Below the pieces are notes generated by a model. It saw only the letters and a list, made by a program, of their open reading frames with translations, made no database searches and was not told the origin of the DNA. A DNA stretch of 36,553 nucleotides from Spirochaetota bacterium (GTDB taxonomy: Bacteria > Spirochaetota > UBA4802 > UBA5550), in NCBI GenBank assembly GCA_003246895.1, contig QKCL01000041.1, positions 1 to 36,553 on the forward strand. The letters are read 5' to 3'. Positions 1 through 36,553 of this stretch are shown in pieces. A program made the position numbers and the translations under genes. Each line of letters opens with the position of its first letter. Within the stretch, counting starts at the first letter, position 1.

Positions 1-16
1 AAATACTGTAAAAGTT

Positions 17-32
17 TGGCACAGTTACTGCA
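17..32 (+). promoter_or_regulatory. Putative sigma-54 (RpoN) -24/-12 promoter
   Basis: TGGCAC at 17-22 and CTGCA at 28-32 place the invariant GG (18-19) and GC (30-31) exactly ten bases apart, as in the RpoN consensus TGGCAC-N5-TTGCA. Only one base of the two core blocks differs. The start point would fall near 43, about 45 bases before the SD-preceded ATG at 87. The upstream activator region lies outside the window. This is a pattern match by eye. Confidence 0.7.
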
Positions 33-86
33 TTATATATAGTATACAATGGAATATTATATTTAATGTCATATATGGAGGATGTT

Positions 87-287
87 ATGAGAGGAAACAT
101 TATTACATTTGGAAACCAGAAGATGGAATTTGACAAGTTCTGTGAGAGAGTACAGGGGTATGAACTTGAACTCACAAGGGGTGATATTATCAATATCCTT
201 AAAGAAACTGAAGACAAGAACCCTTCTTTGATCCCTGCACTTCTCAATGTGGTAAAGAATACATATCACATTAACATGACTGTGTAA
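87..287 (+). CDS. Small orphan protein of 66 residues, probably sigma-54 controlled
   Basis: I do not recognise this protein. The start at 87 is chosen because GGAGG (77-81) lies five bases upstream; an ATG at 66 in the same frame would add seven residues but has no ribosome site. The product is short, mixed-charge and probably cytosolic. It has no signal peptide, membrane segment or cysteine pair, and one Cys near residue 19. The second half looks helical (a run of E, K, L and I residues, then an SLIPALLNVV stretch). It is a single-gene unit: a sigma-54-like promoter stands upstream and a strong hairpin terminator follows 23 bases after the stop. A dedicated RpoN promoter suggests a regulated small protein, for example in nitrogen, envelope or motility control, but the function is unknown. 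Confidence 0.7.
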   Translation: MRGNIITFGNQKMEFDKFCERVQGYELELTRGDIINILKETEDKNPSLIPALLNVVKNTYHINMTV

Positions 288-310
288 CAGACTTCTATAC
301 AATACAAAAT

Positions 311-340
311 AACCCCGGCAATCCCGGGGTTTTTCTTTTT
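311..340 (+). terminator. Rho-independent terminator after the small orphan gene
   Basis: A perfect 8-bp stem (AACCCCGG / CCGGGGTT, 311-318 and 324-331) with a 5-base loop is followed by a T-rich run to 340. It ends the rightward 66-residue gene. On the other strand the stem is followed by ATTTT, so it may also end the leftward glyA operon. Confidence 0.88.
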
Positions 341-369
341 CATGGGAATATGAAAGGAGGTGTTCTTTT

Positions 370-651
370 TCAGGTGATGTTTCTGTTTATCCTTTTTACT
401 TCAAATCCTTTCTCTGTGAGTAAATTGAACAGTTCTTCAAGTCTGTCTCCTGTTTCAGAATATTTATAAATAGTCGACCCAGAATATGCCAGTATATCAA
501 CTTTTTTAAGTACAATAACTTCCAGCATGTCGTTTCCGGTCTGCTCAGCTCTTCGTTCGTTGATTTCGGAGAAGGCCAGCTTTGAGATGTTAAGTCCGTT
601 TATCTCCTTTATGAAATCTTCTATTTTATTATATTTTTTTTCTTCGGCCAT
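370..651 (-). CDS. Hypothetical protein, 93 residues, last gene of the glyA operon
   Basis: I do not recognise the family. The 93-residue product is soluble and strongly charged, with no signal peptide and no cysteine. The N-terminus looks helical (an EDFIKEI stretch); the middle has two probable strands (LEVIVLKKVDIL and STIYKY), and another amphipathic helix lies near residues 68-82 before a basic end. It could be a small alpha/beta domain that binds a partner. Its start codon lies three bases after the stop of the phosphoesterase-like lipoprotein gene, so the two are almost certainly co-transcribed and perhaps translationally coupled. It ends in the interval holding the 311-340 hairpin. 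Confidence 0.65.
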   Translation of the reverse strand: MAEEKKYNKIEDFIKEINGLNISKLAFSEINERRAEQTGNDMLEVIVLKKVDILAYSGSTIYKYSETGDRLEELFNLLTEKGFEVKRINRNIT

Positions 652-654
652 TGC

Positions 655-1467
655 TTATCTGTTTTCCTTCTGGTATTTGTATTTGCAGGGCTCAACATTC
701 AGTGAACCGTTCGTAATTGTGAGGAGATAGAACTGGTTTTTGCCTGTATGCTTTTTTCTTTCAGGGCTGTTATCACATCCTGTTTCGATGTATCTTACCC
801 CATCCTTTTCCGATTCTCTGAACCTGTCTCTGTCTCCTGTGATAACAGCTGTTACACTGTATTTTCGGAAGAGATTCTGCAGATATTCGGCCCTGTTGGA
901 AGTTTCCCTGTTTCTGAACTGTGAGAAAATTCTGTGGTGGGAAAAAACTATAGTGTATGGGATGTCCCTGTTTTCCTGGAGGTCATTTTTCAGCCATCTG
1001 AGCTGTTCAGTGTCCAGGTATTCCCTGTCTGAATCTTTTGATGAAAGGAATATCAGATGTACTCCTCCGCAGTTCAGGGAACTGTATCTGGTTGCACCTG
1101 GCAGTTTTTCGAAAAAGTCCAGGGTGCCGTTGTAACGGTCCCTTTCTCCGGGGATAATGTGCAGTATCCTGCCCCTTTTTCCGGTGATTTCAGACAGTGC
1201 CTGGTTTTGCATTTCCATATCTTCTGCTGTAATTCCAAGTGATTTAGATCCGCCGTACAGAATATTTCCCATATGAATGGTGACTACGGGGTGGCTGCTG
1301 CTGATTTCTGTCATGAGTCCCTTGAAACTTGAAAAATCCGGGCGGAAAGGGGAGAATGGTGAACTGTTTCCTGTTACTGCGATGATAATGCTTTGATCTC
1401 CCTGTTTCATGCCTTTGCAGGATAGAAACAGAGAGAGTGCCGCAATCAGGATTGTGAATTTTTTCAT
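655..1467 (-). CDS. Lipoprotein with a degenerate calcineurin-like phosphoesterase fold
   Basis: The 270-residue product begins with a lipoprotein signal (lipobox L-F-L-S-C, Cys17), so it should be anchored in an envelope membrane facing the periplasm or surface. The rest follows the order of motifs of the metallophosphoesterase fold, but the metal ligands are replaced. The GD block reads HMGN (66-69), the GNHD block reads GERD (107-110), and the GHxH block reads GDRD (211-214). Only the SHH block (FSHHRIF, 175-181) survives. Catalysis with the usual two-metal centre is therefore unlikely, so this is inferred to be a pseudoenzyme with a binding or scaffold role. Its ATG overlaps the glyA TGA (ATGA), which indicates translational coupling. 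The fold call is from motif order; a structure comparison was not possible. Confidence 0.7.
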
Positions 1468-2717
1468 ATCCTGAGGAAGTCTGTGGGGTAGGATTTACAG
1501 ATTTCACTAACTGACTCTTTTACATTTGCAAGAACAGAGTCATCATTCATGTTGTTTATAATATCCAGAATGAGTGTTCCGACCTTTTTGAAGTCGTCCT
1601 CTTTCAGTCCCCTGGTGGTAAGAGCAGGGCTTCCGAGCCTGATTCCGCTTGTCACAAATGGAGATTTGTCGTCAAAGGGAACACCGTTCTTGTTGCATGT
1701 AATTCCCGCTTCATCGAGCCTGTTCGCAACATCCTTGCCAGTGAGGTCTTTGTTCCTCAGGTCAACAAGAATCAGGTGGTTGTCTGTCCCCCCTGAAACA
1801 AGGTTAAGTCCGCCTGAAAGGAGAACTTCCGCCAGGGCCTTTGAGTTTTTTACTGTCTGTTTCTGGTATTCCTTGAATTCGGGCTGAAGTGCCTCTCCGA
1901 AAGCGACGGCCTTTGCTGCGATTGTGTGCATCTGCGGCCCCCCCTGAATTCCCGGGAACATGAATTTGTTCATTTCCTTTTCATTTGCTTCACTGGTGAG
2001 AATTACTCCGCCCCTTGGGCCTCTCAGGGTCTTGTGAGTGGTCATTGTTACATAGTCTGCAATATTTACAGGAGAAGGATGCTCTCCCGCTGCAACGAGT
2101 CCGGCAATATGTGCAATATCGGCCAGGAGTTTTGCTCCCACTGAGTCTGCAATTTCCCTGAATCTGTTAAAATCAATGGTTCTTGGATATGCAGAGGCTC
2201 CGCATATGATCATTTTCGGTTTTACTTCTTTTGCAAGTTTTGCAAGGGCTTCATAGTCGATCAGCTGGTTATCCTCTCTGACTCCATAGGCATGAACATC
2301 AAAATAGAGGCCTGAAAAGTTTACGGGTGAACCGTGGGAGAGGTGACCGCCATGTGCCAGGTTCATTCCGATGTATGACTCTCCCGCCTTGACTATTGAC
2401 ATCATTACAGCCATATTCGCCTGCGCTCCGGAGTGGGGCTGTACGTTTGCAGCTTCTGCGCCGAAGATTTTTTTAAGTCTTTCTATTGCCAGGCTTTCCA
2501 CTTCGTCCGCATGTTTGCAGCCGTTGTAGTATCTTTTGCCCGGGTAGCCTTCGGCGTATTTATTTGTAAGTGTCGAAGACGAGGCTTCCAGTACAGCTTT
2601 AGACACATAGTTTTCGGATGCTATCATGAGCAGGTTGTTTTCCTGCCTTTTGTCCTCATCCCTTAGTATTTTATAGACTTCGGGGTCTCTGCTTTCAAGA
2701 TTATATTTTGTTGTCAT
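1464..2717 (-). CDS. glyA: Serine hydroxymethyltransferase
   Basis: This cytosolic PLP enzyme interconverts serine and glycine and charges tetrahydrofolate with a one-carbon unit. The 417-residue length is typical of bacterial GlyA. Clear family motifs are ENYVS near 35, the substrate-binding stretch [16 protein letters not shown] (52-67), the SGAQAN block (96-101), the DIAHIAGL block (200-207) with the PLP-contacting Asp, and [12 protein letters not shown] with the Schiff-base Lys at about 229. The start at 2717 follows GAGGT on the minus strand at good spacing. It heads a leftward operon whose next gene overlaps its stop codon by four bases. The upstream interval is shared with the divergent psd gene. 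Confidence 0.97.
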
Positions 2718-2881
2718 TTAATACCTCGTTGTGGTGGCAGTTTTTATAAATAATATGAAGTATTGAATTTAAAAATTATCATATATGTCAATTTAAAAAT
2801 ATCGGTATGAGTATCGCTTTTTTCTTTACATTATTTGTTGTGTTTTAAATTATACAATTAAACTAAATTGAGAAGGTATTT

Positions 2882-3718
2882 ATGAATCTGATTCTTTTCA
2901 GAATAATCCCCAAGGGTTTTATTTCCAGAATTTTCGGTTATATAGCACTTGTTCCCTTCCCCGGTTTTATGCTCAGGGGAATTATTTCATGGTATTGCGG
3001 CAAATACGGTGTTAAATATGACGAAGCTGTTGTGCCCGAGGGTGGGTTCAGAAGCCTGAATCATTTTTTTACACGGAAAGTTAAAGACGGTGTACATGTT
3101 GTTGCAAAGGGTAAAAAGGCAATAGTCTCCACAACAGATTCCCGAATTGACCAGCATGGAGATATAGACGGCGACACAATTATGCAGGCAAAGGGGCTTG
3201 GTTATTCCCTGAAGCAGCTTCTCCCTTCAAAACTTGCCGAGCGTTTCATTGACGGCAAGTTCATGACACTGTATCTTTCGCCGGGGGACTATCACAGAAT
3301 TCATTCACCGGTTTCCGGTAAAATTACAGGTTTTTTCCATATCCCCGGAAAGCTCTATACCGTTCAGGAATCCCTTGTGGGAAAACTGAGGGGTCTGTTT
3401 GCCATAAACGAAAGGCTCATTACATATATTGAGACAGACCGTGGCCTTGTAGCGGTGTGCAAAATCGGGGCAATAAATGTTGGCAAGATATCGCTTTCAT
3501 ACGAGGATAATGTCATAACAAACAGGTTCTTCAGGCGAAAGAGGGAAAAGTTCTATTCAAATGATGAAGTAAAGGATATAAAAGCAGGTGACGAAATCGG
3601 CATATTCAACCTCGGTTCAACTGTTATTCTTCTTTTTGAAAAAGGAATGGCTGATCTGGAAACATTCCAGTACGGAACAAAGGTGAGAGTCGGTGAAAAA
3701 ATTGGAAAAATAAGATAA
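2882..3718 (+). CDS. psd: Phosphatidylserine decarboxylase proenzyme
   Basis: This inner-membrane-associated pyruvoyl enzyme converts phosphatidylserine to phosphatidylethanolamine. At 278 residues it matches the bacterial Psd type. The signature YLSPGDYHRIHSP lies at 131-143 with the family's conserved histidines. The self-cleavage site is LGST at 244-247: cleavage between Gly245 and Ser246 would give beta and alpha chains and turn the serine into the pyruvoyl group. The N-terminal 40 residues are hydrophobic, as expected for membrane association. GAGAAGG precedes the ATG. It is divergent from glyA and sits 112 bases before the preferred start of the next gene. A partner phosphatidylserine synthase is not in this window; a separate CDP-alcohol transferase lies at 28091. 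Confidence 0.95.
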   Translation: MNLILFRIIPKGFISRIFGYIALVPFPGFMLRGIISWYCGKYGVKYDEAVVPEGGFRSLNHFFTRKVKDGVHVVAKGKKAIVSTTDSRIDQHGDIDGDTIMQAKGLGYSLKQLLPSKLAERFIDGKFMTLYLSPGDYHRIHSPVSGKITGFFHIPGKLYTVQESLVGKLRGLFAINERLITYIETDRGLVAVCKIGAINVGKISLSYEDNVITNRFFRRKREKFYSNDEVKDIKAGDEIGIFNLGSTVILLFEKGMADLETFQYGTKVRVGEKIGKIR

Positions 3719-3830
3719 TTCCAAAAAAAGGGTTTATTAAGAATAATTTTTATATTAAATTATATATATGAACTATATGGAACATTTTTCGGTTTATGAA
3801 AGATTGTTCGGTATAAGCAAGGAGGAATCA

Positions 3831-4541
3831 ATGGCATATCATAAAATGGACCAATATATCAACAATCAGGTCAGATTCTGGCATCAGCAGAAAGAAGAGG
3901 TTGAGAAGATTGGCAAAGAGGCAAAGGCTGTCCCTTTTGTTACAATATCACGGGAATATGGAGCAGGCGGATATGAGGTTGCCGAAAAGCTGGTAACAAT
4001 GATAAATGAGGAGTATAGTCCGGAGCCGCTCTGGGCAGCATACGACAAGGACCTGCTTGATAAGCTTTCCGATGACATGGGGCTTTCGAAACCTCTGTCT
4101 GATACCCTGACACATGATGCGAGAACGAAAATAACAGAATTTTTTCAGACATTTTTCAGCAAATTTCCTCCGCAGGTGGCGGTATTCCAGCGACTGGTTG
4201 AGAACATCAAGACTCTCCTTCTCAACGGGAATGTTGTGATTGTTGGAAGAGCAGGAAGAAAAATAGCAAAGGATATGCCGGGCGGATTTCATGTAAGAAT
4301 AGTGGCTCCACTTAAATGGAGAATAGACAGGGTTTCCAGAGTTTTCGGTATCAGTGAGAAGGAAGCGGAACATGTTATTGCTGATAAGACAAAGAAGAGG
4401 GAGTCTTTCCTCAGGGAATTTGTTAATTTTGACAATACCGATCCTCATAATTACCATATTGTTATTAATATGGAGGAGATCACAGCCGAAGAAGCGGCAA
4501 AAATGATTTATGATGGAATGAAAATCAGAGATATAATATAA
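3831..4541 (+). CDS. Cytidylate kinase-like family protein
   Basis: The product resembles the cytidylate-kinase-like family of P-loop proteins. With the start used here, VTISREYGAGGYEVAEKL at about 37-54 is the nucleotide-binding element. It is followed by the YDKDLLDKL block, then GNVVIVGRAGRKIA (a core beta strand and helix), and VRIVAPLKWRIDRV, the arginine-rich region. The true substrate is not established for this family. AGGAGG at 3820-3825 lies five bases before ATG 3831, so I take that start (236 residues). An in-frame ATG at 3768 would add 21 residues but has no ribosome site. The next gene begins three bases after this stop, so the two are coupled. The likely transcription unit is psd, this gene and the PQQ-like gene. 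Confidence 0.8.
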   Translation: MAYHKMDQYINNQVRFWHQQKEEVEKIGKEAKAVPFVTISREYGAGGYEVAEKLVTMINEEYSPEPLWAAYDKDLLDKLSDDMGLSKPLSDTLTHDARTKITEFFQTFFSKFPPQVAVFQRLVENIKTLLLNGNVVIVGRAGRKIAKDMPGGFHVRIVAPLKWRIDRVSRVFGISEKEAEHVIADKTKKRESFLREFVNFDNTDPHNYHIVINMEEITAEEAAKMIYDGMKIRDII

Positions 4542-4544
4542 TTA

Positions 4545-5039
4545 ATGGAAAACAGAAACTCCCAGGTTTTTAATCTTAAAGAGCAGGTCCTCTACTATGA
4601 TTTTATGGAAGGGGTTCTGCTTGCAAGAAGGGCAGGAGACAGGAAGAACCAGTGGATAAAGAAAATCCACGAGCCGGGCTCACTGCTTGGTGTAACGGAG
4701 GATGATGAAAGGCTCTATCTCTCTTTCGCGGAATCTGAAAAAAACGGGCAGTTCACAGTACTTGAAAGAAATACCGGCAAGACTCTGTGGGTAATTCCCG
4801 GGCGTTCCTTCCTGAATCAGCTTTATGGGGAATATATTTTTTTAATCTTTTCCGATGCAAGTGACATCTTCTATCTCCTCAAGGTTGATAAAAAAAACGG
4901 GAGCAAAATATGGCATCATCCGGTTCATGAGGGGTTATACGAATATATAATAAAGAGGGATTCAATCTCTCTCAAGTACAATGACGGGCCCGGCGAAAAT
5001 ATTTCAATGGAAACAGGGGAAATAATCAGAACCCTCTAG
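4545..5039 (+). CDS. Small PQQ-propeller-like protein
   Basis: The 164-residue product has no signal peptide, so it is predicted to be cytosolic. It contains two recognisable beta-propeller blade endings of the PQQ-like type (TGKTLWVIPG near 78-87 and NGSKIWHHPV near 118-127) separated by strand-rich segments, plus a weaker third repeat at the C-terminus (METGEIIRTL). This is about half of a normal eight-blade propeller. It may pair with itself or be a cut-down member of the family. PQQ-like repeats are often found in exported proteins such as BamB; the lack of an export signal here is unusual. It starts three bases after the kinase-like gene, so co-expression is likely, and it faces the TPR gene tail to tail. 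The function is not known. Confidence 0.65.
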   Translation: MENRNSQVFNLKEQVLYYDFMEGVLLARRAGDRKNQWIKKIHEPGSLLGVTEDDERLYLSFAESEKNGQFTVLERNTGKTLWVIPGRSFLNQLYGEYIFLIFSDASDIFYLLKVDKKNGSKIWHHPVHEGLYEYIIKRDSISLKYNDGPGENISMETGEIIRTL

Positions 5040-5048
5040 GGTCTAAGT

Positions 5049-8000
5049 CTATTTCTCCCCCCACCTCATCTCTTCACTGTAATAATCAATGCTGAATGGT
5101 ATGCTTTCATCAAGAAGCGGCTGGGCATCTCGGTGCGACCTTGCCAGGTTGACGCGGGCATATTCGTTTTCCCTGTCTATTTTTTTGGCAAATTCCACGG
5201 ATTTCCAGTAGGCCAGATCCCTTTTTTCGCCTTCATTCAGATTCTGATAAACTGCTCCCAGATTGTTGTATGCACTTGAAAGGGTCTGGAATATCTTTAT
5301 GTGGCTGTTTCTTGTTTTGCTTGGATTTTTTATCCTGTCCGCTTCATATTCATAGACTGAAACCAGTTTCAGAAGTTCACCTTTTGCTGCTCCGTAGCTG
5401 CCCTTGTGGAAGAATGCATTTCCAAGTGAGAGCATGAGTTCCGGCGATTTGATAAAGTCATCATAAAGCTGAAGCCATCTGTCCAGTGCCACTGAATAGT
5501 TTTTCTTCAGGTAATAAATTCTGCCCAGGTTATAGTTCAGTTCCGGGCTGTTTTCCCCCAGATTTGAAGCCTTTATGTAATACTGTTCCGCAATGGCTAG
5601 ATTTGCAAGTTTTTCTGTTTCATTTTCGGCAACTTCATCATCAAGGGCGCCTTTTCTGTCCTTTACCTTGTCAAAGTAGTAATAGAAAATATTTCCCATG
5701 TATCTGTTTGTGCTTCCGATACTTTCGGTTTCCCTGTAGAAGTCCTCTTTGGTAAATACCGGCTGGTTCGGATAGTATTCAACGGCCTTTTTCAGGTACT
5801 CATAGGCCTTTACCGGTTCTTTGGTCATGTAGTAATATTTGCCCAGGAGATGGAGGGCGCTGTAGTAGTTAGGAGCCAGACTCAGCGCTTTCTGAAGATA
5901 TCTCTCCATAACCATAAAGTTCTGCCTGTCCATGCTGAGTCTTGCATACTGTATCTGCAGCTGAGGATAGTCAGGATCTCTGTCGTTAAGAGCCTTGAGT
6001 ACTTCAAGAATCGCGGGATAGGTCTTGTCTTCCGGATCCTTGAATCTTGGGCTTGTTACTCCGTAATCTATCCTGACGTTTATGTTCGGGTCCCTGTTCT
6101 TGTCAATATAGTAGCCGGCGAGCTTTGACAGCAGCGGAGAAGGCAGTTCGGAAAGCATCTTTTTTCGGCGCAGTTCCGCATGGAGCGATGCAGTCATTTC
6201 CATTGAGTCCCTTTCTATGTACAGGTTCAGGAGGCCCGAATATCCTATGACTGAATTCTTGTCCACCTTGAGAATATCTTCGTAGTATTTTTTGGCTTTC
6301 AGGTACTGGCCCTGGTAAAAATAGGCGTTTCCTATTCCAAGAAGTGCGGTTATGTTGTCGCTTTCAAGAAGGAGAACCCTTCTGTAGAAATTTATGGCCA
6401 TTTCCAGATTGGAATCAATTTTAACAGGCTCCTTTGAGTCCCTGAAATACCATTCCTTGAGGTTGTTTTTCACGGAATCGAAGTAGACCCTGTTTGTCTT
6501 TGCGTAGAAGTAACCGAGACTGTTCAGAGTGTCCCTGTTGGTCCTGTCGATTGTATAGGCCCGGTTAAGTTTTTCAAGGGATTCACGGTAATCCCCATTG
6601 CTGAGATAGGCCCTTGCATATTCAGTGTAACCGTATATGTAATCCTTTTTGTATTCCTCATCCACTTCCCGGAAGATCTTTTCGGCTTCATCATAATTTT
6701 TTCTCCGCTGAAATCTCCCGCCTGAAATACCGCTGTTTACGATTATTTCAACACCCCTGTGGATAAGTTTCTTCGCCATATAGGGCTTGTATATGTAGTT
6801 ATAGGATGCAATAGTCAGGGCGAACGTGACTATTGCGCTTATGCCGAAAATTTTAGTCAGTTTGAGAAGTTTTTTCTGACGTTCCCTGCCCTCGAGAGTG
6901 TACTCGGGCCTGGCGGTTATTATCCGTTTTCTGGATATTTTTGCCTCATCAATGAGGCTGATTTTTTTCTTCAGCCTTTTTTCAAGGAATCTGTGTATGT
7001 TATCCTCGGGTTTGCCTGTGAGAATCATGTCGACCAGACGTCTGGTGTCCGCCGGGGACAGTCTGTCGTTCAGGACTGTATCCTTTATTTCGTTTCTGAT
7101 TGCAGGGTTAAAGAGAATGATGGCTTTTTTTAATTTTGACAATTCCTTGTCGGAAAGTTCAATCTCCGATTGATCATCCACCGGCTCTGAAGTTTCTTCA
7201 TGTCCCATGTCTTCAGAGTCTTCGAGTATGTCCAGATCTCCTCCGTCATCGAGAGGCTCGATTGTCAGAGGGGTTTCATCCAGGTCTCCGTGTTCCTGTG
7301 AAGCGATGTCTATGTCGGGGAATCCCTCCATCTCCTGACCCATACCCATGTCAAGGTCTATGTCGGGTAGGGTATCCATGTCTTCAATTTCATCTGCTGC
7401 GGTAGAAACAGGTTTTGAAATATCGATTTCACTCTCAAGTCCCTCTATGTCATCGAATGAATCCTCATCGAAACTGTCAAGTTCCCCGAGAGTATCCAGA
7501 TCATCCATTGGTTCCTGAAATCCGGAAGAAATCTCCTCTCCTTCATCAAAACCTTCTTCCGAAGAAAACGTGTCCCCTTCGATTTCGATACTGTCTGAAA
7601 TATCGGGAAGATCAATTTCAGGTATATCTGATATATCCCCTTCCGGAATATCGGTCATATCGTCCAGGGAGAGTTCATCAAGGTCGGGTATGTTTTCAGA
7701 ATCTTCCTGCTCTATGTTAAATTCGGTGCTTTTGCCCTTTTCCCCTTCATCTGTAAATGACAGGTCCTCAATGTCACTGATATCGGAGAGTGTTCCGGTC
7801 TCTTTGTCTTCGTCAAATGACAGGGTATCAAGAATCCCGGAGGGTTCTTCCTCCTCGCTTTCTATGAAGGAGAGATCGCTGTCCGACAGGGAAGTTATTT
7901 CCTCTCCCTCTGTCTCATCCATGTCCTGAATGAGTCCGGTTATATCCTCTATTTCGTCATCGTCTATTCCGCCGATTTCCTGGTCAAAAATGGTTTCACC

Positions 8001-8348
8001 TGTTTCAGAAGTGCCTGTGTCTTCAGAAGGGAAATCCTCGAAAACAGAAGTTTCATCCTCATCGGAGAATAAATCCAGGCCGCCTGGGCTTTCGAGGGAT
8101 TCCCCGGTAAGCGACGCCAGGTCGCCTATTTCATCGGACAGGGAACTGTCTTCAATATCCTCAAGGTCTCCGGGGAGGAAGGCTTCACTGTCTTCAATAT
8201 CATCACTGACCGGTAACACCGGTGCCTTCTGGACAGGCGGAGTCTCCTGCTGAAAATTTGCATCTTCTCCTGTTACAAGAGAAATTATACGGTTAATTTC
8301 CTGCAGTTCCTGGTCTGTGTATTGAATTTCTGTGGTTTTATCAGCCAT
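5049..8348 (-). CDS. Acidic, membrane-anchored TPR protein, candidate periplasmic flagellar collar protein FlcA
   Basis: The 1099-residue product has three parts. Residues 1-395 are very acidic and low in complexity (runs of D, E, S, I and L), after a short ordered start. Residues 398-465 form a compact charged domain (DKELSKLKK through RLKKK). One membrane segment lies at about 497-517. Residues 530-1080 carry many tetratricopeptide repeats (for example around 590-625, 660-720 and 820-870). The layout is a cytosolic acidic head with TPRs outside the inner membrane. It resembles the spirochaete flagellar collar protein FlcA (Borrelia BB0326), which helps assemble the stator. That assignment is recalled from architecture and family resemblance, and other TPR scaffolds remain possible. 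It stands alone, with no other flagellar genes beside it. No strong SD is seen. Confidence 0.72.
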   Translation of the reverse strand: MADKTTEIQYTDQELQEINRIISLVTGEDANFQQETPPVQKAPVLPVSDDIEDSEAFLPGDLEDIEDSSLSDEIGDLASLTGESLESPGGLDLFSDEDETSVFEDFPSEDTGTSETGETIFDQEIGGIDDDEIEDITGLIQDMDETEGEEITSLSDSDLSFIESEEEEPSGILDTLSFDEDKETGTLSDISDIEDLSFTDEGEKGKSTEFNIEQEDSENIPDLDELSLDDMTDIPEGDISDIPEIDLPDISDSIEIEGDTFSSEEGFDEGEEISSGFQEPMDDLDTLGELDSFDEDSFDDIEGLESEIDISKPVSTAADEIEDMDTLPDIDLDMGMGQEMEGFPDIDIASQEHGDLDETPLTIEPLDDGGDLDILEDSEDMGHEETSEPVDDQSEIELSDKELSKLKKAIILFNPAIRNEIKDTVLNDRLSPADTRRLVDMILTGKPEDNIHRFLEKRLKKKISLIDEAKISRKRIITARPEYTLEGRERQKKLLKLTKIFGISAIVTFALTIASYNYIYKPYMAKKLIHRGVEIIVNSGISGGRFQRRKNYDEAEKIFREVDEEYKKDYIYGYTEYARAYLSNGDYRESLEKLNRAYTIDRTNRDTLNSLGYFYAKTNRVYFDSVKNNLKEWYFRDSKEPVKIDSNLEMAINFYRRVLLLESDNITALLGIGNAYFYQGQYLKAKKYYEDILKVDKNSVIGYSGLLNLYIERDSMEMTASLHAELRRKKMLSELPSPLLSKLAGYYIDKNRDPNINVRIDYGVTSPRFKDPEDKTYPAILEVLKALNDRDPDYPQLQIQYARLSMDRQNFMVMERYLQKALSLAPNYYSALHLLGKYYYMTKEPVKAYEYLKKAVEYYPNQPVFTKEDFYRETESIGSTNRYMGNIFYYYFDKVKDRKGALDDEVAENETEKLANLAIAEQYYIKASNLGENSPELNYNLGRIYYLKKNYSVALDRWLQLYDDFIKSPELMLSLGNAFFHKGSYGAAKGELLKLVSVYEYEADRIKNPSKTRNSHIKIFQTLSSAYNNLGAVYQNLNEGEKRDLAYWKSVEFAKKIDRENEYARVNLARSHRDAQPLLDESIPFSIDYYSEEMRWGEK

Positions 8349-8555
8349 TTAGTATTCCCGAACGGTTAATAGTTTTAAGTGACATAATGTTCAGATATAA
8401 AATTTTCTCTTTTAAAAAGCAATTAAAATTTCATATTAAATATTTCTCTCATAATTATCGACATAATACATATACAGTTGAACTGAAAAGTGATATTTAT
8501 GGGTTATTTACTTTATTATTAATAAATAATGACCTTATTTAGTGTGGTGATTAAA

Positions 8556-9308
8556 ATGAAAGGTATTGTAAAAAAATTTGTCTCCTTTAAACTTCTTGTT
8601 CCTGTTTTTCTTTTTCTCATGAACGCGGCGTTCATGGAGAATGAGTATAAAACAGTCTATTACTATAAGCTTATGACTCTTAAAAAAGCCGAGAGTCCCA
8701 GGCGGATTGAGCTTATCAATGCAGACAACCTCTCCAGAGGTAAGTCGGTTGTGTCAAGGGGGATACTTTTTACCTACAAGGACAGAAATGCCTCCAGGGT
8801 ACGAATTGGAGGTAATTTTACATCATGGGAGCCAAAAAGAATGGAGAGGAGCAAGGACGGGGTCTGGTATTATTTCCTGTCCTCTGATAATTATTCCGGT
8901 GATGTGGAATATAAGTTCAATATTGATGGACTCTGGACAGAAGATCCGAATAACTCCCTGAAGAAAGATGATCTGACCGGAGCATATGTTTCAAAAACTG
9001 AGAGTATACAGCAGAATGAAGGAACACATCTGAGTTTTCGAAAGATAGACAGTAATACCGTTGAATTCAGGCTTTATAATCCCGGGGCAAGGGTAATTTC
9101 GCTTGTTGGAGATTTTAATCAGTGGAATCCTGAAAATGATCTCATGACAACAGCCGGCAGGGGTGTCTGGACTGTGAAAAAAAGACTCCTTCCCGGCAGG
9201 TACAGGTACAAGTTCATAGTTGACGGAAACTGGAAGGTGGATGTCTATAACCCACATTCGGGTACAGACAGTACGGGGGATATCTGTTCTGTGATAGATA
9301 TCAGGTAG
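8556..9308 (+). CDS. Membrane-anchored protein with two glycogen-binding (CBM48-like) domains
   Basis: The protein starts with a short basic stretch and a hydrophobic segment (about residues 8-27), acting as signal peptide or anchor. It then has two early-set, CBM48-like beta-sandwich domains. The first is at about 65-140 (VRIGGNFTSWEPKRMER, VEYKFNIDG); the second is at 160-248 (VSLVGDFNQWNPENDLM, YRYKFIVDGNW). The G-(D/N)-F-x-x-W and Y-K-F-x-(I/V)-D-G motifs are hallmarks of the fold. No catalytic amylase domain follows. Such stand-alone tandem modules occur in envelope proteins of spirochaetes and other bacteria, where the ligand is often unknown. An upstream in-frame ATG at 8529 would add nine residues; neither start has a good SD. 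It overlaps the convergent bpt gene by eight bases. Confidence 0.8.
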   Translation: MKGIVKKFVSFKLLVPVFLFLMNAAFMENEYKTVYYYKLMTLKKAESPRRIELINADNLSRGKSVVSRGILFTYKDRNASRVRIGGNFTSWEPKRMERSKDGVWYYFLSSDNYSGDVEYKFNIDGLWTEDPNNSLKKDDLTGAYVSKTESIQQNEGTHLSFRKIDSNTVEFRLYNPGARVISLVGDFNQWNPENDLMTTAGRGVWTVKKRLLPGRYRYKFIVDGNWKVDVYNPHSGTDSTGDICSVIDIR

Positions 9309-9996
9309 TTTTGAGACTCCAGGTGCATGTATTCCAGTTCATTATTTCATGGGGCCTGAAACGGTTTTTATAGGACATGCTTCTGTTTTCTTTTATATAG
9401 TAGCCCAGGTAGTAGTATTTCAGCCCCATTGATTCTGCAAGTTCAATCTCCTTCAAAGCGCTGAACGTGCCCAGATTAAGGTCGCTGTAATCGCAGTTGT
9501 ACACGAAGTAGACGCTGCTCAGTGCAGAAGATGAATAGTCAAGAAATCCTGCAGCGATTAGCTTTCCGTTCAGATAGTATTCACTCTGCAGAGAAGGGCA
9601 CGATTCAATGAAGAAGGTGCTGTGAAATTCCTCTATAGATGTATCCTTTCCGAAACGTTTTTTTGAGTGGTCTGCGTATACCTCATATATTTCATCACTG
9701 AAATTGAGGTCAGAAATCCGCATTTCTATTGATGATCCCCTGTTTATGACTCTTCTCTGACTCTTTGAGGGTTTAAATCCCTGGACAGGAACTCTGATGG
9801 GCTCACATCTATTGCAGTCAGGACACCGGGGCCTGAAATAGTACATTCCGAATTTTCTCCAACCCCTTGACAGATAGTGCTCAAGTTCATTTTTTGAGAG
9901 GTCTCTTGCAAAAAAATATGTAAATGCCGCATTCTTGTCTTCAAGATAGGGGCATTGTTCCTCGTTGGAAAGCATTGTCTTTGATAAAATAATCAT
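9301..9996 (-). CDS. bpt: Aspartate/glutamate leucyltransferase (N-end rule), Bpt/Ate family
   Basis: The enzyme transfers an amino acid from an aminoacyl-tRNA to N-terminal acidic residues of proteins, marking them for ClpS-ClpAP type degradation in the cytosol. Visible family features are CPYL near residue 15, the GWRKFGMYYFRPRCPDCNRC block (45-64), whose cysteines 58, 61 and 64 together with Cys15 are typical of the N-terminal domain, and the GNAT-like C-terminal domain with YYYLGYYI and the closing YKNRFRPHE motif. Length 231 residues is normal for bacterial Bpt. Leucyl versus arginyl specificity is inferred from the bacterial type and not seen in sequence. It lies 58 bases downstream of msrB on the same strand, so the two are likely co-transcribed. 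The start could be 9996 or the Met at 9972. Confidence 0.9.
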   Translation of the reverse strand: MIILSKTMLSNEEQCPYLEDKNAAFTYFFARDLSKNELEHYLSRGWRKFGMYYFRPRCPDCNRCEPIRVPVQGFKPSKSQRRVINRGSSIEMRISDLNFSDEIYEVYADHSKKRFGKDTSIEEFHSTFFIESCPSLQSEYYLNGKLIAAGFLDYSSSALSSVYFVYNCDYSDLNLGTFSALKEIELAESMGLKYYYLGYYIKENRSMSYKNRFRPHEIMNWNTCTWSLKTT

Positions 9997-10054
9997 GCAG
10001 TATGTATATCAGATAAGAATGAACATCTCAAGTAATATTTTTGCAGGCCAAGCA

Positions 10055-10495
10055 TCAGGTCTTTCTGAAAAGATAGAGGTATTCCCCGTATCCTTCACTG
10101 TCCATGTCCTCTGCGGGTATAAACCTGAGGGCTGCCGAGTTTATGCAGTATCTCAGTCCTGTGGGAACAGGTCCGTCACTGAATACATGTCCGAGGTGTG
10201 AATCGGCCCTGCTGCTGCGTACCTCCGTTCTTTCCATAAAAAGAAGGTGATCTGTTCTTTCTATGATAAGCTCAGGTTTAATCGGTTTTGTAAAACTGGG
10301 CCAGCCGGTGCCGGAGTCAAATTTATCAAGAGAGCTGAAAAGGGGTTCTCCTGACACTATATCGACATATATCCCCTCCTTTTTGTTGTCCCAGTATTCG
10401 TTTTCAAAGGGCTTTTCTGTTCCATTTTTCTGTGTAACGCTGTACTGGAGAGGAGTAAGGTTTCTGATCGATTCATTAAGGGGTGTTTTTTTCAT
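10055..10495 (-). CDS. msrB: Peptide-methionine (R)-S-oxide reductase, single-cysteine form
   Basis: MsrB repairs the R form of methionine sulfoxide. The 146-residue product carries SGTGWPSF (61-68), [16 protein letters not shown] (93-108) and the catalytic block [11 protein letters not shown] with Cys117. The zinc-binding CxxC pairs of the zinc-type enzymes are missing: the region reads [15 protein letters not shown], as in the MsrB part of Neisseria PilB. The usual resolving cysteine in SGCGWPSF is Thr63, so Cys117 is the only cysteine in the protein. Recycling must then use another route, such as direct attack by thioredoxin or another thiol. AAGGAG lies at good distance upstream on the minus strand. 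It heads a two-gene unit with bpt. Confidence 0.93.
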
Positions 10496-10646
10496 GTCAT
10501 TCTCCTTAAAAAGATATGAAGAATCTTAATGAGACAGGAATTATTGATAAATGTTAATATATAAATGTGCAAAAATGCATTAAAAATGTTTTAACTTATA
10601 GAAAATAACATTTTTGCCGTAATATTAAATATACAGAAATTTTATT

Positions 10647-11753
10647 ATGCCGGTGAAGAAGATGCCATCAGAAAGTTATAAGAACTGCACCAATGACTGT
10701 CATTTCAGGGAGTTTTTCAGCATGTCAAGGCAGGCCATGTACGTCACATCCAGGGAGGGTATATTTCTTGATGTGAACAATGCAATGGTTGAACTTCTTG
10801 GCTATTCAAGGGAGGAACTTATCGGAGGGAAGGTGGATATGATTTATGAATCCCCCGAAGACAGGCTCTCCTATGTGAAACTCATTGAGAAAAACCTGGT
10901 GGTGCACGATTACAAGATCGTGCTGAGAAAGGCCGACGGCGAGGTTGTCATCTGTCTTATTGACGCCATTGTGCGTAACCGGGGCAGTGAAATTACCGGA
11001 TATTTCGGAATCATAAATTCCTATTCCGAAATAATGAAATCCGCCAGGGAGTATTATAATGAGCTTAAGGAAGAGCACAGAATAGTGAGGGAGGAGAGGA
11101 AGTCCCTGTTTCATGACGCGGCGCTTTTCATGAGGTATGGTTCCGATGAGCTCCTCGACTATGTGCAGAATACCGGGGAGAATCCGCTTCAGTCAGGGAA
11201 GAAGAGGGTCACAGTGATGTTTTTTGATCTGGTTGGGTCGACCTCCATTGCTGAAAAACTTGATCCCGACGTTTTTACCTCATTCCTCAATGAACTATTC
11301 ATAGACATAATGGATCTGATATACGGGAACCACGGCTCCGTGAACAAGATACTCGGTGACGGCATCATGGCAACATTCGGAGCTCCCCTTGAGACAGGCA
11401 AGGACGCATATAATGCAGTAAATGCCGCGAAACAGATACAGGAATATCTGGTTACCTACAATGATGTGCGTCCTGATTATCTGAAAGACAGAATTTCTGC
11501 AGGCATAGGAATAGCAACCGGTACTGTTTTTGCCGGAGTTATAGGTTCCGTGAGGAGAGAGGAGTATACTGTACTTGGAGACACTGTAAATGTCGCAGCA
11601 AGGCTTGAGAAACTTACCCGTCAGGTGGGAGGGAACATTCTCACGGATGAGGAAACATATAATGAAGTAAAGGACAGCTTCCCTCTTCACAAAAAGTATC
11701 AGAACAGGTTAAGGGGAAGGGAGGAGATGGCCGTAGTTTATTCAATAAGGTAA
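10647..11753 (+). CDS. PAS domain - class III adenylate cyclase
   Basis: The 368-residue soluble protein has an N-terminal PAS domain (about 22-125, with GIFLDVNNAMVELLGYSREEL), a short coiled linker (130-155), and a class III nucleotide cyclase domain (185-368). The metal-binding aspartates are Asp194 (FFDLVGST) and Asp238 (ILGDGIMATFG). Lys234 and Asp312 (VLGDTVNVAARLE) are the adenine-specifying pair, and Asn315 and Arg319 are the transition-state residues. All catalytic residues are present, so it should make cAMP when the domain dimerises. The PAS ligand is unknown; no haem or flavin motif is evident. The CxxxC at 14-18 might bind metal. It stands alone between msrB and pyrE, and no good SD precedes the ATG; Met6 is an alternative start. 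Confidence 0.92.
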   Translation: MPVKKMPSESYKNCTNDCHFREFFSMSRQAMYVTSREGIFLDVNNAMVELLGYSREELIGGKVDMIYESPEDRLSYVKLIEKNLVVHDYKIVLRKADGEVVICLIDAIVRNRGSEITGYFGIINSYSEIMKSAREYYNELKEEHRIVREERKSLFHDAALFMRYGSDELLDYVQNTGENPLQSGKKRVTVMFFDLVGSTSIAEKLDPDVFTSFLNELFIDIMDLIYGNHGSVNKILGDGIMATFGAPLETGKDAYNAVNAAKQIQEYLVTYNDVRPDYLKDRISAGIGIATGTVFAGVIGSVRREEYTVLGDTVNVAARLEKLTRQVGGNILTDEETYNEVKDSFPLHKKYQNRLRGREEMAVVYSIR

Positions 11754-11803
11754 AAGAGGTATTTAAAAAGGCAGGCCCTGAGATAGAGCCCACCTTCTAT
11801 ATT

Positions 11804-12478
11804 TTATACTCCGTAGGTAGAACGGTAATCTTCCATCTGTCTTATCATATCTTCATCTATTGAGTGTTCCTTTCTCAATGAATCATCTTTAAGATATTCA
11901 ATTATATCCACGATGGTGGCTATGGGGTAAAATGAAATCCCCGTAGATGTATTGAGTTCCTGAATGGCGGATGTTTCCCCAGTGCCTTTTTCCATACGGT
12001 CAACGGATATAATTACAGCATTTATCCGGGGATTCCCGTTGTTTTTGAGGATATCCAGTGATTCCCGAACAGCAGTCCCGGCTGTTATAACATCATCAAC
12101 CAGAAGGAGCTTGTCGCTTGAGTTCAGTTCCTTGCCTACAATGAGTCCCTTGTCCCCATGATCCTTTGCCTCTTTTCTGTTGAAGGCATAGTCAATGTCA
12201 ATGCCGTGTGCGGTAAAGAGGGAGCTTGCTGTGGCTATGGCAAGAGGTATTCCCTTGTATGCAGGGCCGAATACAGCCGTGTAGTCTTCTCTTTTGAGAT
12301 TGTCAACAATGGCGCTTGCATAGAAGTTTCCAAGCCTGTTTATGGACATTCCGGTGTGAAGCATCCCTGTGTTCAGAAAGTATGGTGATATTCTTCCTGA
12401 TTTCAGCGTAAATGTGCCGAATTTAAGTGCGCCGCTTTTTAGAAGGAAGCTTATGAATTCTTTTTTGTATGGTTTCAT
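11804..12478 (-). CDS. pyrE: Orotate phosphoribosyltransferase
   Basis: PyrE joins orotate to PRPP to make OMP in pyrimidine synthesis. The 224-residue product has the FTLKSGRISPYFLN start of the family (23-36), the flexible-loop segment FNRKEAKDHGDKG (99-111) that closes over the active site, and the PRPP-binding motif LLLVDDVITAGTA (124-136). It is slightly longer than the short PyrE type, with a C-terminal extension of charged helix. It lies 15 bases behind the rubrerythrin stop on the same strand, and GGAG precedes its start, so it is probably read from the rubrerythrin promoter. No attenuator or UMP-type leader is visible. The pairing with an oxidative-stress gene has no clear metabolic reason. 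Confidence 0.95.
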   Translation of the reverse strand: MKPYKKEFISFLLKSGALKFGTFTLKSGRISPYFLNTGMLHTGMSINRLGNFYASAIVDNLKREDYTAVFGPAYKGIPLAIATASSLFTAHGIDIDYAFNRKEAKDHGDKGLIVGKELNSSDKLLLVDDVITAGTAVRESLDILKNNGNPRINAVIISVDRMEKGTGETSAIQELNTSTGISFYPIATIVDIIEYLKDDSLRKEHSIDEDMIRQMEDYRSTYGV

Positions 12479-12493
12479 TTATTGTGCTCCGGA

Positions 12494-12988
12494 TTATTCA
12501 ACTTCGAAGAAGGCCTGTTTCTTTGCCTTGCAGACCGGGCATTCATCCGGGGCATCGCCTTCAACAGTGTATCCGCAGACTGAACAGACATGTATTGCAA
12601 CATCTTCGCTTTTTTCAAGGTTATCCAGCGCCTTTGTGTAGAGTTCAGCATGAATCTTTTCAACTTCATTTGCAAGCCTGAAGGATCTTTCCGCTTTTTT
12701 CTCTCCATCTGCAACGGCATCCTCTATCATGGGAGGGTACATTGACTGGAATTCATGTGTCTCTCCGCCGATTGCTTCCCTGAGGTTTTCTTCAGTGGAG
12801 CCTACACCGTTCAATGCATCAAAGTGTGCGTGTGCATGTATTGTCTCTGCTGCCGCTGCAGCTCTGAATAGTTTAGCAGCATGTTTATAGCCTTCTTTAT
12901 CCGCTTTTTTTGCAAAGGCAAGGTATTTTCTGTTGGCCTGGGATTCTCCGGCAAATGCTTCTTTCAGGTTATCTGTGGTTTTGCTCAT
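12494..12988 (-). CDS. Rubrerythrin
   Basis: Rubrerythrin is a cytosolic non-haem iron peroxidase that reduces hydrogen peroxide in anaerobes and microaerophiles. The 164-residue product has the ferritin-like four-helix domain with diiron ligands (Glu15, Glu48 and His51, Glu76 and Glu79, Glu110 and His113) and a C-terminal rubredoxin-like domain with two CxxC pairs (Cys135, 138, 150 and 153). All expected ligands are present. AGGTGA precedes the ATG at good spacing. A near-consensus promoter with a PerR-like palindrome lies about 30-65 bases upstream, which fits peroxide-controlled expression. It heads the unit with pyrE. Its presence suggests an anaerobic or oxygen-sensitive lifestyle. Confidence 0.95.
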   Translation of the reverse strand: MSKTTDNLKEAFAGESQANRKYLAFAKKADKEGYKHAAKLFRAAAAAETIHAHAHFDALNGVGSTEENLREAIGGETHEFQSMYPPMIEDAVADGEKKAERSFRLANEVEKIHAELYTKALDNLEKSEDVAIHVCSVCGYTVEGDAPDECPVCKAKKQAFFEVE

Positions 12989-13016
12989 TTTGTCACCTCG
13001 TTATAGAATATCTGAT

Positions 13017-13044
13017 TTTATATAATGAAACAGAATTCAGTCAA
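13017..13044 (-). promoter_or_regulatory. Near-consensus housekeeping promoter for rubrerythrin-pyrE
   Basis: Read on the minus strand, TTGACT (13039-13044) and TATAAA (13017-13022) are separated by 16 bases. The predicted start point is near 13010, giving a short leader that holds the AGGTGA ribosome site before ATG 12988. Confidence 0.7.
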
Positions 13045-13056
13045 GAATTATTCTTA
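13042..13056. promoter_or_regulatory. PerR/Fur-like 7-1-7 palindrome over the -35 box
   Basis: AAGAAT-T-ATTCTT (13043-13055) is a perfect 6-1-6 inverted repeat overlapping the -35 hexamer of the rubrerythrin promoter. The AAT-N-ATT core and spacing match the PerR box layout, with 9 of 14 bases agreeing with TTATAAT-N-ATTATAA by hand count. A repressor bound here would block the promoter. The site is inferred; no regulator gene lies nearby. Confidence 0.45.
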
Positions 13057-13175
13057 ATAAGAAAAATAAAGCAAAATAAAATTATTTTAAAAAAAGAATG
13101 AAATATTGGGAAATGGATTAATTATTGGTTTTATTGATTAATATAAATAAATATAAAGTTTTGAGGAGATCAGTG

Positions 13176-14636
13176 ATGTTTAGCAAGATGAAATTATCTT
13201 CAAGAATAATGTTCATGGGGATTATGATTATTCTGGCTTTTTCCGGTGTGTTTATATGGCTCTATCCTGAAATAAAAGAGAATATGTACAGAGAAAAATA
13301 TGACAAGACTCGCAATCTTGTTGAATCTGCATATACCGTAATTGAACATTATGGAAAGGAAGCTGAAAAAGGGGCAATGTCGGTCGCCCAGGCGAAATCC
13401 ATGGCCATGGATGCGGTGGGCAGCATGAGATATGAAAAGATTGAGTACTTCTGGATAAGCGGTCTCGACGGGATTACTATCATGCACCCCATTGACAAAA
13501 AACTTGTGGGTCAGAGCATGCTTACTGTTAAGGACTCGCACGGAAAGATTTTTATGAATGAAATTATCTCTCAGGCCAAAAGCGACGGAGGAGGTTTTGT
13601 AAAATACTACTGGCATAAACCGGGTGAAACAAAACCCTCTCCAAAAATCACATACAGCAAATACTATAATAAATGGAACTGGATTGTTTCATCCGGCATC
13701 TATATTGATGATGTGGACAGTGAGGTAAATACCATGTTCCTTGCCATTGCCATTGCAGGCCTTATTATTGCCGCCTTTGCTTTGCTGGCATCATGGTTTA
13801 TTTCCAGAGCCATTGCAAATCCAATTCATAACATAATAACCGGACTTAATAGAAATTCAGACCATGTTGCTTCTGCTGCAGGGCAGGTATCTACCGCAAG
13901 CCAGTCTCTGGCAGAAGGTTCATCCGAGCAGTCTTCGTCTATAGAGGAGACATCTTCATCCCTTGAAGAGATGTCTGCAATGACAAAGCAGAGTTCGGAG
14001 AATGCCATTCATGCAGACAGGCTCATGAAGGATACTGCTGATGTGGTTTCTGTGGCTAACAATTCCATGAGTAAACTGATGGATTCAATGACTGATATAT
14101 CCGCAACCAGTGAAGAGATGTCAAGAATCATTAAAACCATAGAGGAAATAGCATTTCAGACCAATCTGCTGGCGCTTAATGCTGCGGTTGAAGCAGCCCG
14201 TGCCGGTTCTGCGGGAGCCGGTTTTGCGGTGGTGGCAGGAGAAGTCAGAAATCTGGCAATAAGGGCAGCAGAGGCGGCCAAGAATACATCTGCCATGCTT
14301 GAGGAAACTGTTACCAAAATAGGAAACGGTTCATCAATAGTAAATGAAGCAAATGAAATATTTCAGAAAATTTCAGAAAGTTCAGTTAATGTGGGCAGGC
14401 TGGTTAATGAAATAGCAATCGGCTCAAATGAGCAGGCAATGGGTATAGCTCAGGTGAATCAGGCAGTTGCCCAGATAGGGCAGGTTGTGCAGGAGAATGC
14501 TGCAAATGCTGAGGAATCTGCATCGGCTTCAGAAGAGATGGCATCCCAGGCAACATTGATGAAAGGTATTGTTATGGACCTTTCCCGGATAGTGGAAGGG
14601 GTGAAAAAGAATCAGGGAGGCGGCATCGATGCATGA
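13176..14636 (+). CDS. Methyl-accepting chemotaxis protein with single Cache domain (first of a pair)
   Basis: This 486-residue transmembrane chemoreceptor has a first membrane segment at about 10-29 and a periplasmic single-Cache type sensor (30-185; YFWISGLDGITIMHP and WNWIVSSGIYIDDV are typical). A second membrane segment lies at about 186-208, followed by a cytosolic signalling domain. The highly conserved hairpin tip (EIAFQTNLLALNAAVEAARAG, here only noted as present) is near 325-345. There is almost no HAMP domain; the membrane helix runs quickly into the coiled coil. No CheR/CheB pentapeptide is found at the C-terminus, which ends GGGIDA. GAGGAG at 13163-13168 sets the ATG at 13176; in-frame TTG 13125 is not supported. 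It is the paralogue of the next gene. Confidence 0.93.
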   Translation: MFSKMKLSSRIMFMGIMIILAFSGVFIWLYPEIKENMYREKYDKTRNLVESAYTVIEHYGKEAEKGAMSVAQAKSMAMDAVGSMRYEKIEYFWISGLDGITIMHPIDKKLVGQSMLTVKDSHGKIFMNEIISQAKSDGGGFVKYYWHKPGETKPSPKITYSKYYNKWNWIVSSGIYIDDVDSEVNTMFLAIAIAGLIIAAFALLASWFISRAIANPIHNIITGLNRNSDHVASAAGQVSTASQSLAEGSSEQSSSIEETSSSLEEMSAMTKQSSENAIHADRLMKDTADVVSVANNSMSKLMDSMTDISATSEEMSRIIKTIEEIAFQTNLLALNAAVEAARAGSAGAGFAVVAGEVRNLAIRAAEAAKNTSAMLEETVTKIGNGSSIVNEANEIFQKISESSVNVGRLVNEIAIGSNEQAMGIAQVNQAVAQIGQVVQENAANAEESASASEEMASQATLMKGIVMDLSRIVEGVKKNQGGGIDA

Positions 14637-14787
14637 AAGGGGAATGCTGCTGCTATTATGTCGCATGACGTTTAAGGGGTGCCTTTAAAAAATTGTAAAA
14701 AAAGTTCAAAATTGTTTTTTTGTTTGTATTGTAAAATTATAATTTCTAAATTATTTGTTACTATTATATAGAAAAGAGGAATTGGTT

Positions 14788-16377
14788 ATGCTCCACAGAA
14801 TAAAACTCTCTACCAGAATAGTTTTTCTAGGACTTCTTATTGTGTTCTGCTTTTCCATGGTCTTTGTCTGGCTTTATCCGAGACTTGAAAAGAGCATGTA
14901 TGATGCCAAATATGAAAAAACCAGGCATCTTGTTGAAGCTGCATGGACAATGATTGATCATTTTGCCAAGAAGGAGAAGGGCGGTGAACTCACAAAGGTT
15001 CAGGCTCAGCGCCTCGCCAAGGAGGCTATCCGCGACATGCGTTATGAGGGTGATGAGTACTTCTGGATCAATGATCTTCAGGGAATTATGATAATGCACA
15101 TAAATCCCAAAAAAATAGATACCAGCATGCTTGAAGACAGAGATGCACACGGAAAATATTTTTTCAAGGAGATGATTAAGGTTGCAAAGAACAATAATGA
15201 AGGTTTTGTTGATTATTACTATCCAAAACCCGGGGAAACTGTAGCATCCCCCAAGATTTCTTTTGTTAAGCTTATTCCACAGTGGGACTGGGTTGTTGGT
15301 TCGGGAATATATATTGATGATGTACAGAAGCAGCTCCGCAGCATGTTTATGATAGTAATAATTGTAGCCTCGGCCATAGCATTTTTTGGCATTCTGCTTT
15401 CATTTTTTATGGCAAGATCCATTGCCAGACCCATAAATAATATAATTGACGGCCTGAACAAGAGTTCTGATCAGGTTGCCTCTGCTGCCGGGCAGGTATC
15501 AATTGCCAGTCAGTCACTTGCAGAAGGTTCATCTGAGCAGTCTTCTTCGATAGAGGAAACATCATCATCTCTTGAACAGATGTCTGCAATGACGAAACAG
15601 AATGCCGAACACGCAGCGCGGGCGGATGAATTGATGAAGGATTCGAAGAAAATAGTGTCAGAGGCCAATGAATCCATGATTCAGCTCACTGAGTCCATGT
15701 CCGAGATTTCACATTCAAGCGGTGAAATGTCAAAAATAATAAAAACAATTGAAGAGATAGCATTTCAGACTAATCTGCTTGCACTTAATGCTGCAGTGGA
15801 AGCAGCCCGTGCCGGTTCTGCAGGTTCCGGTTTCGCGGTGGTTGCAGGAGAGGTCAGAAATCTTGCCATAAGGGCGGCTGATGCAGCAAAAAGTACATCA
15901 GAGATGCTTGAGGAAACAGTTTCAAAAATTGGTAACGGTTCGAAACTTGTTACAGAAACAAATGATGCTTTCATAAAGGTTTCTGAAAGTGCAGGCAAGG
16001 TTGGAGATCTGGTCAGTGAGATAGCCGTGGGGTCAAATGAACAGGCCATGGGTATAGATCAGGTTAATCAGGCCGTAGCCCAGATTGGGCAGGTTGTCCA
16101 GGAGAATGCTGCAAATGCCGAAGAATCCGCATCCGCCTCAGAGGAGATGAATGCACAGGCCGAGCAGATGAAAAGCATCGTGGCGGAGCTTTCAGCGATT
16201 ATATCCGGTTCATCGGTAAAAGCAACATCCTATGTCAGAGTCCCTGAACGGCAGGTGAAGAACTATAAGCAGCCGCACAGCAATAAAAAGGTTCCGGTGA
16301 AAGTTGGCGATGGAGCCAAATCGGAGAAACTGGTCAGCACTCTGCCTCATGATAATGAAGATTTCATTGAATTCTAG
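14788..16377 (+). CDS. Methyl-accepting chemotaxis protein with single Cache domain and CheR-type tail (second of a pair)
   Basis: This 529-residue receptor has the same plan as its neighbour: a membrane segment at about 10-28, a single-Cache sensor (YFWINDLQGIMIMH, WDWVVGSGIYIDDV), a second membrane segment near 190-212, and the conserved signalling hairpin. The signalling halves are nearly identical to the first gene, while the sensors differ more, as expected after duplication and change of ligand. It has a flexible, Lys-rich extension of about 50 residues that ends DNEDFIEF. An acidic-aromatic-x-x-Phe end like this resembles the pentapeptide that tethers CheR and CheB. AGAGGA (14775-14780) sets the start. 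A strong terminator follows. Ligands cannot be read from the sequence; small organic acids are common for this Cache type. Confidence 0.93.
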   Translation: MLHRIKLSTRIVFLGLLIVFCFSMVFVWLYPRLEKSMYDAKYEKTRHLVEAAWTMIDHFAKKEKGGELTKVQAQRLAKEAIRDMRYEGDEYFWINDLQGIMIMHINPKKIDTSMLEDRDAHGKYFFKEMIKVAKNNNEGFVDYYYPKPGETVASPKISFVKLIPQWDWVVGSGIYIDDVQKQLRSMFMIVIIVASAIAFFGILLSFFMARSIARPINNIIDGLNKSSDQVASAAGQVSIASQSLAEGSSEQSSSIEETSSSLEQMSAMTKQNAEHAARADELMKDSKKIVSEANESMIQLTESMSEISHSSGEMSKIIKTIEEIAFQTNLLALNAAVEAARAGSAGSGFAVVAGEVRNLAIRAADAAKSTSEMLEETVSKIGNGSKLVTETNDAFIKVSESAGKVGDLVSEIAVGSNEQAMGIDQVNQAVAQIGQVVQENAANAEESASASEEMNAQAEQMKSIVAELSAIISGSSVKATSYVRVPERQVKNYKQPHSNKKVPVKVGDGAKSEKLVSTLPHDNEDFIEF

Positions 16378-16400
16378 AAATATCTGAAAAATCAGTGTTG

Positions 16401-16431
16401 AAAACGCTGCCATTTTGGCAGCGTTTTTTTT
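16401..16431 (+). terminator. Rho-independent terminator after the chemoreceptor pair
   Basis: An 11-bp perfect stem (AAAACGCTGCC and GGCAGCGTTTT) with a 5-base ATTTT loop is followed by more T residues. It separates the chemoreceptors from the ABC ATPase gene. Confidence 0.93.
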
Positions 16432-16473
16432 AAATGTCTTGAATTTTAAATTTCAATATTAAATAAAAGAGAA

Positions 16474-17199
16474 ATGAAACCGGTTTTGGAAATAGAGAAT
16501 CTTGGGAAGTCATTCGGGACAAAGGTTATTTTTGACAGAATCAGCTTTGCCGTGGGTCAGAATGAGGTTCTTTCAGTAATAGGGCAGAGCGGCACGGGCA
16601 AGTCAGTGCTTCTTAAAAATATAATGGGTATAATAAAGCCGGACAGCGGCAGTATTTTTGTTAACGGAAAAAATCTCTATACAAACAGCGGTGAAATAGA
16701 CAGGGAAATTCTTTCAAAAATGGGGATACTATTTCAGGGTGCGGCTTTATTTGATTCGCTGGATGTCTATGGGAATATCATGTTCGGCCTTGAAAGAAGC
16801 AAGATGGACATAATGGAAAAAAAGCGAAGGTTTAGTGATGTTCTGAACAGTCTGGGTCTTAGGGGGTATGAATCAAAATCAGTGTCTGAGCTTTCAGGAG
16901 GAATACAAAAAAGAGTCGGTCTGGCAAGAGCAATAGTGCTTAAGCCTGAAATTATGCTTTATGATGAGCCCACAACGGGGGTTGATCCTATAACAGCCGG
17001 AGTTGTAAACAGTCTCATCCTGAGAATGCGTGAAATATACGGCATGACGTCCATTGTTGTAACACATGATATAGAATCAGCATGCAGAATATCTGATAGA
17101 ATAATAATGCTCCATGGCGGAAATATTATTTTTTCAGGAACCCCTTCTGAATTGATGGAAAGTACATTGGAAGAAGTGACTGATTTTGTCAGGAGATGA
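16474..17199 (+). CDS. ABC transporter ATPase, MlaF-type (orphan)
   Basis: The 241-residue ATPase has Walker A GQSGTGKS (37-44), a Q-loop in ILFQGAALFDSLDVYGN that is characteristic of the MlaF/Ttg2A/Mkl group, the signature LSGGIQKRVGLARAI, Walker B IMLYDEPTTGVDP and the switch His in VVTHDI. MlaF-type ATPases energise MlaE permeases that move phospholipids between the two membranes with MlaD substrate-binding proteins. No mlaE or mlaD gene lies beside this copy, so the partner must be elsewhere, or it serves another permease. It is 42 bases past the terminator, so it probably has its own promoter. AAGAGA before the ATG is a modest ribosome site. Confidence 0.9.
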   Translation: MKPVLEIENLGKSFGTKVIFDRISFAVGQNEVLSVIGQSGTGKSVLLKNIMGIIKPDSGSIFVNGKNLYTNSGEIDREILSKMGILFQGAALFDSLDVYGNIMFGLERSKMDIMEKKRRFSDVLNSLGLRGYESKSVSELSGGIQKRVGLARAIVLKPEIMLYDEPTTGVDPITAGVVNSLILRMREIYGMTSIVVTHDIESACRISDRIIMLHGGNIIFSGTPSELMESTLEEVTDFVRR

Positions 17200-17239
17200 A
17201 CTGTTATATGTAATATCTGCAATAAAAACAGATAATTTA

Positions 17240-17267
17240 TTGACATTTTTTTTTAACAGGTTAGAAA
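17240..17267 (+). promoter_or_regulatory. Possible promoter for the alpha/beta hydrolase-like gene
   Basis: A perfect -35 TTGACA lies at 17240-17245, with TAGAAA at 17262-17267 after 16 bases as a weak -10. The gene starts at 17304 with AAGGAG before it. The -10 is poor, so this is tentative. Confidence 0.35.
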
Positions 17268-17303
17268 TATTACACAATAGAAAATATAAAGAAGGAGAAG
17301 TTT

Positions 17304-18428
17304 ATGGATTCATATAGTCATGAAACCGGTTCTTTTTCAGGAAAGGGCGGGATAGAGATATTTTTTCAGAAGTGGATTGCAGATAAGGCAAAGGCCATAG
17401 TCCTTGTTGTTCACAGCCTTGGTGAGCATTCCGGTAGATATGAGAATCTTATTAAGAGTCTGGCAAATAAAAACATTTCCGTCATGGCAATGGATCTTCG
17501 GGGGCATGGACGATCAGAGGGTGCCAGGGGACATATCGATTCGTTTATGGATTATATATATGACCTCAAATTGTTTGTTGAATACATTAAATCAGAATAT
17601 AATAACCTGCCCATCACTGTATATGGACATGGTGTCGGCGGTGTTATATCCACCAAGTATGCAGTTACATACTCCGGTGATGTTTCCGGACTGGTTCTTT
17701 CTTCTCCGGCATTTGCGCCTATTAACACTCTTTCAGGTCTGAAGAAAGGTATTGTTTCATTTTTTTCACCGCGTATTCCTACACTTTCAATGTCTTCCTG
17801 GATAGATGCAAACAGTCTTTCGCGGGATGAGGAAACAGTAAAAACATATAAAGATGATAAGCTTACTCACGGAAAAGTTACGGTAAGATGGATTACCGAA
17901 TATATGAGTGCCGGCAGCGACTGCCTTAAGAGCTCTCACCTTGTAAAATGTCCGACGCTGGTTTTTCAGGGTAAGGCCGATACAGTTGCAGATTATACCA
18001 TCACCGAAAAATTCTATGAAGGAATAAAGGTTGAAAAGGAGCTGCTTCTTTATGATAATCTTTATCATGAAACAATAAATGAACCTCTTGGAGAGAGGGA
18101 AAAGGTCCTTTCCGAAATTGTCAGGTGGGTTGCTTCAAAGGCTTCATCTTTGAAGGGTGCAATAAAAAACGTCACCCCTAAAGGAACCTCTTTAAAAAAA
18201 GCATCTGCTAAAAAGGCAGTCTCTAAGAAGGAAATAGCAAAGAAGCCTGCTGCCAAAAAGAGCACGGCTAAAAAAACCACTGAAAAGAAAACCGCAGTAA
18301 AAAAATCTGCATCGAAGAAAACTTCTGCTAAAAAGGCAGTCTCTAAGAAGGAAACAACAAAGAAGCCTGCTTCCAAAAAAAGTGCGTCTAAAAAAACTAC
18401 TGCAAAGAAAACAAAAACCAAAAAATAG
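17304..18428 (+). CDS. Monoglyceride-lipase-like alpha/beta fold protein with Gly at the nucleophile position and a histone-H1-like tail
   Basis: Residues 1-280 are an alpha/beta hydrolase of the Hydrolase_4/monoglyceride lipase type. HSLGEHSGRY (37-46) is the oxyanion-hole region, and DLRGHGRSEG (64-73) is typical of the family. However, the nucleophile elbow reads GHGVGG (108-113), not GHSMGG: the catalytic Ser is Gly110 (codon GGT). The acid Asp226 (GKADTV) and the base His255 (LYHETINE) are kept. Residues 290-374 form a tail of about 85 residues made almost only of K, A, S and T, like histone H1 tails and bacterial HU/Hc1-type PAKKA tails. It contains a 40-residue duplicated unit. The tail would bind nucleic acid or another polyanion. 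The gene is cytosolic with no signal peptide and has AAGGAG before the ATG. A role as a pseudoenzyme is inferred. Confidence 0.8.
   Translation: MDSYSHETGSFSGKGGIEIFFQKWIADKAKAIVLVVHSLGEHSGRYENLIKSLANKNISVMAMDLRGHGRSEGARGHIDSFMDYIYDLKLFVEYIKSEYNNLPITVYGHGVGGVISTKYAVTYSGDVSGLVLSSPAFAPINTLSGLKKGIVSFFSPRIPTLSMSSWIDANSLSRDEETVKTYKDDKLTHGKVTVRWITEYMSAGSDCLKSSHLVKCPTLVFQGKADTVADYTITEKFYEGIKVEKELLLYDNLYHETINEPLGEREKVLSEIVRWVASKASSLKGAIKNVTPKGTSLKKASAKKAVSKKEIAKKPAAKKSTAKKTTEKKTAVKKSASKKTSAKKAVSKKETTKKPASKKSASKKTTAKKTKTKK
18204..18413 (+). repeat. In-frame direct repeat, 120-bp period, inside the lysine-rich tail
   Basis: Two 90-base copies start 120 bases apart (18204-18293 and 18324-18413) and differ at about ten positions by hand count. 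They encode 30-residue units beginning SAKKAVSKKE. The period is a multiple of three, so copies can be gained or lost without a frameshift. Confidence 0.85.
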
Positions 18429-18450
18429 AAAGTTAAAATATTGCCATGGA

Positions 18451-18477
18451 AAAGAGAGGTTAATGCCTCTCTTTTTT
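18451..18477 (+). terminator. Rho-independent terminator after the lysine-tailed gene
   Basis: AAAGAGAGG (18451-18459) pairs with CCTCTCTTT (18466-18474) around a 6-base loop, then a T run to 18477. Confidence 0.9.
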
Positions 18478-18490
18478 ATTTAAATTCATT

Positions 18491-18529
18491 TTATTACATT
18501 CGTGTTAACTTTTAATATAAATGTAATAA
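18491..18529. promoter_or_regulatory. Inverted repeat TTATTACATT-N19-AATGTAATAA upstream of amtB
   Basis: Perfect 10-base arms (18491-18500 and 18520-18529) are separated by 19 bases. It lies about 145-180 bases upstream of the predicted sigma-54 start point of amtB, a usual distance for enhancer-binding activators such as NtrC. The bases do not match the classical NtrC box, so the binding protein is unknown. Confidence 0.4.
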
Positions 18530-18539
18530 TTATCTGATG

Positions 18540-18565
18540 TTTCAGAATTTTACAAAATTCTGAAA
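18540..18565. promoter_or_regulatory. Perfect palindrome with 12-base arms upstream of amtB
   Basis: TTTCAGAATTTT (18540-18551) and AAAATTCTGAAA (18554-18565) flank an AC dinucleotide. The arms are perfect complements. No T run follows directly, and it sits between the 18451-18477 terminator and the promoter, so an operator or activator site is more likely than a terminator. Confidence 0.5.
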
Positions 18566-18646
18566 TTTTAGTCATGTTACATTCCGGTTAAATATTAACA
18601 GATTGTTTATTTGTGACTTCGTTGAATTTGACTCATGTCAGAGATA

Positions 18647-18662
18647 TGGTAAAAGTTAGGCA
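18647..18662 (+). promoter_or_regulatory. Possible sigma-54 promoter of the amtB-PII operon
   Basis: TGG (18647-18649) and GCA (18660-18662) place the GG and GC pairs exactly ten bases apart. The rest is a weak match (TGGTAA instead of TGGCAC, AGGCA instead of TTGCA). The start point would be near 18673, leaving a short leader with GGAGG at 18681-18685. Ammonium transporter and PII operons are often RpoN-dependent, and inverted repeats lie upstream. A weak housekeeping-type alternative is TTGACT (18628-18633) with TAAAAG (18650-18655). Confidence 0.45.
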
Positions 18663-18691
18663 TATTTTAATCGATTCTTCGGAGGTTTATG

Positions 18692-19909
18692 ATGATTAAT
18701 GCAGCTGATACAGCCTGGGTAATTGTCGCTACAATTCTTGTAATGATTATGACTCCAACGCTGGCTTTTTTCTATGGCGGACTTGTCAGGAAAAAAAATA
18801 TGCTTTCGGTACTTATGCAATGTATGGTAATACTTGCAGTTATTTCAATTCAGTGGATTTTATTCGGTTACAGTCTGGCCTTTGGTCCTGACCATGGCGG
18901 AATTATCGGCAGTCTGAAATATGCTTTTCTTAATGGAGTGGGACTTGACCCCATTGAGGGGCAGACTATTCCAGCTCAATTATTTGTATGTTTTCAGATG
19001 ATGTTCGCAGTAATTACTCCCGCTCTTATGGTTGGTGCTTTTGTGGAGAGAATTAAGTTTTCAGGGTTTCTCCTTTTTGTAGTACTCTGGTCAACTCTTA
19101 TCTATGATCCGATGTGCCACATGGTATGGGGGAAAGGAGGATGGCTTTTTGATAAGGGAGCTCTTGATTTTGCAGGCGGTACTGTTATTCATATAACAGC
19201 CGGTATTTCTGCACTAGTAGCATCAATGATGATAGGGAAGAGAAGCGGAAACGGTATGTCAAGTTCACCGCATAATCTGCCTTTCGCTGTTCTCGGCGCA
19301 GCATTTCTGTGGATGGGATGGTTCGGATTTAATGCGGGAAGTGCTCTTGGTGTCGGTAAGCAGACAGTATCTGCATTTATCAATACCAACACCGCTGCAG
19401 CGGCGGCGCTTATTGCATGGATGGCTTTAGACTGGTTTATAAACAAAATTCCAACAGTACTTGGAGTAATTACTGGTGTAGTAGCCGGTCTTGTTGCAAT
19501 CACTCCTGCAGCAGGTTTTGTAACACCAATGGCTTCTATAGCTATAGGTGCAGGGGGGAGTATAATAGGTTTCATTTTCGTTACATGTATAAAACCAAAA
19601 TTTGGTTATGACGATTCCCTTGACGTATTCGGAGTCCATGGTATGGCTGGGGTCTGGGGTGCTCTTGCAACCGGTATCTTTGCTGTGAAGGAAGTCGGCG
19701 GTACAGATGGTCTTCTTAGGGGCAACTGGCATCAGATGTGGGTGCAGGCTGAAGGTGTGCTTGTGGCTATTGCTCTCTCGGTTGTTGGTACTTTTATTAT
19801 TTTTAAAATATGTGATCTTTTGATTGGGATGCGCGTAGACATGAGAGATGAAAATATCGGACTTGATCTTACCCAGCACCATGAAGCCGGTTATACTCTT
19901 ATAGATTAA
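18692..19909 (+). CDS. amtB: Ammonium transporter
   Basis: AmtB is an inner-membrane trimer that conducts ammonium. The product of about 405 residues has some eleven hydrophobic segments. Family features include FFYGGLVRKKN (27-37), YDPMCHMVWGKGGWL (139-153), DFAGGTVIHITAG (160-172), with the conserved Asp160 and first pore His168, and DVFGVHGMAGVWGALATG with the second pore His317 (numbering from the first of two adjacent ATGs at 18689). GGAGG (18681-18685) is six bases from the second ATG and only three from the first, so 18692 is preferred. PII starts 16 bases after the stop. The twin histidines are intact, so transport should be normal. PII would block the cytosolic exit in nitrogen excess. 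Confidence 0.96.
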   Translation: MINAADTAWVIVATILVMIMTPTLAFFYGGLVRKKNMLSVLMQCMVILAVISIQWILFGYSLAFGPDHGGIIGSLKYAFLNGVGLDPIEGQTIPAQLFVCFQMMFAVITPALMVGAFVERIKFSGFLLFVVLWSTLIYDPMCHMVWGKGGWLFDKGALDFAGGTVIHITAGISALVASMMIGKRSGNGMSSSPHNLPFAVLGAAFLWMGWFGFNAGSALGVGKQTVSAFINTNTAAAAALIAWMALDWFINKIPTVLGVITGVVAGLVAITPAAGFVTPMASIAIGAGGSIIGFIFVTCIKPKFGYDDSLDVFGVHGMAGVWGALATGIFAVKEVGGTDGLLRGNWHQMWVQAEGVLVAIALSVVGTFIIFKICDLLIGMRVDMRDENIGLDLTQHHEAGYTLID

Positions 19910-19925
19910 CAAAACGAGGTGAGCT

Positions 19926-20267
19926 ATGAAATATATAATTGCAGTAATTAGACCTCATAAACTTGAAGAGGTAAAAAAATCCCTTGAGGCTAACGGAGTT
20001 AACCTGATGACAGTTGTAGATGTTCTCGGCTGTGGAAGACAGAAGGGGATTACGGAAGTATATAGGGGAGTCAAGGAGGTCGATAATCTCCTGAGAAAAA
20101 TCAAACTGGAAATTGCTGTTAATGATGAATATCTGGATGCAGCAATTGATGCGATAATGAAGGCAGCTCCTGAAGGTGATGTGGGAGATGGTAAAATTTT
20201 TGTTTTTGACATGGCCCAATGTATCCGTATCAGAACCGGTGAAAAGGGTAATGAAGCCATCGGATAA
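19926..20267 (+). CDS. glnK: Nitrogen regulatory PII protein (GlnK-type) lacking Tyr51
   Basis: The 113-residue protein is a PII trimer subunit that senses ATP/ADP and 2-oxoglutarate and docks on AmtB. The T-loop region [12 protein letters not shown] (37-48), the B-loop [10 protein letters not shown] and the C-loop RIRTGEKG are all present, so the nucleotide site looks complete. The residue aligned with E. coli Tyr51, the uridylylation site, is Glu51, with no gap: both proteins have ten residues between YRG and the following Lys-x-(K/E) stretch. Position 49, phosphorylated in cyanobacteria, is Val. It is therefore probably regulated by effectors alone. The gene is coupled to amtB, with GAGGTGAGCT before the ATG, and is followed by a terminator. 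Confidence 0.93.
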
Positions 20268-20278
20268 ATTTTCCTGAT

Positions 20279-20306
20279 AAAAAGCCTCCTCCGGGAGGTT
20301 TTTTTT
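20279..20306 (+). terminator. Rho-independent terminator of the amtB-PII operon
   Basis: CCTCC pairs with GGAGG across a short loop, with A residues before and a run of eight T residues after (20299-20306), so the A and T tracts extend the stem. Confidence 0.88.
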
Positions 20307-20336
20307 ATTTGATTTTCTGTATATTTCTGTCCTTAT

Positions 20337-20358
20337 AACCCCATAAATAAATGGGGTT
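20337..20358 (+). promoter_or_regulatory. Hairpin covering the ribosome site of the AraC-type gene
   Basis: AACCCCAT (20337-20344) and ATGGGGTT (20351-20358) are perfect 8-base arms with a 6-base loop. The hairpin ends four bases before ATG 20362, and its GGGG would be the only purine-rich ribosome-binding stretch. It may limit translation or act as an operator; it is too close to the gene to be its terminator. Confidence 0.45.
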
Positions 20359-20361
20359 TTT

Positions 20362-21513
20362 ATGTTTGAGAATATTGCCGATTACCTGATAATATCAGAG
20401 TTTTCACAGTCTCTGTTTCTTTTTTTTATCATAGCTGCCATGAAGAAGAATAAAAGATCCAATCTTTTTCTTGCATTCTTTATTTTGGCGCCCTCTCTCA
20501 TGTTTTTTTCCATGTTTCTTCATAAAAATGGGTATTTCGGTATATTGAAGTATGTTTCTGTCGTATCTCTCCCTTCAATATCTCTTGCCGGTGTATTTAT
20601 GTATTTCTATACACGGAGTCTCATGAATACAAAGAGCCGCTTCTCCTTGAAGGATATTATTCATTTTGCAATATTTGCTTTCCTTGTAATTGTCTTTCTC
20701 TCTTTGCGTGAAATAATTCTCCCCCATAATATGGGATTTGTTGTGTTCTGTATTATCACGGTCGGGCTCACGAATTCCCTTGCCTATCTTATATATTCTT
20801 CATTGAATCTGAAAACCTATTTGAGTAATCTTGAAAATTATTATTCAGACACTGAAAAAATGAATATGAACTGGCTGAAGCTTATAACGATTCTGTCTCT
20901 TGTTATTATGATAGTTCTGAATTTTCTGCATTGGGGGGCTTTTTTCCATATTATGGCAAGAGAGAAAGGCGATATCTTTATGTCTATTAATCTACTTGGA
21001 CTGATTTCTGTTATTCTGATAATTGCCTATCATATAGTGAATATGCCTGAAATATTCAAAATAAACAACATAATGGACCAAGGGGATGAAGAAAACGAAA
21101 CTGCATCTGAAAGGAAGGAGAAATATGCGAGGCAGAGCCTCAGTGACGACAGTCAGGATGATATTCTTGAGAAGCTGAATGTTCACATGTCAAATGAAAA
21201 GCCATACCTCAGGGACAGTGTTTCAATAAAAGATCTCTCTGAAGAGCTGAGTATCCCGGCGCATCATCTGTCGATTGTTATTAATAATAAACTGAAAATG
21301 AACTTCTATAATTTTATAAACGGATACAGGGTTGAAGAGGCAAAGATAATTCTTCAGGCCAACAGTTCCCTTGATGCCAGTATTCTCTCAATAGCATTCA
21401 GTGTCGGATTTAATTCAAAGTCAACATTTAACAATGTATTCAAGAAAATGACAGGTTTTACTCCTTCAGAATATAGAGTGAAGGCAAATCCCGAGTCTTA
21501 TCTTGCAAGGTAG
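20362..21513 (+). CDS. Membrane-bound AraC-family transcription regulator
   Basis: The 383-residue protein has an N-terminal half with about six or seven hydrophobic segments (roughly 12-225) and a charged linker (235-270). The C-terminal AraC/XylS DNA-binding domain (about 275-378) has two helix-turn-helix units: VSIKDLSEELSIPAHHLSIVIN and ILSIAFSVGFNSKSTFNNVFKK, followed by the family's closing GFTPSEYR. It is a one-component sensor that would bind DNA from the inner membrane, a plan known from Leptospira and Bacteroidetes. The next genes encode TolC and RND exporter parts on the same strand, so they are the likely targets. Its start lies right after a hairpin. The stop codon lies inside the first copy of a repeated 14-mer. 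Confidence 0.9.
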   Translation: MFENIADYLIISEFSQSLFLFFIIAAMKKNKRSNLFLAFFILAPSLMFFSMFLHKNGYFGILKYVSVVSLPSISLAGVFMYFYTRSLMNTKSRFSLKDIIHFAIFAFLVIVFLSLREIILPHNMGFVVFCIITVGLTNSLAYLIYSSLNLKTYLSNLENYYSDTEKMNMNWLKLITILSLVIMIVLNFLHWGAFFHIMAREKGDIFMSINLLGLISVILIIAYHIVNMPEIFKINNIMDQGDEENETASERKEKYARQSLSDDSQDDILEKLNVHMSNEKPYLRDSVSIKDLSEELSIPAHHLSIVINNKLKMNFYNFINGYRVEEAKIILQANSSLDASILSIAFSVGFNSKSTFNNVFKKMTGFTPSEYRVKANPESYLAR

Positions 21514-21555
21514 GACATTTTTAATACAAAATATGGTTTAATCTTGCAAGGTAGG
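21501..21555 (+). repeat. Repeated 14-mer with a CTTGCAAG palindrome before tolC
   Basis: TCTTGCAAGGTAGG occurs at 21501-21514 (spanning the AraC-type stop codon) and at 21542-21555, 41 bases apart (about four helical turns). Each copy contains the 8-base palindrome CTTGCAAG. Two same-facing palindromes just upstream of the exporter genes could be an operator for the neighbouring regulator, or a small local duplication. Confidence 0.6.
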
Positions 21556-21610
21556 TCGCATAAAACCGGTTTCTGTGATCTTATAAAAAGAAAAGTCGCA
21601 GGGTTTTGTT

Positions 21611-23176
21611 ATGAAGGGATTAACTAAGTTTAAAGTGAACAGTAAATGTTCTATGATGCATAATTTATTCAGGAAAATTGTGCAGTCTGGAGATTTAAAT
21701 CTCCGGAGGTTTTTTTTAGTATTATTTATTATATGTTTATTTGCTCCGCATGGACTGGTCTCCCATGCCTTTGCCGGGGATGAACAGACCGTGAAGGAAG
21801 TCAGGCAAAATGATGTAACTGAAAAGTCCCTAGGGAAGCCGGAAAATATCAGTTTCAACTCCTACATAAAACTTATAAATGAAAAACTGCCTGAATTGAA
21901 ATCAAACAGAATCGCACTTCTTCAGGCTGAAAATGAAATTAACAGGTCAAAGTCAACAGGAGATGTGAACCTTTCCGCAGGTGGGGAGTCATACCGGAAC
22001 AATACCTATTCAGGGATTAATGACAAGGGGAATGTTAACGGTTATAACTTTTACGGAGGATTGAGCAAAACTCTTACAGGTACCGGAACCGATGTTGAAC
22101 TGAAATATAATTATGATAAATATAGTTATAAAAAATTCAGCACCATAAATGATTATACGGCACATAATCCATCCCTGACTTTAAAGGTAACCCAGCCTCT
22201 TCTCTATAATTTTCTGGGAAAGGTGAGCAGTTATTCGGAAAAGAATGCAAAGCTCCAGTATGAAATAGAGAAGATAAAGCTCCAGGAGAATAATAAAAGC
22301 ACACTGAATAGCTACAAGAAACTCTATTTCCAATGGATCCTTTATAAAGAGATTTTAAAAGAGCTTTCTGATGCCATAAATAATTCCAAAAAACTTGCAG
22401 CGCTTACAGCCAGAAGATACAAGGCCGGCCTTTCTGATAATGATGATTATCAGGCTGCCCGGGTTTCAGTTTATGGATATGAAGTACAGTACAGGGAATA
22501 CCAGAATTCTTTAAAGGCAATAGAAAACCAGATGAGTCTCTATTTCAGCGTCAGGAATAATATGCCGTTGAAAGAGGAATTTGAAAAATTCTATGACCTG
22601 TCGAATAAAATCAAATTTGAAACGGTAGATTTTTCCAGAACAAAATCTGCAGAAATAATACGAAAAACCATGATGGAACTGAGTTATTCAAAATCTGTCT
22701 ACAGAAACATGCTCCTTCCCCAGTTGAATGTATACGGCCAGATTGCAGGCGAGAACATGTCCCAGGAATACAGCTCTGACCTTAAGGACAGGGACTACAG
22801 CGTGGGTTTTGAATTTACATACCCTCTGGGTAATCATTCCGCGCAGAGCAGTTTAAAGGACATTGAGCTGGAGATTAAATCATTGAATCACGAATATGAG
22901 GAAACTCTTAACTCTTACAGGAAGAATCTCTGGAACTACGTGAGTGAGTCCGGAAACTTAAAGGAGAGACTTGTAATAAAATCGGAATCACAGAAAGCGC
23001 TGAAATCACAGCTTGATACTGAAAAAACGAAATACAGGCAGGCGCGTGTTACCCTTTCTGATCTTATTGACACACAGAACAGTCTTACCTCCGGTGAAAT
23101 CGATATGCTCGGCTATAAGTACAGTCTCATATGCTGTTATATCGATTACATGGATTTAACGGATCAGGGGAGATAA
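21611..23176 (+). CDS. TolC-family outer-membrane efflux protein
   Basis: The product is an outer-membrane channel of the TolC type, with two repeated helical hairpins rich in K, E, N and S (about 75-300 and 310-515) and outer-membrane strands near 110-185 and 350-410. A signal peptide is seen around residues 33-55 (FFLVLFIICLF through SHAFA, cleavage after Ala55), but with an unusually long N-region of about 30 residues. The start may therefore be at 21653 or a later GTG instead of 21611, where only a weak AGGG site is seen. A terminator-like hairpin lies inside the first 100 bases of the reading frame. The RND gene begins one base after the stop, so both act together. No adaptor protein gene is present. 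Confidence 0.85.
   Translation: MKGLTKFKVNSKCSMMHNLFRKIVQSGDLNLRRFFLVLFIICLFAPHGLVSHAFAGDEQTVKEVRQNDVTEKSLGKPENISFNSYIKLINEKLPELKSNRIALLQAENEINRSKSTGDVNLSAGGESYRNNTYSGINDKGNVNGYNFYGGLSKTLTGTGTDVELKYNYDKYSYKKFSTINDYTAHNPSLTLKVTQPLLYNFLGKVSSYSEKNAKLQYEIEKIKLQENNKSTLNSYKKLYFQWILYKEILKELSDAINNSKKLAALTARRYKAGLSDNDDYQAARVSVYGYEVQYREYQNSLKAIENQMSLYFSVRNNMPLKEEFEKFYDLSNKIKFETVDFSRTKSAEIIRKTMMELSYSKSVYRNMLLPQLNVYGQIAGENMSQEYSSDLKDRDYSVGFEFTYPLGNHSAQSSLKDIELEIKSLNHEYEETLNSYRKNLWNYVSESGNLKERLVIKSESQKALKSQLDTEKTKYRQARVTLSDLIDTQNSLTSGEIDMLGYKYSLICCYIDYMDLTDQGR
21687..21717 (+). promoter_or_regulatory. Terminator-like hairpin inside the 5' end of tolC
   Basis: CTGGAGAT (21687-21694) pairs with ATCTCCGG (21699-21706; one G-U pair) around TTAA, followed by AGG and eight T residues (21710-21717). 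It looks like an intrinsic terminator, but lies within the coding frame of the signal-peptide region. Possible roles are attenuation of the tolC-RND operon, or a marker that the real start is downstream. Confidence 0.5.
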
Positions 23177-23177
23177 G

Positions 23178-26100
23178 ATGGAAAGATATATACGTTTTTT
23201 TACCAGAGACAAGCTTCTTGTAAATATGATGGTGCTCTTTGTGTTTCTCATGGGCGCAATGATGATTTCAAAAGTCAACAGGGAAAAGATGCCTGCAACA
23301 GACATCGATAAAATGTCCATAAGAGTAACATATCCCGGTGCAAGTCCCGTTGATGTTGAGCTTAATGCAGTTGTGCCCATTGAGGAGGAACTGGATGAAA
23401 TAGTCGGGATCTCAAGCTATTATTCCTTTATCATTGAGGGAGCCTCAATGACCATAGTGGAACTCGACCAGGACCTGGATGAAGCGGGCAAGAAGAGTGT
23501 CAAGGATGATGTGTTCAGACTCATATCCAAAAGCAACATAACGGACATTCCCGATGAAGTAGATGATATCAAGGTAACAGATATAAACTCAAAGCTCAAG
23601 AGTATTATTAAAATAGGCCTTGCCATAAAGGATGGCGGCGGAGCATCTGAAGGGGACCTCTACAGAAAAGCTGATATTCTTGAGAAAAAGATCCGCAGGG
23701 TTGACGGAGTCAGTGATGTCGATGTTCACGGCTACCTGGAAAGGGAAATTCACATCAAGGTTGATGCCGATAAAATGAGCGAATACTATGTTTCGCTAAG
23801 TGACATTGTTGACAGCATAGGAAGCAGAAATATCAGGTCAACAGGCGGAACTCTCCAGTCTGTATTCAATCAGAAAAATATTGTTACACTGAGCCAGTTT
23901 GATAATCCTCTTGAGGTTCGGGATGTGATAATTCGTTCAGGTTTTGAGCAGAGGAAGGTCAGGGTCAGTGATGTGGCAACTGTTCTCGATGAATTTGAGG
24001 AACCTGAAAAACTTATAAATGTTAACGGTGAAAAAGCCGTTGTCTTCAATATAAAAAAGAAAGTCATGGCCGATACAATAAGAACCACGGCGAATGTGAA
24101 AAACATGCTGAAGGAGTTCAATGATCCCAGGTTTGATATCATTACTGTTGCAAATGAGGCTGATTCAGTCTCTTCTCTGGTGGGAGTTGTTCTTAACAAT
24201 GCAATAATAGGTTTCATTCTGGTCTTTCTTGTCCTTCTGGTGTTTCTGGATCTGAAAACATCCTTCTGGACTGCCGCCAGTATTCCGTTTTGTATGTTTC
24301 TTGTGATAATATTTATGAGAATTAATCATTACTCGCTGAATTCAATTACCATAGGCGCAATAGTTACGGTGCTCGGTATGATGGTTGATGATGCCATCGT
24401 TATTGCCGAGACAATTTATGAAAAGAAACGTTCGGGAATGCCGGCTCTTGAAGCAGCCGTAACCGGAACCAGGGAGGTCTTCTATCCTGTAGTTGTGAGT
24501 ATTCTTACAACAATATTTGCATTTATTCCGATGCTCTTTATACAGGGGACAATGGGCAAATTCATATTTGTATTTCCAATAATCGTATCAGTAACACTTC
24601 TCTTCAGCCTTTTTGAAGCGGTAACTATTCTTCCCAATCACCTGGCCCATGAGAGCACAATTCACTTTTTCAGAAAAAAAACCTCTGAATATGCCCTTGA
24701 GAAGAGAGAACACTGGTTTGTGCCGGTTCTTGTTTTCTACAGGAAGGCCCTGAAGAGAGCGCTTAAATTCAGGTACGCGGTACTTGCATCCTTTGTTGCA
24801 ATTTTTATTGTTACGGTTTTTGCTTCAAAAAAAACCGTTCAGGAATTTGTTCTCTTCTGGGATAACAGCAATGAGTACCTCAATATAGACCTTGATTTTG
24901 ATCCTGGCATCTCTCTTGAAAAGACAAATGATCTTACCCAGAAACTTGAGAAGATAATAGTGAATAACATTCCCAAAAGTGAATTTGTGTCGACCTTCAG
25001 CCAGAGCGGTACCCATTCCGGAAGATCCATGGATCATGACTACTGGTCAACAATACAGGTAAAACTGGTGCCCATCAATAACAGGGACCGCACTGCCAAT
25101 GAAGTAGGAAACGACCTGAGAAAAAAAATAAAGGGAATGAAACTGAAAAATTACAAGTCAATTGTAATAAGGGAGGAGAAGGGCGGCCCTCCTACAGGAG
25201 AACCCGTTGACGTCAAAATTATAAGCTCTTCCAAAACTGAAGCAATTGAGGTTATGAACCGCATCAAGGGTATTCTCGGGAAGATAAAGGGTGTTAAGGA
25301 TATTGATACAGACCTCAAGGATGGCAAGAAGGAGCTCTTCTTTAAATTCAACTATGACAAGATGGCACAGTTCGGCATGGATGTAAAAACTGTTGCCTCC
25401 ACAATACGTACAGCCTATGAGGGGAGTACCGCTACATATGTACAGACAATTGATGACAAGCTTGAGTTTATAGTGGAGCTGAAGGACAGATTCAAGGGGG
25501 ATGAGAAGTATCTCCTGAATCTTCTAATCCCTAACAGTTCGGGAAAGCTTATAAAATTGAAAGAAATTGCTTCTCTTGGCAACCAGGAGGGTGAATCAGA
25601 AATAGTTCACTACAACGGGAACAGGTCTATAAGTGTAACTGCTGATGTTGTAAGTGAAGTGATTACACCTGTGCAGGTTAACAAGATAGTCAAGAGTGAA
25701 TACTCAAAAATTGCAAATAAATATGACAAGACCTATCTTCTTTTCGAAGGAGAATTCAAGGAGAGCCAGAAGGCCATGTCTGACCTGGCTGTGTCGTTTA
25801 TCCTTGCTCTGCTGATGATATATCTTATCATAGTATTTCTTTTCAGGTCACTTTTCCAGCCATTTGTTGTAATGTCCGTAATACCATTTGGTTTAATCGG
25901 AGTTCTTCTGGCCTTTACCCTGCATGGTGTTCCCATGAGTTTCATGGGGCTTATCGGGGTTCTCGGTTTGACCGGAGTTGTTGTCAATGACAGTATTCTC
26001 ATGGTTTCATTTATAAACAAGATAATGAAAGAAAAGAATGGCAGGGGCAAGAACAAGAAGAAAGATATTAATGAGAGTATTGCAGAGGGGGCGGCGCAGA

Positions 26101-26348
26101 GGCTGAGGGCTATTATAATGACCACTGTGACAACTGTTGCGGGGCTGCTTCCTACTGTCTACGGTATTGGAGGAGATGCCCAGATGCTTGTCCCCATCGT
26201 TATGGCTATGGCATACGGGTTGATTTTTGCAACACTTCTTACTCTGGTGTTCGTTCCATGCCTGTATATGATTAATGAAGATATGAAGGTCCAGGTGCTG
26301 AGGATAAAAGATAAATTAAAAGCTATTTTCACTCCTTCTGTCCCGTAG
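23178..26348 (+). CDS. RND-family efflux pump, inner-membrane subunit (AcrB/MexB-like)
   Basis: The 1056-residue protein has the RND plan of twelve membrane segments and two large periplasmic loops (about 30-335 and 560-870). The proton-relay pair Asp404-Asp405 is in GMMVDDAIVIAETI of TM4, and the mirror motif GVVVNDSILMVSFIN lies in the second half. This is the HAE-type multidrug or lipid/lipophilic-compound exporter family, driven by proton motive force. The start follows the tolC stop by one base, with GGGAGAT just upstream as ribosome site inside the tolC end. A membrane-fusion adaptor normally sits beside such genes but is missing, so it is either encoded elsewhere or not needed. A strong terminator closes the unit. 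The substrate is unknown. Confidence 0.95.
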   Translation: MERYIRFFTRDKLLVNMMVLFVFLMGAMMISKVNREKMPATDIDKMSIRVTYPGASPVDVELNAVVPIEEELDEIVGISSYYSFIIEGASMTIVELDQDLDEAGKKSVKDDVFRLISKSNITDIPDEVDDIKVTDINSKLKSIIKIGLAIKDGGGASEGDLYRKADILEKKIRRVDGVSDVDVHGYLEREIHIKVDADKMSEYYVSLSDIVDSIGSRNIRSTGGTLQSVFNQKNIVTLSQFDNPLEVRDVIIRSGFEQRKVRVSDVATVLDEFEEPEKLINVNGEKAVVFNIKKKVMADTIRTTANVKNMLKEFNDPRFDIITVANEADSVSSLVGVVLNNAIIGFILVFLVLLVFLDLKTSFWTAASIPFCMFLVIIFMRINHYSLNSITIGAIVTVLGMMVDDAIVIAETIYEKKRSGMPALEAAVTGTREVFYPVVVSILTTIFAFIPMLFIQGTMGKFIFVFPIIVSVTLLFSLFEAVTILPNHLAHESTIHFFRKKTSEYALEKREHWFVPVLVFYRKALKRALKFRYAVLASFVAIFIVTVFASKKTVQEFVLFWDNSNEYLNIDLDFDPGISLEKTNDLTQKLEKIIVNNIPKSEFVSTFSQSGTHSGRSMDHDYWSTIQVKLVPINNRDRTANEVGNDLRKKIKGMKLKNYKSIVIREEKGGPPTGEPVDVKIISSSKTEAIEVMNRIKGILGKIKGVKDIDTDLKDGKKELFFKFNYDKMAQFGMDVKTVASTIRTAYEGSTATYVQTIDDKLEFIVELKDRFKGDEKYLLNLLIPNSSGKLIKLKEIASLGNQEGESEIVHYNGNRSISVTADVVSEVITPVQVNKIVKSEYSKIANKYDKTYLLFEGEFKESQKAMSDLAVSFILALLMIYLIIVFLFRSLFQPFVVMSVIPFGLIGVLLAFTLHGVPMSFMGLIGVLGLTGVVVNDSILMVSFINKIMKEKNGRGKNKKKDINESIAEGAAQRLRAIIMTTVTTVAGLLPTVYGIGGDAQMLVPIVMAMAYGLIFATLLTLVFVPCLYMINEDMKVQVLRIKDKLKAIFTPSVP

Positions 26349-26377
26349 GGGGCAGGAGGCATAACAAACCCTTCATT

Positions 26378-26409
26378 GGCGGGTGTAACTTGTTGCACCC
26401 GCCTTTTTT
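26378..26409 (+). terminator. Rho-independent terminator of the tolC-RND unit
   Basis: GGCGGGTGTAA (26378-26388) pairs with TTGCACCCGCC (26393-26403; one G-U pair) around CTTG, then six T residues. It lies 29 bases past the RND stop, in the gap to the convergent pseudouridine synthase gene. Confidence 0.93.
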
Positions 26410-26427
26410 ATGGGTTCATTTTTAGGT

Positions 26428-27174
26428 CTATTTGCCGGCCTGTTTTTTCCCTTCCGTTGCCTGTTTCAGAAGTCTCACTTCCCCGGTTTTCAGTTCCCTG
26501 AAATCCCCCCTGTTCAGCCTGAGCATGTTAAGAGGGCCGTATCCGATTCTTTTAAGCTTTGTCACATTGTATCCCAGATTCTTGAATGAATACCTGATCT
26601 GTCTCTTTTTCCCTTCTATAATAGCCACTTTAACAAACTTTCGGGATTTATCGGAAATTGTAATCGAAGCAGGCCTTGTCTTTGTCTTGATCTGGTGAAT
26701 AAAAAATCCCTTGGCTATCCTTTTTAGATCAATTTCTTCCAGGGGCTTGTCAATTTCTACGAGATATTCTTTTCTTACCTTGAAGTCAGGCCCGGTCAGC
26801 TTATGAGCAAGGTCTCCGTCATTTGTAAGAATAAGAAGACCTTCAGTGTCCTTATCGAGTCTCCCCACCGGGACGACACCGCTTCTTATGTATTTTTCGG
26901 GCAGAAGGTCCATTACCGTGGCTCTCCCCTTTTCATCACTGAGTGTAGTGATATACCCCCTTGGTTTGTTAACCATTAGATAATAAAGCTTTCCTATGGG
27001 GGAGAGGGTCTTCTTTTCAAATGTAACTGTATCTGATTCAGAGTCAATTACCGTGGACAGATTCGTAACAACAGTTTTATTAACTGAAATTTTTCCATCC
27101 TTAATAAGTTCTTCGACCTTTCTCCTCGATCCGAGTCCGCAGAGAACGAGATATTTATTGAGTCTTACTTCCAT
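26428..27174 (-). CDS. Pseudouridine synthase, RluB/RsuA family
   Basis: The enzyme isomerises a uridine in rRNA. The 248-residue product has an N-terminal S4 RNA-binding domain (about 1-50: RLNKYLVLCGLGSRRKVEELI) and the catalytic domain with VGRLDKDTEGLLILTNDG (103-120), where Asp107 is the nucleophile, and the family end motif GPLNMLRLNRGDFRELKTGE. The exact rRNA position (RluB 2605 or RsuA 516 type) is not decidable by eye, although GPL and RLNRG favour RluB. The start at 27174 is set by AAGGA just upstream on the minus strand; a longer frame to 27258 only adds an implausible Lys/Arg run that is the overlapping neighbour gene read out of frame. It overlaps the end of the upstream lipoprotein gene by 20 bases. 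Confidence 0.9.
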   Translation of the reverse strand: MEVRLNKYLVLCGLGSRRKVEELIKDGKISVNKTVVTNLSTVIDSESDTVTFEKKTLSPIGKLYYLMVNKPRGYITTLSDEKGRATVMDLLPEKYIRSGVVPVGRLDKDTEGLLILTNDGDLAHKLTGPDFKVRKEYLVEIDKPLEEIDLKRIAKGFFIHQIKTKTRPASITISDKSRKFVKVAIIEGKKRQIRYSFKNLGYNVTKLKRIGYGPLNMLRLNRGDFRELKTGEVRLLKQATEGKKQAGK

Positions 27175-27925
27175 TTTTATCCTTTTTTTCCTTTGGAGCT
27201 TTCTTCTGTTCTTTTTCCTTCTTTTCCGCCTCTTTCTCATCATCAGTCTGGGGGTCAATATTTATCTTTTTAAACATGATTTCCCCCTTCTCTGATTCTT
27301 TTGCCAGAACATAGAGAGATCCTCTTTTGAAAAATCTCAGATTATCCTTGAAGGATGTACCTTCAGAGAACACGATTGAGTTGTCATTGAAGTTGAATGT
27401 ATAATCTCCCTTGATTTTTTTCTGACTCTGTTTCAGGTAGGATTTGTATTTCCCGTCCCTGTATATTTCAAGTGAATGGCTGGTAAAATCTCCAAAACGG
27501 TTAACACTCCACCATTTTCCATGGAGTGCAGTTCTCAATGTTTCGGTTTCCTTTTCCCAGAATTTCTCGAGATACTTGTCTATGTCGCTTCTGTTTGATC
27601 CGTCCAGAACCTTCAGGTGTTCTCCATATGTCCAGCCGATGATCCCGTTTTTAAGTTTAATCTTGTACCAGTAGTTTTTTGTGTTTCCAATATATTTTAC
27701 TTCCTTTGAACGGTCAAGAATCTCAACTATATCACCTTTCTTCATCTGATCTACCCGGGATGAGAATATGAGCGGGTCGATTCTCAATGAAGTATTTGGA
27801 GTCAGAATTATGCCCATCCCCTGTTTTCTGTCCTTTTCAGGGTCCCATTGTTTTGATTTGTCTCCGGAACAGGAAACAAGCAGTAACAGGGCCGTCATTG
27901 ATAAAATTGATTTGGTTATTTTCAT
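27155..27925 (-). CDS. Lipoprotein with SH3-like domain and charged tail
   Basis: The product has a lipoprotein signal ending LLLLVSC (Cys19). An SH3b-like module lies at about 38-108 (NTSLRIDPLIFSSRVDQMKKGDIVEIL, YWYKIKLKNGIIGWTYGEHL), a fold found in envelope proteins that bind peptidoglycan peptides. A second strand-rich domain at 130-225 follows, with W-G-like lipocalin-type spacing (GKWWSVNRFGDFTSHSLEIYRDGKYKSY is not extended here). The end is a Lys/Glu-rich tail (225-256). It has AGGT five bases before the ATG and a TTGACA-based promoter. It shares its last 20 bases with the rluB-like gene, so translation is probably coupled. Its precise role is unknown; anchoring to the cell wall is a guess. 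Confidence 0.72.
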   Translation of the reverse strand: MKITKSILSMTALLLLVSCSGDKSKQWDPEKDRKQGMGIILTPNTSLRIDPLIFSSRVDQMKKGDIVEILDRSKEVKYIGNTKNYWYKIKLKNGIIGWTYGEHLKVLDGSNRSDIDKYLEKFWEKETETLRTALHGKWWSVNRFGDFTSHSLEIYRDGKYKSYLKQSQKKIKGDYTFNFNDNSIVFSEGTSFKDNLRFFKRGSLYVLAKESEKGEIMFKKINIDPQTDDEKEAEKKEKEQKKAPKEKKDKNGSKTQ

Positions 27926-27954
27926 GTCATACCTGCAAATGATTGATTGGTATT

Positions 27955-27983
27955 GAAATAAGAATGTTTGGTGGAGTTGTCAA
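27955..27983 (-). promoter_or_regulatory. Probable promoter of the SH3 lipoprotein - rluB unit
   Basis: On the minus strand, TTGACA (27978-27983) and TATTTC (27955-27960) are 17 bases apart. The -35 is perfect and the -10 is weak. Confidence 0.5.
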
Positions 27984-28029
27984 TAAGTTTCTCCAAATAT
28001 GATGCGTAAAAGGCACTATAAAAAACATC

Positions 28030-28057
28030 TTGACTGGGCTCTGAAAAGTAATATAAA
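28030..28057 (+). promoter_or_regulatory. Probable promoter of the pgsA - amidase unit
   Basis: TTGACT (28030-28035) and TATAAA (28052-28057) are separated by 16 bases; the gene starts at 28091. It is back to back with the lipoprotein promoter. Confidence 0.65.
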
Positions 28058-28090
28058 CTAGTACATTATAATATCTGCAACAGGATGCCT

Positions 28091-28681
28091 ATGGAGATAA
28101 AGAATCTTTTTGAGGATAAAGTATTCACGGTATCTAATTTCCTGACTGTTATGCGAATAGCAGCGGTGCCTTTTGTTCTTTATCATATGTATGCGGAGAG
28201 TGTGACGCAGCGCAGTGAGCACAGGACATATCAGCTGGTTTTTTTTTCGGTTATTGTTATAACCGATTTTCTGGACGGGTTCATTGCCAGATCATTTAAC
28301 CAGATTTCAAAACTCGGGCAGTTCCTGGATCCTCTTTCGGATAAAATATGCCTTCTTTCCATCGGCGGAGCACTGGTGTTTTTTAAGGCATACCCCGGCT
28401 GGGTTTTTTTGGTAGCGTTGCTCAGAGAAATAATAGTGCTAGTATTGTCTGTGTTCCTTTATTCAAGACGCAGCGTTGAAGTAAGGCCCAATATTTTCGG
28501 GAAATTCGGGGTAGCTGCAATGGCCCTGTCAGCCTTTATCTACATTGCAGATTTTAATTGCTGTATTTTTTATGAATTTTTTTCAATAAAGGTAATTTCT
28601 GCATATCTGATTCTTTTATTCTATATTATTGGTTCAATATTTTATGTTAAAGACTATTTCAGGCACTGTATCACTGCTTAA
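28091..28681 (+). CDS. pgsA: CDP-diacylglycerol-glycerol-3-phosphate phosphatidyltransferase-like protein
   Basis: This integral inner-membrane enzyme of the CDP-alcohol phosphatidyltransferase family has the complete motif D-x2-D-G-x2-A-R-x8-G-x3-D-x3-D (Asp59, Asp62, Gly63, Ala66, Arg67, Gly76, Asp80, Asp84). About five or six hydrophobic segments follow. Length 196 residues fits PgsA, which makes phosphatidylglycerophosphate from CDP-diacylglycerol and glycerol-3-phosphate. Other members of the family (phosphatidylserine or phosphatidylinositol synthase) cannot be excluded by eye. ATG 28091 has AGGA five bases upstream; ATG 28085 would add only two residues. The amidase gene overlaps its end by 38 bases, which suggests close coupling of phospholipid and wall genes. 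Confidence 0.88.
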   Translation: MEIKNLFEDKVFTVSNFLTVMRIAAVPFVLYHMYAESVTQRSEHRTYQLVFFSVIVITDFLDGFIARSFNQISKLGQFLDPLSDKICLLSIGGALVFFKAYPGWVFLVALLREIIVLVLSVFLYSRRSVEVRPNIFGKFGVAAMALSAFIYIADFNCCIFYEFFSIKVISAYLILLFYIIGSIFYVKDYFRHCITA

Positions 28682-29822
28682 GTTCTCCATATTGATAGTC
28701 CTTTTTTCCCTCAATACATCTTCATTTTCTGCTCCGAAAGATTCCGGAATAAAGCTTACTGATATTGATGGAAGAAGTTATGTATCGGTACAGGAGATAA
28801 ATAATCTCACAGATGTAGATAACACCTTTGATGTCACCTTCCAGAAGGGGAAAATCTACTACAGAAGCCATTACGCGGTTTACAAGACTGGTTACTCCTC
28901 CCTGATTATTGACAACAGCCTATACAGATCGAATAACACAGTGAAGAGATGGCGCGGCGGAGTATATATTCCATCCGATGCAGTACTTTCTATTCTGAGA
29001 CATTTTTTTGCAGGAAAGGATATCGCGATAAAGGGGGCGGCCATTATAATCTCCAAAAGGGAAGCTCCCTCGGGAAAAAATATTACCGCACCCGTAAATG
29101 ACAAAAAGGAACGCATAGGTTTTATCATTATAGATGCCGGGCACGGAGGGAAAGACCCGGGAGCTCTCGGGAAAGGCGGTCTCCGGGAGAAGGATATTAC
29201 ACTGAGGCTTGCCCTGAAACTGGAGAGGGAACTAAAAAAAAGGCTTGGAAATATCAAGGTCAAGCTTACCCGCCGTTCAGACAGATTTGTAGAACTTGCT
29301 GGCCGTACTGAAATAGCCAACAGGGAGCTCAGGAAGGACTATAATGGAATTTTTGTAAGTGTCCATGTAAATGCCTCAATAATAAGCAGAATATCAGGTT
29401 TTGAGACATACTTTCTGTCGCAAAATCCTACAAATGAGGAGGCCAGAAAGACAGCTGCTCTTGAGAATAATGTCATAATACTGGAAAAAAAGAAAAAAGG
29501 TAAAAATTTTGATGATGTTGAACTTGTTGAGGCATTAATGATGACAACCCAGATACAGAAGGAGAGCGCCATGCTGGCTCAGTCTGTGCAGAATAGTCTT
29601 GATAAAAACATAAAACTCTTTAAGTCAAAGGGAGTTCACAAGGCAGATTTTTTTGTACTCAGGGGGGCTCTCATGCCTGCGGTTCTGGTTGAGGTTGGGT
29701 TTATAACAAATTCGAAGGAATCATCCTATTTAAAAAAGAGCTCCTACCAGGATAAACTCACCAGGGGAATCTCTGACGGGCTCGTTGATTTTATAAACAG
29801 GTATAATAAAACGGTGAAATAG
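28644..29822 (+). CDS. N-acetylmuramoyl-L-alanine amidase
   Basis: This zinc amidase cleaves the bond between MurNAc and L-Ala in the wall and would act in the periplasm. The 392-residue product has a signal peptide (about 1-30, ending SSFSA), an N-terminal strand-rich domain (32-140) resembling amidase-associated or copper-amine-oxidase-like domains, and the Amidase_3 catalytic domain (about 158-390). The zinc ligands and catalytic Glu are all present: His167 (DAGHGG), Glu182 (LREKD), His241 (SVHVNA) and Glu350 (VEVGF). An in-frame earlier ATG at 28629 would add five residues, and neither has a strong SD. The gene overlaps pgsA, and the GerMN gene follows. It probably takes part in daughter-cell separation. 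Confidence 0.93.
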   Translation: MLKTISGTVSLLKFSILIVLFSLNTSSFSAPKDSGIKLTDIDGRSYVSVQEINNLTDVDNTFDVTFQKGKIYYRSHYAVYKTGYSSLIIDNSLYRSNNTVKRWRGGVYIPSDAVLSILRHFFAGKDIAIKGAAIIISKREAPSGKNITAPVNDKKERIGFIIIDAGHGGKDPGALGKGGLREKDITLRLALKLERELKKRLGNIKVKLTRRSDRFVELAGRTEIANRELRKDYNGIFVSVHVNASIISRISGFETYFLSQNPTNEEARKTAALENNVIILEKKKKGKNFDDVELVEALMMTTQIQKESAMLAQSVQNSLDKNIKLFKSKGVHKADFFVLRGALMPAVLVEVGFITNSKESSYLKKSSYQDKLTRGISDGLVDFINRYNKTVK

Positions 29823-29927
29823 TAGTGTATGCACTGCAGTTTTTATCTCATACTATTAAAAAATTGTTGATTGCAGGTTGCGTTTTATCTTTATATGTAT
29901 GAATTACTAAAATACGGGATACATTTA

Positions 29928-30548
29928 ATGAATATAAAGCAGTTTAAGCCTCTTCTTGAAAAACTTAGGCCGTCATCTTTAAAGGCGCTTTACGGCCGGA
30001 TAAAAAGCGAGTATAACAGCGGGCCCAGAGGTAAATCCAGGGTTATTATTATATCAATATCAGCGGTTTTTGTGCTGGATTATTTTATGATTTCGTACCA
30101 TGTAGGGAGCAGTATATTTAACGTTTTCCCCAAGATTCCTGTTATTGAAAGTAAAAAAATAATAAACATTTATATTCCATCTGTGAATTCAGAAAAAATC
30201 ATCTCTGAAAAACGCGAAATAAAAACAGATGTAGATCCTCTTAATATGGTGAGCAAGCTTTTCAGGCTTGTCGCAAAAGGCTCATTTTATGAGAATACCG
30301 CGGTCAATGTGCCTGCCAACCTAGTCATCAAAAAGGTGTGGATTGTCAAAAGTGAATCCGGTGCGGGTAATGACTGTTATATAGATATTCTTCCTGTGAT
30401 CCTTGAGAAGGATGTTCCTGTTGTCAAGGGATCTGAAAAGATGCTGAGAATCGCAGTTGAGAAAACAATTAAGGAGAATATTCCCGGTATCAACAAGGTA
30501 ATGATACTGGAAAAGGGAATTCCCTTTAAACCGCTCTGGGAGATGTGA
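29928..30548 (+). CDS. Membrane-anchored GerMN-domain protein
   Basis: The product of about 206 residues has a short cytosolic N-terminus, one membrane segment (about 39-58) and an extracytosolic domain (75-200) with the GerMN pattern: a strand around INIYIPSV, a DPLNMVSKLFRLVAKG helix, the VNVPANLVIKKVWIVKSES strand-turn, and a final INKVMILEKGIPFKPLW element. GerMN domains are named after sporulation GerM and are often encoded beside wall amidases; they may bind peptidoglycan or help assembly. Here it follows an amidase gene, which supports a wall role. It has no lipobox, unlike many members. An upstream TTG (29871) and ATG (29895) are possible starts; I chose ATG 29928. It ends two bases from the convergent dapF stop. 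Confidence 0.7.
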   Translation: MNIKQFKPLLEKLRPSSLKALYGRIKSEYNSGPRGKSRVIIISISAVFVLDYFMISYHVGSSIFNVFPKIPVIESKKIINIYIPSVNSEKIISEKREIKTDVDPLNMVSKLFRLVAKGSFYENTAVNVPANLVIKKVWIVKSESGAGNDCYIDILPVILEKDVPVVKGSEKMLRIAVEKTIKENIPGINKVMILEKGIPFKPLWEM

Positions 30549-30549
30549 C

Positions 30550-31389
30550 CTATTTAGGCCACTCCCCCGTAAATACCTCAACTGCAGGCCCTGTCAGAAA
30601 GACCGAATCTGTTTTTTCATTCCACTCGGTCTTTAACTCTCCTCCGAGAAGATTTATTTTCAGTTTCCTTTCTGTCTGTTTTGTCAGAACGCCGGCAACT
30701 GTTACTGCTGAGGCACCTGTGCCGCATGCAAGAGTTTCTCCGCTGCCTCTTTCCCAGGTCCTCTGCTTTACCTCCCTGGGGCTTATTATTTCGACAAATT
30801 CAACATTTGTTCTCTGGGGGAAAAGGGAATGATTTTCAATAATGGGGCCGTACTTCCTCACCGGGAAGTTGTTCACATCCTCCACATATACAACTACATG
30901 GGGATTCCCCATTGAAACGGATGTAATATTGAATTTTGTTCCGTCGTCAAGGTGGAGAATTTCATTTATAACCATGCCCGTGTCTCCCAGCATTGGAATC
31001 TTTTCCCTGCTGAGAACGGGGGATCCCATATCCACCGTGGCGGATTCAACAAGCCCGTTTTTTATTTTTAGTTTGATTTCTTTTGTCCCGCCGCATGTTT
31101 CGACATGAACAGTCTCCTTTGCGGTCAGCTTGTGATCATAGACGTATTTGGCGAAACAGCGGATTCCGTTTCCGCACATTTCGGCCTCACTTCCGTCAGA
31201 GTTGAACATACGCATTTTGAAATCAGCTATATCGGATTTCATTATGAGAATCAATCCGTCTGAACCTATGCCGAAATTTCTGTTGCTCATTTCTACAGAA
31301 AGTCTGGATGGATTTTTTATATTTCCACTGAGATCTTCAATATATACGTAGTCATTACCTGTTCCGTGCATTTTTGTGAACTTTATCAT
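30550..31389 (-). CDS. dapF: Diaminopimelate epimerase
   Basis: DapF converts LL-diaminopimelate to the meso form used in peptidoglycan and lysine. The 279-residue cofactor-free racemase has both catalytic cysteines: Cys72 in EMCGNGIRCFA and Cys222 in ETLACGTGAS. Other conserved blocks are KMHGTGNDYVYI (6-17), FNSDGS (62-67) and GNPH. The start at 31389 has GAGGAGG seven bases upstream on the minus strand. A near-perfect promoter stands at 31417-31445. The gene is alone, divergent from the polysaccharide deacetylase and convergent with the GerMN gene. The dapF gene shows that the organism makes DAP by a pathway ending in DapF. Confidence 0.97.
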   Translation of the reverse strand: MIKFTKMHGTGNDYVYIEDLSGNIKNPSRLSVEMSNRNFGIGSDGLILIMKSDIADFKMRMFNSDGSEAEMCGNGIRCFAKYVYDHKLTAKETVHVETCGGTKEIKLKIKNGLVESATVDMGSPVLSREKIPMLGDTGMVINEILHLDDGTKFNITSVSMGNPHVVVYVEDVNNFPVRKYGPIIENHSLFPQRTNVEFVEIISPREVKQRTWERGSGETLACGTGASAVTVAGVLTKQTERKLKINLLGGELKTEWNEKTDSVFLTGPAVEVFTGEWPK

Positions 31390-31416
31390 ACCCGGACCTC
31401 CTCTATGTTATGTTTT

Positions 31417-31445
31417 TTTATAAAATTATTTGATATTTGTGTCAA
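31417..31445 (-). promoter_or_regulatory. Near-consensus promoter of dapF
   Basis: On the minus strand, TTGACA (31440-31445) and TATAAA (31417-31422) are separated by exactly 17 bases, with the gene start 28 bases from the -10. Confidence 0.82.
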
Positions 31446-31483
31446 TCTGATGTTTATTTTTTTCCATAATAAAAGGTTATGAT

Positions 31484-32308
31484 ATGAGAAATGCCGGAAA
31501 AATCTTCATAATACCGTTTTTGTCATTGATGATCAGTTTTTTTGTTCTTCATATCGGAGAAGTGGATTTAAAGGCTGTGGCAAATGGTTGGTTTGAGAAA
31601 AAAAACGATCATTTGAGCGTCTTCAGTAAATTCCCAATACTTCTCTATCATAACATAATCCCCGATGAAGAGAAAAATAAAAGTGCATATGCTGTTAAAG
31701 TTTCACAATTTATCAGACACCTTGATGTTATAAAGGAGTTGGGCATGCGGATTGTTCCCCTTGAATATGCCCTTGGAGAAATTGCATCTGATGATCTTCA
31801 AAGGGGGAAGTATGTGGTTCTGACATTTGATGATGCCTATGAAAATTTTTATTCAGTACTTTTTCCGTTAATTAAAAAATATAAAATTCCGGTTACTCTT
31901 TTTGTTTATACAGATGGGATCGGGTTAAGTGGAAAAAAGGTACTTACGTGGAAGAAGCTCAGGGAGATGGCCGGGTCCGGCTATGTTGACATTCAGTGTC
32001 ATTCCAGGAGACATGTTGATCTCATCAGTATGTCTTCCGGTGGGGACAGCCCTAAACGGCTCTATGATGAGATTTTTAATTCAAAGAGAATTATTGAACT
32101 GCAGCTGGGCAAACCTGTGAAATATTTTGCCCTTCCCTATGGAAGATACGGGGATGATACGCTGCTTTCCCTTAAACTGGCGGGCTATTCAAGAGTTTTT
32201 ACTACAGATTTTGGGAGAAACAATCTCTTTACGAACAATTTTGCCATAAAACGGCATCATATAAAAAGCAGTTATAGCGATGAGGTATTTAAAAGCACTA
32301 TTAAATGA
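31484..32308 (+). CDS. Polysaccharide deacetylase (NodB homology domain)
   Basis: The 274-residue product has an N-terminal hydrophobic anchor or signal (about 6-24) and a NodB/carbohydrate esterase family 4 domain. Family motifs present are PILLYHNI (51-58), the catalytic Asp pair LTFDDAY (Asp116, Asp117), the zinc histidines in QCHSRRHVDL (His173, His177) and FALPYGRYGD. All metal ligands are in place, so it should remove acetyl groups from peptidoglycan or an exopolysaccharide. Its closest relatives often modify peptidoglycan or poly-N-acetylglucosamine; the substrate cannot be told from sequence. The M23 peptidase gene follows on the same strand after 66 bases, suggesting a wall-remodelling pair. 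There is a weak AAAAGG before the ATG. Confidence 0.9.
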   Translation: MRNAGKIFIIPFLSLMISFFVLHIGEVDLKAVANGWFEKKNDHLSVFSKFPILLYHNIIPDEEKNKSAYAVKVSQFIRHLDVIKELGMRIVPLEYALGEIASDDLQRGKYVVLTFDDAYENFYSVLFPLIKKYKIPVTLFVYTDGIGLSGKKVLTWKKLREMAGSGYVDIQCHSRRHVDLISMSSGGDSPKRLYDEIFNSKRIIELQLGKPVKYFALPYGRYGDDTLLSLKLAGYSRVFTTDFGRNNLFTNNFAIKRHHIKSSYSDEVFKSTIK

Positions 32309-32374
32309 TATATTTCTTGACAAATTATCATTTAATCTTTCTCTATTTTATAGAAATAATTCAAAGGTTTGTCT

Positions 32375-33109
32375 ATGAAGTTAAAAATGACATTTATTCC
32401 ATTCATCGTAGTTTTTTTAATATTTCTTTCTTTCTCTGCAGCCAGTGCAGCTGAAAAGATTGATAATGAAAAAATACAAACCTTCAGGGGTGTGAAAGGC
32501 AGATGGATACATTCAGATGGAAAAGATAAATTAAAATACTATATTTCAGTTTATGGAGCTGATTATTCTGACATAGTAAATCTGAACGGGCAGAATTATG
32601 CCAGAAACAGTTCAATTTTTATTCCCTTTTCCGAGAAATATATTATGTATCTTAAAGAAAAGGGCTGCTCAATGGAAGAGGACAACGGAGAACAGTTCCT
32701 CTGGCCCATACGTAATTTTGACAGGATCACATCTGCATTTGGTGATAGATTCAGAGGTTTCCATGTGGGAATAGATATACCTGCCGGTAAAGGAATACCA
32801 ATTGTTGCTGTTCAGAGCGGCGTTGTTAAGATCTCCAAGTTTATGGAGGGGTATGGGAATACCGTATGGATTGAACATAGAAAGAATTTTACGTCAAGAT
32901 ATTGCCATGCCTCAGAACTTCTGGTAAAAGAAGGGGAACTTGTAAGAAAGGGGCAGGTTATTGCTCTGGTAGGAAGTACAGGAAATTCAACAGGTCACCA
33001 TCTTCATCTTGAAATAAGATGCTGTGGAGTACCGCTTAATCCCCTTGATTTTTTGCCATACAGCTCAAGAGTCAAGGAATCTCAGTATATGAAAACTGTT
33101 GGTAAATAA
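32375..33109 (+). CDS. Exported M23-family peptidase (LytM-like)
   Basis: The 244-residue product has a signal peptide (about 1-26, ending SAASA), an N-terminal region of about 70 residues that resembles LysM-type modules (YYISVYGADYSDIVNLNG), and a C-terminal M23 peptidase domain (about 115-230). The zinc ligands are intact: His130 and Asp134 in HVGID, and His211 of the HLHLEI motif; His178 (YCHAS) and His209 are the other active-site histidines. It should be an active periplasmic endopeptidase that cuts peptide cross-links. AAGG (32364-32367) is seven bases before ATG 32375; the earlier TTG is unlikely. It is followed by an exceptionally strong bidirectional terminator. A TTGACA at 32317-32322 may begin its own promoter. 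Confidence 0.93.
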   Translation: MKLKMTFIPFIVVFLIFLSFSAASAAEKIDNEKIQTFRGVKGRWIHSDGKDKLKYYISVYGADYSDIVNLNGQNYARNSSIFIPFSEKYIMYLKEKGCSMEEDNGEQFLWPIRNFDRITSAFGDRFRGFHVGIDIPAGKGIPIVAVQSGVVKISKFMEGYGNTVWIEHRKNFTSRYCHASELLVKEGELVRKGQVIALVGSTGNSTGHHLHLEIRCCGVPLNPLDFLPYSSRVKESQYMKTVGK

Positions 33110-33133
33110 AAAAATTTTCATTATAGTTGTCTG

Positions 33134-33175
33134 ATACAAAAAAAGAACCGGTTAATTCCGGTTCTTTTTTTGTAT
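33134..33175. terminator. Perfect bidirectional terminator between convergent genes
   Basis: Perfect 18-base arms (33134-33151 and 33158-33175), ending in a GAACCGG/CCGGTTC core with A7/T7 flanks, surround a TTAATT loop. It serves both the rightward M23 gene and the leftward gene ending at 33190. Confidence 0.95.
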
Positions 33176-33189
33176 ATATTCTGGTTTGT

Positions 33190-34122
33190 TTATTTTGAGG
33201 AATCAATTACACGTTTTGATTCGTTATCCATTATGATAAGGTCATCAATGAGTTTGGGGATCTCAACATCAAGTTTGTCGAATTCCTTGAGGATTATTTG
33301 TTCCTCTTCCGGGCTGCCTTCATATGCTATTTTTGTAAGGTCACCAATAAGACCTTTTATGTTTTCCTGTTTGTTTCTGAATATTAAGAGGATATTCGGT
33401 CCTGAGTGGAATCCCCAGTGAAAACCATCTCCCATTTCAACGGAGAGTGTTTCTGTTATTCCGTCTCCGTCCGCATCCTGGGCAAAGTATATTTTCCCGT
33501 CCGGTGTTTGGGCAGAGGCAGTTATTGAATATTTTGTGGGGCCGTTATCATTGAGTTTTTTGGGAATGGGTTTTCTGATAACTCGTAGATTAGAATCTTT
33601 TCTGTTTATCATGAGCCCCTTGAATATGGAAACGTGTTTTTTTATAAAACTGTCACGCGTTTTTGTGTAGAACTCCACAAATTTTTTCCCTATGGTCTCC
33701 TCACTCTGTCCCGGAACAACTTCCTTTCTCATGAGTTCAACACGCCTGTCTGTAACTCTTATATAGTCCGGAATTCCGTTTATCTGCCTTTCCCATAATG
33801 TATTGGATATGAGCCTGTTTTCCATCTCCTTGATTACCCTGTTCTGCTCGACAATTTTAGGATTATCGTATCCGTCTTTAAACATATACATTTTCTTGTC
33901 TTTTACAAGAAGCAGGGTGGCTATGGATGTATCAACCGACTGATGCTCCTCCGGGTCTATTACATATTCGATCTGCTGATATGTTATTCTGTCTGTTTTG
34001 TATGTTGATACATCATCAAGTTCCAGCACTTTGAAGTTAATTTCCCTGGACATGACAGGCATCATGAAAACAGCTGTCAGTATAAATGCCAGCGATATAA
34101 CTCTTAATCTTCCATTAAACAT
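33190..34122 (-). CDS. Exported protein of unknown function with one calcium-loop-like motif
   Basis: I do not recognise this 310-residue protein. It has a signal peptide (about 1-25, hydrophobic ILTAVFMMPVMS). The mature part is strand-rich and charged, without cysteine. The one identifiable motif is DADGDGITE near residues 222-230, which fits a calcium-binding DxDxDG loop of the dockerin or EF-hand type, but there is only one copy. A coiled helical stretch (FVEFYTKTRDSFIKKHVSI) lies in the middle. GGAGG five bases upstream sets the ATG at 34122; an in-frame ATG at 34134 would put the ribosome site inside the gene. It shares no operon with the next leftward gene (34276-35574), which is 150 bases away. 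The function is unknown. Confidence 0.7.
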   Translation of the reverse strand: MFNGRLRVISLAFILTAVFMMPVMSREINFKVLELDDVSTYKTDRITYQQIEYVIDPEEHQSVDTSIATLLLVKDKKMYMFKDGYDNPKIVEQNRVIKEMENRLISNTLWERQINGIPDYIRVTDRRVELMRKEVVPGQSEETIGKKFVEFYTKTRDSFIKKHVSIFKGLMINRKDSNLRVIRKPIPKKLNDNGPTKYSITASAQTPDGKIYFAQDADGDGITETLSVEMGDGFHWGFHSGPNILLIFRNKQENIKGLIGDLTKIAYEGSPEEEQIILKEFDKLDVEIPKLIDDLIIMDNESKRVIDSSK

Positions 34123-34275
34123 TGTTCCCTCCATGAGGCTTTCAAGATAAAATAAATAAATCCTTCCAAATAATTATAGAATTTTTTATAACTTTTTGTC
34201 AAATATTTTACTTCCTACTTTAATATATTAAAATTATAACGTTTCCAAATCAAAAAAATTGTTCTTTTCACGGGG

Positions 34276-35574
34276 TTATTCGTCAAAAAATCCCTCTTCA
34301 TCATCAACTGAATCTGTATTTTTTCTTCTTTTTTCTCTTTTCCATCTTGCCTTGTCTGTCTTTGTCCATGATTCAACAACATGCCTTGAAATGGTCTCCT
34401 CAATGCTTGTTCTGTTTTTGCGTGCGGGCTTGTTTTTTTTGACGTTTTTGTTTCTCTTGTTTTTTGATTTATATTCCTCCATCTCCTTGAGGGTAAGGGA
34501 CACCTCTGTGTCTGTGAAAGTCTTTAAAGGTGTGACGCTGTTTTTGCCGGCAGCAACTGAATCAGCTATCTGTGATATCATTTTTTTATTAATCAGGTCA
34601 TCCATGAAGTTTTTGTGGACAGGTACGGAAAAAAAAGCCTGGGAAATAACGGCTGTCGCAGATGTTAGAGCCGAAGAAGATCCCCCGAGCCGTGCAGTTT
34701 TATAAATGATATCCTGATCCGCTTTATTATAATGGTTCATGAGAACTGCATAGAGAAAGATCAGGGAGGGATTGTCGACAGTTGCCCGGATAAGGTGTGA
34801 TCCTGATCTTTTGTTTTCATCATCTACGATAGATCTTTCTGAATTTTCAATATCCCTTTCGCCAAAGGCCTTTTCGAGCGATCCTGTCAGAAATTCTGCT
34901 TCCTTAAGAAAATAGTCCGGGTTGAAACCGTGACTGAAAATTACTGACTGGGAATCTGCAATATCCCTGATGCAGTTTTTCAGCATGTTGACGATTGTTG
35001 AGGAGAAATCGCCGTTCTCCTGCTTGTTCCTGAGCTGTTTGCCTGTGATATAACAGAATAGAAAGGATGCGGTCAGGGATCTGCAGTCTTCGGAGAAGAG
35101 TTTCATGAAAGATAAAAAACCGTCGAGAAACTCTGAGAATGAACCTTTCATGGTCGAAAGGGGAAGGGATATTGGAATCAGGCGGGATGAAGCTGTTCTG
35201 TCTGTCTCCAGGATGTGATAGTCTCCAGCGGTTGCGATGAGAATTTCTTCCGCTCTCCCGGGATTTCTGAAAAATGAGTCCGGCCTTTCGGGTAATACTG
35301 GCAGATTCCTGATGTATCTTTTGAATCCTTCGACATCGGTGTGGTTTCTTTCCCTGAACATGAAAATAATCAGTATAAACTGGCTTATGGATGAATAGAG
35401 GCCGGGTTTTTTCCATTTTTCCATGTTCCCCTTTAACGCATCTGTTGTGTCGGGGAATTCGCTGTGGTTCCTGAAAAAGCTGTCTATGTGGCCCTTTTTC
35501 ATCCCCTCAAAGACATATCCCGCTGCATCTCCTGCAATGGCGGATTTGATGATTTCAGAAAGTGCTTCAGACAT
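34276..35574 (-). CDS. Degenerate ADP-ribosylglycohydrolase-like protein with basic tail
   Basis: Residues 1-320 follow the all-helical ADP-ribosylglycohydrolase (DraG/ARH) layout. SAIAGDAAGYVFE (11-23) matches the GxxxGDALG start. The metal-binding WTDDTQ motif is replaced by GLYSSISQ (58-65), and the GGDTDT motif by LGGSSSALTSAT (297-308). All the Asp/Thr metal ligands are therefore lost, although the flanking helices still match. It is probably a pseudoenzyme that may bind ADP-ribose or a protein partner. Residues 375-432 form a Lys/Arg-rich tail with acidic end, suitable for nucleic acid or protein binding. GGAG lies eight bases before the ATG. It is divergent from the FecR gene. The fold call is by eye and is the weakest part. 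Confidence 0.6.
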   Translation of the reverse strand: MSEALSEIIKSAIAGDAAGYVFEGMKKGHIDSFFRNHSEFPDTTDALKGNMEKWKKPGLYSSISQFILIIFMFRERNHTDVEGFKRYIRNLPVLPERPDSFFRNPGRAEEILIATAGDYHILETDRTASSRLIPISLPLSTMKGSFSEFLDGFLSFMKLFSEDCRSLTASFLFCYITGKQLRNKQENGDFSSTIVNMLKNCIRDIADSQSVIFSHGFNPDYFLKEAEFLTGSLEKAFGERDIENSERSIVDDENKRSGSHLIRATVDNPSLIFLYAVLMNHYNKADQDIIYKTARLGGSSSALTSATAVISQAFFSVPVHKNFMDDLINKKMISQIADSVAAGKNSVTPLKTFTDTEVSLTLKEMEEYKSKNKRNKNVKKNKPARKNRTSIEETISRHVVESWTKTDKARWKREKRRKNTDSVDDEEGFFDE

Positions 35575-35647
35575 CCGGTTTTCTCCTTCATAATAAAATG
35601 GCTGCTGGTTCGCCGCTGCCCCGACGTTTATATTTAAATAATTTTAG

Positions 35648-35675
35648 TTGATTAATAAAGCGTTTTATCTATATT
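35648..35675 (+). promoter_or_regulatory. Probable promoter of the FecR-domain gene
   Basis: TTGATT (35648-35653) and TATATT (35670-35675) are 16 bases apart, 26 bases before ATG 35702. It lies in the 127-base gap between divergent genes. Confidence 0.5.
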
Positions 35676-35701
35676 TTAGTATATCCGTGGGAGGGGTTAT
35701 T

Positions 35702-36553
35702 ATGTACAGAAAAATTATTATTCCTTTGGCTGTATTTTTCATTGTCGGAGTAATGGACTGCTCAAAGGGCAAAAATGAAGAATATGCCATGATAACATTC
35801 ATGCTGGGAGACGTTAAGAAGAATAACGTTGAAGCCCATATTGGTGATACAATACGGAAAGATGATGTTCTGAACACTGCAGAGGACTCCTTCTGTGATG
35901 TGAAAATCGGCGGTTCACTCATAAGGGTAAAGGCAAATTCCAATGTTGTCATCTCCTCCCTCCTTAATGAATCGGGAATTGAAAACACGGAAATAGGCCT
36001 GAAAAACGGCCGCATGCTCTGTAAGCCGAGAAAACTGCTGAAATCCGAAAAGTTCCTGATAAAGACCCCTACAGCGGTAGCGGGTATCCGGGGGACACAG
36101 TTCTCCGTGGAGGCTGACAAGCTGAAGACTACAAGAATAAAGGTTTTTGAGGGAAAAGTCAAGGTTGTGAAAAGGGTTAAACTCCTTGAGTCCAGGGTCG
36201 ATGAAATTGTGGAACTTGCACCTACTATAAATAAGGAAGAGAAAATAATTATTACGGAAAAGGATGTAAAAAAAGCGGAAGATGCGGTGGAAAAAACACT
36301 TAAAAGGGAGACTGCTTCAGGTAAGTCCCAGGAAGATGTTCTTTCAAAGGTGGTTTCGGTGAATAAAAATGATCTCATCGTAAAGAGAGATGACATCCAG
36401 AAATTTGCGGCAACTGAATTTGCCAGCGAGAACAGGGAAATAATTGAGGTGAAGGAGAAGCCCAAACCTGTTATAGTTAAGATACAGAAGGTAATAGAGA
36501 AAACAATGACAGAGCCGAAACCGGAGGGAAGGCTTCTTGTTACAAGATATGAT
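35702..36553 (+). CDS. FecR-domain protein, partial (3' end beyond window)
   Basis: The frame is open from ATG 35702 to the last base (284 codons), so the gene is truncated by the window end. GGGAGGGG lies five bases before the ATG. The N-terminus is a hydrophobic signal with Cys20 in VMDC, which resembles a lipobox but with Asp at -1. Residues about 30-155 are a FecR domain (HIGDTIRKDDVLNTAEDSFCDVKIG, then KTPTAVAGIRGTQFSVEA), a beta-rich module seen in envelope and surface proteins, often combined with other repeats in spirochaetes. The remaining part is Lys/Glu/Val-rich and probably helical or repeated. It is unlikely to be a true FecR sigma regulator, as no FecI or TonB gene is nearby. 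The frame on the other strand (36465-35665) is an antisense shadow. Confidence 0.85.
   Translation, partial: MYRKIIIPLAVFFIVGVMDCSKGKNEEYAMITFMLGDVKKNNVEAHIGDTIRKDDVLNTAEDSFCDVKIGGSLIRVKANSNVVISSLLNESGIENTEIGLKNGRMLCKPRKLLKSEKFLIKTPTAVAGIRGTQFSVEADKLKTTRIKVFEGKVKVVKRVKLLESRVDEIVELAPTINKEEKIIITEKDVKKAEDAVEKTLKRETASGKSQEDVLSKVVSVNKNDLIVKRDDIQKFAATEFASENREIIEVKEKPKPVIVKIQKVIEKTMTEPKPEGRLLVTRYD

Follow-up and report, generated by a model that had tools for sequence, protein, structure and literature searches.

A predicted pseudohydrolase with a histone H1-like tail in a Spirochaetota family of tailed monoacylglycerol lipase-like proteins

Gene organization and neighbourhood

The window analysed here is a stretch of 36,553 nucleotides (contig QKCL01000041.1) from a spirochaete genome of 3.57 Mb in 95 contigs. 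It contains an ORF at 17304-18428(+), whose intact reading frame encodes 374 residues: an alpha/beta-hydrolase domain followed by a lysine-rich tail (Table 1). The named relatives of the genome are the MAGs HGW-Spirochaetae-5, ADurb.Bin218 and UBA5368, and the genomes compared included no further species of its genus.

Table 1. Features of the tailed lipase-like gene and of its conserved neighbours, in window coordinates
Feature	Position	Strand	Basis or remark
ABC-transporter ATPase	16474..17199	+	conserved upstream neighbour in family f1
AAGGAG, ribosome-binding-site-like, 6 nt 5' of ATG	17292..17297	+	sequence
Whole gene, monoacylglycerol-lipase-like predicted pseudohydrolase with H1-like tail, 374 aa	17304..18428	+	
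Alpha/beta-hydrolase (Hydrolase_4 / MGL) domain, residues 1-279	17304..18140	+	PF12146; AF2 model vs Rv0183
Ser38 (AGC), precedes oxyanion-hole residue Leu39	17415..17417	+	Gly in all Ser-type homologues
Gly110 (GGT), catalytic-nucleophile position	17631..17633	+	Ser in 37 other tailed-clade orthologues
Asp226 (GAT), catalytic acid, kept	17979..17981	+	Asp in 49/49 homologues
His255 (CAT), catalytic base, kept	18066..18068	+	His in 49/49 homologues
Lys/Ala/Ser/Thr tail, 95 aa, predicted disordered, net about +33	18141..18425	+	HC2 match, pLDDT, composition
Imperfect 120-bp tandem duplication within the tail, 1.9 copies, 85% matches	18204..18426	+	
Terminator-like hairpin AAAAGAGAGG-ttaatg-CCTCTCTTTTTT, past the stop codon	18450..18477	+	by eye; absent from the scanner's list
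Ammonium transporter (amt)	18689..19909	+	conserved downstream neighbour in part of family f1
PII-like glnB	19926..20267	+	conserved downstream neighbour in part of family f1

Homologues of the protein (E <= 1e-30) were found in 41 of the 46 genomes of the order, the closest being 55% identical. In family f1, an ABC ATPase precedes the lipase gene in 10 of 20 loci, and amt and glnB follow it in several genomes (L072, L082, L083 and L089). L072 (G014) shows the complete order ABC-lipase-amt-glnB of the window, and other loci show part of it. Since its location is the same as in family f1, the window gene is a positional orthologue and not a paralogue. The PII and ammonium-transporter neighbours prove nothing about its function. 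No second close homologue occurs in the window genome, so that the Gly form described below stands alone. An intact close paralogue covering its function was therefore rejected, the other PF12146 matches being distant ones.

Several relatives carry an extra gene of about 460-490 aa, with an amidase-like start, between the ABC ATPase and the lipase. In families f3, f5 and f7 (L075, L076, L077, L078, L085 and L088), the surroundings of the lipase gene are conserved too, but different: it lies downstream of a protein of roughly 610 aa and two lipoprotein-like genes. Elsewhere in the window, positions 13125-16377 encode two methyl-accepting chemotaxis proteins that lie side by side and resemble each other closely; sCache_2 and MCPsignal domains were recognised in the second.

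A monoacylglycerol lipase fold lacking the catalytic serine

The Hydrolase_4 profile (PF12146) matches residues 28-261 with 244 bits (E 1.1e-72 to 1.8e-72). The nearest solved structures by sequence are monoacylglycerol lipases, with Rv0183 of M. tuberculosis first (phmmer, 1.3e-33). Rv0183 is also the best PDB match of the AlphaFold2 model (6eic; Foldseek E 1.4e-19, TM 0.74 by target length). This model was built from a three-sequence alignment; its core is fairly confident (many blocks at 75-88), its cap and N-terminus are weak, and its mean pLDDT of 56 makes it too weak for placing Ser38 or judging the pocket. By sequence and fold, the window protein is thus a homologous member of the Hydrolase_4 / monoacylglycerol lipase family.

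The catalytic triad of the M. tuberculosis enzyme (mtbMGL) consists of Ser110-Asp226-His256, and its oxyanion hole is formed by the backbone of Leu39 and Met111 (PMC5997763). The equivalents in the window protein are Gly110, Asp226, His255, Leu39 and Val111. Its elbow (residues 108-113) reads GHGVGG and, since Gly110 is aligned to Ser110 of mtbMGL, the nucleophile of the GxSxG motif is missing; of the 49 homologues, 46 have Ser at this position. Asp226 and His255 correspond in the alignment to the catalytic Asp and His of solved monoacylglycerol lipases, and both are found in all 49 homologues, including the three Gly forms. The alignment therefore bears out the sequence-only reading, which had reported a Gly at the nucleophile position of the elbow with the Asp and His of the triad remaining. 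That reading had missed a second change: the HGxGEH oxyanion segment reads HSLGEH, Ser38 replacing a Gly found in 46 of the 49 homologues. As judged from these residues, the window protein is without the machinery for serine hydrolysis. The cap and the HGxGEH region otherwise resemble those of Rv0183, the catalytic Asp having the same number and the His differing by one. In contrast to this enzyme, the window protein has Gly for Ser110, Ser for Gly38 and a polycationic tail of 95 residues.

A conserved basic tail

The tail (residues 280-374) contains 36 Lys (38%), 16 Ala, 13 Ser, 13 Thr and 3 Glu, and neither Asp nor Arg. Its pLDDT of about 26-32 predicts disorder, and most of its DNA is the imperfect tandem duplication. 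It is slightly longer than the 85 residues first estimated from the letters. Long, disordered, rich in Lys and Ala and nearly free of acidic residues, it has the traits of H1-like (Hc2) tails. The match to the Hc2 profile (PF07382; residues 274-374) is just above the cut-off (40.4 bits against 40), is driven by composition and concerns a tail sitting on an unrelated domain. This profile proved a poor marker of the tail: just 8 of the order's 46 genomes have a match, and in G000 and G008 alone does it lie in the lipase gene.

A basic tail occurs on nearly every orthologue in this Spirochaetota order. Always basic, it varies in length from 8 to 119 aa, a few orthologues having hardly any tail (8-12 aa). 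The type of repeat differs from one orthologue to another, for instance KKAPVKKAAAKPAA or KPAAKKAAPKA. Hence, composition is conserved and sequence is not, as would be expected of a disordered polycation. A local fusion accident unique to the window is thereby ruled out.

We also ordered 298 predicted genes from 21 loci by the net charge of their 40 C-terminal residues. The lipase gene takes all of the first 17 places. Just two other genes reach +10; as other genes account for no more than 2 of the 19 most basic C-termini in these loci, a genome-wide habit of basic C-termini was ruled out. As the lipase gene has the most basic C-termini in 17 of the 21 loci sampled, the tail is not a chance feature. 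In homologues sampled from other Spirochaetota families, the basic tail is absent and the Ser is present. These homologues, and distant paralogues within the order, have Ser and mostly stop a few residues past the domain, two having extensions of 24-26 residues that are not basic. Order-wide presence, gene-specific charge and absence from the homologues sampled elsewhere therefore mark the tail as both conserved in this group of orthologues and specific to it. Being conserved, it is probably functional.

Some Ser-type orthologues (L010, L042 and L043) have almost no tail, and the Gly forms keep long ones. The domain and the tail thus appear to be separable modules, which fits a putative bifunctional protein in which either function may be dropped.

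Other lysine-rich stretches were observed. At 27155-27925 and 34276-35574 of the window, ORFs on the minus strand have Lys-rich C-terminal stretches that include acidic residues and are much weaker than the lipase tail. A further protein of the window genome, of 244 aa (G000:C87 near 29355; L069:1468-2202, plus strand), is Lys-rich and H1-like over a stretch close to its N-terminus (KKTVKKTAAKKAASKKTTSKKVTSK) and matches HC2 weakly (18.4 bits). In two relatives, HC2-like matches above the cut-off also lie outside the lipase gene, at G011:C4:195463-195819(-) and G030:C134:55476-55718(+), and these are separate H1-like proteins or tails of the order.

Probable repeated loss of the nucleophile

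Conservation of Gly at the nucleophile site, a point raised by the sequence-only reading, was not found. Besides the Gly forms, all 37 other tailed-clade orthologues compared have Ser at this position, so the change is rare. Gly recurs in two species of one genus of family f3 (L045 in G038 and L046 in G026), which constitute a second Gly lineage. The search for homologues having both parts thus recovered the tail across the order on orthologues that nearly all keep Ser, from which it follows that the tail and the loss of Ser are separate events.

Twenty-seven columns are strictly invariant across the 37 Ser-type orthologues. The window protein differs at two of them, G38S and S110G, both catalytic. 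Since positions 38 and 110 are invariant in the Ser-type proteins, these changes are not due to chance. L045 and L046 differ only at G38D, E41G, H109E and S110G, all in the two active-site loops. Both lineages therefore share the replacement of Ser by Gly and of Gly38 by another residue (Ser in the window protein, Asp in L045 and L046), and both keep Asp226, His255 and the tail (67 aa in L046; L147 for the other species). With departures from invariant columns confined to active-site loops, the catalytic change appears targeted.

The maximum-likelihood tree requires two changes to the Gly state, and a single origin was recovered in 0 of 200 bootstrap trees. A second tree for this analysis left the catalytic columns out. 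With p 0.09, the AU test falls short of a formal rejection of one origin. Branches are long: 1.02 for the window protein against 0.21-0.43 for its sisters (2-5x), and 2.61 for the stem of the second lineage, which is compatible with relaxed constraint. The gene neighbourhoods also differ, the window gene having f1 neighbours and L075 those of the Ser-type loci L076 and L077 of its own family. It is therefore likely, from trees and gene order, that the serine was lost twice, independently, in the order. The sequence-only reading had held that most close homologues having Ser and no tail would point to a recent local mutation. The homologues do have Ser, but they are not tail-less, and the second, probably independent lineage with its matching change in the oxyanion loop counts against a recent local mutation alone.

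Between the bodies of L045 and L046 (280 codons), 41.5 synonymous and 19.5 non-synonymous differences were counted. Their dN/dS, by the crude Nei-Gojobori method, is 0.115, against 0.02 to 0.10 for Ser-type pairs. The Gly form is therefore maintained by purifying selection in this second lineage; the figure covers this pair alone, the nearest relative of the window protein being 55% identical. In the window protein, all invariant residues outside the active site are kept, which is not decay-like. Despite its long branch, the window gene thus does not look like one in decay.

Comparison with known systems

The NDRG family (PF03096) is a precedent for a hydrolase fold turned non-enzymatic: like the window protein, it combines an alpha/beta-hydrolase fold that has lost catalytic residues with a flexible C-terminal region (PMC7022630). 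However, the whole triad is replaced in NDRG3, whereas the window protein keeps Asp and His. Membership of this family was rejected, as the Ndr profile gives 18.7 bits for the window protein against a cut-off of 23.3 (24.7 for L046), far below Hydrolase_4.

For the tail, the closest parallels are proteins that bind DNA. The Lys-rich C-terminus of MLDS, a lipid-droplet protein of Rhodococcus, binds DNA and no longer does so when Lys is changed to Glu (PMC5504291), and the C-terminal domain of mycobacterial HbhA is required for DNA binding (PMC10665949). Both share with the window protein a Lys-rich C-terminal region, theirs binding DNA without sequence specificity, and MLDS joins lipid and DNA (PMC5504291, PMC10665949). 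The resemblance lies in tail composition. To our knowledge, the N-terminal parts of MLDS and HbhA are not alpha/beta-hydrolases. AlgP and PhaF of pseudomonads, another precedent for Lys-rich tails binding DNA, have KPAA-type H1-like tails and position granules through polyphosphate or PHA and DNA (PMC9239181). In contrast to the window protein, their N-terminal parts are helical or predicted so and are not enzymes. The window genome has a PPK1 (2e-49), which makes polyphosphate possible and nothing more; DNA and polyphosphate are therefore both possible targets of the tail. The N-domain of PHA synthase (PhaC_N) was not found in this genome by a search that was positive in a control, which speaks against a PHA-granule tether. 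A search for the neutral-lipid synthase WS/DGAT, which would bear on a lipid-droplet tether, was positive in none of its controls.

Possible roles of the tailed domain

Gly110 and Ser38, with fold and tail kept, make the window protein most likely a tethered binding protein and not a lipase. We give a probability of about one half to its being a polyanion-tethered predicted pseudoenzyme from a tailed lipase family with repeated loss of catalysis. The family, found in one Spirochaetota order, would comprise cytosolic monoacylglycerol lipase-like hydrolases whose disordered polycationic tail would attach them by electrostatic attraction to a polyanion inside the cell. The most favoured candidate is nucleoid DNA, with polyphosphate or acidic membrane as alternatives. 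The hydrolase domain may bind an acyl or lipid ligand or a partner. In the lineage of the window protein, and in a second genus by what is probably an independent event, replacement of Ser by Gly and of the oxyanion-loop Gly by Ser or Asp would have ended serine hydrolysis, with the fold, Asp, His and tail all retained. Several points weigh against this reading: complete conservation of Asp and His would be surprising in a protein that only binds, the tail nearly disappears in a few orthologues, the AU test and the long branches leave the double origin short of formal proof, and the nearest homologue of the window protein is rather distant.

The main rival is a membrane clamp, in which the tail would anchor a domain that handles monoacylglycerol or lysophospholipid to acidic phospholipids of the inner membrane, DNA would not be involved and Gly forms would bind lipids without cleaving them. 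Polybasic tails generally bind acidic membranes. The lipid-handling fold and the conserved upstream ABC ATPase, which has MlaF-like matches among many others, favour this role, as does the failure to find PhaC_N, which leaves a granule tether unsuggested. However, the MlaF-like matches are not specific, and the tail is long, Ala/Ser/Thr-rich and HC2-scoring, without the hydrophobic or amphipathic residues usual in clamps; we regard the clamp as rather unlikely. A changed chemistry, in which the Asp-His pair would activate water directly or Ser38/Asp38 beside the oxyanion hole would become catalytic, could account for the persistence of Asp and His in every homologue despite long branches and for the arrival of a polar, potentially reactive residue at position 38 in both Gly lineages. 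Yet this residue differs between the lineages, position 38 precedes the oxyanion residue and a side chain there would be expected to crowd the site, and the structural model is too inaccurate to lend support. This makes such a chemistry improbable.

Decay deserves only slightly less credit. The lipase could have become dispensable in the Gly lineages, leaving a drifting gene with its tail as a passive leftover. Both lineages are indeed on long branches and, as the genome has no close homologue besides the Gly form, the ancestral activity has not been kept by a close copy. However, the frame is intact, 25 of the 27 invariant residues are kept in the window protein, the departures are catalytic instead of scattered, and the second lineage is under purifying selection. 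Finally, each codon change could be reached by one transition from a common codon (AGY/GGY), as a sequencing or assembly error at codons 38 and 110 might do; but such an error would have hit two separate catalytic positions in an otherwise clean frame, and changes of this kind also occur in two further genomes (L045 and L046), so we consider it very improbable.

Of the sequence-only reading, the observation is thus confirmed and the interpretation partly supported. The combination that it called unusual, a hydrolase fold without serine machinery and a conserved H1-like tail, is real but not peculiar to the window protein. The DNA binding, nucleoid organisation and lipid sensing that it proposed are candidate functions.

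Implications for the family

Small proteins of the bacterial nucleoid and of granules are already known to carry Lys-rich tails; in the papers searched, we found no report of such a tail as an order-wide fixture of a lipase. The locus matters less as a single odd protein than as a member of a family of tailed lipases that spans an order and has probably lost catalysis repeatedly and in a targeted way. Probable recurrent loss of the serine with the tail kept suggests a second, binding job beyond lipid breakdown. Because Ser and Gly forms bearing this tail both occur in nature, the role of the tailed domain without catalysis can be told apart from its role as an enzyme. A more specific proposal is rather unlikely as it stands: H1-like tails would tether lipid-binding hydrolase domains to the nucleoid, with catalysis repeatedly dispensed with, giving a sensor of lipid status or an organiser that acts on the chromosome, and Ser-type members would work as enzymes in the same place. 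Binding of the tail to the nucleoid, if real, would link lipid turnover to the chromosome in a little-studied group of bacteria.
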